Source: Flavitalea plasmicola
GTDB taxonomy: Bacteria; Bacteroidota; Bacteroidia; Chitinophagales; Chitinophagaceae
DNA: 64,000 bases
Assembly (NCBI RefSeq): GCF_030546645.1
Contig: NZ_JAUOTO010000002.1
Span: 930,001-994,000 of the forward strand
Direction: 5' to 3'
The translations under genes were made by a program, and so were the position numbers. Position 1 is the first letter of the stretch. Each line of letters opens with the position of its first letter. This document shows, one piece after another, positions 1 through 64,000 of the stretch. The notes beneath the pieces were generated by a model, which was given only the letters and a program-made list of their open reading frames with translations, did not search any database and had not been told where the DNA came from.

Positions 1-1144
1 CTTCTATGAGCGCCGTCATATCATTTCGGGAGCCATTAGGCACATGACAATAAGCCCATGCGGTATGTTTCCCTTCGGGCGCCCGCGATGGATCGAAGAT
101 ACTTTGCTGCGCTAATAATACAAATGGCTTTTCAGGGTGACGTCCTTCCCAGGTCTGTTGTTCAACCGCAGCTATCTCTTCCAGGGTATTGCCGATGTGG
201 ACCGTACCTGCTGTCCTGCAACCTTCAGCCGTAAAGGGTATCGGGCCATCCAGCGCCCAGTCTACTTTGAAGACACCCATACCATAGCGGTATCTCTCCA
301 ACTGTGATTTATAGAGTGTACTCCAGGAATGTCCTCCCATCTGTAGCAATTGCCTGGGTGTAACATCGAGCAATACGGCCCGTGAAGATGGCAGCTGCCG
401 GAAAGACCTTACTTCAAAGTTAGTTTGTATGACACCCCCCAGTGAAGTAAAATAAGCAGCCAGCGCATTCGCTATCGACATCGTTCCGCCCCGGGGCAAT
501 GGCCACCCTTTAAGATGCCCTGCTATCATCAGCACCAGCCCGACGGCAGAAGTAGCAATGTTTGTCAACGGTGATATCGAATGCGCCGCCATCCCGCCCC
601 ACAAGCCCTTTGCGGCTTTGGTCTGCCAACGTCTTGCCAGCCAGATGGCGGAAGGGAGCGCCTTCAGCCCAAAGGCAGCCATCAATAAAGGATGCTTTGG
701 AAAATGCAGCGGCCCCAGCACATCGGAAGCAATCGACGGCCAGTTGCTCACCAATGGCTCCATCAGTTGGCGGTAGGCCTCTTCATCCTTGCCTAACAAG
801 GCCGCCGTCTCACTGACTGAGCCACGAAGCACCGCTGCCGTCCCGTCATCAAAAGGATGGGCCGCAGATACAGGAGGATAGATATATTCCAGTCCGTGCG
901 CCGCCAAAGGCAGCTGACTAAAAAAAGGAGAGCTGGCGGCCATGGGATGTATGGCCGAGCAAATATCATGGACAAATCCCGGCAAAGTCAGCTCCGCACT
1001 GCGCATACCACCGCCGATCTCCGCCTTCGCTTCTACCAGCAGCACGGAAAGCCCTTTCTGTTGCAAGGTGATCGCTGCCGCAAGTCCGTTAGGACCCGAG
1101 CCCACCACTATTGCATCGTAATCCGTATTGTCCGCTTTGCTCAT
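1..1144 (-). CDS. FAD-dependent oxidoreductase, phytoene desaturase/PYROXD2-like (3' end beyond window)
   Basis: The gene reads from an ATG at 1144 to the window edge without a stop, so its C-terminus is missing. About 380 residues are visible. The N-terminus has the Rossmann dinucleotide-binding motif VVGSGPNGLAAAI, followed by the acidic end of the second strand (LLVEAKAEIGGGMRS). The segment after it (PGFVHDICSAIHPMAASSPFF) resembles carotenoid desaturase and PYROXD2-type amine-oxidase-fold enzymes. These are flavoproteins that oxidise lipophilic or amine substrates; the substrate cannot be told from sequence. The gene stands alone, 28 bp beyond the end of the EamA transporter gene on the same strand. 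The family call is firm but the exact function is open. Confidence 0.85.
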   Translation of the reverse strand, partial: MSKADNTDYDAIVVGSGPNGLAAAITLQQKGLSVLLVEAKAEIGGGMRSAELTLPGFVHDICSAIHPMAASSPFFSQLPLAAHGLEYIYPPVSAAHPFDDGTAAVLRGSVSETAALLGKDEEAYRQLMEPLVSNWPSIASDVLGPLHFPKHPLLMAAFGLKALPSAIWLARRWQTKAAKGLWGGMAAHSISPLTNIATSAVGLVLMIAGHLKGWPLPRGGTMSIANALAAYFTSLGGVIQTNFEVRSFRQLPSSRAVLLDVTPRQLLQMGGHSWSTLYKSQLERYRYGMGVFKVDWALDGPIPFTAEGCRTAGTVHIGNTLEEIAAVEQQTWEGRHPEKPFVLLAQQSIFDPSRAPEGKHTAWAYCHVPNGSRNDMTALIE

Positions 1145-1171
1145 TTGGTTGATAAATATAACCCAAATGTA

Positions 1172-2047
1172 TCAGACGCCCTTCTTACTTAGTACAAGAT
1201 AGAGCCCGCCGATCACCAGCACCATACCCGATATGGTATAAACCCCGATGGGCTCCTTCATCACCACATTGGCGATGAGAAAGCCCGACACCGGGCAGAG
1301 GAACAGCCAGAAAGAGGCCCTGGCGGCATTGTCCCTCAGCAGGTAGAGCCACAGCTGCACGGCGAAAATGGAAACGGGGATGGCCAGCCAAAGCACAGCT
1401 CCGATGGTATGCCAGTCCCAGCTATTGCGCGAAGCATCATAGGCAAAGGCGGCAAAAGGGAGAAGAAATGCCCCTCCGATCAATGTCTGCCAGCCATTGA
1501 TGGCCAGGATGGACAGACCATTCCAAGGCACCCGGGAAAAATAAAGAACGCCTGCGGAATAAGCCAGCATGCTCACCAGCAGCAACAGCAGCCCCCCGGG
1601 CGTCGCAGCGCTGTTCTGCAGCAAAGGCCAGGCTGCCAGCACTACGCCGGCACTGCACAGCAGCAAACTTAGCAGCGTATATATCCTCAACCGCTGGCGG
1701 AAGAACAACGCCGATATTAAATTAATGAACACGGGATTAGTAGCGATGGCAAGCGACCCCAGACCGGGAGACACATGCTGCATGGCCACGACATAAAGTC
1801 CCAGGTAAAGACTGATGTTCAACAGGCCATAGACAGCCAGCTGCCCCCATTCGCGGCCAACCGGCAGCCGGCTGCGCAGTACCAGGTGGGCGATCACCAG
1901 CATCAGCACCCCTGCCAGGAAAAACCGGGTGACACAAATCACCAATGGCTGGGCCGCCTGCAATCCCAGCTTCGTGGCAGTAGAGGCGGAAGACCATAAT
2001 ATGGCAAAGACCAATCCTGTAAAAAATAACAAAATCCTTTTTCTCAT
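1172..2047 (-). CDS. EamA/DMT-family transporter
   Basis: This 291-residue protein is almost entirely hydrophobic, with about ten predicted transmembrane helices arranged as two EamA repeats. That is the usual size for drug/metabolite exporters of the RhaT/EamA family. It should sit in the inner membrane and export small metabolites; no substrate is evident. I chose the ATG at 2047 (MRKRILLFF) over an in-frame TTG six bases upstream. It is divergent from the DUF4251 gene with only 28 bp between the starts, so both promoters must lie in that short gap or overlap the coding sequences. Confidence 0.88.
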   Translation of the reverse strand: MRKRILLFFTGLVFAILWSSASTATKLGLQAAQPLVICVTRFFLAGVLMLVIAHLVLRSRLPVGREWGQLAVYGLLNISLYLGLYVVAMQHVSPGLGSLAIATNPVFINLISALFFRQRLRIYTLLSLLLCSAGVVLAAWPLLQNSAATPGGLLLLLVSMLAYSAGVLYFSRVPWNGLSILAINGWQTLIGGAFLLPFAAFAYDASRNSWDWHTIGAVLWLAIPVSIFAVQLWLYLLRDNAARASFWLFLCPVSGFLIANVVMKEPIGVYTISGMVLVIGGLYLVLSKKGV

Positions 2048-2075
2048 GTCCAATGCAATTACTTAAATTTATCAT

Positions 2076-2597
2076 ATGAACATTAAACCTATCTACAGCA
2101 TTTGTATCCTTGCGCTGCTGGCGCTCACCAGCCTTCCCGGTCATATGAACGCGCAAGATACCAAACAAGACAAAAAGGCGGCAAAAGCAGCTGCTATAAA
2201 AAGCCTGGTGGACTCTCAAACTTTTGTCTTTGCCGCTCAAACGGCATTGCCCATGAGCGGACGCACCCGGCAGCTTACATCGGACTACGACCTCCGGGTT
2301 ACCAAAAGTTCGGTGATCAGCTATCTTCCCTATTTCGGGAGAGCTTATCAGGCGCCCCTTGATCCAAGCAAGGGAGGCATTCAATTCACCTCGAAAGATT
2401 TTGAGTACACTGCAACGCCTGGCAAAAAGGGAGGATGGACGATCCTGGTAAAGCCAAGGGACTACCGCGATGTCCAGCAAATGACGCTTAGCATTTCGGA
2501 CGACGGCTATGGGACCCTCCAGGTAATAAGCACCAACCGCCAGCCCATCTCGTTCAACGGATACATCAGGGCGCCGTCAAAAGGGAAAAAGAGCTAG
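2076..2597 (+). CDS. DUF4251 domain secreted protein
   Basis: This 173-residue protein has an N-terminal signal peptide (hydrophobic stretch at residues 8-20, cleavage near NAQ). A short charged linker rich in Lys and Ala follows. The body matches the DUF4251 pattern, with a Phe-rich start (SQTFVFAAQTALP), a Tyr-Phe-Gly-Arg-Ala-Tyr motif near the middle, and an ending in FNGYIR. DUF4251 proteins are small Bacteroidota envelope proteins of unknown function, often present in several copies per genome. The gene overlaps the end of the convergent GDPD gene by 4 bp. Confidence 0.85.
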   Translation: MNIKPIYSICILALLALTSLPGHMNAQDTKQDKKAAKAAAIKSLVDSQTFVFAAQTALPMSGRTRQLTSDYDLRVTKSSVISYLPYFGRAYQAPLDPSKGGIQFTSKDFEYTATPGKKGGWTILVKPRDYRDVQQMTLSISDDGYGTLQVISTNRQPISFNGYIRAPSKGKKS

Positions 2598-3490
2598 CGT
2601 TTCTGATAGCTGCCGAAAAGCTTTACCAGCCTGTCCGGATAGTCGGAGATGATCCCATCCACGCCCAGTGTAGCCATGGCCCTGATATCGACCTCCTTAT
2701 TCACCGTCCAGGGGAGCACTGCCACGTTATGAGCATGCGCTTCTTTTACGAGGTCCGCATTCACCAGGAGATAACTGGGGCTATAAATGGAGGGCGTAAA
2801 CCCCAGCCTGTCGATGTTCTTCGCAAATCCATCCGCATTTTCCACCAGCAATGCCGTCGTCTGACCGGGGTCGGTCCTATGCAGCACCTGTAAGGTCCTG
2901 GGATCGAAGGATTGGATGGTCACCCGGCTGCCGATACCCCGGGACTTCACTACAGCCATCACCAGCGCCACAAACTGACCGGGCTCCGGGTGAAGGATAT
3001 TATCCCCATCCGGAGAAGACTTCGTCTCCATATTATAATACACGGGTTTCAGGTGGTGTGCCTTCACATATGCCTCCACGCTGTCGATGAGGTCTGCCAG
3101 CAAGGGCTTATAGGTCCTGATACTTGCCTGTTCAGGGAATTTCGGATGAGGTTTTACTCCTTCCGGGAATCGCCGGATGCTGTCATAGGTCATTGTATAC
3201 AGCGTGTATTGTTTCTCTTCACTCTTTTGAAGAGCCGATCCGTCCGGCTTCAGCATGATATCGGAGGACATAAAAACGTCATGCGACACCACTACTTTCC
3301 CGTCTGCGGAAATGACGCAATCCAGCTCCAGGGTGCGGGCGCCCAACTCCACGCCATGCAGCATGGCCGGGATGGAATTCTCAGGCATGAGCCCCCTGCC
3401 CCCTCTATGCGCCTGGAGGTCCAGGGCCGGTTGGGCTGCGATGGTAAGAGATGAAAAAACGATAGCGATAAATGCAAAAAAAGGTTTCAT
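2594..3490 (-). CDS. glycerophosphodiester phosphodiesterase
   Basis: This 298-residue secreted GDPD has a signal peptide ending near residue 19 and a TIM-barrel GDPD domain over the rest. It should hydrolyse glycerophosphodiesters to glycerol-3-phosphate and an alcohol in the periplasm. The catalytic signature is visible: His28-Arg29, Glu37-Asn38, Glu55-x-Asp57 and His70-Asp71. These match the HR, E-N, ExD and HD motifs of the GlpQ/UgpQ family. The C-terminal half keeps the expected barrel strands (YYNMETK, VTIQSFD, LPWTVN). It appears monocistronic. Confidence 0.93.
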   Translation of the reverse strand: MKPFFAFIAIVFSSLTIAAQPALDLQAHRGGRGLMPENSIPAMLHGVELGARTLELDCVISADGKVVVSHDVFMSSDIMLKPDGSALQKSEEKQYTLYTMTYDSIRRFPEGVKPHPKFPEQASIRTYKPLLADLIDSVEAYVKAHHLKPVYYNMETKSSPDGDNILHPEPGQFVALVMAVVKSRGIGSRVTIQSFDPRTLQVLHRTDPGQTTALLVENADGFAKNIDRLGFTPSIYSPSYLLVNADLVKEAHAHNVAVLPWTVNKEVDIRAMATLGVDGIISDYPDRLVKLFGSYQKR

Positions 3491-3742
3491 AACTACTCTT
3501 TTGTAAAACGCGGTTTGTCGTAATTTAGTTATTTACAGTTATATACCCACGGCGCCCCTTGGAAAAAAGGAGACGTCATCACGCTGAACTTTCTCATGCC
3601 CGCAGTATTGAAGGAGTGAACCCAATGTTAGGGCCGGTCCTGTTACCCGCCGGGAGTTTTCCCCAAAACGATGTAAGCTTTAACTATAATGACGGAACAT
3701 TTTACTATTTTCCGTACCTTAAGGTCCACCAAAACGATTTTT

Positions 3743-4318
3743 ATGAACAAGCTAACCTTTGCTTTGCTGACAATCTCCGCGCTGTCCATCGCTACTTATT
3801 CCCACGCACAGAGTGACGCCGACATGAAAGCCATGATGGCATATTCCACTCCCGGAGACATTCATAAAATGATGGCGAAATCGGTAGGCACCTGGACCTG
3901 CGCTATCACCATGTGGATGGCGCCCAACACACAACCAATGAACAGCACGGGGGAAATGAAAAATGAGATGATCCTGGGCGGCAGGTACCTGAAAGGGACC
4001 AACACCGGTAATTTCATGGGCCAACCCTTCGAAGGCATCAGTACAACCGCCTATGACAATGCCAAGAAGATCTTTTTGAATAATTGGATCGATAATATGG
4101 GAACAGGCATGATGAACCTCACGGGTACCTGGGATGCAGCCACCAATAGCATCACTTTCACAGGGACCATGCTTGACCCGGCTTCCGGAAAAGACATTCC
4201 CGTCCGGGAGGTTTTGAAATTTGTCGACGACAATCACCAGACCATGGAAATGTATGCCAATGCCGCGACAGGAGGACAGGAGTTCAAGACGATGGAGATA
4301 AAGTTTACGAGGAAATAA
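3743..4318 (+). CDS. DUF1579 family secreted protein
   Basis: The predicted product has 191 residues. I placed the start at the ATG at 3743 (MNKLTFALL), because it gives a normal signal peptide ending near SHAQ; the open frame reaches further upstream without a better start. The body matches DUF1579: a WTCAITMWM strand, a GGRYLKGTNTGNFMGQPFEG segment, then FLNNWIDNMGTGMMNLTGTWD. The fold is expected to be a lipocalin-like beta-barrel and no activity is established. It lies 24 bp from the convergent rhamnosidase gene. No clear Bacteroidota -7/-33 promoter was found in its 250-bp upstream region. Confidence 0.87.
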   Translation: MNKLTFALLTISALSIATYSHAQSDADMKAMMAYSTPGDIHKMMAKSVGTWTCAITMWMAPNTQPMNSTGEMKNEMILGGRYLKGTNTGNFMGQPFEGISTTAYDNAKKIFLNNWIDNMGTGMMNLTGTWDAATNSITFTGTMLDPASGKDIPVREVLKFVDDNHQTMEMYANAATGGQEFKTMEIKFTRK

Positions 4319-4344
4319 GATATTACTATTTCGATACACTTCCT

Positions 4345-7116
4345 TCATCTTTTCCGATGATACCGCATTGCCTTCCTTATCCTGAAATTATAATTCCCTG
4401 AGCCCAGGTGAAGGACCAGTCTGTCTTTCTCATTCCGAAGGACCTGGACATCTTTTCTGTTATGCAAAAGCCTGCCCCCTTCCGTGATGACGGCCCCCGA
4501 AGACACAGGCAAATAGACCGTGGCAGACGTATTTGCGGGAACGCCGATGCTCCAGTCAAAGGTCTTGCCTTCTTTCTTCCAGTGGGAAGAGATCATTCCA
4601 TAAGGTGAATGATAGTCCCCCTGCGCCCAGGTAATGTTGCCAACGATCTGCGGGCGAAGTACGATGGAGCGGAAGGCAATGGATGAATCCGCGGCACGTA
4701 TCCCCGCCAGATCGGAGTAAAACCATTCCATGATATGCCCCAGCATAAAGTGGTTGTTACTGACGGAAGGCAGGGCCTGCCAGGATTCAGTGAGCGCGGT
4801 GGCGCCATGCGCCAGTTGGTATCCATAACCCGGAACGTCATTCCTGCTGTTCATGTCGAAGATGACGTCCGCCCTGCCCTCATCGGCCAGCACTTTCAGC
4901 AGATAGCGGAACCCGATGTCGCCGGAGGTCAGCGCGTTGTTACGGCTGCGGAGATCCTTTACGATATTGGCTACCACGGCGTCTTTATCCGCCGGCGCTA
5001 CCAGCCCGGCAAATACGGCCATGGCATTGGCCGTCTGGCTGCCTGTGCCGTATTGTTTCGTGACCTTGTTAAAAAATTGATTGTTAAAAGCGGACTTCAC
5101 TGCCGCCGCCAACTGTTCATATTGCTGCACATCCGTCGTCTTCCCCAGCAGCCGGGCAGTTTTTGCCAGGATCGAGAGATCATAGTACCAGATAGCCGTC
5201 GCCGTTAGCCCTTTCGGTGTCAGCTGGGAGACGCCTGGATCGGCCGGCCCCAGGTCATACCAGTCACCCAAGCCCTGGTACAGGATATGGTCCTGCGCTT
5301 TACCCTTGAGATAATCATTATAGCGCTGCATCATGGGATAGCTCTCCGCCAATGTCTCTTTGTCGCCATACCATTGGTAGCAGTACCACGGAACGATGAT
5401 GCTGCTGCTTCCCCACTCGGGAGAGTCGCGAAAAGGTTCGTAGAATTCCACGAGCTCAGGCGCTATCTCGGGAATGAGTCCGTCGGCCGTCTGGGCGCCC
5501 ATCATATCATGGATGATCTTTTTATAGAGGCTGGCAAGGTCGTAGTTGTAGCGGAGGGAGCTGCCCATCAGGTGGGCTTCCTCCAGCCATCCCAGCTTCT
5601 CGCGGTGAGGACAGTCCGTTAGTACACTGGCCATATTACTTTGTACCGCCCAGTCGATGAGGGTGTCTGTCCGGCGGAATAATTCGCTGCTGCAGGAAAA
5701 CTTGCCTGCCCGCTGCGCCGCATTGCGGGTGTGCCAACCTTCCAGACCCATAATGACAGGCAATCCACCGGGGTTTGGCTCTCCATCCGGAATCCCTCCT
5801 TCCACCTGCAAATAGCGGAAACCGTAGTACATGAACCGGGGGTGCCAGCTCTCTACCCCCTCTCCTTTTAACGTATAATCAAAATAACAAGGTTTACCGG
5901 TGGCATCCTGGTTGGCGGCAGTGTCCCCGTGTAAGAGCTCTGCGGGAATGATGCGTATAACCTTCCCTGTTTCTCCTTTTGTCTGTATCATGGGAATTCC
6001 GGACGCGTTCTGCCCCAGATCGAAAACCCATATTCCCGGCTTCAGCTGCCATCTGCGGCGTGGCGCGAAATGTTCGAATACTTTCAAAGGTTCTTCCTGT
6101 TGCGCATGCAGGACGGCAGGTCCATCCACAACAAGAGCAGGCCTCCATCCTTTCTCCTGGAAGCCCGGAGCATCCCATCCTCGTTGCTCGCGCCGGGCGT
6201 CATAATCTTCTCCGCCATAGGTACTGGAAAATGTCAGCGGCCCAGTGCTCACCTTCCAGGAAGGATCACTGACGACGTCCTCCGTCGTCCCATCGGCATA
6301 CTCCAAAAATATGCGGGCTATCATTTTTGGGTAACCAAAGGCCACTGTCAGCTTGTAGTAGCGTTCCTTTGGCACATAGTAAAAACCGTTACCCAGCATG
6401 ATGCCGATGCCATTGACACCTTGCCTCAGCTGGCTGGTGATATCAAATGGGACGTACAATGCTTCCCTGTCATAGCGGACCCATCCCGGGTCTAAAAAAT
6501 GATCCCCGATCTTCTGCCCGTTGAGGTTCATCTCGAAATGCCCCAGTCCGCAGATGAACGCGGTGGCCTTCTTCAAAGGCCTGCTCACCCTAAATTCTTT
6601 TCTTAATAAAGGCAGGCTATCCCGGAAAGGTCCTTCCCCTTTCATTCCAGGCAGCAGCCTTGCGCTATCCTCCATCTCCTCATATCCTATCCACCGGGCG
6701 CCTTTCCAGTCCGCCGCGGTAAATAGTCCCGTCTGCCAAAAAGAGGTCCTGCTCCAACGACTGCTGTCTCCGCGATCATCCCAGACCATCACCTTCCAAT
6801 AATATGTCCTGGCGGGAAATAAGACGCTGCCAGCATAGGACAAGTTTATGGACACATCGGAAGCCGTCTTCCTCGAGTCCCAAATGGTTCCTATATTCTG
6901 CTCCAGGCTCACCGTGTCCTCCGAGACCAGCACCCGGTAAGCCGTTTGCAGCACGCCTCGCCTGCCGGACTGGATCTCCCAGCTCAGCCTGGGAGAAGCG
7001 CTTTCGACACCCAGGGGCTCAGTCCGGTGATCACAACGAAGATTCGTCAGCTTCAGACCCTGCGCAAAAGCCTGTCCACCCAAAAAGATCAATCCCTGTA
7101 TTAAAAGCCACTTCAT
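4345..7116 (-). CDS. alpha-L-rhamnosidase, GH78
   Basis: This 923-residue secreted protein has the GH78 layout. A signal peptide (about 1-18) is followed by an Fn3-like N-terminal domain (about 20-140) and a rhamnosidase N-domain with the LNGQKIGDHFLDPGW strand. Then come a concanavalin-like domain, an (alpha/alpha)6 catalytic barrel and a C-terminal beta domain. The hallmark DCPHREKLGWLEEAHL lies near residue 500; it carries the acidic residues implicated in catalysis in this family. The enzyme should remove terminal alpha-L-rhamnose from plant or bacterial glycans in the periplasm. It is not next to a SusC/D pair. The second rhamnosidase (GH106, 53361-56327) is 46 kb away. Confidence 0.94.
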   Translation of the reverse strand: MKWLLIQGLIFLGGQAFAQGLKLTNLRCDHRTEPLGVESASPRLSWEIQSGRRGVLQTAYRVLVSEDTVSLEQNIGTIWDSRKTASDVSINLSYAGSVLFPARTYYWKVMVWDDRGDSSRWSRTSFWQTGLFTAADWKGARWIGYEEMEDSARLLPGMKGEGPFRDSLPLLRKEFRVSRPLKKATAFICGLGHFEMNLNGQKIGDHFLDPGWVRYDREALYVPFDITSQLRQGVNGIGIMLGNGFYYVPKERYYKLTVAFGYPKMIARIFLEYADGTTEDVVSDPSWKVSTGPLTFSSTYGGEDYDARREQRGWDAPGFQEKGWRPALVVDGPAVLHAQQEEPLKVFEHFAPRRRWQLKPGIWVFDLGQNASGIPMIQTKGETGKVIRIIPAELLHGDTAANQDATGKPCYFDYTLKGEGVESWHPRFMYYGFRYLQVEGGIPDGEPNPGGLPVIMGLEGWHTRNAAQRAGKFSCSSELFRRTDTLIDWAVQSNMASVLTDCPHREKLGWLEEAHLMGSSLRYNYDLASLYKKIIHDMMGAQTADGLIPEIAPELVEFYEPFRDSPEWGSSSIIVPWYCYQWYGDKETLAESYPMMQRYNDYLKGKAQDHILYQGLGDWYDLGPADPGVSQLTPKGLTATAIWYYDLSILAKTARLLGKTTDVQQYEQLAAAVKSAFNNQFFNKVTKQYGTGSQTANAMAVFAGLVAPADKDAVVANIVKDLRSRNNALTSGDIGFRYLLKVLADEGRADVIFDMNSRNDVPGYGYQLAHGATALTESWQALPSVSNNHFMLGHIMEWFYSDLAGIRAADSSIAFRSIVLRPQIVGNITWAQGDYHSPYGMISSHWKKEGKTFDWSIGVPANTSATVYLPVSSGAVITEGGRLLHNRKDVQVLRNEKDRLVLHLGSGNYNFRIRKAMRYHRKR

Positions 7117-7147
7117 ATCTTATATTATTTATTGCAGGAATATTTTA

Positions 7148-8182
7148 CTATTTGACGACGTCTTCCCACCAGGCCTGCTGCGGTGGTGAACCGCCCAATA
7201 TCACTGGCTCGCCGATCATCGGCGTCGTCACAGGCATGCGCGCCGCCTTCGCCGCTTGTACGCACCTGCGCACCGGCTCATCCCATGGATGCAGCGCCAG
7301 CGAGAACTTGCCCCAGTGCACCGGCAGCAGCAGCCTCGCTCCCAGGTCACCCGCCGCAGACACCGTCTCTTCCGGCGTCATATGGATATCGGGCCAGTAC
7401 TGTCCATATTGCCCGCATTCCAGCACCGCCAGATCGAAAGGCCCGAATTCCTGGCCGATGGCTTTGAAATGCGTCCCATATCCTGAGTCGCCGCCCAGGA
7501 AAAAAGAATAGCCGTCCATCTTCAATACAAAGGACGACCATAAGGTCCGGGCCTGTCCCGCGCCGCGCCCTGAAAAATGACGGGCAGGCGTCGCCGTTAG
7601 TGTCCCTCCGTCTACCCGGGTTTCTTCGCCCCAGTCCAGCTCCGTGATCCGATCCGGCCTGAAGCCCCAATATTCCAGGTGGGAGCCGACGCCTAAGGAG
7701 GTATAAATATGCCCCGGGTTCAGCTGTAAGATGGTTTTGTAGTCGAGATGGTCATAATGGTCATGCGTGATCAACAGCATGTCAATTTCCGGCAGATCAT
7801 GAACACCATATGTATTCGCCCCTGGAAAGGCCCTGGCAAAAATAGATACGGGAGAAGCATGTCCGCTGAAGACCGGGTCCACTAGAATGGTCTTTCCTCC
7901 TGCTTTCATCAGATAGGAGGAATGTCCAAACCACACCAATACAGGCGGCCCTTCCGGCAAATGCCGCAGGTCCGTCCTGACGGAAGGCAATGGCGCCGGC
8001 GGCGCCGTATACTTTGGCTTGGTGAGGAATTGCCCCAGCACCTTGAAAAAAGAGGCGCCTTTCAACAGCGTGGTGGTCGGCACAGGATTTTGAAACTTAC
8101 CATCTATATAATGAGGACTTTGCCTTATCCTCTCCAATCTTTCTCCCGAAGGGGCTTTTCCGAGCGCTGGTAATAATTCCAT
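7148..8182 (-). CDS. MBL-fold metal-dependent hydrolase (UlaG/NAPE-PLD-like)
   Basis: This 344-residue protein has a beta-lactamase-fold core with the zinc motif THDHYDHLD (His140, His142, Asp144, His145). It also has VDPVFSG (Asp102) before it, and GGDSGYGTHF and PVHWGKFSLALHP after it. This layout fits UlaG/RomA and N-acylphosphatidylethanolamine phospholipase D-like hydrolases, which cleave lactones or phosphodiesters. There is no obvious signal peptide, so it is probably cytoplasmic. Its substrate is unknown. The start is 31 bp from the end of nothing on the same strand; it is divergent from the large lamin-tail gene across a 99-bp gap. Confidence 0.88.
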   Translation of the reverse strand: MELLPALGKAPSGERLERIRQSPHYIDGKFQNPVPTTTLLKGASFFKVLGQFLTKPKYTAPPAPLPSVRTDLRHLPEGPPVLVWFGHSSYLMKAGGKTILVDPVFSGHASPVSIFARAFPGANTYGVHDLPEIDMLLITHDHYDHLDYKTILQLNPGHIYTSLGVGSHLEYWGFRPDRITELDWGEETRVDGGTLTATPARHFSGRGAGQARTLWSSFVLKMDGYSFFLGGDSGYGTHFKAIGQEFGPFDLAVLECGQYGQYWPDIHMTPEETVSAAGDLGARLLLPVHWGKFSLALHPWDEPVRRCVQAAKAARMPVTTPMIGEPVILGGSPPQQAWWEDVVK

Positions 8183-8281
8183 GACCTTAAGTTATCATTA
8201 AGTTAATACAGCTGGTACATTTAATTCCTTTCTTTGTTCACCACCTCTGTAAGTATTTCCATCTAAAATAAATAAACAGGT

Positions 8282-11200
8282 ATGAATGTAGTTTTACCCC
8301 AGCCATCTTCTGTCCGGAGGATCTTTTCAATGCTGGCAGCCCTGGTCCTTACAGGGGCTGCGGCAAAGGCCCAGATACGCATCACCGAATATATGTATTC
8401 AGGCGCTAATGGAGAATTTGTGGAATTCACCAATGTTGGCGCCGCCGCCATCGACATGACGGGATGGAGCTTCGATGACGCCAACCGCCACGTTGGCGTC
8501 CACAGCCTCAGCGGTTTTGGCGTCGTTCAGCCGGGGGAATCCGCCATTGTTACGGAGACCACCCCCGTCAGTGCTTTCCGCTCCGCCTGGAATCTCTGTG
8601 CCGGCGTCAAGATCGTTGGCGGATATACGAATGACAACCTGGGCCGAGCGGATGAGATCAACCTCTATGATGCCGCAGGCAACCAGGTCGACCGTCTCAC
8701 CTATGACGACCAGACCCTGGGTAGCCCCAGGACCCAAAATAAGAGCGCCTGGGTAAGCGCAGCCGGCCTGGGCGCCAATCAACCCACCCAATGGACCCTC
8801 TCTGCTACGGGCGACGCAGAAGGCTCCTTCACGTCCGCCGGCGGCGACATCGGCAGCCCCGGCAAAAGCACACGCGCTACGGTGGCTTTCAACCCCTGCG
8901 TGGTGGTAGACGGCGCCCCCACTATCGTCATCAATACAGCCGCCACTACGAACTTCCTCGACGGAGGCGTCACCACGGCGCCACTCAGCCCCTTTGCGCT
9001 CAGCGGTGTCCCCGGCGATTCAACGGACCCTGCCAGAAACCTGGGCATCGACTTTACGGTGGGTGACGACAGGCTTGAAGCAAGCAGGTTGATCGTCACG
9101 GTCACCAGTAACAACACTGCCGTGGTGCCCAATGAAAATATTACCCTCACCAACAATGGCGCCTCCAGGAATATAAAGATCACGCCCATCGCAGTGGGCT
9201 ATGCCACCCTGACCGTAACGGTCAGCGACAGCTTGAACCATACGGATTTCCTGCTCGCTTACGCCGCCTCGGCCAATTCCACAACGCCACCATTTACCCG
9301 CTGGCCCACCGGCATTTCCGATGCTTCCGACGCCATCGCCCTGGATGATCATTATTATGTGACAGGCGACGACGAGCAGGATGTATTGAATGTCTACTCC
9401 CGTTGGGCTTCCGGGCTCCCGCTGATCTCCTTCAATTACGCTGCTTTCCTCAATTTGCCTGAGCCCAACAAGCCGGAAGTGGATGTGGAAGCCGCCACTC
9501 CCAGCCCGTTGACTGCAGGTAAGGCCTATTGGCTGGGTTCTATGAGCAATGGCAAGTCCCCTTTCGATAACAAACCAAACCGGGACCGGATCTTTGCCAC
9601 CACTATCACCGGCACCGGCGCTTCCACTGCTTTTAATGTCACCGGTTTTGGCAGTCTTAGAGCAGCGCTCCTCACCTGGGGAGACGACCATGGCTATGGC
9701 TTTACCGCCAGCGCTGCCGCCGGCGTGGACTCCAAAACGCCCTCAGGGTTTGCGGCAGAAGGCATGGTATTCGGTCCTGACAGCACGACGCTCTATATCG
9801 GTCTGCGAGCGCCGCTGGTTCCAACCGCCAACCGTACGAAAGCAGTCATCGCACCGATCCTCAGCTTTGAAGCCTGGTTTAGCGCCGGCGCCGCAGGGTC
9901 GCCTGCCTTTGGGACCCCCATCGAGCTGGACCTGGGCGGAAGAGGCATCAGGGACCTGATCAGGCTGAGCAACGGCACCTATATCATCTTAGCCGGCAGC
10001 CCTGGCGAAAGCATCAACGGCGCCCTCTATAAATGGACAGGCAAGGCCTCCGACGCGCCCATCCGGGTCGTCAGCCCCAACTCGGACTTGCTGAACGCGG
10101 AAGGAGCAATGGCGGTAAATACGAATGGACAACTGTCCCTTTCCGATCTCCAGGTCATCACGGACAAGGGAGGCGACGTTCTGTATAATGACGGCGTTTC
10201 GGCAAAAGATCTGGGAGCTGGCAGCTATAAAAAGTTCAGGCTGGATGACCTGCATTCCCTGGACCTCACCCTGCCTGTGATCAACCGCGCCCCGGCGGTG
10301 ATCATCACCAGCCCCGTCAATGGAGCGTCCTATCCTGCCGGCACGAAGGTGACAGTACAGGCCCAGGCCACAGACAGCGATGGTCAGGTGATGAAAGTGG
10401 AGTTCTTCAATGCGGGTGTCAGGTTTGCGGTGGATTCTATGGCGCCTTACGAGGTCGCAGCAGCTGACGTAGAACCCGGCAACTACCTCGTCACGGCCAG
10501 AGCGACGGATGACAAGGGCGATACCGCCGTATCCGATACGGTGCACGTTACCATCACGGGCTGCACAGGCTCCGGCTTTATCTCCGGTGAAGGATATACC
10601 AATATCCCCGGCGCACAGGTGGCCGACCTCACGGGCAATCCCGCTTACCCTGACCATCCTTCCGTGCACGCCCAGCTCCACAGCTTTGAATATGGTCCCA
10701 ACCTGGGCGACAACTATGGCGCAAGGGTAAGAGGCTACGTCTGCGCCCCGCAGACAGGCGACTATACCTTCTATATTTCCGGCGATGATCAGGCAGGGCT
10801 TTGGCTCAGCACAGATGACAGCCCGGCTCATAAGGCGCTCATCGCCTATGCGGGCGCCTGGACTGGCTTCCGCGAGTACAATAAGTATGCGACGCAGCAC
10901 TCCGCCGCCATCCACCTGGTGAAAGGCGCCAGGTATTATGTGGAAACGCTGCATAAGGAAAATACAGGACAGGACCATCTCTCCGTAGCCTGGAGACTGC
11001 CCAATGGTACATACGCAGTCCCGATACCCGGCAGCGTGCTGTCGCCTTATACAGATTCCGTGATCGTCACCAGCAGTCAGTCCTTTACTGATGCCATGAG
11101 GATGAGCGCCGGCGGCTGGCAGAGCGATGTTGATACCACTGGCGGCCTGTCCGTGAAAGTGGGACCCAATCCCACGCATGGGGCTTTCACACTGATGACC

Positions 11201-11386
11201 CGTAGCTCCAATAGCGCTGCGCTCATCATCCGCGTCACGGATATATCAGGAAGAGTGGTCGAGACCAGGACAGGCGTAGCTCCGAATGGTACCATCCAGT
11301 TGGGTGCGGATTTCCATCCGGGAGTATACTTCGCAGAGATCGTTCAGGGGAATAGTAAAATACGGATCAGGCTATTGAAATTATAG
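8282..11386 (+). CDS. T9SS-secreted lamin-tail / PA14 multidomain surface protein
   Basis: This 1034-residue modular protein starts with a signal peptide (to about residue 30). A lamin-tail domain follows (about 30-140; ITEYMYSGANGEFVEFTNVG). Next come an Ig/cadherin-like segment (about 215-330) and a region resembling a seven-strand propeller (about 340-670). After that are a bacterial Ig-like domain (near 675-770; ITSPVNGASYPAGTKV) and a PA14 domain (about 775-920; FYISGDDQAGLWLS). It ends with a type A T9SS sorting domain (VGPNPTHGAFTL to the C-terminal RIRLLKL). PA14 and lamin-tail domains are carbohydrate- or surface-binding modules. The protein is expected to cross the outer membrane by type IX secretion and be anchored or released. 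No catalytic domain was recognised. Confidence 0.9.
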   Translation: MNVVLPQPSSVRRIFSMLAALVLTGAAAKAQIRITEYMYSGANGEFVEFTNVGAAAIDMTGWSFDDANRHVGVHSLSGFGVVQPGESAIVTETTPVSAFRSAWNLCAGVKIVGGYTNDNLGRADEINLYDAAGNQVDRLTYDDQTLGSPRTQNKSAWVSAAGLGANQPTQWTLSATGDAEGSFTSAGGDIGSPGKSTRATVAFNPCVVVDGAPTIVINTAATTNFLDGGVTTAPLSPFALSGVPGDSTDPARNLGIDFTVGDDRLEASRLIVTVTSNNTAVVPNENITLTNNGASRNIKITPIAVGYATLTVTVSDSLNHTDFLLAYAASANSTTPPFTRWPTGISDASDAIALDDHYYVTGDDEQDVLNVYSRWASGLPLISFNYAAFLNLPEPNKPEVDVEAATPSPLTAGKAYWLGSMSNGKSPFDNKPNRDRIFATTITGTGASTAFNVTGFGSLRAALLTWGDDHGYGFTASAAAGVDSKTPSGFAAEGMVFGPDSTTLYIGLRAPLVPTANRTKAVIAPILSFEAWFSAGAAGSPAFGTPIELDLGGRGIRDLIRLSNGTYIILAGSPGESINGALYKWTGKASDAPIRVVSPNSDLLNAEGAMAVNTNGQLSLSDLQVITDKGGDVLYNDGVSAKDLGAGSYKKFRLDDLHSLDLTLPVINRAPAVIITSPVNGASYPAGTKVTVQAQATDSDGQVMKVEFFNAGVRFAVDSMAPYEVAAADVEPGNYLVTARATDDKGDTAVSDTVHVTITGCTGSGFISGEGYTNIPGAQVADLTGNPAYPDHPSVHAQLHSFEYGPNLGDNYGARVRGYVCAPQTGDYTFYISGDDQAGLWLSTDDSPAHKALIAYAGAWTGFREYNKYATQHSAAIHLVKGARYYVETLHKENTGQDHLSVAWRLPNGTYAVPIPGSVLSPYTDSVIVTSSQSFTDAMRMSAGGWQSDVDTTGGLSVKVGPNPTHGAFTLMTRSSNSAALIIRVTDISGRVVETRTGVAPNGTIQLGADFHPGVYFAEIVQGNSKIRIRLLKL

Positions 11387-11401
11387 GCTTTATCCCAACA
11401 G

Positions 11402-11433
11402 AAAAAGACCGGCCATTTTGGCCGGTCTTTTTT
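11402..11433. terminator. bidirectional rho-independent terminator
   Basis: A 14-bp perfect stem (11402-11415 with 11419-11432) surrounds a 3-base TTT loop. It has A-tracts on one side and a T-tract on the other. It lies between the convergent ends of the lamin-tail gene and the GH29 gene, so it can stop both; the GH29 stop codon begins at its edge. Confidence 0.92.
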
Positions 11434-12805
11434 ATAATACCAGTTCTATCACCGGCACCTCGATATTCGGTTTCTGCGCCGGCAGTTTCAACAGCAGGTC
11501 ATTAGACCCTTCCGCCGCCGGACTGAACTTCAGCTCGGAAGCATCGTGCAGGAATTGTGCATATTTAATTTTTCCCTTGTAACCAGACAGCGTCAATCCC
11601 CCGGACGGATAAGTCATTAGATGCACATACAGCCGCCTGTCCGCCGGATGATACGTTAGCAATGTGCCGGCAGGAGCCGAAAACTCCGCGGGCGCTTCCT
11701 TACATCCATAGATAGCCTTGCTGTTCCATTTCATCCATATCCCGATGCTGTCCAGGGCCCGCTGCGCACGGTAGTCGAATACGCCCCTGGCGGTGGGGCC
11801 CACGTTGAGGATCAGGTTTCCACTTTTGCTTACCGAAGTGATCAACAGCGTCAACAGCTCATGGTTCGTCTTCCAGCTATTCTCATCGCGGTAATATCCC
11901 CACGACCCGGAAAAGGTCTGGCAGGTCTCGAAAGGCAATCCGCCATAATTATTTTGCAGCTCCGAAGGCTTCACCTGCTCCGGTGTGGCGAAGTCCGCTC
12001 CATCGGAATAATCTTCCAGGTCCAGCCGGTTGTCCACCAGGATGCCCGGCTGTAATTTCCGTATCATCTTCAGCAGTTCCACAGACCCCCAATCATCGTG
12101 GCTCTTGCCATGCCCGTTCTTATTGGGATAGGAGAAATCCAGCCAGAGGATGTCTATTTTTCCGTAGCCAGTCAACAGCTCAGTTATCTGGTCACGCAGG
12201 TATTGCCGGTACTTCTTCCAGTCCCTTCCTTTATTCAGCTTTGCATAGTCGGAATCCGCCTCGCTTGCCGGCTGCAGCGGATGCAAGCCATCCACGGTAT
12301 AGTCCGGGTGATGCCAGTCCAGCAGGGAATAATAGAACCCGACCTTCAACCCTTCCGCCCGGAAAGCGGCCACCCATTCCCTGACCAGGTCACGCTTTGC
12401 CCGGGTATTCGTAGCCTTATAATCCGTGTATTTGGAATCGAAGAGGCAAAATCCCTCGTGATGCTTCGTGGTGAGCACGGCATATTTCATGCCTGCGGCT
12501 TTCGCCATTTTGGCCCAGGCCTTAGGATCGTACATATCCGGATCGAACATGTCGAAATAGGGCTTGTATTGCGTATCGTTCATTCTTTCCCACCGCTTGA
12601 CCCATTCATGCCGCGCCGCCTGGGAATATAACCCCCAGTGGATGAACATGCCAAACCGATCGTTCGACCACCAGGCCATGCGCTGCTGCTTTTGCTCCGG
12701 CGTTTCATTGCCGATCTTTTTCTGCTGTGCATACGCACCGCTATGACTTGACAGGATCAACCATCCGCCTGCAAATAAGATCCGTAAAAATCTCATAGTT
12801 CTCAT
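11432..12805 (-). CDS. alpha-L-fucosidase, GH29
   Basis: This 457-residue secreted enzyme has a signal peptide ending near residue 26 (AYAQ) and a GH29 TIM barrel. Family features are visible: RFGMFIHWGLYS (His56), a KHHEGFCLF motif (His115-His116), and WLDFSYP with the probable nucleophile Asp223. It should release alpha-linked L-fucose from oligosaccharides in the periplasm. It is the last gene of the minus-strand PUL, 7 bp after the SGNH gene, so it is probably cotranscribed. The acid/base residue of GH29 is not conserved by position and was not assigned. An alternative ATG lies 9 bp downstream. Confidence 0.94.
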   Translation of the reverse strand: MRTMRFLRILFAGGWLILSSHSGAYAQQKKIGNETPEQKQQRMAWWSNDRFGMFIHWGLYSQAARHEWVKRWERMNDTQYKPYFDMFDPDMYDPKAWAKMAKAAGMKYAVLTTKHHEGFCLFDSKYTDYKATNTRAKRDLVREWVAAFRAEGLKVGFYYSLLDWHHPDYTVDGLHPLQPASEADSDYAKLNKGRDWKKYRQYLRDQITELLTGYGKIDILWLDFSYPNKNGHGKSHDDWGSVELLKMIRKLQPGILVDNRLDLEDYSDGADFATPEQVKPSELQNNYGGLPFETCQTFSGSWGYYRDENSWKTNHELLTLLITSVSKSGNLILNVGPTARGVFDYRAQRALDSIGIWMKWNSKAIYGCKEAPAEFSAPAGTLLTYHPADRRLYVHLMTYPSGGLTLSGYKGKIKYAQFLHDASELKFSPAAEGSNDLLLKLPAQKPNIEVPVIELVL

Positions 12806-12812
12806 TATTAAG

Positions 12813-14591
12813 TTAATTTTTCAGAAAGGGCGCAAGTTCCGCGGCCAGTCGCCGGTAGCCGGAAGCATTGGGATGAAGACCATCGCCGAACAACGACTCG
12901 TCGATCTTTCCTTCGGGTGTAAGCAGTATCTTACCTGGATCAATATACGTCAGGCCCTGTTTTCCGGCCAGTCGCGCTATTGCTTTGTTCAATACAACGA
13001 CCCGTTGCTCCATCGCTCTCCTGGGCAGCAGCCCGGATAAGAGCAATGCGGCCCCAGGCTGCCGCTGGCGGATGGCCTTTACCAGCATGTCCAATCCCGC
13101 TATGATCGCCTCATCTCCATCCGAGGAGAGATTATTGGTGCCGATCATTACCAGGATATGCCTTGCCTTGTACCCGTCCAGTTCATCATGATATACCCTC
13201 CATAATACATTCTCGATCTTGTCCCATCCGAACCCAAGGTTCCGCACTCCCAACGGCTGTAAGTAAGCATTCCAGGAGTCCTCTCCCCTTGCAATAGGCG
13301 CCTTCGGCTCTCCGCCCCAGTAATGGATGATGGAATTGGCCAGGATGATGTTTGCAGGTGGCGCGTTACGGTTCAGCGACAGTATTTCCGCGTGACGGCC
13401 CCTCCAGTCATAATAACCATCCCTGCTTTGTGTCGCCGGTCGGGTAGTGGCATACATCCCCTCCGGCTCATACAGGATCGCACGGATGGATCGCTCATAG
13501 GCGGCCGCATATTGTTCCATGCCTATATCATTCGGGTGGACGCCATCCACGGTCGAATTAATATCCAGGCCAATGTCCTTGCCGGACAGCAGGTAAATAT
13601 TCCGGACACCTTCCGCCCTCATGCGGGCGAAAGTCGCTTCCAGCACGCCGTTCACGCGTTGGAACTCATGCCTGCGGGCAGTGTCGATGAAATGGCCGGT
13701 GTTACCGCCGCTGTGCGCCACCAGTAGAATCGGCACTGAAGGATGTTTTTCCTGCAACAACCGGACAGCTTCCCTGATCCTGCCTTCCACTTCCGCGCCG
13801 GAGAATCCGGAACTAAGGTTGGGCAGGCAGTCCAACACGTACAGCTTTGCATCGATCTCGTTCATAAGGTCGATCACGGACTTTTCCAGCTTTCCGCTGC
13901 CCGAAAAACCCAGGTTGATCAGCGGTCTGTCCAACTGCCTTTCCAGGATGGCCGTCCAGGCCAGTCCCGGCCTGGAAGCACAGGCGCCCTGCGCAATGGA
14001 GGTGCCGTACACGACAATGGGTTTTTCCGGCTGCAAAGGCAGGGCGGCAAAATGTCTGCCGGCGGGAACGCCTATCTGCATCCAGGTCACGGTGTTGTAT
14101 AAAGGTAAAAATAGCCGGAGTTCGCAATCTCTGCCCGCAAAAACAGTGTCAGTCCCCAGACCTGAAAAATGATATTCAATCGTATCGCCGAAGGAGAAGG
14201 TTCCCGGCGCCCAGCCCCATTTGCCATCATGATCCAGGCTATACAGGTCTACCCCGCTGACGCCGGTGGCCGGCATATGCGACATGGCGAAGCTTCCCTT
14301 ACCCTGTACCGTATACCTTACGACAATTTCCGAAGCATCCGTTCTGAACTTGCAGTAGAGTCCTGCGCTGCTGTGCGAGAGATTCCATACATTGGGGTTC
14401 AGTGTCTGACTGGCGCGTGCCGGGAAGCGGTCATAAGGACTTCCCACTTCTTTTGGCCAGGCCTGTCCCTCCAGCACAGGAAAAGCATTGGCAGCGGGAT
14501 CCCACCAGGTCCATCCTTTCCCATCTGTTTGCGCGCCGGTATCTTTAGCGAGGATTAAAAATATCACAGAAACGATGGTCGCAAACTTCAT
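12813..14591 (-). CDS. bimodular SGNH/GDSL hydrolase (probable carbohydrate esterase)
   Basis: This 592-residue secreted protein contains two SGNH hydrolase modules in one chain. After a signal peptide and a beta-rich N-domain (about 22-185), module one has GTSIAQG (Ser198), NLGFSGSGK (Gly block), and VDGVHPND (Asp349, His352). Module two has ILANSIIHYWGG (Ser420), NLGFGWD, MIGTNNL (Gly484-Asn487) and GDGLHPNASGY (Asp570, His573). Both modules keep the expected Ser/Gly/Asn/Asp-His pattern. Such enzymes in PULs usually remove acetyl or acyl groups. The gene overlaps the upstream GH89 gene by 4 bp, which indicates translational coupling. The two modules may act on different ester positions; that is inference. 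Confidence 0.92.
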   Translation of the reverse strand: MKFATIVSVIFLILAKDTGAQTDGKGWTWWDPAANAFPVLEGQAWPKEVGSPYDRFPARASQTLNPNVWNLSHSSAGLYCKFRTDASEIVVRYTVQGKGSFAMSHMPATGVSGVDLYSLDHDGKWGWAPGTFSFGDTIEYHFSGLGTDTVFAGRDCELRLFLPLYNTVTWMQIGVPAGRHFAALPLQPEKPIVVYGTSIAQGACASRPGLAWTAILERQLDRPLINLGFSGSGKLEKSVIDLMNEIDAKLYVLDCLPNLSSGFSGAEVEGRIREAVRLLQEKHPSVPILLVAHSGGNTGHFIDTARRHEFQRVNGVLEATFARMRAEGVRNIYLLSGKDIGLDINSTVDGVHPNDIGMEQYAAAYERSIRAILYEPEGMYATTRPATQSRDGYYDWRGRHAEILSLNRNAPPANIILANSIIHYWGGEPKAPIARGEDSWNAYLQPLGVRNLGFGWDKIENVLWRVYHDELDGYKARHILVMIGTNNLSSDGDEAIIAGLDMLVKAIRQRQPGAALLLSGLLPRRAMEQRVVVLNKAIARLAGKQGLTYIDPGKILLTPEGKIDESLFGDGLHPNASGYRRLAAELAPFLKN

Positions 14592-17500
14592 AAAGTGTCT
14601 AAAATATTATTCACCATTGATATTAGTGTTCCACTGGCAGCCGGGCTTTTGATCTTACCGCCTGTCGCTGTCTGCTCCTCCCGGCTGACCCAGGATCGCT
14701 CCCAGCCAAAGAAATCAAGCGACTGAGGCGTCCCCCCCTTCATTTGATCCTTTAAATACGCAAAATACATCTCCCAACGCTTTTCATAAAAGGAACGCAT
14801 CATTCCCGCCCATTCCTTGTAAGCATATTCATGAAGATAGTCTTCTTTACGATTATTTTCACCCCAGTAGGTCACCAGCATCAGCGCATTGTGCAGGTTG
14901 TTCTTTTTCTCCTCCGGCGTATTGCCAGCGGCCAGCGCCTGTTGCCGGTAAGTCGTCAGACGATAATAAGGATCCATATCCAACAGCCGCTCGGCACTCT
15001 CGGCCATCTCCAGGAAACGGCCGGTGGTCTTGCTGAAGGCTGTATCATTTTTCATTTTATAAGCTTCCACGATGCGGCTGTGCACCGTATCCGCCGCGTT
15101 GGCCAATGCCTGACGGGTGAAGTTGATCAGGTCGATCCGGTAAGTCTCGCTGCCTTTGAACAGGGGCGCCGCCTTGGCAAAAAGCCTTACCGCCTGCAGG
15201 TAGGTGGCCACGTCGTATCGCTTCCTGATGGTGCCCCACGAAGAAACAGATTTTATTTCCAGCGCCGGACGCGCACAAAGGATATTCTCCGGCGGTCCTT
15301 CCTGGTAGCCCTCCGGGCTGCTGTAGATCGTTTGCAGGAAAAGGTTCCAGGCGTCGAGGATATCTTTGTTATATTGTCCATACCGGTATAGCGTGTATCC
15401 CTTTATCCATTCCGCCGCATTGACGGCTTCCTGATGCCAGCCGACCTCCAGCATGAAATCATACGACACGGGATTATTGTCGATGCCTTCCGGCATGATG
15501 CCCACGCCCTTCAGATAGGTACCGAGCTCGCCATGTGCAGCCCGGTAAGGCTCATTGGCGAAACGCTGTAGCTTACCGAACAGGCCGGGCCGCTCGCCAT
15601 AGTTCGTGATCATGCACCAGATGAAGGGCGAACCTTCATAAGCCTTTCTTTTTTCCCAGTTATTCGTCGTCTCTCCGAACAGCTCCTGCACCAGCACTTT
15701 GGATTTATCCAGCCCGGCCAGCATTTCTGTCCGCGGATTTTGCTGCCAGCCCTGTAATACCCAGACGGCGCCGGGAAACCAGCGCTGCATGGCCCCTTGT
15801 ATGTTAGCACCCGCTTTACCCAAGTCCACTCCATCTGTTATTCCTCCTTCATGAAAAGGATCGCCGGAAAAATAGTGGAGATCCTTGCCATACCGTCGTT
15901 GTGTTTCTGCATAAAAGAGATCAGCGATCCGCTGGAAGGCCGTGTCCGTCGGGTCCAGTATATCCGGCCGGGTAAAGGCGCCCCAATTACCCTGGGTAAT
16001 GATACGGGCTTTTGTCTTGTTCTTCAATGTGGATGGCACCATCCCGAAAAATGCAGGCATGACGGGCTCGATACCCAACAGGCGCATACGGGCCAGCATT
16101 TGCTGCACGATTGCCTCCCTGGCTGCGATCTGCGTGACAGGCATGGGACCGCCCCACCCCTGTATATTGCCCATCAGCCACCAGGCATTATAGGCCGGCC
16201 CGGTGATAAAATCATCTATCTCTTTCGGCGTATACCCTATCTTCTCCAGCACGCCCTTCCAGACGGATTCGGCGCCGTTGGCCACCAGCATGGTGTTTAC
16301 GCCGTTGAGGGCCATCCAATCCAGCTCCCGCTCCCAATCTTTCCAGGTGTAGAAGCTCATCGAATAATTGTAGGTGCAGTAATTCAGCGCATATCTTATT
16401 TCTGCCCCAGCCTGAACATTTACTATGCCCGGCACAACAGGCAATGGCGACACAGGCGACAGATTATCGCCCATATGGCTCATGCTGCGATGGCAGTAAT
16501 ATTTCAGGTACCAGCCCAGTCCCTCCGCTGCGGCGTTGGCGCCGGTGGCGGCCACGTGCACTTCACCGTCCCGGGTGGAAAGCTCGAATCTTTCTTTCCC
16601 GGCGCCTTTGTCCAGGGCCGTCAGCACGAGATGGTCCGCCAGCCAGGGGGCACGGCGCAGGGCCAGCTGCCGCACGCCGTCAAATGATTTTTCTTCTCCT
16701 GTCCCGCCAGCTTTTGTCCTGACTGCCGGGCCCACCCCCTCGTCCTGCCTGATGGCCGCGAACAATGCTTTGAAGGTGGCTACATTATTATCGACCCCTG
16801 GCCTATCCGACTTCTTATAATAAGCCCGGATAAAATCTCCGGTGTTGAACCACATGGTCTCGAACACGCCCTGCATGCGCTCCGCGAGGGTCAGGGAAAA
16901 AGACTCCCGCATGCCGTTCTTCCGCGCCAGCCTTATCTGGTCCAGCTGCGCCAGCGCTACATCTGGCTTGGAACAGGCACTGGCCAATACGTTAAATCCC
17001 TTGATGGCGAAATAAGCAGGTGTGGGTGGCGCATCTTCGTATTTCCAGTCGCAGATCATGATATCCTTCGGGATCATATCGATAGCCCTGTAAGTATCGT
17101 TCATACTTGCCTGCCATGCCAGCAGGTTCGTAGTCTTACCGTCGATGAGGCGGTCGCTCCACATCCACATCTGGCAATGCTTCTGTTGCAAATGGTCGTG
17201 TAGCCGGGTGACATACTGCGCGAACAGCTCCGCTTTGTCCATCCCTCCGCAGCGGGGACATTTGTCATAGCCCAGTATCCATACCTCGTCGAGCCCGACG
17301 TGCAGGGCATCCGCCCCGCATACGTCGATCAGCTCGTCCATCATAGGTAAGATCACATTAAACAGGTCAGGGTGTTGGGGACAAAGGCTTTTGGTATAAA
17401 AGTCGAACATACCGCCATCCTTCCAGGGCACAGGCGGATTGTAATCCGGCGATTCATCGAATTGAGGATATTGTTTTAACAACGGGCCTATGTTCGTTCT

Positions 17501-17857
17501 GTCTGACTGGTGCGCCAGCAGGTTCACCGTGGGTATGAAGCGGATATGCGCCTCCCTGCAGGCTGCCACGATGCGCTGCAACTGCTCTTTGGACAATGCA
17601 TTTACATCCGTCAGCTCCGGATGCGTCTCAAATTTGTATTGGTACTCGATCCGGAGGCATAATGTATTTACGCCTTCCCGCGGCAGCGCCTCCCTGATGA
17701 AATCACACAGGAGGGGCACATCCTGGGGGTCCGGACAGCTCAGCAGCAATGCCTTCACCGGCAGCTTATTCCAGGGAAAGGACGGATTGGATTGGGCATT
17801 GACCGGTGTAAACCAAATGGCGAATAGGACGATAAACTGGCAAATCTTTGATTTCAT
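14588..17857 (-). CDS. fusion of a GH20-like domain with alpha-N-acetylglucosaminidase (GH89)
   Basis: This 1089-residue secreted protein is about 350 residues longer than a typical NAGLU. After a signal peptide (to about residue 22), residues 30-360 form a hexosaminidase-like TIM barrel with the Asp190-Glu191 pair in ALHVGLDEVW and a Cys200-x-x-Cys203 motif. Residues about 385-1085 form a GH89 module: an N-domain, a NIQGWGGPMP motif, DPFHEG with probable acid/base Glu670, and QELFGET with probable nucleophile Glu729. GH89 removes terminal alpha-GlcNAc, as in heparan or mucin-type glycans. The N-terminal activity is likely beta-hexosaminidase-like but the substrate is unknown. It lies in the PUL between the beta-helix gene and the SGNH gene. 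Confidence 0.93.
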   Translation of the reverse strand: MKSKICQFIVLFAIWFTPVNAQSNPSFPWNKLPVKALLLSCPDPQDVPLLCDFIREALPREGVNTLCLRIEYQYKFETHPELTDVNALSKEQLQRIVAACREAHIRFIPTVNLLAHQSDRTNIGPLLKQYPQFDESPDYNPPVPWKDGGMFDFYTKSLCPQHPDLFNVILPMMDELIDVCGADALHVGLDEVWILGYDKCPRCGGMDKAELFAQYVTRLHDHLQQKHCQMWMWSDRLIDGKTTNLLAWQASMNDTYRAIDMIPKDIMICDWKYEDAPPTPAYFAIKGFNVLASACSKPDVALAQLDQIRLARKNGMRESFSLTLAERMQGVFETMWFNTGDFIRAYYKKSDRPGVDNNVATFKALFAAIRQDEGVGPAVRTKAGGTGEEKSFDGVRQLALRRAPWLADHLVLTALDKGAGKERFELSTRDGEVHVAATGANAAAEGLGWYLKYYCHRSMSHMGDNLSPVSPLPVVPGIVNVQAGAEIRYALNYCTYNYSMSFYTWKDWERELDWMALNGVNTMLVANGAESVWKGVLEKIGYTPKEIDDFITGPAYNAWWLMGNIQGWGGPMPVTQIAAREAIVQQMLARMRLLGIEPVMPAFFGMVPSTLKNKTKARIITQGNWGAFTRPDILDPTDTAFQRIADLFYAETQRRYGKDLHYFSGDPFHEGGITDGVDLGKAGANIQGAMQRWFPGAVWVLQGWQQNPRTEMLAGLDKSKVLVQELFGETTNNWEKRKAYEGSPFIWCMITNYGERPGLFGKLQRFANEPYRAAHGELGTYLKGVGIMPEGIDNNPVSYDFMLEVGWHQEAVNAAEWIKGYTLYRYGQYNKDILDAWNLFLQTIYSSPEGYQEGPPENILCARPALEIKSVSSWGTIRKRYDVATYLQAVRLFAKAAPLFKGSETYRIDLINFTRQALANAADTVHSRIVEAYKMKNDTAFSKTTGRFLEMAESAERLLDMDPYYRLTTYRQQALAAGNTPEEKKNNLHNALMLVTYWGENNRKEDYLHEYAYKEWAGMMRSFYEKRWEMYFAYLKDQMKGGTPQSLDFFGWERSWVSREEQTATGGKIKSPAASGTLISMVNNILDTL

Positions 17858-17860
17858 CTC

Positions 17861-19408
17861 TTATTGTTGTGCTCCGATATTTATTTTTCCATTTACTATA
17901 CGGGGGTTGCCATCGATGTCCATGTCGCCGTTGACGGCGGCGGAGATTACGAGGCCCGTCGCTTTTGCCGGAGATCCGGATTGTATGTGCAGGTCCGGGG
18001 CGGCAATGCTCGTCAACAACGGATCCGTCCCAACTATTCCACTCCCATCCCCTCCGCAGGCCGACTTCCAATCGCTGAATGCAGTAAGTGCCGTACCATT
18101 GGTGCTGCCCCAGATCCATTGGGGTGTCCCGGTGGTATAGTACAGGTTGTTGGCAAAAACATTCCCGGCGCCTGTGGAAGTGTACTTATGCACGAACAGA
18201 TCATTTGCTCCGCCATAGACTAAATTGTTCGCGATGGTGTTGTTATCGCAATGCTCCGTCAGTCTGATCTCGCCTTCGATCTCACCGAAAGCGCCAGCGG
18301 CCCGGTCGTTCCCATACAGCGTATTGTTGACCACATAACAATTTTTGGTGCCGCTGCCGACGTAATTCAGGTAGTCGCCCATATAGATGCCTGTCCGCCA
18401 GCAGCCATACACGAAATTATTGCGCACCGTGCAGGTGGCCGTAGGATAGATCTTGCTTTCACTGACGAGACCGATGGCGCGGTCGCAATTATAAACCTTG
18501 TTCCGCTCGACGATCGTACCTGTCCCACCGCAGACATAAATAGCGATGGCGCCATAATTATTGGCACCCCAGATGTCGACGCTGTTGGCCATCGAGACAT
18601 TGTACAGTTCGTTATCGCTGACCACTCCGTCCCTTGCATAGTTGACGGCCACATTGCCCGAAGCATTCAGGTTGTCGCCACCGGCAATGATAATGCCTAT
18701 GTTCTCGGTGTTATATATTTTGTTATGGCGAATGGAAAAGCCCGTGACATTCCCGGCCAGTGTAACATTCTCGCTGGTGCCTGTTTTCGTGTCGTGCACG
18801 GTACAGTACTCGATGACGAGATTGCTGATGGCGTTGGTGGAATTGTTACCGATGACCAGGATCGCATGGCCACTGCGCCACTCCGCCAGCGTAGTGGTAT
18901 TCCTGATATTATAGATATTGCAATTCCGGATCGTAATGTCATGCGATTCCCCGTCGATGAATACACCCTCGGGGTCCGTATTGGCACGGTTGCTGGTGAG
19001 GTTGCAGATGTCCAGCCCGTCCAGCACGAGATACCGGATGCTCCGGATCGATAGCAGCGGCGTCCAGCCGGACACGGTCACTTTGCTCCCGTCGATCACG
19101 GGTCGCTCGCCCGGATAGGCTTTCACAGTGACATTCCTGCCAAGCAATCCGCTCCTGGTGAAACTGATCTGCTCATAATAAGTGCCTCCCCGAACAATGA
19201 CGGTGTCGCCGGGGATCACCAGGCCCAGGGCTTTGCTGAAGGACTGCAGCGGCTGATCTTTCGATCCGGGATTGCTGTCATTACCCGTAGCCGACACGTA
19301 ATAAATATGGACGGAGGCACTACCACCTCCGCCCGGAGAACCACCAGCACTTTTAGAACAGCTCAAAGAGATCATAGCGTACAGGAAAAGAAAGAATACA
19401 GGTTTCAT
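17861..19408 (-). CDS. right-handed beta-helix lipoprotein, copy 1
   Basis: This 515-residue protein has a lipoprotein signal with the lipobox cysteine near residue 17 (SLSCSK), then a low-complexity Gly/Ser linker. A DUF1565-type start (YYVSATGNDSNPGSKDQPL) leads into a right-handed parallel beta-helix with many NNxVY-type turns. It should sit on the outer membrane as part of the glycan-processing machinery. Beta-helix proteins include polysaccharide lyases, but no catalytic signature was recognised, so binding is equally possible. It is strongly similar to the next gene upstream and overlaps it by 4 bp. It ends 3 bp before the GH89 start. Confidence 0.9.
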   Translation of the reverse strand: MKPVFFLFLYAMISLSCSKSAGGSPGGGGSASVHIYYVSATGNDSNPGSKDQPLQSFSKALGLVIPGDTVIVRGGTYYEQISFTRSGLLGRNVTVKAYPGERPVIDGSKVTVSGWTPLLSIRSIRYLVLDGLDICNLTSNRANTDPEGVFIDGESHDITIRNCNIYNIRNTTTLAEWRSGHAILVIGNNSTNAISNLVIEYCTVHDTKTGTSENVTLAGNVTGFSIRHNKIYNTENIGIIIAGGDNLNASGNVAVNYARDGVVSDNELYNVSMANSVDIWGANNYGAIAIYVCGGTGTIVERNKVYNCDRAIGLVSESKIYPTATCTVRNNFVYGCWRTGIYMGDYLNYVGSGTKNCYVVNNTLYGNDRAAGAFGEIEGEIRLTEHCDNNTIANNLVYGGANDLFVHKYTSTGAGNVFANNLYYTTGTPQWIWGSTNGTALTAFSDWKSACGGDGSGIVGTDPLLTSIAAPDLHIQSGSPAKATGLVISAAVNGDMDIDGNPRIVNGKINIGAQQ

Positions 19409-20928
19409 TGATGAGCGCCTTTACTGATTTTATTGTTGACAATTCTTGGATTACCGTCTATGTCGACGCTTCCGTTGACCCGGGTGGAGATCACCCATCC
19501 CGAATTCTTCGCGGGCGAGGAGGCCTGTATATGAAGGTCCGGTGCGGCAGTGCTGGCCAGGAGCGGGTCCACCCCGAAGCTGGAATTCCCATCCCCGGCA
19601 GAAGCCGTCTTAAAAGCGCCCGCGTCGGAGATCACGGTACCATTGGTGCTGCCCCAGATCCATTGATAAGGGCCCGCCGAAAAATACAGGTTATGATCGA
19701 TGGTATTATTGGCGCCTGTGGACGTGTATTTGTGCACCAGGAGGTCATTCGACCCACCGTAGATGATGTTGTTCGCGATCGTGTTGCCCGTACATTGCTC
19801 CCGGATGCTGATCTCACCCTCGATCTCGCCGAAAGCCCCGACCACCCTGTCATTCTTATACAATGTATTGTTGACGATGTACGCGTTGGTGGTTCCTCCC
19901 GTAGTATAGTTGAGATAGCCTCCCATGTAGATCCCCGAACACCAGCAGTTGTAGACGAAATTATTCCTTACGGTTGCGCTGTCGGTGGGAAATCCGGTGG
20001 TTTCGCTTACCACGCCGATGCCCCTGTCAGTCGAATAAACCCTGTTCCGTTCTACCGTGATATTGCGGGAGCCGTCCAGGTAGATGCCGATGGCGCCATG
20101 TCCGCCCAACTGGCCGCGGCTGCTTTCGATGTTGTATAAAGTATTCCCGCTGATGGTACCGTTACGTACGTAATTGAGGGCAGGCACGCTATTGGCCGCA
20201 TATCCCCCTGCCGCGTCGATGCCGATGTTCTGTCCGTTGTAGACGGTGTTGTTGCTGACCGTAAAACCGTCCACATACCCGTTGATCGTGAGATTCTCAC
20301 CATACCCCGTCCTGCAATCGTGGATGGTATTGCCGTCCACCAGGATATTCGTGACAGGATCGGAAGAATTTCCCTTAACCAGGAGGGCATTGCACCCTCC
20401 GTCCAGCGGCGTGTGATCATAGCTGATATTATATATCGTGTTGTTCCTGATCTCCACATAGTCACTGCCATCCTGCACCAATATGCCTTTGGGATCACCG
20501 GACTGGCCGGTCGACACGAAATTACAGGTAGTGAACCCTTTCACTACGACGAACTTCACTGCTTTCACCGAGATCAGCCCTTCCACGCCGTTGGGAGTAA
20601 GACCGGTGCCGTCGATCACCGGGGTCTCTCCTGCAAAAGCCTTCAGGGTAATATATTTACCGGCAGCCCCTGTCCTGGTGACGAGTACTTTCTCGCTGTA
20701 GGTGCCTCCTCTTACAATTACCGAATCCCCGGGAACGGTGAGGCTCAGGGCATGGTTGATCGACTTCATCGGCGCGCTGGCGGAGCCTGCGTTTGCGTCG
20801 TTGCCGCTCACCGCCACATAGTATGTATGGGTGCTCGCGTTGGTGGAGGTAGATACTGCCGTGCCTTTGCTGCAGGAAAAAAATAGCATTGCCGATAGAA
20901 CAGCTGCGCAATAGTTATAAGGGTTCAT
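19405..20928 (-). CDS. right-handed beta-helix lipoprotein, copy 2
   Basis: This 507-residue paralog of the neighbouring gene has the same layout: lipobox near residue 19 (FFSCSK), DUF1565-like start (YYVAVSGNDANAGSASAPM), then the beta-helix. The two proteins align over their full length. They share VIVRGGTY, GAFGEIEGEI, VHKYTSTGA, QWIWGSTNGT and the C-terminal DIDGNPRIVN. The pair arose by tandem duplication. It lies just downstream of a CAAACGTTTG palindrome (20973-20989), so it may start its own transcript. No enzymatic residues were assigned. The substrate is probably the same glycan as the rest of the locus. Confidence 0.9.
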   Translation of the reverse strand: MNPYNYCAAVLSAMLFFSCSKGTAVSTSTNASTHTYYVAVSGNDANAGSASAPMKSINHALSLTVPGDSVIVRGGTYSEKVLVTRTGAAGKYITLKAFAGETPVIDGTGLTPNGVEGLISVKAVKFVVVKGFTTCNFVSTGQSGDPKGILVQDGSDYVEIRNNTIYNISYDHTPLDGGCNALLVKGNSSDPVTNILVDGNTIHDCRTGYGENLTINGYVDGFTVSNNTVYNGQNIGIDAAGGYAANSVPALNYVRNGTISGNTLYNIESSRGQLGGHGAIGIYLDGSRNITVERNRVYSTDRGIGVVSETTGFPTDSATVRNNFVYNCWCSGIYMGGYLNYTTGGTTNAYIVNNTLYKNDRVVGAFGEIEGEISIREQCTGNTIANNIIYGGSNDLLVHKYTSTGANNTIDHNLYFSAGPYQWIWGSTNGTVISDAGAFKTASAGDGNSSFGVDPLLASTAAPDLHIQASSPAKNSGWVISTRVNGSVDIDGNPRIVNNKISKGAHQ

Positions 20929-20972
20929 TGAGTTATGGTTTTAAAAATAGGTCTTTACTGCACCAAAGAATA

Positions 20973-20989
20973 GCACAAACGTTTGCTCT
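20973..20989. promoter_or_regulatory. candidate LacI-type operator (second copy)
   Basis: The site holds the 10-bp perfect palindrome CAAACGTTTG at its centre with partly matching flanks. It lies 45-61 bp upstream of the beta-helix copy 2 start, in the only sizeable gap in the downstream half of the PUL. The same core occurs in a perfect 16-bp palindrome upstream of the sigma factor gene. The core is the same as the PurR-type operator core with central CG. A role as operator is inferred. Confidence 0.55.
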
Positions 20990-21004
20990 ATTTTTTCGTA
21001 CGCC

Positions 21005-22318
21005 TTACAGCGATATTATTTTGCGGACCCTGTTATTGTTCTTGTCCAGTACATAGACGGTGCCGTTCTTGTCCACCGCCACGCCTATAGGAGCACTGAA
21101 GGAAGCCGCTTCTCCGATGCCGTCGGCATATCCCGCCGAATTGCTGCCGGCGAAGGTGCTAACGTCCCGCGTGTCTGCTGCGATATAGCGTATGGACTGA
21201 TCGGGGTTGCCGGTGTCACCGTTCCATGTACCATTTTCCCCCAGCAAGAGGTTGCCGTCGTTGTCAATGGCCAGCCCCCAGGGGTAGGCAAACTTGGCCG
21301 CCGTACCGGCGCCGTTGGCATAACCTGCAGATCCCATCGTTCCGGCAATGACGGTCTTATTCCAGGAGCCCTGGTCGAACTTGTAGACCACCTGGTCCCC
21401 ATTGCACGAGACATAGAGATTGCCTGCCTTGTCGAATTTGATTCCCGCCGGGTAGTTAAGACCGTGAATGACCTCGCTGGCGGTGGACTGAGCGGTGATC
21501 TGGTATATATTGCCGGGATTGTCGCAGCTGGAATAATACACATAGCCAGTTGTCTTATCGACAGCCACGCTCCAGGGCGCCTGGCTTCCCCAGGCCCAGG
21601 TGACAGCCGTACCGTCCGGTGAGATCTTCCGGACGTCCCAGTTGCCGGCGTCGCCGGAATAAAGATTGCCGTCGGCATCCAGGGCCAGGTCATAGGGAAG
21701 GCTGAATTTAGCAGCCGAGCCCTGTCCGTCCGCATATCCGGAGGCGGTGGGGTCGCCCACCAACGTCGATACATTGCCCAGGCTGTCTATCTTCCGGATG
21801 CAATGATTGCCCGGATCGGCCACATACACATTCAGGTTGTCGTCGACCACGATGCCCTGGCTGCGATACCATATCTCCCCGCTGAAATTGAATTTAGCAT
21901 CTGTTCCCTGGCCGTTGGCAAAGCCAGCCGTACCGTTGCCCGCCAGCGTGCTGACGACCCTGGAGAACGTATAGTTGAAAACGCCTGTACTCACAGCGCT
22001 GTCCCCACCAATCTTAACGATCACATGGCCCGATCCGCATTTGGCAGGTATCACCGCCATGATCTGGCGGGCATTGGCGCCGACCAGCGCCAGTTGATGA
22101 CCGTTGACAAACACCTTTATCTGCGAGGTGTCCGACGAGAAATTGCTGCCGGAGATCAGGACTTCCGTCCCTACGCCGCCCGAAGTAGCGGTGAAGCTGT
22201 CTACTTTGATAGGTGAGCCAGGATGGTGGCCCGTGCCGGCATCCTTTTTACAGCTGAGCATGCCGGTGGACAATCCAGCAAGGATTGCTACCAGGAATAT
22301 CTTTATAGTACGTTGCAT
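21005..22318 (-). CDS. TIG domain and NHL-repeat lipoprotein (SusE-like position)
   Basis: The predicted product has 437 residues and a lipoprotein signal (MQRTIKIFLVAILAG, lipobox near LSCKK). I chose the ATG at 22318 because the extra upstream codons of the open frame spoil the signal peptide; an ATG at 22324 is also possible. A TIG/IPT Ig-like domain (about residues 35-115) precedes a beta-propeller of NHL repeats (VVDDNLNVYVAD, GLAIDNDGNLLLGE, GVAVDKNGTVYVLD). This layout is common in Bacteroidota surface glycan-binding proteins encoded right after SusD. It should be an outer-membrane accessory protein of the SusCD pair, helping to bind or orient the glycan. No enzyme activity is expected. 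Confidence 0.88.
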   Translation of the reverse strand: MQRTIKIFLVAILAGLSTGMLSCKKDAGTGHHPGSPIKVDSFTATSGGVGTEVLISGSNFSSDTSQIKVFVNGHQLALVGANARQIMAVIPAKCGSGHVIVKIGGDSAVSTGVFNYTFSRVVSTLAGNGTAGFANGQGTDAKFNFSGEIWYRSQGIVVDDNLNVYVADPGNHCIRKIDSLGNVSTLVGDPTASGYADGQGSAAKFSLPYDLALDADGNLYSGDAGNWDVRKISPDGTAVTWAWGSQAPWSVAVDKTTGYVYYSSCDNPGNIYQITAQSTASEVIHGLNYPAGIKFDKAGNLYVSCNGDQVVYKFDQGSWNKTVIAGTMGSAGYANGAGTAAKFAYPWGLAIDNDGNLLLGENGTWNGDTGNPDQSIRYIAADTRDVSTFAGSNSAGYADGIGEAASFSAPIGVAVDKNGTVYVLDKNNNRVRKIISL

Positions 22319-22364
22319 ATGCATTGATTTATATTTAAATTCTTCCATCCGGGTTGCGCACATC

Positions 22365-24206
22365 TCACCATCCGGGGTTTTGGACGATGGCGTTATCGTT
22401 GTCTATGTCTGTCTGATAAATAGGGAAGAGATACATTTTGTCATTCCAGAACCTGTTCTGGAACAGCGTGCGCGTGTAGAAAGCGGTAAAGGAGAATCCC
22501 TGCCCATTATCGTTGGCATTGACATTCATGCCGTAAATGGCCTGGTTTTCGGCATTCCCCAACAATTTTCTCCTTACCAGCGTATAGTACCTGTCTCCAT
22601 TTTCAAAACAAAGCTCCACCTGTCTTTCCCGCAGGATATATTTCCGCATCTGGTCCTGGTTGCCCACTGCACCGGGGTATACGGTCTCGATGCCCGGCAG
22701 GCCGGCCCTTGCCCTTACCATATCCAGGTAAGTGACGATATCGGGATGAGAAGGGTCCGATTCATTCAGCGCTTCCACATAGTCCAGCAGGATCTCCGCA
22801 TAACGAATGAGTATCTGCGGCCGATAGCCCACAACGTCGTTGCGGATATTATCGGCGGGGCTGACCCCCTTCCGGATGCCATAGCCCGTGATATTGCTGC
22901 TATTGGCCGCCACCTGGCCCGATTTGCCGGAATAGTAGTATTCCACTCTTCCCGTCCCGTCCTGGTTGGCGCTGGAAGAATAAAAGTTCTTATCGTCTAC
23001 CGTGATGGCAGGCAGGACAGGGTGCATATTATACTGTACATAGGCATAGAACCTTGCCTCCCGGTGGGCATACATATTCCACTCGCCTCTCAGGTGGCCG
23101 CCCCATGCGCTGGTGTCGCCGGCTCCCGCAAAGCCTGTTTCTACATAGCCGGAAGCGGGGTCATCGATGGTCCGTCCGTTGGACATGCAAAAGGCATCCA
23201 CCGCGTTCTGGGTGGCATTGTAGATATTATAAGCGCCAGGTGACGGCGATACGTCCTTGACCCATCCCCAGGCACCATATTTATTATTGGCCATGATGAT
23301 CTCATTGTTCCAGCTGGTAATAAACAGGTCACTGACAGACAGATAAGGATCAAATGCGCCCTTTCCCTCATCCACATTGGTGAATAATCTAAATGCGCCC
23401 AGGTCGATGACAGCCTTTGCGGCAGCGGCGGCTGTCGCCCATTTGGAAGCATCGTAGCTGGCAGGGGCCAGGGCCGTACCGTCATTATTTTTGAAATTAT
23501 TGAAATAAGGGTTGCCGTTCCATAGGGGACTGGCGGCCCATAAGGCAAGCTGCGCCTTTACAGCCAATGCCGCGCCCTTCGTTACGCGGCCATAATTGCC
23601 GCTGACGGTCCAGGCTGCCGGCAAATGAGCTGCCGCCTTATCCATGATCTCGTTGATATAGGCCACACAGGTGTCGAAAGGAGCCCGGGGATATTTCGTG
23701 GCATCCGCCGTCTGGCTTACGGTCTCTGTCAGCTTGACAAAAGGGCCATATTGCTCCAATAGCTTCCAGAAGAACCAGCCTCTCAGGAAGACAGCTTCCG
23801 CCTTGTACTGTTGCTTCAGGCTATCGCTCATTTGGGTAGGAGGCACTTTATCTATGTTATCTTCGAAGATGAAGGATTGACGGATGCCCGCATAATAGCT
23901 GCTCCAGTTATACCCGATGTAGCTTTGCGGATTCCAGTTACCCGCCACCATTTGCCGTGTGCCCGACCCCCCGATGGAGACGGAGCTCTCGTCGCTGGCG
24001 CCAATAGTGGCATAGTCACCTCCATCGTTGTTATGCAGCCGGGCGTAAATATTATTCAGGTAAGACTCCGCATTGGCGCGGGTCTGCCAGAGCTGTTCTT
24101 CCGTCAGCAGGTTGTCCGGCTTCTGATCAAGATACTTCTTGCAGGAGCCCAGGGAAAAAAGGAGAATTACAGCAACACATATATGATTAGAACGCTTCAT
24201 TTTCAT
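22365..24206 (-). CDS. SusD/RagB outer-membrane glycan-binding lipoprotein
   Basis: The 613-residue protein begins MKMKRSNHIC and has a lipobox cysteine at GSCKK. The SusD-like TPR fold follows, with the usual KYLDQKPDNLLTEEQLW start and the C-terminal SusD domain (RYAEILLDYVEALNE, LRERQVELCFENGDRYYTLVRRK). It should cap the SusC channel on the outer face and bind the glycan for uptake. A GTG one codon upstream of the chosen ATG (24206) also opens the frame. It follows SusC by 12 bp and belongs to the same operon. Confidence 0.96.
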   Translation of the reverse strand: MKMKRSNHICVAVILLFSLGSCKKYLDQKPDNLLTEEQLWQTRANAESYLNNIYARLHNNDGGDYATIGASDESSVSIGGSGTRQMVAGNWNPQSYIGYNWSSYYAGIRQSFIFEDNIDKVPPTQMSDSLKQQYKAEAVFLRGWFFWKLLEQYGPFVKLTETVSQTADATKYPRAPFDTCVAYINEIMDKAAAHLPAAWTVSGNYGRVTKGAALAVKAQLALWAASPLWNGNPYFNNFKNNDGTALAPASYDASKWATAAAAAKAVIDLGAFRLFTNVDEGKGAFDPYLSVSDLFITSWNNEIIMANNKYGAWGWVKDVSPSPGAYNIYNATQNAVDAFCMSNGRTIDDPASGYVETGFAGAGDTSAWGGHLRGEWNMYAHREARFYAYVQYNMHPVLPAITVDDKNFYSSSANQDGTGRVEYYYSGKSGQVAANSSNITGYGIRKGVSPADNIRNDVVGYRPQILIRYAEILLDYVEALNESDPSHPDIVTYLDMVRARAGLPGIETVYPGAVGNQDQMRKYILRERQVELCFENGDRYYTLVRRKLLGNAENQAIYGMNVNANDNGQGFSFTAFYTRTLFQNRFWNDKMYLFPIYQTDIDNDNAIVQNPGW

Positions 24207-24218
24207 CACGTTTTTAAG

Positions 24219-27200
24219 TTAGAATTGGGCACGCAGGCCAATGACAACGGTTCTCGCGAGCGGGTAGGTGGCCCCGTTGGACCCAAGCTCCACATCCCAT
24301 AATTTGAATTTCGAAAAAGTCAGCAGGTTGGTGCCTGCGCCGTACACATAAAGGCTGGCAAGACCTGTTTTCTTCGACCCGGCATTGTAGATCGTATAAC
24401 CAATGGAGGCCTGCTTCAGGCGGATATAGCTGCCATCCTTCAGCCACCAGGTGCTGTTGACGTAGTTATTGGAAGTGGTCGTGGCAATTCCCATGCGGGG
24501 ATAGTATGCATCCTGCCGCGGATTGTCCACCGTCCAGCGATCAAGCGCTTTGCTCATTACATTGGCAGGGTATTGCCCAATGCCCGCAAAAGGCACGATC
24601 CCAACGCCCGACGCGGTGCCGTCCTTCATATCGATGGGCGTACCATTGGCCATGATGGATACATCCGCCACGCCCTGGAAGAATAGGGACAGGTCGATCT
24701 TCTTATAGCCCAGGGTAAAGCCCGCACCGTATGACCAGGAAGGAAAAGAGGACTTACCCAGGTAGGTGTAGTCGTAGGAGTTGACGGCCCCATCCTTGTC
24801 CAGGTCCGTATATTTGACATCACCGGGATGCACTACGCTGAAAGACTGGCCGGGACTGCTGTTGATATCGTCCTTGCTTTTGAACAGGCCCTGAGACACA
24901 TAACCCTGGAACTCATTATACCGGTGTCCCGCCTGCAGCAGCCAGGGATACTTCCTTTTCGGATCGTCGGCAAACAGGATCTTGTTCCGGGCATAGGTAA
25001 AATTGCCGAACAGGCGAAGCGTAATAGCTTTCCCGAACTTGTCGTTATATTCCACGCTGCCGTCGATGCCTTTGTTATTCATTTCGCCCATGTTGGCATA
25101 GACCTTAGTATTCTGCGTAATCCCTGCGGTCCAGTCATAACCGTTGTATCCTACGATGGATGAGATAGCCTGCCGGGGGATGAGGATATCCTTGCGTCTG
25201 TCCTGGAAAACATCGACTACGACGTTGATCTTGTTCAGCAAACCTACTTCCAGTCCGATGTCCGTCTTGGTCGCCAACTCCCAGGTGAGATTTTCGGTCC
25301 CGATGATATACTCTGTCTGGCCCGTATACCCATTGCCATTCAGGCCGAAAGACGTACTCCCGCCACTGCCGAACTGCGTCAGGTAGCCAAAGCGGTCGGT
25401 CCCACCGATATTATCATTCCCCACCTTCCCGCGGGAGGCCCGGATCTTCAGCAGGCTGAAAGTCTTCGCCAGAGGGTCGAAGAAATCCTCTTTGGAGATC
25501 ACCCAGCCGGCGGATACGGAGGGAAAAAAGCCCCAGCGATGACCTTCTGAAAAGTTCTCCGATCCTGTATATCCTGCGTTGAATTCCGCGAGATATTTAT
25601 CCTTGTAAGCGTAGGTGGCCCGCCCGGCGGAGGCCATATTGCGATAGGGCAGCACATGGACGACATTGTCCGCGGAACCCACCACCCTGTTCCGCTGGTT
25701 GAAGACCAGCAGTCCGCCGACGCTGTGATCGCCGAAACTGCGGCTATAGCTGAGATTGGCTTCCAGGTACATCGTTCTTTCTGCCTGCGTAGTAGACTTA
25801 TAACCCAGGTAGGTATCTCCCACGCGAGCCTGGTTGAGGATGAGATTGCCCTCACCATCCCTGGTGCTGGCATACCAGAGATCATTGTTTCCCTTTCGCT
25901 CGATATCCGTTTGGCCATAGCTGTCGAAGGAGAACCGGCCCATGGCCGAGAGACCCTTTGTAATAACGTCGAGCTTTTGCGCCAGCGTGATCACCGATTG
26001 AACGGTAGGCCTGAACTCGGTGGTATACCCTGCATTCTGCAAAGCATTAAATGGATTGGTACCCCCGTTGTTCACCGGACCCGCCCATTTATTGCCCGGG
26101 TATTTAATGGGAAATGCAATGGGGTTGGTGGCATAGGCGGAATACCAGATGCTGGCGGCCGAAACCCCGGGGTACCGGCTGTTCACCAGCATGGCGTCCA
26201 GGTTCAGCGACAACACTGTGTTCTTGCTCAGGTTCACATCCACGTTGCTCCGGAAATCATATCGTTTGAAATTGAGGTTGGGATTATATCCGTTCAACTT
26301 TTCCACCTTATAGCTGCCGTCCTGGTCATAAAAGCTGGCGGAAAGGAAATAACGCATGGATTCACCGCCGCCTGTAACATTCACATTGGCATTGTAATAC
26401 GGCGCCCAGGTCTTATACATAGACTTCAGCCAGTTGACATTGGGGTATATATAAGGGTCCAGGCCACTGGCCGTCTTCTGGATCGTTTCGTCACTGTACT
26501 TGGGCAGCCCGCCATCATTTACTACGGCCTCGTTGTATAATTTCATGTAATTCACCCCATCCATCATTTTCGGTACTTTGGTAAGCCCGGAAACACCCGA
26601 TTCCAGCTTGGATGAGATCTTCGGTTTGCCTGCTACGCCCCGTTTGGTGGTAATGATCAGTACGCCGTTGGCAGCCTTGGCGCCATACACCGCCGTCGCC
26701 GATGCATCCTTTAATAAAGAAATGCTGGCAATATCTTCCGGATCGATGTTATTATAGGCGCCGCCATACGTGCTGTTGACATCCTCGCGTTGCACGCCGT
26801 CCACGATGATCAGGGGCGATACGTTGCCTTGAAAGGTGCCGATGCCGCGAATGGTGAAAGTGGAATTGTCATAGCCCGGCTCACCGCTGGTCTGCACGGA
26901 AATGACACCCGCCACCTTACCCGCCAGCGCATTGGTCAGGTTGCGCACGGGCATCCGCATGTCCTCCATGTCTACGCTGGCCACCGAGCCCGTCACCGAG
27001 ATCTTCCGCTGCTTGCCATAGCCCACCACCACGGCCTCGTTCATCTTATCGGTCTTTGTTTTCAGGGTGACTTTCAGATTACCTTTGGCCGGCACAGCAA
27101 TCTCTTCCTGCTGCATGCCCACCATCGATACGCTGAGCACTTCTCCGGCATTGGCCCGGAGTGAAAAGATGCCGAACTCGTCCGTCATGACGCCTCCCGT

Positions 27201-27692
27201 GGCCCGCCCTCTCACCATCACCGTAGCGCCCTGCAATGGCTTGCCGTCTGGGTCCATTACCTGGCCTCTCACCGTAATGGTGTCCAGCACTTTTTTCTCC
27301 GGCGCCGGTGGTGGCGGATCTTTCACCACCTTCGGGGGCGCCGGCTTTTCGTTCAGCAGCACCCGGTGGCCCCTCACTTCATACGTGATGTTCCGGTCCC
27401 TGAACAGGTAGGTCAACACTTCCTCGAGACGTGCATTGCGGAAGCTGATACTCACCTTTTCCTTGTCATTCAGCAATTGATTGCTGTAAAAAAAACTTAG
27501 GCCCGTCTGTTTCCGAATAGCCCGCAGCACCTGCGCCACGGGTATATGCTGCCCGGAAATGCTGACCACTGATTGAAGTCCTGGAACCTCGGGCTGTGGC
27601 ATCGCATATGCGCCCGGCAGGGCAATAAAGAAAAAAAGAATGGGAAGCAGCCTGCGCTGGAACAGCGCGGCATTTTTGAGGATTTCTCTCAT
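24219..27692 (-). CDS. SusC/RagA TonB-linked outer-membrane transporter with STN domain
   Basis: This 1157-residue protein has a signal peptide (to about residue 30), then an STN domain (about 45-110; VLRAIRKQTGLSFFYSNQLL). A Pro-rich linker follows, then a carboxypeptidase-like regulatory domain (about 135-220; GKPLQGATVMVRG). A plug (about 225-350; SISLLKDASATAVYGAKAANGVLIITTKRG) and a 22-strand barrel complete it. The plug contains the usual SusC signature. It imports glycan oligosaccharides by TonB energy. The STN domain is the segment that signals to FecR anti-sigma proteins, and FecR plus sigma are encoded directly upstream. This makes the locus a trans-envelope-regulated PUL. Confidence 0.97.
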   Translation of the reverse strand: MREILKNAALFQRRLLPILFFFIALPGAYAMPQPEVPGLQSVVSISGQHIPVAQVLRAIRKQTGLSFFYSNQLLNDKEKVSISFRNARLEEVLTYLFRDRNITYEVRGHRVLLNEKPAPPKVVKDPPPPAPEKKVLDTITVRGQVMDPDGKPLQGATVMVRGRATGGVMTDEFGIFSLRANAGEVLSVSMVGMQQEEIAVPAKGNLKVTLKTKTDKMNEAVVVGYGKQRKISVTGSVASVDMEDMRMPVRNLTNALAGKVAGVISVQTSGEPGYDNSTFTIRGIGTFQGNVSPLIIVDGVQREDVNSTYGGAYNNIDPEDIASISLLKDASATAVYGAKAANGVLIITTKRGVAGKPKISSKLESGVSGLTKVPKMMDGVNYMKLYNEAVVNDGGLPKYSDETIQKTASGLDPYIYPNVNWLKSMYKTWAPYYNANVNVTGGGESMRYFLSASFYDQDGSYKVEKLNGYNPNLNFKRYDFRSNVDVNLSKNTVLSLNLDAMLVNSRYPGVSAASIWYSAYATNPIAFPIKYPGNKWAGPVNNGGTNPFNALQNAGYTTEFRPTVQSVITLAQKLDVITKGLSAMGRFSFDSYGQTDIERKGNNDLWYASTRDGEGNLILNQARVGDTYLGYKSTTQAERTMYLEANLSYSRSFGDHSVGGLLVFNQRNRVVGSADNVVHVLPYRNMASAGRATYAYKDKYLAEFNAGYTGSENFSEGHRWGFFPSVSAGWVISKEDFFDPLAKTFSLLKIRASRGKVGNDNIGGTDRFGYLTQFGSGGSTSFGLNGNGYTGQTEYIIGTENLTWELATKTDIGLEVGLLNKINVVVDVFQDRRKDILIPRQAISSIVGYNGYDWTAGITQNTKVYANMGEMNNKGIDGSVEYNDKFGKAITLRLFGNFTYARNKILFADDPKRKYPWLLQAGHRYNEFQGYVSQGLFKSKDDINSSPGQSFSVVHPGDVKYTDLDKDGAVNSYDYTYLGKSSFPSWSYGAGFTLGYKKIDLSLFFQGVADVSIMANGTPIDMKDGTASGVGIVPFAGIGQYPANVMSKALDRWTVDNPRQDAYYPRMGIATTTSNNYVNSTWWLKDGSYIRLKQASIGYTIYNAGSKKTGLASLYVYGAGTNLLTFSKFKLWDVELGSNGATYPLARTVVIGLRAQF

Positions 27693-27773
27693 ATCAGCAG
27701 TTTTATAATATAGCTACAGACAAACTACTAGTTCGGGTGAAAACTTAACAGAAATTTTTTTTAGGGGAGAAGG

Positions 27774-28925
27774 TTACTCAAGATAAAGGTCCTTATTGGA
27801 GTAATAGTATTTTATATGCGCCGTAGTCGCAAGGTCATTGAGGAATTCAGCCAGCTTACCTTTTTCCAGCACGCCTGTCAGCGACTGTCCTGCAAGATGC
27901 TCCTTATTGATGATGATGTTGAGGCCGTAACAACGGGATGCCATCCTGGCCAGGTTTTCCATCGGCATGTCATGGAAATAATACACACCGTTGATCCACG
28001 ACAGCTCATCGTCCTGCTCGAAGGTCGTCGAAGAGAACCCATTCGACACATTGTATTCCGCAACATATCCGGGATTCAGCGGCATGCGCTTCCCGTCCCG
28101 TGACCCTGCAATCACTTTCCCTTCCACCAACGCCGTCCGGACATTGCCCTTTTCATAGGTGTTGATATTAAAAGACGTGCCCAATACCTGTACATCCGTC
28201 AGCGGTGTATGGACGATAAATGGCGCACGGGTGTTGGCGGCTACCTTAAAATAAGCCTCTCCGGCTATTTCGACCTCCCTGGACTTACCAGTAAATTTTA
28301 AAGGAAAACGCAGACGGGTGTCGGCATTGAGCCACACCTCCGTCCCATCCGACAGAACGATCCTGTAAGTGGCGCCGGGAGGCACCGATAATGTGCTGGT
28401 GGCCGTATCCGCCGAAGTATACTGCAGCCCATCCTGATGCGTATTCAATGTCGTATTTCCCAATGCAATGGACCTGCCCGCATTGGCTTGTCCCAGCTCT
28501 ACGGAATCACCGTTGGCGAGCTTCAGACTTACGGCCTGCTGGCGCTGTTTGACCAGCGTCGCGATCCTGCCCCCATCCGCAATCTTTTCTTTTCCAGGGT
28601 AGAAGACCCATATCCCTGCCGCGACCAGCAGGACTACAGCCGCCAGGGACAGCGCCCGCCTGAAACGTCGCCTCCTTCTTATATGTATCGCCGGCGCCAT
28701 TCCCCGCGTGGCTTTCAACTCCCGCAGGCCCGCCCCGGCATCCAGCTCAGAAAGGAATGTGGGCAATCCCAGCTGTGCCGCCCGCTCCTCCAACAGCCGC
28801 CATTCGGCGGTAAAAGCCGCATCGGACGACAACCTTTGCTCCAATACCATCTCCTCTTCCGGGGTAATAGCCCCTGAAAGCTTCTCCACGAACAATTGAA
28901 ATACCTGTTCTTTCGTATAGTTCAT
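27774..28925 (-). CDS. FecR-family anti-sigma factor
   Basis: This 383-residue protein has a cytoplasmic N-terminus (about 1-85) with a basic stretch, RRRRR, just before one transmembrane helix (about 88-108; LSLAAVVLLVAAGIWVF). The periplasmic part has the FecR domain (about 165-265; GTEVWLNADTRLRFP, GEAYFKVAAN, VLGTSFNINTY) and a C-terminal DUF4974 domain (MENLARMASRCYGLNIIIN). It should hold the ECF sigma factor inactive until SusC reports substrate. It lies between the sigma gene (33 bp upstream) and the SusC gene (81 bp downstream). Confidence 0.96.
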   Translation of the reverse strand: MNYTKEQVFQLFVEKLSGAITPEEEMVLEQRLSSDAAFTAEWRLLEERAAQLGLPTFLSELDAGAGLRELKATRGMAPAIHIRRRRRFRRALSLAAVVLLVAAGIWVFYPGKEKIADGGRIATLVKQRQQAVSLKLANGDSVELGQANAGRSIALGNTTLNTHQDGLQYTSADTATSTLSVPPGATYRIVLSDGTEVWLNADTRLRFPLKFTGKSREVEIAGEAYFKVAANTRAPFIVHTPLTDVQVLGTSFNINTYEKGNVRTALVEGKVIAGSRDGKRMPLNPGYVAEYNVSNGFSSTTFEQDDELSWINGVYYFHDMPMENLARMASRCYGLNIIINKEHLAGQSLTGVLEKGKLAEFLNDLATTAHIKYYYSNKDLYLE

Positions 28926-28958
28926 CTGAATATGCTACACCAGCCCGGCCTTAACGGG

Positions 28959-29510
28959 TTAATTGATCTTACTATTAATTTCCCCCCTCAGGACCTTCAG
29001 TCCCGTTTTCAAATGCGTTTTCAGGGAGTTGATACTGATGCGCATGGCGTCGGCAGCGTCCTGGTACCGCTTCCCATGGATGTATACCATTTGAATGGCA
29101 GTCTTTTTCTGGTCGGGCATCTGTTCCAGCAGGGAATGCAACCGCTGGTAATGGTCCGTTGTCCCTTCCCCGAAACCCTGGGCCTCAAAGACGCCATCCT
29201 CCTGCAGCGCTGCGTATCCTTTCCGGTGCCTGTCCTGCACTTTTTCCCGCTTTAAGTAATTGAGACACCTGTTCTTGATGGCCAGAAACAGGTAGCCTTT
29301 GATATCGTCATGGAAATGCAGGTACAATTGCCTGTCCCAAATGTCAAGGAAAAGGCTCTGGACGAGGTCTTTGGCCTCGGCGCCATTTTTCAGGAAGAAG
29401 AAGGCGCTGGTACACAACAACGTGTAATATTTAAGATACAGCTCGTCGAAGGCAGACAAATCTCCCGCCTTCAGGCGACTGACCAGAGCTATATCTTGCT
29501 GCGACGGCAT
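28959..29510 (-). CDS. ECF RNA polymerase sigma factor (sigma-70 family)
   Basis: This 183-residue protein has sigma region 2 (about 12-85; AFDELYLKYYTLLCTSAFFF, GYLFLAIKNRCLNYLKRE) and region 4 (about 120-175; YIHGKRYQDAADAMRISINSLKTHLK, a helix-turn-helix that contacts the -35 element). It belongs to the Bacteroidota-type ECF group that is paired with FecR and SusC. It should switch on this PUL when the glycan is sensed. It is the first gene of the minus-strand locus and lies 34 bp downstream of a 16-bp palindrome. Confidence 0.96.
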   Translation of the reverse strand: MPSQQDIALVSRLKAGDLSAFDELYLKYYTLLCTSAFFFLKNGAEAKDLVQSLFLDIWDRQLYLHFHDDIKGYLFLAIKNRCLNYLKREKVQDRHRKGYAALQEDGVFEAQGFGEGTTDHYQRLHSLLEQMPDQKKTAIQMVYIHGKRYQDAADAMRISINSLKTHLKTGLKVLRGEINSKIN

Positions 29511-29544
29511 TTTTAAAAGTAAAAGTTTTCTCCCTGGTTCGGTT

Positions 29545-29560
29545 ACACAAACGTTTGTGT
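29545..29560. promoter_or_regulatory. perfect 16-bp palindromic operator candidate upstream of the PUL sigma gene
   Basis: The sequence ACACAAACGTTTGTGT is a perfect inverted repeat with central CG, 35-50 bp upstream of the sigma factor ATG. It resembles LacI/PurR-family operators, whose core is CAAACGTTTG. A GTTTG within it also sits where a Bacteroidota -7-like box could be, so a bound repressor could block initiation. No LacI gene is present in the window. It is not a terminator, since no T-tract follows on either strand. Confidence 0.6.
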
Positions 29561-29669
29561 TAAATTATTTCGCATGGATTGAGGCGGGCCTCAAAAGTAT
29601 TGAAAATGTAACCCAATCGACACCAAAGACCAGCGGCATTTGGTAAATTACCTTATAAACTTCAGCTTC

Positions 29670-30398
29670 ATGCCATCCAAAATACTTCTTTTGCTGGGCC
29701 TGCTGCCCACCCTTTTCCTATCCGGGCCCGGCCGACCGGCGGATGCAGACGGATTTGCCCTGGTGGAGCTTTTTACCTCGGAAGGCTGCTCCAGCTGCCC
29801 GGCTGCCGACGAGCTTGTAGCATCCCTGCCGAAAAGCTATCCCAGGGGCGTTTATGTCCTGAGCTTCCATGTCGACTACTGGGACCGCCTGGGCTGGAAA
29901 GACCCCTTCAGCAAGGCGGATTATACCCTCCGGCAAAAGCAATATACCGAAGTGCTCGAACTCCGGAGCCTGTATACACCCCAGGTCATCATCAACGGGA
30001 AAACGGAAATGGTAGGCTCCGACGAAGTCCGCCTCCGCCAGGCCGTGGACGAAGAGCTCGCCCATACCACCAATGCCGCTGTAGAAGCCAATGCACATAG
30101 CGCCGACGGTAAGACCATCACGGTCGACTATACCCTCACGGGCAAAAGCCAGGGTGCTCTTCAAGCCGCCCTGATACAGCTGGAGGCATCCACAGCCGTC
30201 AAAAATGGCGAGAATGCCGGCCGGCAACTCCATCACACCAATATCGTCAGGGACCTGAAAACCTCCAATAAAAGCAAAGGCGCCCTAACCCTCACTTTCC
30301 CCGCCAGTCTGACAGCGGCAAACTGTAAGGTCCTCGTCTTTCTGCAAAATAAGGACGACCTGCACGTCAGCGGCGCCCGGCTGCTCGACATCCATTGA
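29670..30398 (+). CDS. DUF1223 secreted thioredoxin-fold protein
   Basis: The 242-residue product starts at the ATG at 29670 (MPSKILLLL), which gives a proper signal peptide; the open frame extends upstream only to a TTG. The domain is DUF1223: LVELFTSEGCSSCPAAD with Cys40 and Cys43 in a CxxC-like arrangement, then FHVDYWDRLGWKDPF, YTPQVIING and a C-terminal beta sandwich. The N-terminal half is a thioredoxin fold, so a periplasmic redox or copper-linked role is plausible but unproved. It is divergent from the sigma factor, across the gap that holds the palindrome. Confidence 0.9.
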   Translation: MPSKILLLLGLLPTLFLSGPGRPADADGFALVELFTSEGCSSCPAADELVASLPKSYPRGVYVLSFHVDYWDRLGWKDPFSKADYTLRQKQYTEVLELRSLYTPQVIINGKTEMVGSDEVRLRQAVDEELAHTTNAAVEANAHSADGKTITVDYTLTGKSQGALQAALIQLEASTAVKNGENAGRQLHHTNIVRDLKTSNKSKGALTLTFPASLTAANCKVLVFLQNKDDLHVSGARLLDIH

Positions 30399-30460
30399 AG
30401 TCCCGGACCTATCCGTTTAAAATACCCTTCAAAACAAATATTCTTTTTACATTCGTCTGA

Positions 30461-31483
30461 ATGGAAGGACGGCGGCGTACATATCACCCACTGACAAAAT
30501 TGCAATGGCTGATATGGATAGTGATCTTCTGGATAATGTTCTTTTCGGTCCTGGAAGATTATCCTATGCTGGACGCCCTTAACTATGCTTGCCTCGGTAC
30601 CCTCTCCTATATTATCATTCTCTACGGCAACGCCCTGTGGCTGATACCCCATCTCTACCGGAAAAAGAAATATTTCTGGTACGCTGTCATCATCGTCCTG
30701 GGCCTGGTAGCCATCACCTGGATGCGCGCCCAGGTCCAGTTTTTCATTTATTATCATCTTATCCTCAAAACAGAGGGTCACCTGGTCTTTGCGAATTATG
30801 CCTATCCCTTCGTTACCCATTGCCTCTTTTTTATCTTCAGCATCGCCTTTCGCTTTACCCTGGACTATTTTGCTATCAAGCAACAACAGGAGCAGCTGCT
30901 GAAGCAACATGCAGAGGCGCAGCTAAACTTACTGAAAGCCCAGGTACAGCCCCATTTCCTGTTCAATACGCTCAACAATATCTACTTCGTCGCCCAACGC
31001 GAGTCCCCGCTGACGGCCGACCTCATCGAAAAGCTCAGCTCCATCATGCGCTATTTCCTGGAACAGGGCCCTCACCAGGAGATCCCGCTGTCCGCAGAGA
31101 TGGGTTTTATCCGGAATTATATCGAGCTGGAAAAAATGCGGATACGCCATCCTGTAAAGACTACTATTGAAGTCCCGGAAGATATCTCTCATGTGAAAAT
31201 ACCCCCCATGCTGCTGATCCCGCTGGTGGAGAACGTTTTCAAGCACGGTATTGACAAAAGGGGAAAAAATAACTATATTTCAATAAGGCTGCAGATCTCG
31301 GATCGCATCCATTTCAGGGTCTGCAACCATTTTCGCTCTGATGTCAGTCACAATGGAACAGGCTGGGGCATCGGGCTTAATAATCTCTCGAAGAGATTGC
31401 AGATCCTTTACGGAGACAATTACCAGCTTGTCAGCGATCACTCGGAAGACGTCTATATCAGTAATTTAACGATACCGCTATGA
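30461..31483 (+). CDS. LytS-type sensor histidine kinase
   Basis: This 340-residue membrane kinase has four predicted helices in residues about 12-135. A cytoplasmic linker coiled coil (IKQQQEQLLKQHAEAQLN) leads to the His_kinase domain. The phosphoacceptor is His165 in QVQPHFLFNTLNNIYF, and the ATPase N-box has Asn258 in PLVENVFKHG; a GWGIGLNNLSKRL G-box follows. It should pass phosphate to the adjacent LytTR regulator. The two genes overlap by 4 bp (ATGA). No extracytoplasmic sensor domain is present, so the signal is probably sensed within the membrane. Confidence 0.95.
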   Translation: MEGRRRTYHPLTKLQWLIWIVIFWIMFFSVLEDYPMLDALNYACLGTLSYIIILYGNALWLIPHLYRKKKYFWYAVIIVLGLVAITWMRAQVQFFIYYHLILKTEGHLVFANYAYPFVTHCLFFIFSIAFRFTLDYFAIKQQQEQLLKQHAEAQLNLLKAQVQPHFLFNTLNNIYFVAQRESPLTADLIEKLSSIMRYFLEQGPHQEIPLSAEMGFIRNYIELEKMRIRHPVKTTIEVPEDISHVKIPPMLLIPLVENVFKHGIDKRGKNNYISIRLQISDRIHFRVCNHFRSDVSHNGTGWGIGLNNLSKRLQILYGDNYQLVSDHSEDVYISNLTIPL

Positions 31484-32172
31484 CCAAGATAGGTTGCCTG
31501 ATCATCGAAGACGAGCCCAATGCACAACAGCTGCTGCAGGATTATATCAGCAAAGTCCCCTACCTGACATTAAAGGGTACATGCTTCGACGCGTTGGAAG
31601 CCCTGGAACTCCTGGGCCACTCCCAGGCAGACCTCATTTTTTTGGATATCAACATGCCCGACCTGACAGGGATCGAGCTGATCCATATGCTGCCCAAAGA
31701 GCAAAAGGTGATCTTCACCACGGCCTCTTCAGACCATGCCATCGAGAGCTATGAATACAATGCGGTGGATTACCTTCTGAAACCCATTACTTTCAAACGC
31801 TTTCTGATGGCAGTGCAAAAAGCTTTCAACCCCGCATCACCGCCGCCCTCCCAGGCGGAAGAATACCTCTTCGCCAAGTCTGACAAGAAAATGATCCGCG
31901 TCAACCTGCGCGATATCGTTTATTTCGAAGCATTGAAGGAATATGTATGCATCCATACGAGGACACAAAAGATCGTCACTTATAAAAGGATGAAAGAATT
32001 GCTGGAAAAATTGCCGGGACATTTTACGCGCATCCATAATTCTTACATCGTCAATGGAGATCATATTACGCGTGTGGAAGGCAACTATGTGCTCGTTGGC
32101 GACAAGAATCTTCCCATCGGAATTTCTTACAGGGATGCTTTTGCCGGGTTTATACAGCTCCGTGCGCTGTAA
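31480..32172 (+). CDS. LytTR-family response regulator
   Basis: This 230-residue regulator has a receiver domain (about 1-120) with the acidic pair Glu10-Asp11, phosphoacceptor Asp56 in IFLDINMPD, and a conserved Lys in LLKPITFKRF. A LytTR DNA-binding domain follows (about 130-230; IRVNLRDIVYFEALKEYV, RIHNSYIVNGDHI). It is the partner of the LytS kinase gene, whose stop overlaps its start. Targets are unknown, but a SusC/SusD pair lies just downstream with a stand-alone LytTR gene between them. Confidence 0.95.
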   Translation: MTKIGCLIIEDEPNAQQLLQDYISKVPYLTLKGTCFDALEALELLGHSQADLIFLDINMPDLTGIELIHMLPKEQKVIFTTASSDHAIESYEYNAVDYLLKPITFKRFLMAVQKAFNPASPPPSQAEEYLFAKSDKKMIRVNLRDIVYFEALKEYVCIHTRTQKIVTYKRMKELLEKLPGHFTRIHNSYIVNGDHITRVEGNYVLVGDKNLPIGISYRDAFAGFIQLRAL

Positions 32173-32179
32173 GAGGGCG

Positions 32180-32575
32180 TCAATTCTCCAACAACCATCG
32201 CTTGAACATTCCCGCCTTCAACTGGCTGATGATGATGGTCTCTTTCGGGTCCGGGTCCAACTGTACCTCCAGCTTTCCTTTCCTGGCCGGCCGGAACTTT
32301 ACCACCGCATTGATATTCACCAGGTATTTCTTTGTTGCGCGGAAAAAGCATTTCGGGTTTACGGCCAGCTCGATATTCCTCAGCGGCCGGGCCATGATGT
32401 ATTTGTAATGGCTCTTTGCCTCGATCACATAAGACACGCCGTTCTCGATAAAAAAGTAGGCGACATCCTCCAGCCGTATGGCCATGAACTCTCTTCCCTT
32501 CTTCACAAGGATCCTTTTACCGGCATTTTCTCCGACGATCATTTCATCGTGCAGCAGCATAGGTAGTGTTTTCAT
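32180..32575 (-). CDS. stand-alone LytTR DNA-binding protein
   Basis: This 131-residue protein is essentially one LytTR domain with no receiver. It keeps the pattern of the family: ILVKKGREFMAIRLEDVAYF, YIMARPLRNIELAVNPKCFFRATKKYLVNINAVV and a basic end. Its short N-terminal extension (about 15 residues) is not a recognised domain. It is convergent with the response regulator, 7 bp away, and divergent from the SusC gene at 32790. It could be a partner or competitor for the regulator at LytTR boxes. That is inference. Confidence 0.9.
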   Translation of the reverse strand: MKTLPMLLHDEMIVGENAGKRILVKKGREFMAIRLEDVAYFFIENGVSYVIEAKSHYKYIMARPLRNIELAVNPKCFFRATKKYLVNINAVVKFRPARKGKLEVQLDPDPKETIIISQLKAGMFKRWLLEN

Positions 32576-32789
32576 TAAATTACAGCATCCCCCCCTGCCG
32601 TGGAAATAATTTCAATAGTTTAATCGCCCTCTTCAATAGGTTTCACTTCCTGCCTCCCGCTGCATCGGCCATTACCATTTGCCCGAACTAACATCCAACT
32701 TCAACGGGAAAAGGTCCAAGTTGCCCTCCGGCACCCCCGTCCCAGCCTGGAACACCTTGTCTATACCCTAGTCACAAAAAACTACACAA

Positions 32790-35700
32790 ATGAGAAAACT
32801 TCTATTATTCATTCTTTTCCCGGCGATCTATGCCTTGCCGGTCCTGGCCCAATCCAGGATCGTCACCGGTAAGGTCACTGACCAGGACGGCCAGGCTGTT
32901 CCCTTCGCTTCGATTCGTATTAAAGAAACCAGGGCAGGGACCAGCGCCGATGCGGACGGCAACTTCTCCGTCAGGGTAAAAAATTCCGAAACGCTCATCA
33001 TCAGCGGGGCAGGCATCACCACCCGCGAAATGCCGGTGGGCGACGTCACGACTTTGAATATAAAGGTCTCCCGTAAGAATTCCTCGCTGGCGGAGGTGGT
33101 GGTCACGGCCTTGGGTATCCAGAGTCAAAAAGACAAGCTGGCTACCAGCCAATCCTCCGTCAAGGGACAGGCTGTGGCCGGGTCGGGGGAAACCAGCGTC
33201 CTCAATGGCCTGGCAGGCAAGGCTTCCGGCGTACAGGTCGTCCGCTCGGGAGGCGATCCGGGAGAAGGCACCTATATACAGATCCGGGGGCAAAGCACCA
33301 TCACCGGCGACCTTCAACCCCTGTTCGTCATTGACGGCGTTCCCGTCTTCAACTCCTCCTTCGGCATGGCGGTGAGCGGCACCTCGCAGCAATCCCGTCT
33401 AAGCGACATCAATCCCGACGACATCGCCACGGTGGACGTGCTGAAAGGCGCTGCCGCGGCGGCCCTCTATGGCACCCGCGCGGCCAACGGCGTGGTGCTC
33501 ATCACCACCAAAAAAGGAAGGGCGGCGGGAAAGATCAGCATTTCCCTGAATACCACTTACTCTTTGGATGTCCTGAACAAGAGCGCTCCTTTGCAGACCA
33601 CTTATGGTCAGGGCGACAAAGGCCTCTTTGCAAACGGCAACCGGCTTTCCTGGGGAGATAAGATCGCAGACCGGGCTGGGGGCGCCGATGTCAACAGCGG
33701 GACGGCTTACGTAATCCTGCCGGACGGCTCCAAACGCTACGCAGTGGCCAATGGAACGGCGGCTTCTCCACACGGAGGAAAGAATGCCAAAACGATCTAC
33801 GACCATACCAAAGACCTTTTCCACAACGGATATTTTATAGACAATACGCTTTCCTTCAGCGGTGGCGACGACAAGACCGTGTATTATGCCAGCCTGTCCA
33901 ACCTTTCCCAAAAAGGTATCATCAGGGCAGGCTCCGACTATCACCGGAAATCTTTTACTTTCAACGCAGACAGAAGGTTCAATAAGACCATTCGCCTGGG
34001 CACCAATCTTACTTATTCCAATGTAAAGTCCAGCAGGGCGCAGCAAGGGTCCAATACTTCCGGACTCTTCCTCGGCGGCCTCCGTACACCGGCCGATTTT
34101 AACAATACGATCTACGAAGGCACTTATGTAGATGCCGCCGGCGCCCTCTATCCGGGCCGCCAGATCGCTTACCGCAACCCCATCGGCGCCAACACCAATT
34201 CCATTTACGATAACCCTTTCTGGATCATCCACAGAGTCACCAGCACCGTGGAAGTCAACAGGGCATTGGGCTCTTTCGAGGCTAATATACAAGCCACTCC
34301 CTGGCTGTCCTTCCTGGCGCGCACAGGTGTCGACTTTTACTCCGACAACCGGACAGATAATTACCCTGTTCTGTCGGCAGCCTTCCCGGGAGGCAGCCTC
34401 ACCATCCAGGAGCTTTCAGAGCTGCAGTTCAACACAGATCTGCTGGCAAAGGTCACCACCCCCATCGCTCCTTCCATTAATTTAAATGCAATGGTGGGCA
34501 TTAATTACAACAACCGGAATTTTGAGAATGCGGGCACCAATGTGAAGAGCTTTATATTGCCTGATGCACCGCCGGATCTAAGCAATTCCGCCGGCTCTTC
34601 GCGATTCCCTTTCAACTCCCGTTCCACCGCACGGACGACGGCGACTTACGGACAGGTGTCCCTGGATGCATTCGATCAGTTGTACCTCCATCTCACCGGA
34701 AGGGCTGAACAAGCCTCCACATTCGCCAATACGTTCTTTTACCCTTCCGCAGCCCTGGGCTGGCAGTTTACAAAATTGAAGGGACTCGACAACAGCAACG
34801 TACTTTCCTTCGGCAAGCTGCGGGTGACCTATGGTGAAGTGGGCGTACAGCCCAGCCCCTATCTCACCAACACCTATTATGTCACCGGCTCCTCGGCAGT
34901 CATCGGCGAATCCTTCGGGTCGACACTGGATGCCTCCTCTCCTGTCTACGGCGGAGGCTATATTCGCAGCACACTGAAAGGCAACCCGGATATAAAGCCG
35001 GAAAGGAAGAAAGAATATGAGCTGGGACTCGATCTCCGGCTTTTCTCCAATAAAGTCAGCCTCAGCGGTACTTACTATTCCAATAAGACAACAGGCGCGA
35101 TCTTCGGTGTAGCGGTACCTGGTTCTTCCGGCTTCCTTACCATCAATGACAATGCCGCGGAGATACAAAATAAGGGCGTGGAAGCGGACCTGGGGATCAA
35201 CTGGTATAAGAGCAGCAATGGCAATCTCAGCATCAGCTCCAACATCAACTGGTCCAGGAATAAGAACAAGGTGCTTAGCCTGAAAGGCACCAAACAATTC
35301 GGGCTGGCGGGCTTCACCTCCGTGGTCTCCAGCGCTGTTCCCGGCTATGGTCTCGGCGCATTCTGGGGCGTAGGTTACGACAGGGATGCAAAAGGCAAGC
35401 TGGTCCTGGACGCCAATGGCTTTCCTACTGTGGCGCCCAGCGAGTCCGTACTGGGCGATCCCAACCCGGACTGGATCGGAGGCATCACCAGCACTGTTAA
35501 ATACAGGAATCTCACCTTCTCCTTCCTCTTTGACCACGTACAAGGGGGCGATGTGTGGAATGGCACAAGATCCGCGCTCACCACCATCGGCACAGCCGCC
35601 GAGACCGGCACCCAGGCGACTGCCACAAAAGCCCTGAAAACATATGACGGCAAGACGATCGCCGCCGGCGCCAGCTTTCGGGGATCAATAGCCGATTTTG

Positions 35701-36035
35701 GCGGGGGGCCGGTCGCACTGACCCAGGCCTGGTACAGCGACATCGGGGGCGGGTTCGGCTCCGCGACAGGTCCTCAATTCTTTGAAAAAGGCACCCGGAC
35801 ACGCTTGCGGGAAGTTACGCTGGGCTATTCACTGACAAGCTTCGGCTTCCGTCAGAAGACGAAGCTGCAATCCATCGACTTCTCCTTCACAGGCAGGAAC
35901 ATCGTGCTGTGGTCCCATTATAAAGGCATCGATCCCGAGACGAACCTGACAGGGCCTACCAATGGGCGCGGCATCGATTACTTCAACAATCCCAGCACCC
36001 GCAGCTATTTATTTTCCATCAAGATCAACTATTAA
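32790..36035 (+). CDS. SusC/RagA TonB-linked outer-membrane transporter (second system)
   Basis: This 1081-residue protein has a signal peptide (to about residue 20), a carboxypeptidase-like regulatory domain (about 24-100; GKVTDQDGQAVPFASIRI), then a plug with DIATVDVLKGAAAAALYGTRAANGVVLITT and a barrel. Unlike the SusC at 24219-27692 it lacks an STN domain, so direct FecR signalling is not expected. Together with the SusD gene that starts 10 bp later it should import a glycan or peptide. The nearby LytS/LytTR genes are candidate regulators. The 214-bp upstream gap holds no clear promoter match. Confidence 0.96.
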   Translation: MRKLLLFILFPAIYALPVLAQSRIVTGKVTDQDGQAVPFASIRIKETRAGTSADADGNFSVRVKNSETLIISGAGITTREMPVGDVTTLNIKVSRKNSSLAEVVVTALGIQSQKDKLATSQSSVKGQAVAGSGETSVLNGLAGKASGVQVVRSGGDPGEGTYIQIRGQSTITGDLQPLFVIDGVPVFNSSFGMAVSGTSQQSRLSDINPDDIATVDVLKGAAAAALYGTRAANGVVLITTKKGRAAGKISISLNTTYSLDVLNKSAPLQTTYGQGDKGLFANGNRLSWGDKIADRAGGADVNSGTAYVILPDGSKRYAVANGTAASPHGGKNAKTIYDHTKDLFHNGYFIDNTLSFSGGDDKTVYYASLSNLSQKGIIRAGSDYHRKSFTFNADRRFNKTIRLGTNLTYSNVKSSRAQQGSNTSGLFLGGLRTPADFNNTIYEGTYVDAAGALYPGRQIAYRNPIGANTNSIYDNPFWIIHRVTSTVEVNRALGSFEANIQATPWLSFLARTGVDFYSDNRTDNYPVLSAAFPGGSLTIQELSELQFNTDLLAKVTTPIAPSINLNAMVGINYNNRNFENAGTNVKSFILPDAPPDLSNSAGSSRFPFNSRSTARTTATYGQVSLDAFDQLYLHLTGRAEQASTFANTFFYPSAALGWQFTKLKGLDNSNVLSFGKLRVTYGEVGVQPSPYLTNTYYVTGSSAVIGESFGSTLDASSPVYGGGYIRSTLKGNPDIKPERKKEYELGLDLRLFSNKVSLSGTYYSNKTTGAIFGVAVPGSSGFLTINDNAAEIQNKGVEADLGINWYKSSNGNLSISSNINWSRNKNKVLSLKGTKQFGLAGFTSVVSSAVPGYGLGAFWGVGYDRDAKGKLVLDANGFPTVAPSESVLGDPNPDWIGGITSTVKYRNLTFSFLFDHVQGGDVWNGTRSALTTIGTAAETGTQATATKALKTYDGKTIAAGASFRGSIADFGGGPVALTQAWYSDIGGGFGSATGPQFFEKGTRTRLREVTLGYSLTSFGFRQKTKLQSIDFSFTGRNIVLWSHYKGIDPETNLTGPTNGRGIDYFNNPSTRSYLFSIKINY

Positions 36036-36045
36036 ACTGATAAAC

Positions 36046-37518
36046 ATGCGACCCATCTTCCTATATATATTTCTTCCGGCGACCCTGCTGATGGCCGGCT
36101 CCTGCAAAAAATTCACGGAGGGACTCAACACGAGCCCCAACAGCCCCACCTCAGCCCCTTATAAGCTGGTGCTCAATGGTGCACAGGTATCCGCCATACT
36201 GGTGTATGAAGGCAACCTCGCCCGCGTAGCGGGCATCTTCTCCAGGAGCTTTACAGGAGCAGACAGGCAGTACGTCAGTCTCAATAACTATAACTCATCC
36301 TCCAGCGACTACAACGACACCTGGGACAATCTTTACTCCATCGTTATCGGTCAATTGAAGATCGTGGAGCTCCAGTCGCAGGCGGTGAATGACAAAGCCA
36401 CCACGGGCATTGCACAGGTCATGCTGGCACAGGCTTTTGGATTAGCTGCCGACCTTTGGGGCGACGTGCCTTTCAGGGAAGCGGGCGATGCGGCCAAATA
36501 TCCTACGCCAAAATTTGACAAACAGGCAGATGTATATGCAGGTGTCCAGTCGCTGCTGGACAGCGCCATCGACAATCTGCAGGCGCATGTCGGCAATGGT
36601 CCTGCGGAGAAAGACATCTATTTCCAGAGCGACCCGGACAAATGGGTGGCCGTCGCCTATACGCTGAAGGCAAGATATTACCTCCACACAAAAGAGTATG
36701 CCAATGCCATTGCCAATGCACAGCAGGGCATCGCCAGTCCCACAGGCAATATGATGGATCCCCATGGCACCAGCTATACCGCCGATTTCAATATCTATTA
36801 TGCCTTCCTCTCCTATGACCGGGTGGGATACATGAATGCGGAAGGCGCCACTGCGGCAGCCTGGCTCGATCCATCCAGCGCCACCTATCGCGGCGATGCC
36901 AAGACGGATGAGACGGCAAGGTTTGAATATCTTTACCAATCGGGGCTGAATACAAACTTCCTGGACCCCAACGTGCTCTCCAATTTCGATGGCTGGGGCA
37001 ATCCTTCCAACCAGGACGGATTTTTTGCAGGCAGCGCACCGTTCCCATTGGTTACCTTTGAAGAGAACCAGCTGATCCTGGCCGAGGCCCTTATGAAGAA
37101 TACCGCTCCTGACCCTGTCGCCGCCCTGCAGGCAATGAACAAACATCGCCAATACATGGCCACGGGTGGGTATATCAACAGCGGCTACCTGCCGGATGGG
37201 TATCAATATGATGATTACGATCTCAGCGACTTTAGCCCGGGAGGAATGGCCAATCCCGTTGCGTCCGGTCTCAACCAGGAGCAAGCCTTGCTTCGAAAGA
37301 TCCTGGAAGAAAAATATGTTTCAACAGTAGGCCAGATAGAGCAGTTCAACGACGTGCGCAGGACGAAGAACCTGCTGGGAATACCCCCCACGACAGGATC
37401 TACATTACCACAACGGTTCCTTTATCCGCAGGATGAGATCAATACCAATCCCAACACGCCCAAGTTGGCGGCGGGCGACCTGCTTAAAGAGACCACGGCC
37501 AATTCCAGTGCTTATTAG
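36046..37518 (+). CDS. SusD/RagB-family lipoprotein (SusD-like_2 type)
   Basis: The 490-residue product starts at the ATG at 36046 (MRPIFLYIFL), giving a lipoprotein signal with the lipobox cysteine in AGSCKK. The body resembles the SusD-like_2 superfamily: NSPTSAPYKLVLNGAQVSAI start, a KATTGIAQVMLAQAFGLAADLWGDVPF helix pair, and a closing EEKYVSTVGQIEQFNDVRR segment. It should form the lid for the SusC encoded directly upstream. Only 10 bp separate the genes, so they form one operon. Confidence 0.93.
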   Translation: MRPIFLYIFLPATLLMAGSCKKFTEGLNTSPNSPTSAPYKLVLNGAQVSAILVYEGNLARVAGIFSRSFTGADRQYVSLNNYNSSSSDYNDTWDNLYSIVIGQLKIVELQSQAVNDKATTGIAQVMLAQAFGLAADLWGDVPFREAGDAAKYPTPKFDKQADVYAGVQSLLDSAIDNLQAHVGNGPAEKDIYFQSDPDKWVAVAYTLKARYYLHTKEYANAIANAQQGIASPTGNMMDPHGTSYTADFNIYYAFLSYDRVGYMNAEGATAAAWLDPSSATYRGDAKTDETARFEYLYQSGLNTNFLDPNVLSNFDGWGNPSNQDGFFAGSAPFPLVTFEENQLILAEALMKNTAPDPVAALQAMNKHRQYMATGGYINSGYLPDGYQYDDYDLSDFSPGGMANPVASGLNQEQALLRKILEEKYVSTVGQIEQFNDVRRTKNLLGIPPTTGSTLPQRFLYPQDEINTNPNTPKLAAGDLLKETTANSSAY

Positions 37519-37525
37519 TTCAATT

Positions 37526-38017
37526 ATGACCAATACCATTTCAGTCCCGACAACTAGAAACCGTCTTCTGAAGCCGGCCATCAAGACCATCCTCCCTGCA
37601 TGGCTGGTGGCCGGCACTTTAGACATTACCTATGCCATTATCATGTGGGGGCCCGTCCTTGGAAAGATCACGGCTGCCCAGCTCCTGCAAGGCATCGCCA
37701 GCGTCCTCATCGGCAAAGACGCATTGACAGGGGGGGCGGGCGCCGCCCTGCTGGGACTGGCCATGCACTACGGCATCAGCCTGGCCTGGACATTGATCTA
37801 CTATTTTATCTTCCCGTGGTTACCATTCCTGGCCAGGAATAAATGGATCAGTGGAATGCTGTACGGGATCTTCGTTTGGGCAATGATGACCTTGGCAATA
37901 GTGCCATTGGTAACAGGACGCGCCTGGCATTTCAGCACCGTGCCCTTCATAAAAAGTATCGCCCCAATGCTGTTCCTGTTCGGGCCGGCCATCGCGTTGA
38001 TCATTAATAAGAAATAA
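37526..38017 (+). CDS. small four-helix inner-membrane protein (YagU/DUF1440-like)
   Basis: The 163-residue protein starts at the ATG at 37526 (MTNTISVPT), 7 bp after the SusD gene. It has four predicted helices, with AWLVAGTLDITYAIIMW, AALLGLAMHYGISLAWTLIYYFIF, MLYGIFVWAMMTLAIVPLV and PMLFLFGPAIALIIN as clear hydrophobic segments. The LGLAMHYGISLAW motif resembles YagU/DUF1440 inner-membrane proteins, whose E. coli member affects acid resistance. The match is by eye, so the family call is moderate. It may simply be carried along with the SusCD operon. Confidence 0.75.
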   Translation: MTNTISVPTTRNRLLKPAIKTILPAWLVAGTLDITYAIIMWGPVLGKITAAQLLQGIASVLIGKDALTGGAGAALLGLAMHYGISLAWTLIYYFIFPWLPFLARNKWISGMLYGIFVWAMMTLAIVPLVTGRAWHFSTVPFIKSIAPMLFLFGPAIALIINKK

Positions 38018-38125
38018 CCTGCATCGTTAATCAACGTTAATTTCTCCCGAAGTTTACAGGACTTTGATTAAATTAAGGTCTTAATAGACATTTATTCCTA
38101 TTGGGTCACTTTGTAAACTTCCTTA

Positions 38126-38869
38126 ATGCCAAAGGCAAACCAAATCTTCTGCGCGTTGCTGCTTATATGTAATCTATTGATGCTGAGAATACAAGCCCAG
38201 ATTATAGAAAAAGACAGCACGGTCACCCGCCTTGCCTTCGAAAAAGCAGTTCAGCATTATCATGCCAGCATGGCCCCGGAGCCCGGACTGTACCGGGGCA
38301 GCGAATATGTCGTCTACGCCCAAAACCTTAAAGAGGGGCATCCTTACTTCGACAAAGATCATATGCGAAACGGATCTCTCCTGTACAACGGGATCCTTTA
38401 CAGGGACGTACCCCTGGCATACGACCTCGTGAAGGGCCTCGTGGTGACGTATGCACCCATGAACGCATTTAAGATCATCCTGATCAACGAGCTGATCGAC
38501 AGCTTTACCATCGAAAACCATATTTTCATCCGGCTTAAGGACAGCCTTGATCCTTCGGTCCCGCGTCCGGGTTATTATGAGCAGATCTATAAAGGCCGGG
38601 TCTGCATCATGAAAAAAGAAAAAAAGTCCATCCTTGAGCAGGCGGGCAATACCTCCGTTGAAAAAATCATAGACCATTCCGTGTCCTATTACCTCGTAAA
38701 AGGCAATACATGGTATCCTGTCAATAATAAAAGGTCGTTGTTACATACCCTGGGCGACAGAAATAAAGAGGCGAGAAAGTTCATGCGGCGGAACGATCTT
38801 GACATGACCGGGGATAAAGAAAATACACTTCTAAAAATTGCCGCCTGGTATGATGGTTCCAATCAATAG
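38126..38869 (+). CDS. secreted protein of unknown function, first gene of the receptor cassette
   Basis: This 247-residue protein has a signal peptide (about 1-25, ending IQAQ). I do not recognise a domain. It has an LYRGSEYVVYAQNL segment, YNGILYRDVPLAYDLV and then VVTYAPMNAFKIILINELI, which look like beta-strands of a barrel or sheet. The C-terminal half is Lys/Arg-rich with a run of helix-forming residues. It precedes the STN TonB receptor by 10 bp, so the two are likely cotranscribed. A role as a periplasmic or surface partner of that receptor is inferred only from position. Confidence 0.85.
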   Translation: MPKANQIFCALLLICNLLMLRIQAQIIEKDSTVTRLAFEKAVQHYHASMAPEPGLYRGSEYVVYAQNLKEGHPYFDKDHMRNGSLLYNGILYRDVPLAYDLVKGLVVTYAPMNAFKIILINELIDSFTIENHIFIRLKDSLDPSVPRPGYYEQIYKGRVCIMKKEKKSILEQAGNTSVEKIIDHSVSYYLVKGNTWYPVNNKRSLLHTLGDRNKEARKFMRRNDLDMTGDKENTLLKIAAWYDGSNQ

Positions 38870-38879
38870 CAAATCGCAC

Positions 38880-41660
38880 ATGATGCCTGCTCCTGTTCTC
38901 CTGAAATGGTTGTCCATTATCCTTCTATTGCTGCCGGCCAGCCGGGTCTTAGCGCAAAAAGGGGACCTCGTTACGGTGACTTTTAAGCAAACGCCCCTTG
39001 CTGATGTCCTGAAAGAATTGGAAAAACAGACAGGATACCGGTTTTATTACGACACGACGTATCTCGACACCGCGAAGGTCGATATCGATGTCCGGCAGCA
39101 GCCATTCTATAAAGTGTTGGAAACTGCATTTTCAGGTACGGAGCTGACCTGGTCCATCGACCGGCATAAACACGTTTTCATCAGTAAAGGAGAAGCTATT
39201 CAGACTGAATTGCCTTCCGATTTTTTCAGCAGGAAGGACACAGGAAAGATTACCGTCGCCGGGGAAGATCTCCCGCATGACAGGCAGGAACAGGCAAATA
39301 CCCTCCAGGTCGCCGTGCTGGAAAATAAATTGTATACCATTGGAGAAAAGGTCAACGGCCCGCTGCAGGACATCGTCAACCTGGCAGGCTATACCCGTGA
39401 CGCCAAAACAGGCGAGCCCATTGTCGGGGCCTCCATTTACATAGAAAATCCCAGGATAGGCGTCTTCTCGGATCAATTCGGCTATTACTCCATTTCTCTT
39501 CCAAGAGGCCGCCATATCCTCAATATACAGAGCATCGGCATGAAAGATACACGCAGATTGATAATGATGTATGGCGATGGGAAGATGAACATAGACCTCC
39601 TGACGCAGATCATGACCCTTAAAAAAGTCATCGTCTCCGCGGAAAAAGCCAGCAATGTCCGAAGGACCCAAATGGGCGTACAGAAAATAGATATCAAGAC
39701 CATCAAGCAGGTGCCCGTGGTGTTCGGGGAGGCAGACGTCCTGCGCGTGGTGATGACCTTACCTGGTGTCAAGACGGTGGGAGAAGCCAGCACCGGCCTG
39801 AATGTGCGGGGTGGCTCTGCGGATCAGAACCTGGTATTGTTCAATGACGGCACTATCTATAATTCAGCACATTTCTTCGGGATGTTCTCAGCGTTCAATC
39901 CCGAGGTAGTGAAAGACGTGGAGCTCTATAAAAGCAGTATTCCCGCGAAGTATGGCGGCCGTCTTTCCTCGGTGCTGGACATCAACAGCAGGGAGGGCAA
40001 CAAAAAAGAGTTCACCGGTTCGGCAGGCATCGGCCTGCTGACCAGCCGCGTCAACATCGAAGGCCCCCTGGTAAAGGAGAAGACCTCTTTTATCCTCGGT
40101 GGCAGGACAACATATGCCAATTGGCTGCTGGCCCGCCTGCCGGATCAGTATAAGCACAGCCGGGCATCCTTTTATGACGTCAACCTCAACATCAGCCATG
40201 AGATCAATAAGAACAACAACCTCTATTTCACGGGCTATCTGAGCCAGGATCATTTCAATCTGAATAATGACACCACCTACGGCTATGGCAATCGCAACCT
40301 TGCCGTGAAATGGAAACATGTTTTCAACAACAAATTATACAGCCTCATCACCGGGGGCTATGACCGTTATCAATACAACATCACCAGCACGGAGAATAAG
40401 GTCAACGCATACAAGCTGGCTTTCGACATCAACCAGCTGTATTTCAAAGCGCATTTTAACTATTTCCTCAATGCCGGCCACACCCTGGAATGGGGGGTCA
40501 GCACACTGCGTTACCAGCTGCACCCGGGTTCGTATCTGCCGGCGGGCAAGCCCTCCCTCGTTGTCCCGGATGTCCTGCAGGCCGAACAAGCGCTGGAAAG
40601 CGCCGCGTACCTCAGCGACCGCTATACCATCAGCAGCGCGCTGTCCCTGGAAGGCGGCCTGCGCTATTCAATGTATAATTATATGGGCCCTGGAGACGTA
40701 AATAACTATGCGGCTGGGCTTCCCATCATTCCAGACAACCTGATCAGCACTACCCACTATCGATCCGGCGACATTATAAAGACCTATGGAAGTCCGGAGT
40801 ACCGGCTGTCCGCCCGATATAGCCTGACAGACAATCTTTCCATCAAGGCGGGTTATAACACACAGCGCCAGTACATCCACGCCTTGTCCAATACCACGGC
40901 CATGGCGCCCACGGATATCTGGAAACTAAGCGATCCCAATATCCGGCCCCAGTCGGGCGACCAGGTTTCCCTGGGGCTGTATAGAAATTTCAAATCGAAC
41001 ACGATCGAAACATCCCTGGAAGTCTATTACAAACGGATCAGGAATTACCTGGATTACAGGAGTGGCGCACAGCTGATCCTAAACCACCATATAGAGACAG
41101 ATGTGCTGCAGACAAAGGGAAAAGCTTATGGCGTCGAGCTGCTGATAAAAAAACTCACGGGCAAGGTGAATGGCTGGCTGAGCTACACCTATTCCCGCAT
41201 ACTGCTTCGTCAGAATGATCCCAATGCGGGAGAGCTGATCAACAACGGCGAATTCTATCCGGCTAATTATGACAAGCCGCATGACGTCACCATGGTAGGC
41301 AATTACAGATTCTCGCATCGCGTCAGCATGTCCCTGAATGCCACTTACAGCACCGGCCGCCCTATTACGCTGCCCATCGGCAAATTTTATTATGCCGGCT
41401 CCTGGAGGACCTTATATGCAGACAGAAATGCTTACCGCATCCCCGATTATTTCCGTACCGATTATTCCATCAACATCGATGGCAATCACAAGGTCCACCA
41501 GAAAACGCATAATTCATGGACCATCGGCGTATACAATCTGACGGGCAGAAAGAATCCCTATTCAGTATATTATATATCCGAGAACGGCGCCGTCACAGGT
41601 TACAAGCTTTCGATCTTTGGAAGCGCCATTCCCTATGTCAACTTTAACATCCGGTTTTAA
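38880..41660 (+). CDS. STN-domain TonB-dependent receptor (FecA-like)
   Basis: The product has 926 residues starting at 38880 (MMPAPVLLKWL), with an ATG also at 38883. The signal peptide ends near VLAQ. An STN domain follows (about 30-100; LADVLKELEKQTGYRFYYDTTYL), then a linker, a carboxypeptidase-like regulatory domain (about 170-255; GEPIVGASIYIEN), a plug (RVVMTLPGVKTVGEASTGLNVRGG) and a barrel. It differs from SusC proteins by lacking the SusC plug signature. No sigma/FecR pair adjoins it, so any signalling must use one encoded elsewhere or none. Together with the DUF4249 and MG2-like genes it forms a compact outer-membrane unit. Confidence 0.94.
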   Translation: MMPAPVLLKWLSIILLLLPASRVLAQKGDLVTVTFKQTPLADVLKELEKQTGYRFYYDTTYLDTAKVDIDVRQQPFYKVLETAFSGTELTWSIDRHKHVFISKGEAIQTELPSDFFSRKDTGKITVAGEDLPHDRQEQANTLQVAVLENKLYTIGEKVNGPLQDIVNLAGYTRDAKTGEPIVGASIYIENPRIGVFSDQFGYYSISLPRGRHILNIQSIGMKDTRRLIMMYGDGKMNIDLLTQIMTLKKVIVSAEKASNVRRTQMGVQKIDIKTIKQVPVVFGEADVLRVVMTLPGVKTVGEASTGLNVRGGSADQNLVLFNDGTIYNSAHFFGMFSAFNPEVVKDVELYKSSIPAKYGGRLSSVLDINSREGNKKEFTGSAGIGLLTSRVNIEGPLVKEKTSFILGGRTTYANWLLARLPDQYKHSRASFYDVNLNISHEINKNNNLYFTGYLSQDHFNLNNDTTYGYGNRNLAVKWKHVFNNKLYSLITGGYDRYQYNITSTENKVNAYKLAFDINQLYFKAHFNYFLNAGHTLEWGVSTLRYQLHPGSYLPAGKPSLVVPDVLQAEQALESAAYLSDRYTISSALSLEGGLRYSMYNYMGPGDVNNYAAGLPIIPDNLISTTHYRSGDIIKTYGSPEYRLSARYSLTDNLSIKAGYNTQRQYIHALSNTTAMAPTDIWKLSDPNIRPQSGDQVSLGLYRNFKSNTIETSLEVYYKRIRNYLDYRSGAQLILNHHIETDVLQTKGKAYGVELLIKKLTGKVNGWLSYTYSRILLRQNDPNAGELINNGEFYPANYDKPHDVTMVGNYRFSHRVSMSLNATYSTGRPITLPIGKFYYAGSWRTLYADRNAYRIPDYFRTDYSINIDGNHKVHQKTHNSWTIGVYNLTGRKNPYSVYYISENGAVTGYKLSIFGSAIPYVNFNIRF

Positions 41661-41670
41661 AGCCAGTCGT

Positions 41671-42828
41671 ATGACAAAGTCATTGAGAATAACAGCACCC
41701 TTACTCGTCCTTGTAACGCTGCTGTCATATTGTAAGGACAAATATAATGGCCCCTACATCGCGCCCACCACTGGCTACCTGGTCGTGGAAGGATATATCT
41801 CCGGCAATGGGCCGACCCGGTTTACATTGAGCCGTACCATCCCATTGTCCAGCAATGGAGGGCTGACATTGGAGGGGAAAGCGCAGCTGCAGGTGGAGGG
41901 CGATGACAATTCCACCTACCCGCTGATGGAGCAAGGCAGTGGCGTCTATACGGCAGCCGCCTTACCGGTGAATCCCGCGGCGAAATACCGGCTTCGGATC
42001 CATACCGCCGGCAACAAGGATTATCTTTCCGACTACGTCGCATACAAGCCAACTCCCCCTATAGACAGCATCACCTGGGCCCTCCACAGGGACGGCGTGG
42101 ATATCTATGTCAATGCCCATGACCCATCCAATGCCACCAGGTACTATCAATGGCAGTTTGACGAGACCTGGCAATACACTTCCGCGGAGTATTCCGCGGG
42201 CGTCTACCGGGAGCCGCCGCCTCAGGTGGTGAACCGGCCCGATTCAGAGCAGATCTACAATTGCTGGAGGAATGGAGCCTCGACGGCCCTCCTCCTCGGC
42301 AGCTCGGCCAAACTGGAGCAGGACGTCATTTCTCTCCACCTGATCAATCATATTCCAACAGATGCCGACCAGCTGAGTGTAAAATACAGCATACTGGTCC
42401 GCCAATATGCATTGACGGAAGATGGCTATAATTACCTGACCCGCATGCAGCGTAACAGCGAATCGCTGGGATCCATCTTCGATGCCCAGCCCTCGGAGCT
42501 CAAAGGCAATATTCACGCATTGAGCGACCCCACCGAACAGGTGATCGGCTTTGTCTCGGCAGGCACTGTGCAACAGCAAAGGATCTTTATCGACAGGACC
42601 CAGGTGCCCTCCTGGCACCATTACTTTAGCTGCCAGGAGAAGGATACCGTCGTGCCGCTGGATCCGGCTATACTAAAGGCATTCTTTTCATCGGGCGCTG
42701 GCTATGTCCCGGTGAGCATGCATACGGGACCTGCGGGTCCCGACGGATGGAACGGTAACTTCGCCAGCTGCGTGGATTGCCGTGCCCAGGGAGGAACGAC
42801 GACCAGGCCTTCATTCTGGCCATATTGA
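41671..42828 (+). CDS. DUF4249 lipoprotein
   Basis: The 385-residue product starts at the ATG at 41671 (MTKSLRITAPL), with a lipobox cysteine near residue 19 (LLSYCKD). The start of the mature protein (GPYIAPTTGYLVVEGYISGNGPTRFTLSRTI) matches DUF4249. This family of beta-rich lipoproteins is encoded next to TonB receptors in many Bacteroidota. The C-terminus carries a CVDCRAQGGTTTRPSFWPY tail with two cysteines. It begins 10 bp after the receptor. It is probably a surface partner of that receptor. The substrate is unknown. Confidence 0.9.
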   Translation: MTKSLRITAPLLVLVTLLSYCKDKYNGPYIAPTTGYLVVEGYISGNGPTRFTLSRTIPLSSNGGLTLEGKAQLQVEGDDNSTYPLMEQGSGVYTAAALPVNPAAKYRLRIHTAGNKDYLSDYVAYKPTPPIDSITWALHRDGVDIYVNAHDPSNATRYYQWQFDETWQYTSAEYSAGVYREPPPQVVNRPDSEQIYNCWRNGASTALLLGSSAKLEQDVISLHLINHIPTDADQLSVKYSILVRQYALTEDGYNYLTRMQRNSESLGSIFDAQPSELKGNIHALSDPTEQVIGFVSAGTVQQQRIFIDRTQVPSWHHYFSCQEKDTVVPLDPAILKAFFSSGAGYVPVSMHTGPAGPDGWNGNFASCVDCRAQGGTTTRPSFWPY

Positions 42829-42857
42829 AGCAACAAACACCAATAACACTTTCAAGG

Positions 42858-45227
42858 ATGAAGAGACATACCGCCTTATTTCTGTTGCTGGCCTCCTGGA
42901 CGATGTCAGTGCCCGCCCAGGAAACAGCACCGGCGTCCTTTAAAAAGGACCTGGATCAGTATACGGCCCAGCGCCTGGAGGAAAAGCTATACATCCACAC
43001 CGACAAGGAGTTCTATATGGCGGGGGAAATATGCTGGTTCAAACTGTATGTCGTGGATGCCTCAGGTCACCACCCCCTCGACCTGAGCAAAGTAGCCTAC
43101 CTGGAATGGCTGGACAGGAACAACAAACCTGTCCTGCAGACAAAGATCGGATTACACAAAGGCCATGGGAACGGCTCGCTCTTCCTGCCTTTCACGCTCC
43201 GTTCAGGAAATTATAAGCTTCGCGGCTACACCAGCTGGATGAAAAATTTTGGAGAGGATTGGTTCTTCGAAAAGACGATCACCGTTGTCAATGCCCGGAA
43301 GTCCGCCGAAATACCCGCCGCCCCAATACCCCTGAAATACGAGGTCGTCTTTTTCCCGGAAGGGGGCCACCTGGTAGAGAACATCAGCAGTAAAGTCGCC
43401 TTCAGGATCTCGGACCAATACGGGAGAGGCATCGAATGCCCGGGAGTAGTAACGGAGGATGACCAGGACACCGTTGCCCGTTTTCTTCCCCTGAAATTCG
43501 GCATAGGCAGTTTCATGCTTACACCCCGCCCGGGGCATCGTTATCGCTCCACGATCCGGCTGCCCGACGGCACTGCTGTCAGCAACCTACTACCATCCGC
43601 CGCTAAAGAAGGCATGGTGATGACCGTATCGGACGAAGGCAATGACCACATCCGTGTCAATGTCCAGTCTACTGCCGCCAGTTCTGACATTTATCTCATC
43701 GCGCATACCCGGCAGTCCGTTAAAGCGGCTGAAGCTGCCACCTTAAAAGAAGGAAAGGCTGGTTTTCTCCTCGACAGAAGCATCCTGGGCGATGGCATCT
43801 CTCATCTGACTCTATTCAACACTGCCAGAGAGCCCATGTGTGAAAGGCTGATATTCAAGGCTCCTTCCCATCTTCTCCACATCGACGTCAGCACAGATAA
43901 GGATACCTATGCCACACGCCAAAAGATAAGCGTGCAGGTAAGCACGACAGGGGAAGACAAAAAGCTCCTCCCGGCCGATGGCTCCCTATCCGTGTTTCGC
44001 CTGGACTCCCTGCAGGCAGCCCCGCAAGCCGATATCGCAGCCTACCTTTACCTGACCTCCGACCTGAAGGGCAGGATAGAATCCCCGGATTATTATTTCC
44101 GCCACCCCGAAGACAAGCAGGCAGCAGACAATCTCATGCTATCACATGGCTGGAGGAGGTTCCGCTGGGACGAAGTGGTGCATCATGCCGTGCCGGACTT
44201 TAAGTTCCCTCCGGAATACAATGGCGCCATCATCTCGGGCGCTGTAGTAGACACACGGACTGGCGCGAAGGTAGAAGCCGTGCAGGCATATCTATCCGTG
44301 CCAGGAACAAGAACGCAGTTTACCTCCGCTTATTCCACCAAAGAAGGGCAGGTGAAATTCGAGATGAAAGACTTCTATGGCGGTGAGGAAATCATCGTAC
44401 AGACCAACTCCGCCGAGGACAGCATGAGCAGGATCGACATCGACAACCCTTTCATGGAAAAATATACCGATGCCCCACTACTTCCATTTACACTATCCCC
44501 CGGCAATGCTATGGCGCTCACCGACAACAGCGTTGCCTCACAGGTGGTGAATAAATACTACGGTGGGAGGCTTAAGCAATTACACTTTCCTACCGTTGAC
44601 ACCACTACTTTCTTTTTCAATCCCGATCATACCTACCTGCTCGATGACTACACCCGGTTTACCACCATGGAAGAGGTGATGCGCGAGTATGTCACACTGA
44701 TGTTGGTAAGAAGGAGAAATGATCATTTCCATCTGCCATTGTTCGACCTGCCTAATAACCGTTTTTTCGATGGCGATCCGCTCATCCTGGTGGATGGTGT
44801 CCCCGTCTTTGACATCGACAAGCTGCTGGCTTTGGATCCGCTCAGGATGAGAAAACTGGAAACGGTGCAGAGAAGATATTTTATGGGAGGGACGTTCTTT
44901 GATGGGGTGATGAACTGGATCACTTACAAGGGAGACCTGGGGGGATATACGCTTGACCCGCATGCCACCGTAGTGGACTATGAAGGATTGCAGCTGGAAA
45001 GGGAATTTTACTCGCCCTCCTATGCAGAAGGACAGGCGCCGGAGAGCCATCTGCCAGATGCCAGAAATGTCCTGTACTGGTCTCCGGCTCTTCCAATGGA
45101 TGCCTCCGGCAAGGGGAAGCTGGATTTTTATGCTTCGGATCTTCCGGGGAAGTACGTGGTAGTAGTGGAGGGCCTGGCGGCGGATGGGTCGGCAGGCAGC
45201 AGGGTATTGAGCTTCGAAGTAAAATGA
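42858..45227 (+). CDS. MG2-like secreted protein with C-terminal plug-like segment
   Basis: The 789-residue protein starts at 42858 (MKRHTALFLL) with a signal peptide ending near VPAQ. Residues about 35-130 resemble the MG2 domain of alpha-2-macroglobulins (LEEKLYIHTDKEFYMAGEICWFKLYV). Several more beta-sandwich repeats follow, then residues about 605-720 resemble a TonB receptor plug (LILVDGVPVFDIDKLLALDP). The family is common in Bacteroidota but has no assigned function. It starts 29 bp after the DUF4249 gene and ends the cassette. A scaffold or protein-cargo role is a guess. Confidence 0.82.
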   Translation: MKRHTALFLLLASWTMSVPAQETAPASFKKDLDQYTAQRLEEKLYIHTDKEFYMAGEICWFKLYVVDASGHHPLDLSKVAYLEWLDRNNKPVLQTKIGLHKGHGNGSLFLPFTLRSGNYKLRGYTSWMKNFGEDWFFEKTITVVNARKSAEIPAAPIPLKYEVVFFPEGGHLVENISSKVAFRISDQYGRGIECPGVVTEDDQDTVARFLPLKFGIGSFMLTPRPGHRYRSTIRLPDGTAVSNLLPSAAKEGMVMTVSDEGNDHIRVNVQSTAASSDIYLIAHTRQSVKAAEAATLKEGKAGFLLDRSILGDGISHLTLFNTAREPMCERLIFKAPSHLLHIDVSTDKDTYATRQKISVQVSTTGEDKKLLPADGSLSVFRLDSLQAAPQADIAAYLYLTSDLKGRIESPDYYFRHPEDKQAADNLMLSHGWRRFRWDEVVHHAVPDFKFPPEYNGAIISGAVVDTRTGAKVEAVQAYLSVPGTRTQFTSAYSTKEGQVKFEMKDFYGGEEIIVQTNSAEDSMSRIDIDNPFMEKYTDAPLLPFTLSPGNAMALTDNSVASQVVNKYYGGRLKQLHFPTVDTTTFFFNPDHTYLLDDYTRFTTMEEVMREYVTLMLVRRRNDHFHLPLFDLPNNRFFDGDPLILVDGVPVFDIDKLLALDPLRMRKLETVQRRYFMGGTFFDGVMNWITYKGDLGGYTLDPHATVVDYEGLQLEREFYSPSYAEGQAPESHLPDARNVLYWSPALPMDASGKGKLDFYASDLPGKYVVVVEGLAADGSAGSRVLSFEVK

Positions 45228-45372
45228 CACATTGCTGTAAGAGGGTTAAAAAATTTGCAGGATAAGAATATATTACATATTTTCATTATTCCAATAGCTC
45301 GCCAATCTGCCCTGCCTTAGGCCTATTTCCGACCTTTCTCTTTTATTTATTCATCATTTAAATGCCGCCATC

Positions 45373-45930
45373 ATGAAAAAGCTCCTATTTTTCGCTGTGG
45401 GGTATTGTCTGCTGACGTCCTGCAACAGCAAACCCTCCGAACCTGCTACCACTGACAGAAAAGACACCACGCCGACCTCCAAAACAATGGCTCCCCAGCA
45501 ATCCGAGTTTGCCGATGCCCGTTATGCAGAGATGGGCAGGAAAGGATTGGCCATGTTGTCGTCCGGGGATATGAAAGGATGGCTGGACGCTTTTGCCGAC
45601 AATGCCGTCTTCAACTGGTCGTCCGGAGATAGCCTGGTCGGCAAAGAAGCGATAGGAAAATATTGGACGGAACGTCGTACAAAGGTCATTGACACCATAT
45701 CCTTCTCCAAAGACATCTGGCTGCCGATCAAAGTCAACAAACCCCAACAAGGTCCCGATATTCCCGGCATCTGGCTATTGGGATGGTATATGGTAGACGT
45801 AAAATACAAGAATGGGAAAAAGCTGACATTCTGGGTTCATACGGATCAGCATTACAACAGCAATGATAAAATCGATGTGTCAGTGCAATATATCGACAGG
45901 GCCCCCATCAACAAGGCTTTAGGCAAATAA
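45373..45930 (+). CDS. NTF2-like (SnoaL-type) lipoprotein
   Basis: The 185-residue product has a lipoprotein signal with the lipobox cysteine near residue 17 (LLTSCNSK), then a Thr/Ser/Pro linker. An NTF2-like cone domain follows (about 55-180; MKGWLDAFADNAVFNWSSGDSLVGKEAIGKYW). This fold binds small hydrophobic ligands or acts as a small enzyme, and many periplasmic members have unknown roles. It lies alone on the plus strand with 145 bp of AT-rich sequence upstream. Confidence 0.88.
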   Translation: MKKLLFFAVGYCLLTSCNSKPSEPATTDRKDTTPTSKTMAPQQSEFADARYAEMGRKGLAMLSSGDMKGWLDAFADNAVFNWSSGDSLVGKEAIGKYWTERRTKVIDTISFSKDIWLPIKVNKPQQGPDIPGIWLLGWYMVDVKYKNGKKLTFWVHTDQHYNSNDKIDVSVQYIDRAPINKALGK

Positions 45931-45980
45931 GAGGCAGGCAGGGGACCGGTGGGTGTCAGGAAATTATTTATCTTTCCTCC

Positions 45981-47675
45981 ATGAGGCCGGTCTTAATCAT
46001 ACTCTTTCTCATCAGTCTGTTGGTCACCGGACTGACCCGGCCCCCCTCACCTACCCCTTCCCCTGGCGTAACCACCGCCGTCGAATACTTCAGGGCGGAG
46101 GCTCCTGTATTTGCCCGTCGTTGCACCGATCTGCGATCGGCCATCCAGTCTATGGATATCCGCGACAGCCGTTCGGTAGCGGCAGTCCGGCGCAAGCTCA
46201 TCGACTGCCGGGCTTCCTGGAAAAGGATCGAATCCTTCCTGGAATACTTCTTCCCCACCTCTTCCCGCATTTATAACAGGGCGCCCAAATTCGAGGCGGA
46301 GGAACCTGGCATGGAATACCAATCGCCCCTGGGTTTGCAGGTGATCGAAACCCTGCTGTACGAAACAAATACCCCGGACAGGCGTCGGCAGCTGCTGGAA
46401 CAATCTTCCGCCGTCGCCAGCTCTGCATCCGACCTCCCGGCTCTGTTGTATGATTTCCGGGCCGGCGACCCGCAAATCCTGGAAAGTTTGCGGATAGAGC
46501 TGATCCGCATCATCACCCTGGATATCACAGGATACGACGCGCCTTATTTAAAAACAGGCATCGCTGAGGCCGCCGGGTCGTTGCAATCCCTACGTCATCA
46601 GCTGGAACCATACGGTCCGTCGGACTCCCTCCAATCCTGCCTCGACAGCTCCATCGCTTACTGCAAGGCGCATGAGAACTTTGATACTTTCGACAGGTTG
46701 AAGTTCCTAAAATACTATGCGCTTCCCCTGCAACGTCAGCTTCACCGGCTCATACAACAAAAAGACCTGCAGGTCCATACGGGTGAAGCGACGAATTACA
46801 CGGACCTCTTTAGTCCCGATGCGCTGCTGCCGGGTAATTCCGACACGGCGCTGGCTGCTGAAGGCAGCCGGCTCTTTTACGACAAGTCCCTTTCCGGCAA
46901 TGGCCAGCGCAGCTGTGCCACCTGCCATGCCCCCGAAAAGAAATTCACGGACGGGCTGACCACGCCGCTTGCTTTCGACGGCCATAGCCGGTTGGACAGG
47001 AATGCTCCGTCCCTGTTATACAGCGGCTATCAACACAGACAATTCTGGGATGGCCGGGCCGCCACCCTGGAAGAGCAGATCGCCACTGTGCTGCAGGATC
47101 CCAAAGAGATGCATTCCACACGATCCGACATCTCTACCGTCGCCAAGGCTATTGGCGCCTACATCCGGACCCTCCATCCACAGCATTCCCCTTTCGATAT
47201 ATTTATAGAAGGAGGTCCCGACAGCCTGCTCACCGCAAGCCAGGTGAAGGGCGCCAATCTCTTCATGGGGAAGGCGCAATGCGCCACCTGCCATTTTATG
47301 CCCCTTTTCAACGGGCTGATCCCACCCGATTACGCCGTGACGGAATTCGAGGTGCTGGGAACGACCCGTACCGACCGGCTGGACAAACCGCAGCTCAGTA
47401 AGGATCCGGGACGGTATAACGTCTACCCCTTACCGTTCTTCAAAGGCGCCTTTAAAACGCCTACTGTAAGGAATACGGCCGTCACGGCGCCCTACATGCA
47501 CAATGGCGCGTTCCGCAGCCTGGAAAAAGTGCTGGAATTCTATAACAAGGGCGGCGGCCAGGGACTGGGATTGCGCATGCCCTCGCAAACCCTGTCATCC
47601 CATGCCCTGGGACTTACCAAAAAAGAGATGCAGGATATCATTCAATTTTTGCATGCGCTGACGGACAATCCTTAA
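45981..47675 (+). CDS. di-heme cytochrome c peroxidase (MauG/CCP family) with N-terminal helical domain
   Basis: This 564-residue secreted protein has a signal peptide (about 1-22). An all-helical N-terminal domain (about 30-275) follows, whose pattern fits the imelysin-like domain seen in other long Bacteroidota CCPs. The peroxidase domain has two heme c sites: CATCH at Cys312-Cys315-His316 and CATCH at Cys434-Cys437-His438. It should reduce hydrogen peroxide in the periplasm, or act as a MauG-type oxidase. The following phosphatase gene starts within 40 bp on the same strand. Confidence 0.92.
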   Translation: MRPVLIILFLISLLVTGLTRPPSPTPSPGVTTAVEYFRAEAPVFARRCTDLRSAIQSMDIRDSRSVAAVRRKLIDCRASWKRIESFLEYFFPTSSRIYNRAPKFEAEEPGMEYQSPLGLQVIETLLYETNTPDRRRQLLEQSSAVASSASDLPALLYDFRAGDPQILESLRIELIRIITLDITGYDAPYLKTGIAEAAGSLQSLRHQLEPYGPSDSLQSCLDSSIAYCKAHENFDTFDRLKFLKYYALPLQRQLHRLIQQKDLQVHTGEATNYTDLFSPDALLPGNSDTALAAEGSRLFYDKSLSGNGQRSCATCHAPEKKFTDGLTTPLAFDGHSRLDRNAPSLLYSGYQHRQFWDGRAATLEEQIATVLQDPKEMHSTRSDISTVAKAIGAYIRTLHPQHSPFDIFIEGGPDSLLTASQVKGANLFMGKAQCATCHFMPLFNGLIPPDYAVTEFEVLGTTRTDRLDKPQLSKDPGRYNVYPLPFFKGAFKTPTVRNTAVTAPYMHNGAFRSLEKVLEFYNKGGGQGLGLRMPSQTLSSHALGLTKKEMQDIIQFLHALTDNP

Positions 47676-47711
47676 CTTTTGATTAATATGATGTACCTAT
47701 TTTCGCAGACC

Positions 47712-49304
47712 ATGCAAAAATTCTTCTCTTCCATTCGTTCACGGCTCGCAGCTCACCGCTCACAGCTTGTAGCTTGCTGCCTGTTGCTTGTCGCCTGCAC
47801 CTCCCTCACGGCCCAACGTCCTGTCAAGCCCCGCGCCAACCTCCTGCGAGGCCCTTACCTGCAGGTGGCAACCCCCAACAGCATCGTCATCCGATGGAGG
47901 ACCGACGCCCTGGTAAGAGGCATCGTCCGTTATGGCACCAGCCAGGGGCAACTGGACCGGACAGCCCAGGACACCGTCCTCGTATCGGAACATAAAATAA
48001 AGCTGGACGGCCTGCAGCCGGGCACCAGATACTTTTATTCCATTGGCTCGTACAGGGATACCCTGCAGGCAGGGCAGGACAACTATTTCTCAACCCTGCC
48101 CCTTCCGGGCACAGAAGGGTTCTACCGCATCGGCGTCGTAGGCGACTGCGGCAACAACTCCATCAATCAGCGTAATGTGAGAGACCAGCTCGTCCATTAC
48201 CTGGGCGATCATTATATGGACTCCTGGATCCTGCTGGGCGACAACTCCTACAGCAGCGGCAGGGACGCCGAATTTCAATCCAATTTTTTCAATATCTATA
48301 AAGATAACCTGCTTCCCAAATATCCCCTGTTCCCCTCTCCCGGCAACCATGATTACTATGATGGCGATTCCGCGGAGGAAAAGGTGCAGAAGACGCACCA
48401 GGTGGCTTACTTCCAGAATTTTTCCATGCCGGTGGATGGAGAGGCCGGCGGCATTGCTTCGCATAATCCCGCCTTCTATTCATTCGACCTGGGAAATATC
48501 CATTTTCTCTCCCTGGACGCCTATGGCATCGAAGAAGATCAATATCGTATATACGACACGGCAGGTCCCCAGGTGCAATGGATAAAAAAAGACCTGGACG
48601 CCAATCATAACAAAGGATGGATCATCGCTTACTGGCACCATCCTCCCTATACGATGGGATCGCATAATTCCGACAAGGAACAGGAATTGGTGCATATCCG
48701 TGAAAATTTCATTCGCATACTGGAACGGTATGGCGTCGACCTGGTCCTCTGCGGGCACAGTCACGATTATGAAAGATCCAGGCTGATGAAAGGGCATTAC
48801 GGGATGGAAGCCACCTTCGACGCCACCACACACCTCGTCAGCGCTTCCTCTGGCCGCTATGACAACAGCCCCAATTCCTGCCCTTACATCAAAGAAGAAG
48901 AAGGTGCGGGAACGGTATATCTCGTCAGCGGGTCTGCCGGACAGCTGGGCGGAAAACAAGCTTCGTTCCCCCATGACGCGCTGCCTTATTCCGACGCTAC
49001 CCACGGGGGCGCCGGCATGCTGGAGATACAAGGCGCCCGTCTTGACTGGAAATGGATCTGTGCCGACGGAGAGATCCGTGATCATTTTACCATGATGAAG
49101 CACACAGACCGCCGGCAGACCCTCACTGTCAGGAAAGGCGACAGCATCACACTCACCGCCTCATTCATCGGAGACTACCGCTGGAGCACGGGTAAAGCCA
49201 CCACCAGGAGCATCACCGTCAGCCCCAGATCGGCGACGACCTATACGGTGAAAGATAATTTCAATTGTATCAAGGATGTTTTCGATGTAAAAGTTACCAA
49301 ATAA
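47712..49304 (+). CDS. purple-acid-type metallophosphatase lipoprotein
   Basis: I chose the ATG at 47712 (MQKFFSSIRSR), which gives a normal signal peptide with a lipobox-like LVAC; ATGs at 47688 and 47691 are alternatives. The 530-residue product has an Fn3-like N-domain (about 45-140), then a metallophosphoesterase core: GDCGNN, LLGDNSYSSG, SPGNHDYY, YWHHPPY and CGHSHDYERS. These provide the di-metal ligands of purple acid phosphatases. A C-terminal PKD-like domain (about 455-530) may aid surface anchoring. Its signal peptide is encoded inside a degenerate 7-bp repeat (47743-47798). It is likely exported and releases phosphate from organic esters. Confidence 0.9.
   Translation: MQKFFSSIRSRLAAHRSQLVACCLLLVACTSLTAQRPVKPRANLLRGPYLQVATPNSIVIRWRTDALVRGIVRYGTSQGQLDRTAQDTVLVSEHKIKLDGLQPGTRYFYSIGSYRDTLQAGQDNYFSTLPLPGTEGFYRIGVVGDCGNNSINQRNVRDQLVHYLGDHYMDSWILLGDNSYSSGRDAEFQSNFFNIYKDNLLPKYPLFPSPGNHDYYDGDSAEEKVQKTHQVAYFQNFSMPVDGEAGGIASHNPAFYSFDLGNIHFLSLDAYGIEEDQYRIYDTAGPQVQWIKKDLDANHNKGWIIAYWHHPPYTMGSHNSDKEQELVHIRENFIRILERYGVDLVLCGHSHDYERSRLMKGHYGMEATFDATTHLVSASSGRYDNSPNSCPYIKEEEGAGTVYLVSGSAGQLGGKQASFPHDALPYSDATHGGAGMLEIQGARLDWKWICADGEIRDHFTMMKHTDRRQTLTVRKGDSITLTASFIGDYRWSTGKATTRSITVSPRSATTYTVKDNFNCIKDVFDVKVTK
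47743..47798. repeat. degenerate 7-bp tandem repeat inside the phosphatase signal-peptide region
   Basis: Eight imperfect units of a GCTCRCA-type heptamer run through 47743-47798. The clearest three are GGCTCGC, AGCTCAC and CGCTCAC; the rest decay to AGCTTGT, AGCTTGC and TGCCTGT forms. They are translated into most of the hydrophobic core of the signal peptide. The same unit occurs 3.2 kb away at 50951-50985. Confidence 0.75.
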
Positions 49305-49336
49305 AATAATGTATCTTCAGGGCATAACCTCGACCT

Positions 49337-52288
49337 ATGCCCTTTAAAATTAACAGTAGTTATTACTACTTTATACACCGTCATTTTTCAGTCCTCTTCT
49401 GGCCTGTTTTGGCGGCGACCTTCATCGTTGCCTTCCTGCAGCTGAAAGACCAGACCTACCTGGAGAATGACCTGGCGCCAAAAGGCATCGTATCGCTGGA
49501 ACTGGGGCGCAGCCGCACTGTCGACAGCGCTATCGTTCAGTCCTGGAAACAGGATACGCTGGACCGAACGGCGGCAGACCCCTGCCAAAAAACGCCTCCC
49601 TCTATCAACAGACTCCACAGGGCCCGTACCAATGTACGTATGGACTTCCTGTTCATATTGCTCTACACGGCGCTTGGCGTCATCATCATCGCAGGACTCC
49701 AGACACGTATAAATAAAGCGGGCCGTCCCGAGAGCAATATCCTGGTGGCCCTGGTCATCATCGCGGGTCTTTGTGACGTGATAGAGAATGCCGGCATGCT
49801 GCGTTTCATAGGCGATGGCATCGACAAGACCTCGGAAGCCGGCGCATTTACAGCAACCCTTACCCACGCCATGGCCCGGGCAAAATTCAGCATCCTGGGT
49901 TTCCTGCTACTGGCGTACCTGCCCTATACCCTTATCATGAAGGATGGAGGTCTGCAATGGCTGTCAGCCTACATCCGTACCAAGACGCTGCAGCTCTTCC
50001 GGTATAGGGTGATCATCATCAGCGTCCTGGCATTCTCTCTGCCCATCTGGGCCATGGACCAGGGGCAGGACCTGCTGGTGAACAGCAACTCCACCGACAC
50101 GGGGATATTCCTATTCACAGGCATTGTACTGGCGGCCGCTTTTCTCAACTGGTGGCTGGCCAAACTGTTCTTTGAAAAAGAATATACGGGACCGGTATGT
50201 CCGATGACCGAACCCGTTATTGCCGATCCGCAACGGGAAGCGTCAGAAAAAAAAGTATCCCGTTACCTGGGCGTGATCACGATCCTCATTCCTTCCGTAG
50301 CCATATTGAATGCGCTGCGGGTGCTGAATATCCATTTCCCCCTGGATATCTTCCCACCCATGATCTGGCTGGTCGCGTTATTGAGCTTTTTTTTCGTACT
50401 GATCAGGTTCGATGTCGCCGCCAGGGCTTTTAACTGGATATCGATCCGCCGGAGCAGGTCCGTGGCTAAGGTCGTCACGATCTTTACATGGATCTTCCTT
50501 GGACTGATAGCTCCCGTCCTCATCAGGTACCTGGTGCTTGATGAACAGAGCTATGCGCCCAGCTCCCTCTTCTGGCTTTTCGTGCACCTGCTGCTGATGG
50601 GCCTGGCCTTCTGGATCTTCGTGAGCACAAGAAGCTATGTCTTTAAGGAGCAAAGCTGGTGGTGTAAGAAGATAGGCTGGCCGATCCTATTGGTCAGTGG
50701 CGGCCTGGCCATTCTTTTCGTGCTCTTCAATGTATTCCCGATGACGATCCTGGGATTGGATTGCAATTACCTCACGCTGCCCGTCCTCCTGTCCGGCATC
50801 ATTTTTTATATCATGCTCTTCACGCTGATGATACGGGTCAGCCTCTGGCTCCGGATCAACCTGGTGCTTTTCATCCTCACCGCCGGGGTGATCGTCGCTG
50901 CCAGCGTTCCGAACGACTATCATGCGGTGCGGCTTCTTCCATCCTCCCCTGGCTCACAGCTCACAGCTCGCAGCTCACAGCTTTCCCTCAACGATTATTT
51001 CCATGGCTGGCTGCTGCATCGCAAGGACGAGATCCTGGGCGCTCCGGACGAATATCCTATATTCCTCGTCAATACTTATGGCGGTGGTATCAAGGCAGCC
51101 GCCTTTACAAATATGATGTTCTCCTACCTGGACAGCACGATGATACGGAACAGCAAAAACCGTAAGGGTTTCGAGCATTATGTCTTCTCCGTCAGCGGCG
51201 CTTCCGGCGGTACTGTCGGCGCATCCGTGCAATGCGCCTACCGGGCCCGGCACCTTGATTCAGCTGCCGAGGCCTACAGCCTGGACCATTTCGAAAAATT
51301 CTATCAACATGATTTTCTCACTCCTGTGCTGGGTAATATGATCGGCAGGGACGTATGGGCTTCTGTAGCGGGCTATCCGGTGTGGAGGGACAGGTCAGCC
51401 ATACAGGAGGGTATCTGGGAAGGGTTTGGGCACAGCTCACTTGACATTCGCCTGGACAGGGATTTCAACGCGATATGGGATACGGCCGCCGCCAATCCGG
51501 CCAACTTCGAAGTACCCCTGTTGTTCTCCAATACTTTGAATGTAGACGATGGGCTAAAGGGTATCATGGCTCCCGTGGAGCTTTCGCACAGGGATTTTCC
51601 CGGCACCATCTTCATCAGGGAAAGACTGGCCGCGCTGAATGCCCAACGAAAAAAAGAGAAAGACCAGCCCATGTATATTCCGCTGATGACAGGCGCCTTC
51701 CTCAGCGCCCGCTTCCCTTTCATCAGTCCCAGCGGTAAAATAGGTCCCGGCTATCATTTTATGGACGGCGGTGCAAAAGATAATTCCGGCGCTTCCACTT
51801 CAGAAGACGTATTCATCAGCCTGGCCCGGCAGGCATGCCGCAGGGCCGCCGGCGAAAAGGACAGCGTGTTTGCACAGCTGATGAAAAAGGTGCGTTTTTA
51901 TTTTGTCTCTATCACCAATAGCCCTTATTACAACCCGGACAGCCGTCAGCTGGTGTCGAATCGCTTTGAACCCATCAGTCCCCTGGTAGGCATGGTCAAC
52001 AGCGGCATCAATGGCAATGCGCTGGCTGCCGACAATACGCTTCAATTTCGATATGTATCGGATTCCACACAATTTCCCGGTGTCCGCAGCGACTATTCTT
52101 CCGTCTGGATAACGGCCACCTGCGTCAGCGATCCAAAAGGGAAATTCTATTCACCCGTGCTGCCCCTGGGCTGGCAGATCTCCGCGCCCTCGCTGGACAG
52201 GATGCGGCGTACGTTTGATAAGGATATGATACAGAGTTATAATAAGGAAGGGTTGAGGAAGATCCTGAAAATCGCTGAAGGCTTATGA
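49337..52288 (+). CDS. polytopic membrane protein with C-terminal patatin-like phospholipase domain
   Basis: This 983-residue protein has about ten or more predicted transmembrane helices in residues 15-545 (for example FLFILLYTALGVIIIAGL, IILVALVIIAGL and VSLWLRINLVLFILTAGVIV). A patatin domain follows at about 575-970. The oxyanion-hole motif is YGGGIKAAAF (Gly582-Gly584), the nucleophile is Ser623 in GASGG, and Asp810 in MDGGAKDNSG completes the dyad. A Lys replaces the usual Arg next to the glycines. It should be a membrane-anchored lipase or phospholipase acting on membrane or surface lipids. It is 32 bp from the phosphatase gene, so the two may act together on phospholipid. A heptamer repeat lies between the helices and the patatin domain. 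Confidence 0.87.
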   Translation: MPFKINSSYYYFIHRHFSVLFWPVLAATFIVAFLQLKDQTYLENDLAPKGIVSLELGRSRTVDSAIVQSWKQDTLDRTAADPCQKTPPSINRLHRARTNVRMDFLFILLYTALGVIIIAGLQTRINKAGRPESNILVALVIIAGLCDVIENAGMLRFIGDGIDKTSEAGAFTATLTHAMARAKFSILGFLLLAYLPYTLIMKDGGLQWLSAYIRTKTLQLFRYRVIIISVLAFSLPIWAMDQGQDLLVNSNSTDTGIFLFTGIVLAAAFLNWWLAKLFFEKEYTGPVCPMTEPVIADPQREASEKKVSRYLGVITILIPSVAILNALRVLNIHFPLDIFPPMIWLVALLSFFFVLIRFDVAARAFNWISIRRSRSVAKVVTIFTWIFLGLIAPVLIRYLVLDEQSYAPSSLFWLFVHLLLMGLAFWIFVSTRSYVFKEQSWWCKKIGWPILLVSGGLAILFVLFNVFPMTILGLDCNYLTLPVLLSGIIFYIMLFTLMIRVSLWLRINLVLFILTAGVIVAASVPNDYHAVRLLPSSPGSQLTARSSQLSLNDYFHGWLLHRKDEILGAPDEYPIFLVNTYGGGIKAAAFTNMMFSYLDSTMIRNSKNRKGFEHYVFSVSGASGGTVGASVQCAYRARHLDSAAEAYSLDHFEKFYQHDFLTPVLGNMIGRDVWASVAGYPVWRDRSAIQEGIWEGFGHSSLDIRLDRDFNAIWDTAAANPANFEVPLLFSNTLNVDDGLKGIMAPVELSHRDFPGTIFIRERLAALNAQRKKEKDQPMYIPLMTGAFLSARFPFISPSGKIGPGYHFMDGGAKDNSGASTSEDVFISLARQACRRAAGEKDSVFAQLMKKVRFYFVSITNSPYYNPDSRQLVSNRFEPISPLVGMVNSGINGNALAADNTLQFRYVSDSTQFPGVRSDYSSVWITATCVSDPKGKFYSPVLPLGWQISAPSLDRMRRTFDKDMIQSYNKEGLRKILKIAEGL
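50951..50985. repeat. 7-bp tandem repeat inside the patatin gene
   Basis: Five units of the AGCTCAC heptamer run through 50951-50985 (GGCTCAC, AGCTCAC, AGCTCGC, AGCTCAC, AGCTTTC). They code for a short polar linker (GSQLTARSSQLS) between the membrane part and the patatin domain. The same unit occurs in the neighbouring phosphatase gene. Confidence 0.85.
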
Positions 52289-52297
52289 CCGGATAAT

Positions 52298-52744
52298 TCA
52301 AGCAACCGCTGCTTTCCTCTTTGTATTCATTACACGTGCATTCTTTAAATGTGCATTAATGGGGGCAATTAGCTTGTACGGTCTATTAAAGGCTTCTTGT
52401 GTTACTTTAAAATGCCCCGCTAATTTCCTTATTACATCTTTTGACAAGCCTTTTTTATAATGAAGGATCTCAGAGATATATCCTTTGCTTATTCCTAATA
52501 TTTCAATAAGATCTTTTGGCTTTAGCTTTTGGTCCTCCATAAATGAAAGCAGCAATTGAATGGGATCAAGCTCGTCAAAAGTGTTATGCTCGGCATCCCA
52601 TTTCTCGATCAGGACGGTAAGCAAATCGATCTCGTCTTTTTTCCGGCTATCTTTCGAGCCTGAGAAGACCAGATTCTCCAGCTTTTTACAATAGTCATTG
52701 TACTGGATTTTATTCTTGATCACTTTATATTTCAGCTCTGCCAT
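52298..52744 (-). CDS. higA: HigA-family antitoxin
   Basis: The 148-residue protein has a helix-turn-helix XRE-type domain at about 70-130 (LKPKDLIEILGISKGYISEIL). The N-terminal 65 residues are helical and rich in charged residues, which would pair with the toxin. It follows HigB by 9 bp on the same strand, in the reversed toxin-first order typical of higBA. Its local base composition is distinctly AT-richer than the flanking genes, a sign of separate origin. It should neutralise HigB and repress the operon through the palindrome upstream. Confidence 0.9.
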   Translation of the reverse strand: MAELKYKVIKNKIQYNDYCKKLENLVFSGSKDSRKKDEIDLLTVLIEKWDAEHNTFDELDPIQLLLSFMEDQKLKPKDLIEILGISKGYISEILHYKKGLSKDVIRKLAGHFKVTQEAFNRPYKLIAPINAHLKNARVMNTKRKAAVA

Positions 52745-52753
52745 AAAATATTT

Positions 52754-53086
52754 TTAGTAGTTACTGATTGAATATTGTAGTTGTTCATCACAAATCGCTG
52801 TATATTCCGCATGGGTGCCAATCCAACAAATGAAAAGATGAACTTGCTTGTCTCCAAAGGCATATTTGCAAATCATTCTATAGTTGTTACCGCCAATACT
52901 GAAAACAACCCGGTTTGAGCTTTTCCCCAGCAGATCAACCGCAGTAAACGTGTCCTTCATGTCGGTTGGCTTCTCCCAATTGGTATATTTAAGCTTCTCT
53001 AAAAATTCAGTTAAGGACGGCCGGCTTCTGGCATTGTCGACGATATACCTTTCAATCGTTTCTTTCTTTATCAGATGCAGCTTCAT
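52754..53086 (-). CDS. higB: HigB-family mRNA interferase toxin
   Basis: The 110-residue product starts at the ATG at 53086 (MKLHLIKKETIERYI); an ORF with 11 extra codons upstream is less likely because it crosses the operator. The sequence fits the HigB/RelE-like toxin family: FLEKLKYTNWEKPTDMKDTF, SNRVVFSIGGNNYRMICKYAFGDKQVHLFICWIGTHAEY. The protein would cleave ribosome-associated mRNA and thereby arrest growth. The gene is first in the higBA operon, as is usual for this family. It is AT-rich like its partner. Confidence 0.9.
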   Translation of the reverse strand: MKLHLIKKETIERYIVDNARSRPSLTEFLEKLKYTNWEKPTDMKDTFTAVDLLGKSSNRVVFSIGGNNYRMICKYAFGDKQVHLFICWIGTHAEYTAICDEQLQYSISNY

Positions 53087-53111
53087 AGCAAAGTTAATGA
53101 TTTTCGTTAAA

Positions 53112-53128
53112 GTTCTCAAAAAGAGAAC
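53112..53128. promoter_or_regulatory. higBA operator candidate
   Basis: An inverted repeat, GTTCTC / GAGAAC, with a 5-base A-spacer lies 26 bp upstream of the HigB start. HigA dimers usually bind such palindromes at their own promoter. A second related site, an 11-bp palindrome (TCTCC-A-GGAGA), is centred near 53164. Confidence 0.6.
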
Positions 53129-53289
53129 AAAAATATTTAATCGGCATCCATAAGTGGTTCTCCAGGAGAGAAATATATTGGGTTCATAGTGCCGGACAAG
53201 GCAATTTGGAATCTGTCAAATTACGAATAAGTGTGCCTCGGGAAGGGCAAAATATTTTCCTGGTTAAATTAGTTTAACGTTCAAATAAA

Positions 53290-53321
53290 AAAGCCTGTAA
53301 ACACTCAGTTTTACAGGCTTT
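53290..53321 (-). terminator. rho-independent terminator of the GH106 gene
   Basis: A 12-bp perfect stem (53290-53301 with 53310-53321) has an 8-base loop. On the minus strand it is followed by a T-rich tract. It lies 40 bp beyond the 3' end of the GH106 gene, so it should end that transcript and separate it from higBA. Confidence 0.9.
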
Positions 53322-53360
53322 CAGTATCATTGATTTGATTTAGCGGAGAAAGGGATGCCG

Positions 53361-56327
53361 CTACTCTTCCCTTAGTATCCGCACCGGCCCCAACAACCCC
53401 GATGGCAGCAACGGCGAGTCCTTTGTATAATGTTTGTAGGTGGTAAAGGTGAATCTGCCGCTGGTCCGTGGCTGCCCCTTCAATAGCCACTCCGGCCACT
53501 TGTCATCTTTGATGCCGTCATCAGGCAACCGCTCATCCCCGATGAGCCTGTTGGGCCAGCGGTTAGCGATGGTAATATCCAGCTGATTCCCGCGCGTGCG
53601 GGCGACATCCGTAATATCCACTCTCCACGGAGCCGTCCACACCACGCCCAGGTCTTTTCCATTGAGCTTAATTCGTGCCATATCTTTTACCTTTCCGAGA
53701 TCCAGGTAGATTCGTCCATTTTGATGGAGGGGCAGGTTGAATGTTTTCCTGTAATGCGCTTCTCCGGAATAATAGCGGATGCCATCCACTTTGCTGGCTG
53801 TCCAGTCATACAACGAGTCGAATTTCACCTGGGCCGGCCCTCCCCAGGCCGTATCGAAGGCTACCGACCACGGGCCCCGCAGCGTCATCAACGCATGGTT
53901 CACCGGAAAATTCTTCCCCTTCCCCGAGGCAGCCCCTTTCCTGAATATCACAAAAAAGCTCTCGTACGACTGAAAACGCATGGGTATCACCGCATGTCCA
54001 TTCTTCACCGTATATTCCCCCAGCGGCCTTGTCGTCCCTGTCACCGCATCCCATAGTTCCGGCGTGCCGGCATCCACCCGGAAAGAGACATCCGTGCTAA
54101 AAGCGCTGTCCGCCTTATTGGAAACAAAATACATGTCCCAGTCCTTTCCCGTCCTGTGGGTATAACGCAACGGACCCACAGACGCAAAATCCTCTGCAAC
54201 CCCCATATCATGCAAGATCTTCGCGGTGGTTTCATACGCCGGGTACAAGCTGCCGTCCGTCGCGCCTGGTACAATTTTTCCTTTCCAATCCGCTGCCAGC
54301 TCCGCCACCCGCTGATCACAGCGGGGAAAGTCCGACAAGCCGGGACTATGCACCGGCGGCGCGCCGATGACCGTTGCTCCGGCCTTGATCAGGGCAACGA
54401 TCTTTTCCAGCAATGCGGGCGTCATCGTAGCCGACGCAGGTAATACCAGCACCCGATAAACAGCACCGCCGGGAAACACAATATTCCCATCCCTCACCGA
54501 AGCGCTGTACAGCTGGCCGGGTGCGCATCCGTCGAAATTGAATCCTTTCCTGTCCGGCAGAACGGCATCGCCGTCCATGGCAGAAGCAGGCGCCCGGAAA
54601 ACATGCGGGGCCCCTTCAGGGGTTAAGTATAATATATCCGCCACTGTCCGCCCCTGCTGTAAGAGATACTGGCATCTCGTAATATACCGGTGATATCCAT
54701 CCGCCATCGACCACCAGCTCTGCGCCCTGTTCCAATGTACGCCATATGGCCCCATCGTCACGCCGGGGCGGAACTTATCATCCAAAGATTGATGTTGAAA
54801 TGTATGGAACACCAGCCGGTTGATCCCCGTGGCAAAGGCCCAGTCCCCCTGGTTCTTCATCGAACCCGGGAATTGCTTCCAGCCTTCACGGTCATCGGCG
54901 GTAAATGCCTCTGCCGGCACAAGGGATATACCGTTGACATGGGCGATGGAGGTCGCCTCGATGCAGCTGAAAGACGAGTTGAAACCATAGCCTTTACTCC
55001 AGAACTCACACATAGGTATATCCGCTATGGCGCCCAGCTCCAGGTCCGCAGCCGGGTTCATATCATATGGCTCTATCGACAGCAACAGTCCATGGCGATG
55101 GCTGTATTGCTTCACCTGCCCGGCATGGTAAGCCAGCACCAGCTCCTGGCAGGTCTGCCGGAGGTCCCAAAGGAATCGCTCGCTGATGGCAAGGCTTCCG
55201 ACTATATTGCCCGCATACACGGGATAAAAAGGCAAGGGATCATAGCCTCTTCGTTTCCTGAACTCTTCCCGGAAATGTTGTGTCCAGTTCTGGGCGCCCA
55301 TCTCCCAGCTGTCGATATGCAGTCGCTTAAAACCTCCGGCGAGACTGGTATCCGGCTCACCCGTCCTTTCCAGCAATGCTCCCACATATTTATCCAGGTG
55401 GGCTTTCAGCGACACGGTATCCATCTTATCCACCTCAAAACCCAGTCCTGGCACGGGCGCAGGGCGGGTTACGGCGCCATTGTTGCGGCTTCCACACCGG
55501 AGGATGGTCCAATTCCCCGGAGGCGCATCCCAGTTCAGGGCGCCGTCGGCGGACATTTTACCCGTAAGGTCGATCACCTGGTCCTTGGGAATGACGGCGC
55601 CGTCGGGCAGCTGCGGATAGTCTGCCGCCGGCGTAAAAAAAGCTCTTACACCCGCCGCAGAGGTATAAGGCGGCCGGTAATACAGCGCCTTCTCATCGAT
55701 GTCTTTTATTTTATTGCCGGTGTCTTTTGTGGGAAATGCCAGCACCGCCACATCCTCATAAAAACCTTCCCATTCCTTCCTAAGTGCAGGCGTGAGGGTA
55801 CCATATCCGAAATAAGGTTTCTTCGGCGCAGGCACAGGCAGTATTATTTTATCCCTGGCTCGAGGCTCGTCGCCCGCAGCCCGCAGCCTGGTAACGCTGA
55901 AAACAAGATGCTGCATGGATTGCGCGGGCTTTACCCAGGGACCTCCGCTGCCGGCCCATCCGGGCCCTGTACCCAAAGTGATCTCTATGCCCAGCCGCTC
56001 GCCCTCCCGGACAGCATGCCTGAACATCTCCTTCCATTCATCACTAAGAAGATCCACCGGTCCGCGGGGGACGCCCACATTGACTTCCAGGAACACCACA
56101 TTGCCGATGCCGGCCCTTTTCATGGACTCCAGGTCCGCCGTCATCGCCGCCCTGGTCCGGTTGCCATCCATAAAGTACCAGTAGACACCCGGTCGTGCCG
56201 CGGCGGGAGGTTGCAAGAAATTCGATCGGATGGCTTCGATCCCCACAGGGGTGAACTTAACGGAGGATTGTGCATACAGGCTGCAGGAGCCGGCAATCAT
56301 GGCAAGCAGGAAGAGAAGAAATTTCAT
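53361..56327 (-). CDS. GH106-family alpha-L-rhamnosidase-like glycoside hydrolase
   Basis: The 988-residue product starts at the ATG at 56327 (MKFLLFLLAMIAGS), giving a signal peptide ending near LYAQ. The N-terminal part (ARPGVYWYFMDGNRTRAAMTADLESMKRAGIGNVVFLEV) and ITLGTGPGWAGSGGPWV match GH106 enzymes. The C-terminal part has galactose-binding and beta-sandwich domains (IYLDLGKVKDMARIKLNGKDLGVVWTAPWRVDIT). It should act on rhamnose-containing glycans in the periplasm. No SusC/D lies nearby. It is followed by a clear terminator. Catalytic residues were not assigned by number. Confidence 0.88.
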   Translation of the reverse strand: MKFLLFLLAMIAGSCSLYAQSSVKFTPVGIEAIRSNFLQPPAAARPGVYWYFMDGNRTRAAMTADLESMKRAGIGNVVFLEVNVGVPRGPVDLLSDEWKEMFRHAVREGERLGIEITLGTGPGWAGSGGPWVKPAQSMQHLVFSVTRLRAAGDEPRARDKIILPVPAPKKPYFGYGTLTPALRKEWEGFYEDVAVLAFPTKDTGNKIKDIDEKALYYRPPYTSAAGVRAFFTPAADYPQLPDGAVIPKDQVIDLTGKMSADGALNWDAPPGNWTILRCGSRNNGAVTRPAPVPGLGFEVDKMDTVSLKAHLDKYVGALLERTGEPDTSLAGGFKRLHIDSWEMGAQNWTQHFREEFRKRRGYDPLPFYPVYAGNIVGSLAISERFLWDLRQTCQELVLAYHAGQVKQYSHRHGLLLSIEPYDMNPAADLELGAIADIPMCEFWSKGYGFNSSFSCIEATSIAHVNGISLVPAEAFTADDREGWKQFPGSMKNQGDWAFATGINRLVFHTFQHQSLDDKFRPGVTMGPYGVHWNRAQSWWSMADGYHRYITRCQYLLQQGRTVADILYLTPEGAPHVFRAPASAMDGDAVLPDRKGFNFDGCAPGQLYSASVRDGNIVFPGGAVYRVLVLPASATMTPALLEKIVALIKAGATVIGAPPVHSPGLSDFPRCDQRVAELAADWKGKIVPGATDGSLYPAYETTAKILHDMGVAEDFASVGPLRYTHRTGKDWDMYFVSNKADSAFSTDVSFRVDAGTPELWDAVTGTTRPLGEYTVKNGHAVIPMRFQSYESFFVIFRKGAASGKGKNFPVNHALMTLRGPWSVAFDTAWGGPAQVKFDSLYDWTASKVDGIRYYSGEAHYRKTFNLPLHQNGRIYLDLGKVKDMARIKLNGKDLGVVWTAPWRVDITDVARTRGNQLDITIANRWPNRLIGDERLPDDGIKDDKWPEWLLKGQPRTSGRFTFTTYKHYTKDSPLLPSGLLGPVRILREE

Positions 56328-56384
56328 GAAGGGGAAATTACCCCTAAACATTCACTTGCGCATCCTGTAGCATCCTGCGGCGCA

Positions 56385-56819
56385 TTATTTCACATCCAGC
56401 AGCTGGACCTCGAAGATCAGCGTGCTGTTGGGGCCAATCTGTGCGCTGACCTGCCTGTCACCATAACCGAGGTGCGGGGGGATGAAAAAGCGCCATTTGC
56501 TGCCCGTAGGCATCAGCTGCAGGCCCTCAGTCCAGCCTTTGATCACGGCATTCAAGGGGAAAGTAGCCGGCTGTCCACGCTTGACAGAGCTGTCAAACAC
56601 TGTTCCGTCGATCAGGGTGCCGTGGTAATGGCAGGTGACCTTATTCGTGGCCAGCGGCTTGCCGCCCGTGCCTTCCGTAATGACCTCGTATTGCAATCCG
56701 CTGGGCAACGCTACGACCCCTGGCTTGTTCTTATTGGCCGCCAGGAATTCCTCTCCTGCTTTCAGGTTGGCGGCAGCTTTCTCATTCTTCATATTAAATA
56801 ACTTATCTGCAATACCCAT
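56385..56819 (-). CDS. FKBP-type peptidyl-prolyl cis-trans isomerase
   Basis: The 144-residue protein is one FKBP domain (about 55-143) after a short helical N-terminus. Family features are visible: VTCHYHGTLIDGTVFDSSVKRGQPATFPL, VIKGWTEGLQLMPTGSKWRFFIP and LIFEVQLLDVK. It speeds the isomerisation of X-Pro bonds during protein folding. There is no signal peptide, so it is probably cytoplasmic. It is divergent from the VOC gene across 30 bp, so their promoters must overlap. Confidence 0.95.
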   Translation of the reverse strand: MGIADKLFNMKNEKAAANLKAGEEFLAANKNKPGVVALPSGLQYEVITEGTGGKPLATNKVTCHYHGTLIDGTVFDSSVKRGQPATFPLNAVIKGWTEGLQLMPTGSKWRFFIPPHLGYGDRQVSAQIGPNSTLIFEVQLLDVK

Positions 56820-56849
56820 AGTCTGATTTTTTTATAAATTTACGACAAT

Positions 56850-57803
56850 ATGGAGAAATTGATCACCGGCGTCCATCATGTCACGGCACTGACCAGCGAT
56901 GCACAGAAAAATATCGATTTCTATGCTGGCATATTGGGCATGCGGCTGGTTAAAAAAACGGTAAATTTCGACGCAAAGGAAGTCTATCACTTTTATTATG
57001 GAGATGAGGAAGGACATCCCGGCAGCATCCTGACTTTTTTTCCTTACCAGGGACTTGTAAGAGGCCGGCATGGCAAGGGCATGCTCAACACTACTACCTT
57101 CTCCCTGCCAACCACCTCCCTGGAATACTGGACGGATCGTCTGCAAAAGTTTGGGGTTAATTACAAAGAACCCCAGGAACGCTTTGGCAGCGAAGTAGTC
57201 GTCTATTTCGAGGATTTCGATGGGCTTGGACTGGAGCTCGTTTTCACTGATAAGGATGAAAGACAAGGGTTCGTTCACGGACCTATCCCCCCACAGCATG
57301 CCATCAAAGGATTCTACAATGTCGAGATAGGAGAGGAAGGTTACGAACGTACCGCCGGACTGCTGACGCAACAGCTGGATCACGCGCTGATCACCGAGCG
57401 AGGCAACCGCTTCCGCTTTGCCGCCACGGACACCCCGGGAAACTACGTGGATATCGTTTGCATACCTGACAGACTCAGGGGATTGTCGGGCAGCGGCACC
57501 GTCCATCACCTGGCCTTTGCCACCCCCACCCGCGAGGCCCAGGACCAGGCCCGCCAACGACTGGTGGAGCGACAGTTGAACCCTACGCCCGTCCTCGATA
57601 GAAATTATTTCACCTCCATCTATTTCAGGGAGCCGGGAGGCGTCCTCTTTGAGATCGCCACCAGCGGACCCGGATTCCGGGTAGACGAACCGCAGGATCT
57701 GCTGGGACAGGCCCTGAAGCTACCCTCGCAATTCGAAAAAGATCGTGTGTCCATCGAAAAGGCCCTCCCCCCTATCACGCTCGAAATCAGCAACTATCTG
57801 TAA
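56850..57803 (+). CDS. VOC-family ring-cleaving dioxygenase (MhqO-like)
   Basis: This 317-residue protein has two VOC (glyoxalase-fold) repeats. The first starts at GVHHVTALTSDAQKNIDFYAGILGMRLVKKTVNFD, and the second ends with YFREPGGVLFEIATSGPGF. The likely metal ligands are His9 or His10 in the first repeat, His165-region residues in the middle, and the Glu in VLFEIA. Such proteins open aromatic rings (hydroquinone or catechol types) using Fe2+. It lies 9 bp upstream of the small gene, so the two form an operon. Confidence 0.88.
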   Translation: MEKLITGVHHVTALTSDAQKNIDFYAGILGMRLVKKTVNFDAKEVYHFYYGDEEGHPGSILTFFPYQGLVRGRHGKGMLNTTTFSLPTTSLEYWTDRLQKFGVNYKEPQERFGSEVVVYFEDFDGLGLELVFTDKDERQGFVHGPIPPQHAIKGFYNVEIGEEGYERTAGLLTQQLDHALITERGNRFRFAATDTPGNYVDIVCIPDRLRGLSGSGTVHHLAFATPTREAQDQARQRLVERQLNPTPVLDRNYFTSIYFREPGGVLFEIATSGPGFRVDEPQDLLGQALKLPSQFEKDRVSIEKALPPITLEISNYL

Positions 57804-57812
57804 ATTTGCATT

Positions 57813-58046
57813 ATGGAAGACCTGATCATCGCCGTCAATAATATCGAAGAGTGGCAGACCCTCAACGACACTGCCAGTCTCGGGCAGGTGTTTCGCAGGG
57901 CCCGCAGCGTGCTGGTCGGCGGAGGGAAAGTAGTGCTGGAAAGAGTACAGCCTTCAGGCGAACATTACAAATTCGAAGAATTCACCAACCTGGATGACCT
58001 GGAAGCGTACAAAAAGAATGTTTTTAAATACCTGAAGGACGAATAA
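57813..58046 (+). CDS. small protein of unknown function downstream of the VOC dioxygenase
   Basis: This 77-residue protein is charged and lacks a signal peptide. It starts MEDLIIAVNNIEEWQTLN and ends with a Lys/Asp/Glu-rich helix (FTNLDDLEAYKKNVFKYLKDE). No family was recognised. It starts 9 bp after the dioxygenase gene and its end is 8 bp from the SDR stop on the other strand. The position suggests a partner of the dioxygenase, but nothing in its sequence shows a function. Confidence 0.75.
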   Translation: MEDLIIAVNNIEEWQTLNDTASLGQVFRRARSVLVGGGKVVLERVQPSGEHYKFEEFTNLDDLEAYKKNVFKYLKDE

Positions 58047-58054
58047 CAGCGTCC

Positions 58055-58783
58055 CTAGGGAAGCCTGGCCACCAACTGCTCCGGTGACAGCCGGAGGATC
58101 CAATAGATCATCTTCCACTTGAGGCCAGGTACGATCGTAAAGCGCCCTCCTGCCTCAACCACCGCCCGGGCAATATAGGAAGGCTCCAGCATCAGCGACT
58201 CCGGCAGACCCAGCCCCGCCGTCATTTTGCTCCGGATATAACCCGCCACGATCACGTTCACCTTCACGCCCCGCTGAAAAAGGAACTGACGCAGACCCGC
58301 CAGGTACTGTGTAAAAGCGGACTTTGTGCTACCGTATATGAAATTACTTTTTCTCCCCCGTACCCCCGATAGCGAGGAGAGACCGATGATCCTTTCCAAC
58401 CGCGGGTTGTTCTCATCCGTCACGATGATATTCAGGATAGAGACGGCCCCCGCATAATGTACGTTCATCATCTGGTAGGCGCCCGCCCAGTCACGCATCG
58501 CCTTCACATTCTCCCTGAGAAATCCTGCGGCGTAGACGACGATGTGCGGCTTCTCCGGCAGGCTGTCATAAAACCGGCGATGATCGTCAAAAGCCACCGC
58601 ATCGAAATAAAGGATGGTTACTTTTTCAGGTTCGGATACGCTACGGCTGACAAAACTTCGCAGCTCCTCCGTATTCCTGGATGCGGCGACGACACGCATG
58701 CCCTTATCAACATATTGCTGGATGGCCGCCTTCGCGACATCCGAATTGGCCCCCAGCATCAATACTACCTTTTCTGAGCGCAT
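58055..58783 (-). CDS. short-chain dehydrogenase/reductase (DprE2-like?)
   Basis: The 242-residue product starts at the ATG at 58783 (MRSEKVVLMLGANSDVAKA). The Rossmann motif is atypical (GANSDVAKA in place of GASSGIG), and the active site has Ser137 in LSSLSG and Tyr150-x-x-x-Lys154. The overall layout, including the C-terminal IVPGLKWKMIYWILRLSPEQL, is closest by eye to DprE2-type 2-reductases of the arabinan pathway, but that is only a suggestion. It starts 1 bp after the RpiA stop, on the same strand, so the two genes are coupled. Confidence 0.85.
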   Translation of the reverse strand: MRSEKVVLMLGANSDVAKAAIQQYVDKGMRVVAASRNTEELRSFVSRSVSEPEKVTILYFDAVAFDDHRRFYDSLPEKPHIVVYAAGFLRENVKAMRDWAGAYQMMNVHYAGAVSILNIIVTDENNPRLERIIGLSSLSGVRGRKSNFIYGSTKSAFTQYLAGLRQFLFQRGVKVNVIVAGYIRSKMTAGLGLPESLMLEPSYIARAVVEAGGRFTIVPGLKWKMIYWILRLSPEQLVARLP

Positions 58784-58784
58784 A

Positions 58785-59465
58785 TCAACGTACAATTTTA
58801 ATTCCTCCCGCGCCTGCAACGATACCCAGGCGGGCAATATTGAAAAATAGGGAATGTTCCAGCACACCGGGTATCCTGATCACTTTGTCATTCACCATTG
58901 CCGGGTCCGGAAAGACTGACCACCTGCAATCCAGGAGATAGTTGCCATTCTCCGTGATGACGGCGCCATCCTTCCTGTCACTGAGCCTGATCCGGCACTC
59001 CGAGGGATGCAGCGTCTGTTGCAGGCGGTGCATGACAAAGGCCAGCGCGTCAGGGATCACTTCCACTACCAATGGGTATTTCCCATCCAGCTGTTCTGCG
59101 TACTTCGACTCATCTCCTATGAGGATGAACTCACGGGCCATGGATGCAAGTATCTTTTCCCTCGTGTGGATCCCCCCACCGCTTTTGAGCGCATTCAGCC
59201 GGCTGTCGAATTGGTCGCATCCGTCGAAATACAGATCTATCTCCTCCAGGTCCTCCATCTCTTTTACGACAAACCCCGACTGCAGCAAAAGCAACTTTGT
59301 ATTAAAAGAAGACGTCACCGCAGTGATCGATCCGGCCAGGGCCGGCTGCTCTTTGATGGCTTGCACCAGGTAGGCAATGGTGCTTCCCGCCCCGAAACCG
59401 ACTGTGCTTTTCTCCCTGATGAGTTTTACGGCCGCCAGGGCGGCCTGTTGCTTAAGGTCGTTCAT
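58785..59465 (-). CDS. rpiA: ribose-5-phosphate isomerase A, diverged
   Basis: The 226-residue product starts at the ATG at 59465 (MNDLKQQAAL); the frame extends upstream but with no better start. It keeps the RpiA pattern: VGFGAGSTIAYL for phosphate binding, then Asp81, Asp84, Lys94 and Glu103 in the expected places (DGCDQ, LKSGGG, TREKI). The usual DGADE signature is changed to DGCDQ, so the Glu next to Asp84 is lost, and several other sites differ. It should interconvert ribose-5-phosphate and ribulose-5-phosphate, or a related sugar. It lies in a tight pair with the SDR gene. Confidence 0.88.
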   Translation of the reverse strand: MNDLKQQAALAAVKLIREKSTVGFGAGSTIAYLVQAIKEQPALAGSITAVTSSFNTKLLLLQSGFVVKEMEDLEEIDLYFDGCDQFDSRLNALKSGGGIHTREKILASMAREFILIGDESKYAEQLDGKYPLVVEVIPDALAFVMHRLQQTLHPSECRIRLSDRKDGAVITENGNYLLDCRWSVFPDPAMVNDKVIRIPGVLEHSLFFNIARLGIVAGAGGIKIVR

Positions 59466-59519
59466 ATCCCGCGAAGATAAGACGGTTCGTTCTGCAGTAA
59501 AAAATTTGTAAATTTCCAT

Positions 59520-59996
59520 ATGAACAACACTATCCATAACCTTACCCGGCAGCTATCCGAGGCCATCGACGGCGAACCCTGGATAGACGAGACCTTTTCT
59601 AAAAAATTGTCCGGCCTCAGCGAAGAGCAGGCTTTCACGCGGCCCCTCCCCTCCGTTCACAGCGTGGCTGAGCTGTTGTCCCATCTGCTGGAATGGCGTA
59701 TTTCCATCCTTTCCGTCCTGAAAGGCGGACCGAGGACCATCACCATGGACAGTCCGGCCAACTGGAAGGACAATGACACGCTCCGGCAGGAAGGATGGGA
59801 TACATTAAAGGAAAAATTTTATAAAAGCCAACAGGACATCATAAGATTCCTGGACCAGCAAGAGGATGACTTCCTGGAACAGGTGGACGAGAAAGAGCGG
59901 CACAGCTACCTGTATTATTCGGAAGGCCTGATCCACCATGACATGTATCATCTCGGCCAGATCGGGCTGGTGATAAAAATGCACTCCACTGCATGA
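59520..59996 (+). CDS. DinB/YfiT-family metal-dependent protein
   Basis: This 158-residue four-helix protein has the DinB fold pattern. Candidate metal ligands are His55 in LLSHLLEW and His140/His144 in HHDMYHLGQIGLV. Members include bacillithiol transferases and enzymes of unknown substrate. It starts 55 bp from the RpiA start in the opposite direction. No signal peptide is present. Confidence 0.9.
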   Translation: MNNTIHNLTRQLSEAIDGEPWIDETFSKKLSGLSEEQAFTRPLPSVHSVAELLSHLLEWRISILSVLKGGPRTITMDSPANWKDNDTLRQEGWDTLKEKFYKSQQDIIRFLDQQEDDFLEQVDEKERHSYLYYSEGLIHHDMYHLGQIGLVIKMHSTA

Positions 59997-60027
59997 CACG
60001 ATGCCTGCTTTTCTGTAAGGCGTATGC

Positions 60028-60837
60028 TTATGGACGCCCCAACCACAGCAGCGCATCTATGATCAGCTTTTCCTCCATCTCGTTCTTCAACGTAAAAGAC
60101 AGCTCTTTATCCGTCTTGTTGTCGTAATCGATGTCGTTATGCCCCATATTGAAATAGATCATCCGATATTTCTTATTGGTCCAGGCCACCGGATAATAGC
60201 CGCTGTGCCAGATCTCATGTGGCTTCGGACCGGTGCCCAGGGGAAAGCTGGAAGAGTCGATAGATAAAAGGATGCGGATGTCCGGATTGATGCGTAAATC
60301 GTTCGACCACCGGTACCATTCGTTAGGCGCCGAAGAGAATGTCAAAGGCAAATGCCTCACCGCGGGGTGGCCCGGATCCTCCACCCTAAGCACAGCCGAA
60401 GTAGGATGCCAGGTATTGCTGACATAGCTGCCGGAGCCGAGAAATTCATTGTGATACCAGTCCCAATTCTGCGGGAAGTCTGAAGGCGTGAGTGCAAAAG
60501 CGGCAAAATGGAATCCCATCCATCCACCGCCCTGCTTCATGTACCGCTCGAACGCGGCCCTTTGCTGCGGATCGTCCGGCCGGGTATCCAGGAACACTAC
60601 CACCTGGTAACGGGCCAGGAAGCCGTCGTTCATGTTACTCCAGTCATTCGTGGAATCATAAACAAACCCATATTTCTTTGCCATCTCCGGGAACCACCGG
60701 TTCGCCTCATGTACAAAGCTGATATGCGCCTTATCCTCCCGGGCGGTATAGAATGCGATGACCTTAAAAGGCGCTTGTGCCCTAGCGATCGTAATACCAA
60801 CTAAAAAAACCGATAATATGATGGCGCGCCTATGCAT
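60028..60837 (-). CDS. ThuA domain protein
   Basis: The 269-residue product starts at the ATG at 60837 (MHRRAIILSVF), giving a signal peptide ending near ARAQ. The ThuA domain follows: KVIAFYTAREDKAHISFVHEANRWFPE, VVFLDTRPDDPQQRAAFERYMKQGGGWMGFH, WHSGYYPVAWTNKKYRMIYFNMGH. ThuA belongs to the glutamine-amidotransferase-like fold and is linked to trehalose or sugar use. The 5' end overlaps the zwf stop by 8 bp, so it is likely translated from the zwf transcript. Its substrate is unknown. Confidence 0.9.
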   Translation of the reverse strand: MHRRAIILSVFLVGITIARAQAPFKVIAFYTAREDKAHISFVHEANRWFPEMAKKYGFVYDSTNDWSNMNDGFLARYQVVVFLDTRPDDPQQRAAFERYMKQGGGWMGFHFAAFALTPSDFPQNWDWYHNEFLGSGSYVSNTWHPTSAVLRVEDPGHPAVRHLPLTFSSAPNEWYRWSNDLRINPDIRILLSIDSSSFPLGTGPKPHEIWHSGYYPVAWTNKKYRMIYFNMGHNDIDYDNKTDKELSFTLKNEMEEKLIIDALLWLGRP

Positions 60838-62341
60838 GTACGCTTCTTTCCGGCAGTCTGAACCATTCTTTGGCATAGGGCTTCAACAGGGCGTCGGCTG
60901 CCGCCGGGCCCCAGGTGCCCGATTTGTATAAATGCAGCTGCTTGGATGGATATTTCTTCCAGGCGTCCAATATCGGCATCACCACCTTCCAGGCAGCCTC
61001 TACCTGGTCGGCCCGCATGAAGAGCGTAGCATCCCCTTCCAGCACATCCAGCAACAATGCTTCATAGGCCTCCGGCAGGTTGGCCGTATAAGCATCCTGG
61101 TACATAAAATCCATCTCCACCGGGAACAGCTTCATTTCCAGGCCGGGTACCTTGCTCTCGAAAAGCAGGCTGATCTCCAGTTCCGGCTGTATGCTGATGA
61201 TAAGCCGGTTAGGCACAACGTCGTCTCTGAAGATCTTATGAGGAGAATCCTTGAATTGGATGACGATGACGGAAGATTGTTTTGGCATTGATTTACCGGT
61301 ACGCAGAAAGAAAGGCACCCCCTTCCACCTTTCGTTGTCGATGAAGAGCCTGGCCGCTGTGAACGTCTCTGTATTGCTGCCGGACGCCACCTGCTCCTCC
61401 TCCCTGTAACCCGCACGGTGAATACCATCGATATCGCCGGCTGTGTATTGTCCGCGAATGACATTCTTAAAGATCTGGTCGGAGGAATACATCTTCACGC
61501 TCTTCATAACTTTCGTTTTGGCATCCCGGATATGCTCCGCCTCATATGCCTTGGGGCATTCCATGGCAATGATGCACACCAATTGCAGCAGGTGATTCTG
61601 GATCATATCCCGCAAAGCGCCGCTGCTGTCATAATAACCCCCTCGTTTACCCACACCTACCTGCTCCGCGAGGCTGATCTGTATATGATCGATGTACTGA
61701 CGATTCCACAACGGCTCGAACACATAGTTGGCAAAGCGGAAAGCCATGATATTCTGCACCGTCTCCTTACCTAAATAATGATCTATCCGGTAAATCTGCT
61801 TTTCTGCGAATCGCTTGACCAGGAACTTATTGAGCTTTCGGGCTGTTTCCAGGTCCGTACCAAATGGCTTTTCAACGATGATCCGGTCCAGCAGCGGCTT
61901 GGCTGCCAGCTTATGTTTGCTCAGCCCATCCGCGATGATCTCTATAAAACGGGGAGCCGTGGCAAAATAAAACATCCGCGTTGCCCTGATCGAATGCAGC
62001 TTATCAAAGCTCTCCATCATCGCCTTCAGTCCCGTATAGGTCTCCTCTTTTAAAAAATCGCCCTGGATATAATATATATGCGCGGCAAAACTATCCCACC
62101 TGCTTTTATCTGCCACGCCATTACGGCTAAAGGAATTGACACCCGTCAGCAGATCGTTCTTGAATACCGCCTCATCAATGCCAATGGCATCTACGCAATA
62201 GATAGCGAATTGCGCCGGCAGGTGGCTCTCGATATACAAATTATACAATGCGGGAATAAGCTTGCGATGCGTCAGGTCACCTTTCGCGCCGAAGATCGTG
62301 ATATTGGCGCAGTTAACTTTTTTAAGGGAAGTTGCTTTCAT
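60830..62341 (-). CDS. zwf: glucose-6-phosphate 1-dehydrogenase
   Basis: This 503-residue protein has the NADP-binding motif ITIFGAKGDLTHRKLIPALYNLY. The hallmark active-site segment is YRIDHYLGKETVQNIMAFRFANYVFEPLWNR, with the catalytic His in RIDHYLGKE. The C-terminal domain is complete. It oxidises glucose-6-phosphate to 6-phosphogluconolactone at the start of the oxidative pentose phosphate pathway. A gnd gene is not adjacent. It precedes the ThuA gene on the same strand. The 369-bp gap upstream holds a structured repeat element. Confidence 0.97.
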   Translation of the reverse strand: MKATSLKKVNCANITIFGAKGDLTHRKLIPALYNLYIESHLPAQFAIYCVDAIGIDEAVFKNDLLTGVNSFSRNGVADKSRWDSFAAHIYYIQGDFLKEETYTGLKAMMESFDKLHSIRATRMFYFATAPRFIEIIADGLSKHKLAAKPLLDRIIVEKPFGTDLETARKLNKFLVKRFAEKQIYRIDHYLGKETVQNIMAFRFANYVFEPLWNRQYIDHIQISLAEQVGVGKRGGYYDSSGALRDMIQNHLLQLVCIIAMECPKAYEAEHIRDAKTKVMKSVKMYSSDQIFKNVIRGQYTAGDIDGIHRAGYREEEQVASGSNTETFTAARLFIDNERWKGVPFFLRTGKSMPKQSSVIVIQFKDSPHKIFRDDVVPNRLIISIQPELEISLLFESKVPGLEMKLFPVEMDFMYQDAYTANLPEAYEALLLDVLEGDATLFMRADQVEAAWKVVMPILDAWKKYPSKQLHLYKSGTWGPAAADALLKPYAKEWFRLPERSVHA

Positions 62342-62500
62342 TCGTCAAATATGTCTTTTCAATAATTAATAAATATACCACTAAATGGTATTGATTGGCA
62401 AAAAAAATAATGCTACCTTAGCCCTCATTTCCCTTATATCTACGCCTGTCACTGCGCTATTTTACGTGACGATTCACTCATTTTATTATTCAGACCTTAG

Positions 62501-62666
62501 TACCGGCAAAGACAGCCTGCGCAATAATAGTGAACCACAGGTTCACTGGCTGTAACCGCAAGGTTACGAGCGAGAGGGAGCGTGTCGAAGCAGCTCCGCC
62601 GAAGCTCCCATCATTAGCGCTATTGCGCAGGATGGCTAATTTCCGATAAAGACAGCCTGCGCAATA
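62501..62666. other. structured intergenic repeat element
   Basis: The 369-bp gap 62342-62710 contains no gene, and this part of it is highly structured. A 19-bp perfect direct repeat (62508-62526 and 62648-62666) is spaced 140 bp apart. An inverted copy of its 11-bp core lies at 62621-62631. The result is a pair of 11-bp terminal inverted repeats around 62516-62631. Inside are a hairpin with 8-bp stem and 3-base loop (62529-62547), a hairpin with a GCAA tetraloop (62552-62567) and a GGGAGC/GCTCCC pair (62576-62609). A MITE-like element or a structured RNA fits these features. The rest of the gap is AT-rich and holds no other signal that I see. Confidence 0.6.
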
Positions 62667-62710
62667 CCAACAAATGTTCACATTGTGTTAACTCAAAACT
62701 TGTGTTTTTT

Positions 62711-63445
62711 ATGAAAAAGAACCATTGTCTTATGCTCGCGTTGTGCCTTACCGTGGTTTCAACAGGACTTTTCGCCCAAAGAAGGACATTTGACGTCAAG
62801 GACGCCAAATTCACCAAAGAAGACTTTGCCAAACTGAAAGGCGTGCTGAAAGGCGCCGACCCTTCCACCTACTCCGTCCAGTACATCGTGAATGGCAGGG
62901 TGGTTGACAAAATGGGTTCCGCGAGCTTCAGCAGGCTCTCCACCGTGGCCATTTACCACAGTCCTGGCAGCCTTAACTCCATCAATGAGGTCGTGACCAC
63001 GATCAGCAATTATGTGAAGACCGTCCTCACCTCCAAATTCAACGAGGCGTATCCGGAGAAAGTAACGGCCATCAACAGTCTGCTGGAACAAACAGCCATT
63101 ATGGGACGGGCCAATGCCATGAAAGTGGATGTCAGGGAAGCCAACATCAGCAAGGACGATTTTGAAAAGCTCAAGGCGACCCTGAGTGGCGCCGATCCTT
63201 CCACCTATTCGCTGATCTACACCGTCGATGGCAAACAGGTAGACAAGGCAGGGTCCGCCAGCTTCAGAAGCCTCACCACGGTCGGAGCATACCATAAGCC
63301 CGGCTCGAACAATTCAATTAACGAGGTGGTCACCACCATCAGCAACTACGTAAAGACAGTACTCACATCGAAATTTGACCAGGCTTATCCCGAAAAGCTT
63401 GCAGCGTTCAACCGGCAGCTGGAAAGCTTTGCCGCTCAGCGTTAA
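62711..63445 (+). CDS. secreted protein with two tandem homologous domains, function unknown
   Basis: The 244-residue product starts at the ATG at 62711 (MKKNHCLMLALC), giving a signal peptide ending near LFAQ. The mature part is two copies of a roughly 100-residue unit (about 62783-63090 and 63121-63430). Shared blocks include GADPSTYS, NSINEVVTTISNYVKTV and LTSKF. The units are close in protein but the codons differ widely, so the repeat is old and kept by selection. No family was recognised. It lies downstream of the structured element and upstream of a strong hairpin. Confidence 0.85.
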   Translation: MKKNHCLMLALCLTVVSTGLFAQRRTFDVKDAKFTKEDFAKLKGVLKGADPSTYSVQYIVNGRVVDKMGSASFSRLSTVAIYHSPGSLNSINEVVTTISNYVKTVLTSKFNEAYPEKVTAINSLLEQTAIMGRANAMKVDVREANISKDDFEKLKATLSGADPSTYSLIYTVDGKQVDKAGSASFRSLTTVGAYHKPGSNNSINEVVTTISNYVKTVLTSKFDQAYPEKLAAFNRQLESFAAQR

Positions 63446-63451
63446 AACACC

Positions 63452-63481
63452 AGCCCCAACAGACCCCGGTCTGTTGGGGCT
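63452..63481. terminator. strong hairpin, terminator-like, without T-tract
   Basis: Two 14-base arms pair perfectly around a 2-base centre, so the innermost pairs must open to form the loop. It lies 6 bp after the stop of the two-repeat gene. No T-tract follows on the plus strand, so termination may be weak or rho-dependent; it may also protect the mRNA 3' end. Confidence 0.7.
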
Positions 63482-63493
63482 AAACCTATCAAC

Positions 63494-64000
63494 ATGACCA
63501 CGACCACAAAGATCATATGCCTTTGCGTGATGGTGCTGCATTTCTCGCTGATCGGGGTGAAGGCATTCAGGGAATCTCCCGCGCTCAGCCCCTTGCTGAA
63601 ACAGCAGCGGAAAATATTACTGGTATCGGAAGCCTACACACAATTCTCCGTCATGCAGGCCGATTACAGCTTCTTTTCTCCCAACATATCTCCGGACTAC
63701 TTCGTCAAAATGAAGTACCAGGACACCACCGGTCGCTGGGCGGACGCATCCTTCGTTTTGCCCAATAAAGAAGTGGAGAAGAGGTTCCATTCCTGTCTCC
63801 TGGGCATTCAGCAAATGCCCAATGAGCTCACCGACATCGTGATCAAAAGCTGGGCCGCACGTATACTGGACCAGCACCCGGATGCCTTAAATATCAATAT
63901 CAGGATCTTCGCGTCCAAACTTCCGAAAATGCAGGAGTTCCGTGCCAGGGGAAGGAATCCGCAGGAGTTGGTCGCCGACCTGACTTTTCATGCAAACTAA
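63494..64000 (+). CDS. secreted protein of unknown function
   Basis: This 168-residue protein has a signal peptide (about 1-24; MTTTTKIICLCVMVLHFS) and is complete, as its stop codon ends exactly at the window end. The body shows a Tyr/Phe-rich middle (VMQADYSFFSPNISPDYFVKM), then a helical half with charged residues (EVEKRFHSCLLGIQQMPNELTDIV). I do not recognise a family. It lies 13 bp after the hairpin and may form an operon with the two-repeat gene if the hairpin does not stop transcription. Confidence 0.85.
   Translation: MTTTTKIICLCVMVLHFSLIGVKAFRESPALSPLLKQQRKILLVSEAYTQFSVMQADYSFFSPNISPDYFVKMKYQDTTGRWADASFVLPNKEVEKRFHSCLLGIQQMPNELTDIVIKSWAARILDQHPDALNINIRIFASKLPKMQEFRARGRNPQELVADLTFHAN

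Follow-up and report, generated by a model that had tools for sequence, protein, structure and literature searches.

An expanded copy of a dispersed, probably mobile palindromic element beside zwf in a member of the Chitinophagaceae

HUH/Y1 transposases recognize the folded single strand of REP sequences and of IS200/605 ends. Among Rickettsia palindromic elements (RPEs), many are inserted in frame within genes (PMC3733652). CGTC-tagged repeats have been reported from the Bacteroidetes too (PMC3733652); Bacteroidetes Y1 subclasses with atypical flanking structures have also been reported, as have in-frame REP insertions in tnpA_REP genes (PMC6006769).

In this study, we analyzed a 64,000-nucleotide stretch of DNA (the window) and conclude that the feature beside zwf is very probably (a probability of roughly 0.8) a copy of a non-autonomous mobile palindromic element, ~90 nt long in its minimal form, that occurs in one genus of the Chitinophagaceae and in a sister genus. 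The element resembles RPEs in being a short palindromic repeat that lies in frame inside genes, here PAP2-like, GreA-like and ABC ATPase genes whose orthologues are empty; however, it comes from another phylum, has three hairpins and conserved linkers and grows by nested hairpins, the RPEs being compared by their description. With REP, BIME and REPIN sequences and their TnpA_REP (RAYT) transposases it shares dispersed hairpins, located mainly in gaps, and a genome that encodes candidate HUH transposases. Of the REP hallmarks, GT[AG]G at the hairpin foot was absent from the aligned copies and flank counts (YCA before the element, ACATTT at its end), a REPtron, in which copies flank tnpA_REP, was not seen at 18 Y1 loci (one weak match, in G020), and the unit is not 20 to 40 bp long but ~90 nt with three hairpins, giving net insertions of 90 to 96 nt. 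Like MITEs, the element is short, non-autonomous and dispersed, with some copies in or near genes, but it has no terminal inverted repeats, and no parent insertion sequence was found among the Y1 loci searched. Its 8-bp stem beginning with A/T pairs recalls the CGTC-tagged repeats (PMC3733652), from which it differs in having a hairpin 1 loop of 3 nt rather than 4 to 5, no visible CGTC tag and a place within a larger unit.

These small mobile palindromic elements apparently constitute a new family, RPE- and REP-like in behavior and lacking most of the REP and MITE hallmarks tested. A literature search on such repeats in Chitinophaga, Puia and the Bacteroidetes returned only general REP, MITE and RPE papers; subscription journals were mostly outside its scope, and an earlier description is possible. 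If our reading is correct, RPE-like in-frame palindromic insertions are present in the Bacteroidota at high copy numbers, in many species and with empty sites. The many copies and empty sites make the mechanism of movement and the fate of the inserted peptides, tolerated or used, testable.

The gap beside zwf and its element copy

The gap lies, as the first-pass annotation had placed it, between zwf (60830-62341, minus strand; G6PD domains by Pfam) and a plus-strand open reading frame (ORF) at 62711-63445; because the two are on opposite strands, it is divergent. No convincing gene was found within it, in agreement with the earlier view that it codes for nothing. The ORF consists of two similar halves, had no hit in a Pfam search and had no match among the other 32 genus genomes searched. 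In the nearest relatives (L059 and L060) the neighbor of zwf is an ABC transporter ATPase gene, so that the gene order upstream of zwf is different in the window (60830-62710).

The two 19-bp direct repeats (AAAGACAGCCTGCGCAATA) noted at the outset were located exactly 140 nt apart, at 62508-62526 and 62648-62666, and are part of a longer repeat (31 nt, 84% identity; 62496-62526 versus 62636-62666). The inverted copy also exists, although its arm is 17 nt long (62621-62637) and not 11 bp as first given; this arm is 88% complementary to each of the two direct copies. In the spacer (62342-62710) the longest exact direct repeat is 19 nt, compared with at most 14 nt in 1,000 dinucleotide shuffles. 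Folding of a 171-nt stretch against its own shuffles gave z scores of -4.8 as RNA and -5.3 as DNA, and none of 200 shuffles equaled it. Hairpins, including the previously described one with a GCAA loop, lie at 62529-62547, 62552-62567, 62568-62607 (nested) and 62621-62666. The features are as follows.

62489..62526, plus strand: probable 3' remnant of a tandem neighbor (TTCAGACCTTAG...AAAGACAGCCTGCGCAATA); 31 nt, 84% identical to 62636-62666, offset 140 nt
62528..62669, plus strand: whole element copy, with bounds from covariance models R1 and R2
62529..62547, plus strand: hairpin 1, AGTGAACC-ACA-GGTTCACT; both-side changes in 8 of 8 pairs and 98.8% of cells paired (76 sequences)
62548..62551, plus strand: GGCT, corresponding to GNCC, the mini-hairpin's 5' strand; the mini-hairpin reads GTCC-GAA-GGAC in minimal copies
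62552..62567, plus strand: inserted module, GCAA-loop hairpin GTAACC-GCAA-GGTTAC; the module is shared with other copies and with further places in the genome
62568..62607, plus strand: inserted module, nested double hairpin GAGC-GAGAG-GGAGC-GTGTCGAAGCA-GCTCC-GCCGAA-GCTC, supported by genome matches and covariation
62608..62620, plus strand: linker carrying CATTAG at 62612-62617, with good conservation in the family alignments
62621..62666, plus strand: hairpin 3 (the 3' hairpin), TATTGCGCAGG...CCTGCGCAATA, with TAATTT in the loop; both-side changes in 13 of 13 pairs, 96.8% paired

The inverted copy and the second of the 19-bp direct repeats both belong to hairpin 3. The first direct repeat falls within the upstream remnant, where it is preceded by CAGACCTTAG, which resembles the family linker. 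Counted from the base before hairpin 1 (62527) through the last base of the 3' hairpin (62666), the interval is 140 nt, which is also the distance between the repeats; the simplest reading of the upstream repeat is therefore as the 3' end of a tandem neighbor that is otherwise lost. Because the family covariance model found no match in this remnant on its own, the tandem origin is something that we infer, and the upstream 19-bp repeat is probably what remains of a neighboring element. Close tandem pairs of elements occur elsewhere (L217). As a dispersed unit the 19-bp sequence itself was ruled out, since the genome contains no further copy with fewer than two mismatches; the unit that is repeated genome-wide is the hairpin element.

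Family membership, distribution and the covarying fold

In its own genome (8.7 Mb, 19 contigs), a DNA search at a permissive cutoff placed the stretch at 16 sites and its core at 24. The minimal unit was exposed by a 24-mer of the 5' hairpin, which occurred at 18 places, compared with none for a reversed-pattern control. This unit, of ~90 nt, consists of a hairpin of 8 bp, then the GNCC-GAA-GGNC mini-hairpin, a linker containing CATTAG and, last, a hairpin of 13 bp; written out, AACGAACC-GGA-GGTTCGTT, which is also the commonest family form of hairpin 1, precedes GTCC-GAA-GGAC, the CATTAG linker and a long hairpin, for example CCGGAAAACGGGTT...AACCCGTTTTCCGG.

Membership of the window copy was assessed with covariance models from which it had been left out. 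The first (R1), built from ten minimal copies, matched 62528-62669 with 35.9 bits (E of 3e-4 in 565 kb), and the second (R2), built from 78 matches in the genome itself and related genomes, matched with 43.7 bits (E of 1.5e-6 in 565 kb), these E values being rough because the models were quickly calibrated. It is the only match within the window. The stretch at 62.53-62.67 kb is thus one copy of a dispersed repeat family. The search for further copies that had been proposed as a check found them in the genome and its relatives: at E≤0.01 there were at least 53 matches in the genome itself and at least 110, 125, 102 and 75 in relatives. At the same threshold, 15 of the 33 genus genomes matched; in a set of 149 genomes of the family, matches were confined to the genus and a single sister genus, represented by two genomes with 19 and 8 copies, and among 296 sampled class genomes, searched with stricter filters, only the genome under study was matched. 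Relatives of zwf place the group in the Chitinophagaceae. Lineage-specific presence of copies could be due in part to loss.

When copies were compared side by side, the hairpins recurred in one order. In an alignment of 76 distinct sequences, 97.8% of the cells were paired, 22 of the 25 pairs showed changes on both sides, 389 cells had both sides changed (82 in shuffles), and the covariation score was 0.62, versus 0.17 for shuffles and at most 0.12 for slid partners. This alignment tilts toward structure because it was fitted to the model; an alignment of ten copies made with MAFFT, which was not so fitted, gave both-side changes in 11 of the 13 pairs of the long helix. The covariance analysis called for at the outset therefore finds covarying stems: they drift in sequence yet keep their pairing, while GAA, CATTAG and TA-ATTT, in the loops and linkers, are conserved. 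The three-hairpin structure is under selection.

Insertion sites, mobilization and competing explanations

Three genes of the genome, named from a reading of their translations, carry in-frame copies: a PAP2 phosphatase-like gene, a GreA-like gene and an ABC ATPase gene, the last with the element reversed. At the orthologous positions G006 and G021 have no element, the net difference being +96 nt, +90 nt and +90 nt, respectively. One gap site (L181) is empty in both of these genomes, and two others (L187 and L183) are apparently empty in G006, where the alignment is poorer. Near the start of an ATP-grasp-like gene (L185, ~1501-1542), a truncated copy occupies the same codons, in frame, in three species and, as we read it, is a fixed peptide insertion. 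Long open frames span only 8 of 74 copies but 247 of 294 control positions (84%) taken 300 to 380 nt away; gaps are thus strongly favored or insertions into coding sequence are removed. The types of gap occupied approximate the genome background. The 5' flank has C at position -2 in 48 of 74 copies and A at position -1 in 44 of 74; YCA precedes the element, and its 3' end reads ACATTT. At most CA or CAT is common to both sides, with the qualification that the empty sites are 70 to 85% identical and the junction is ambiguous by a few bases. The tRNA-tuf gap (L184, ~1501, with L228 and L225) contains an element in the genome under study, an apparent element facing the other way in G021 and debris of another kind in G006, and it looks like a repeated landing site.

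The idea of a MITE-like mobile element, raised when the locus was first annotated, is largely supported as regards mobility, given the copies, the covarying stems and the empty orthologous loci. The element is not a MITE in the strict sense, because it lacks terminal inverted repeats (the consensus 5' end is not the complement of the 3' end), the 11-bp arms proposed as its ends are the stem of one hairpin, and no transposase is linked to it. Two Y1 (PF01797) genes in the genome are no more than candidates for mobilizing it, and they bear on the possibility, which we consider unlikely although it deserves serious attention, of a REP/BIME-type repeat proper that is moved by a tyrosine (Y1, HUH) transposase of the REP-associated type resident in the genome. 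One gene, IS200-like and of ~160 aa, lies between aroG-type and aroB genes in the seven genus genomes looked at (single copy at L139 1423-1902, G000:C14:780607; also L303-L308); being single copy, in a conserved place and with element copies mostly absent around it, it looks domesticated. The other is a ~200-aa ORF (L140 1441-2040, G000:C16:212035); the ORF ahead of it is related looking and seemingly lacks the HxH motif. By our reading of the search, the ~200-aa ORF is present in ~13 of 15 element-bearing and ~2 of 18 element-free genus genomes, a pattern in which, as in the other Y1 presence patterns, clade and genome completeness are confounders. The single-copy state of the Y1 genes, the aroG-type/aroB location and this distribution all agree with a REP/BIME repeat, as do hairpin DNA that prefers gaps and has no terminal inverted repeats and the atypically flanked Y1 subclasses and in-frame REP insertions cited above (PMC6006769). 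However, in addition to the confounding, the consensus has no GT[AG]G foot, and the ~200-aa protein apparently has, by eye, H at the expected catalytic Y position. G008 has at least 75 copies yet no IS200-like gene. A search with R1 of 18 Y1 loci (2 from the genome itself and 16 from relatives) yielded one weak match (G020, 27.8 bits) and no copies adjoining the genome's own genes; apart from that match, no transposase-bearing relative with the ends of the element was found among these loci.

A small or regulatory structured RNA serving many transcripts, which had also been suggested, we judge to be improbable. The strong fold and the covariation would suit such an RNA, and some copies lie directly upstream of genes (mreB-like and tuf), but copies occupy every gap type in both orientations, and coding sequence on either strand, with no clear terminator- or leader-like preference relative to genome gaps. 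Moreover, there is no downstream gene in common, copy number is very variable between species, and the Rfam 15 covariance models had no match over 62380-62760 up to an E of 1. Scarcely any weight attaches to a palindrome specific to the region upstream of zwf, an operator or terminator with chance repeats: the location fits, but close relatives have another gene beside zwf and no element there, and the window copy belongs to a family whose independent models match it, which contradicts such specificity.

For the mobile palindromic element that we favor, we propose the following scheme, with membership, copy number, covariation, empty sites, in-frame copies and modules at the mini-hairpin as its directly observed parts. 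The preserved trait would be the folding of one strand into three hairpins in fixed order, and an enzyme acting in trans would recognize this folded single strand, as HUH/Y1 transposases do. Covariation by itself fits single-stranded DNA and RNA alike. Insertion would proceed without a long target duplication, at a preferred site with YCA before the element and ACAT at its 3' end, the exact cut being presumed. Insertions would survive mostly in intergenic gaps and at times in genes whose reading frame the unit leaves open and unshifted; the element is presumably mainly selfish. Copies would enlarge as hairpin modules insert at the GNCC-GAA-GGNC mini-hairpin, and the window copy would have grown in this way, with what is left of a tandem neighbor upstream of it. 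A more elaborate account, which we offer tentatively and regard as doubtful, is that of a lineage-specific element selected as a three-hairpin single-strand fold, moved by a resident domesticated HUH transposase and evolving by recursive module insertion into its own mini-hairpin, which would give host proteins in-frame peptide segments, one of them fixed in three species.

Hairpin modules

In the window copy and several others, the GNCC-GAA-GGNC mini-hairpin is opened by inserted modules, namely, the GTAACC...GGTTAC hairpin and a nested GANN-GAGAA-GGAGC-GTGTCGAAGCA-GCTCC-GACGAA-NNTC. The insertion point in the window copy is directly after GGCT (62548-62551). The nested double hairpin was found at 24 places in the genome at E≤10, 15 of them at E<0.01; in 11 copies, 97% of its cells were paired, and none of 500 shuffles matched the covariation score. 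The nested hairpins first described here, the GCAA hairpin among them, are thus inserted modules together with the family's own hairpins. This growth would provide a visible route to long structured intergenic mosaics, such as that between the fabF-like and rnc-like genes.

Long arrays of nested modules, with CGAAG motifs on one strand, were seen at L141 1620-2380 and L142 14900-15621; the former fills the gap between the fabF-like and rnc-like genes on contig C15. Nested modules also recur in a second context (L149, ~2720-2790, and L150, ~3840-3900, minus strand; also L011 and L017), in which TATAACC lies ahead of the modules and, in L149 and L150, a common stretch follows them. The modules in this TATAACC context apparently represent a second element class.
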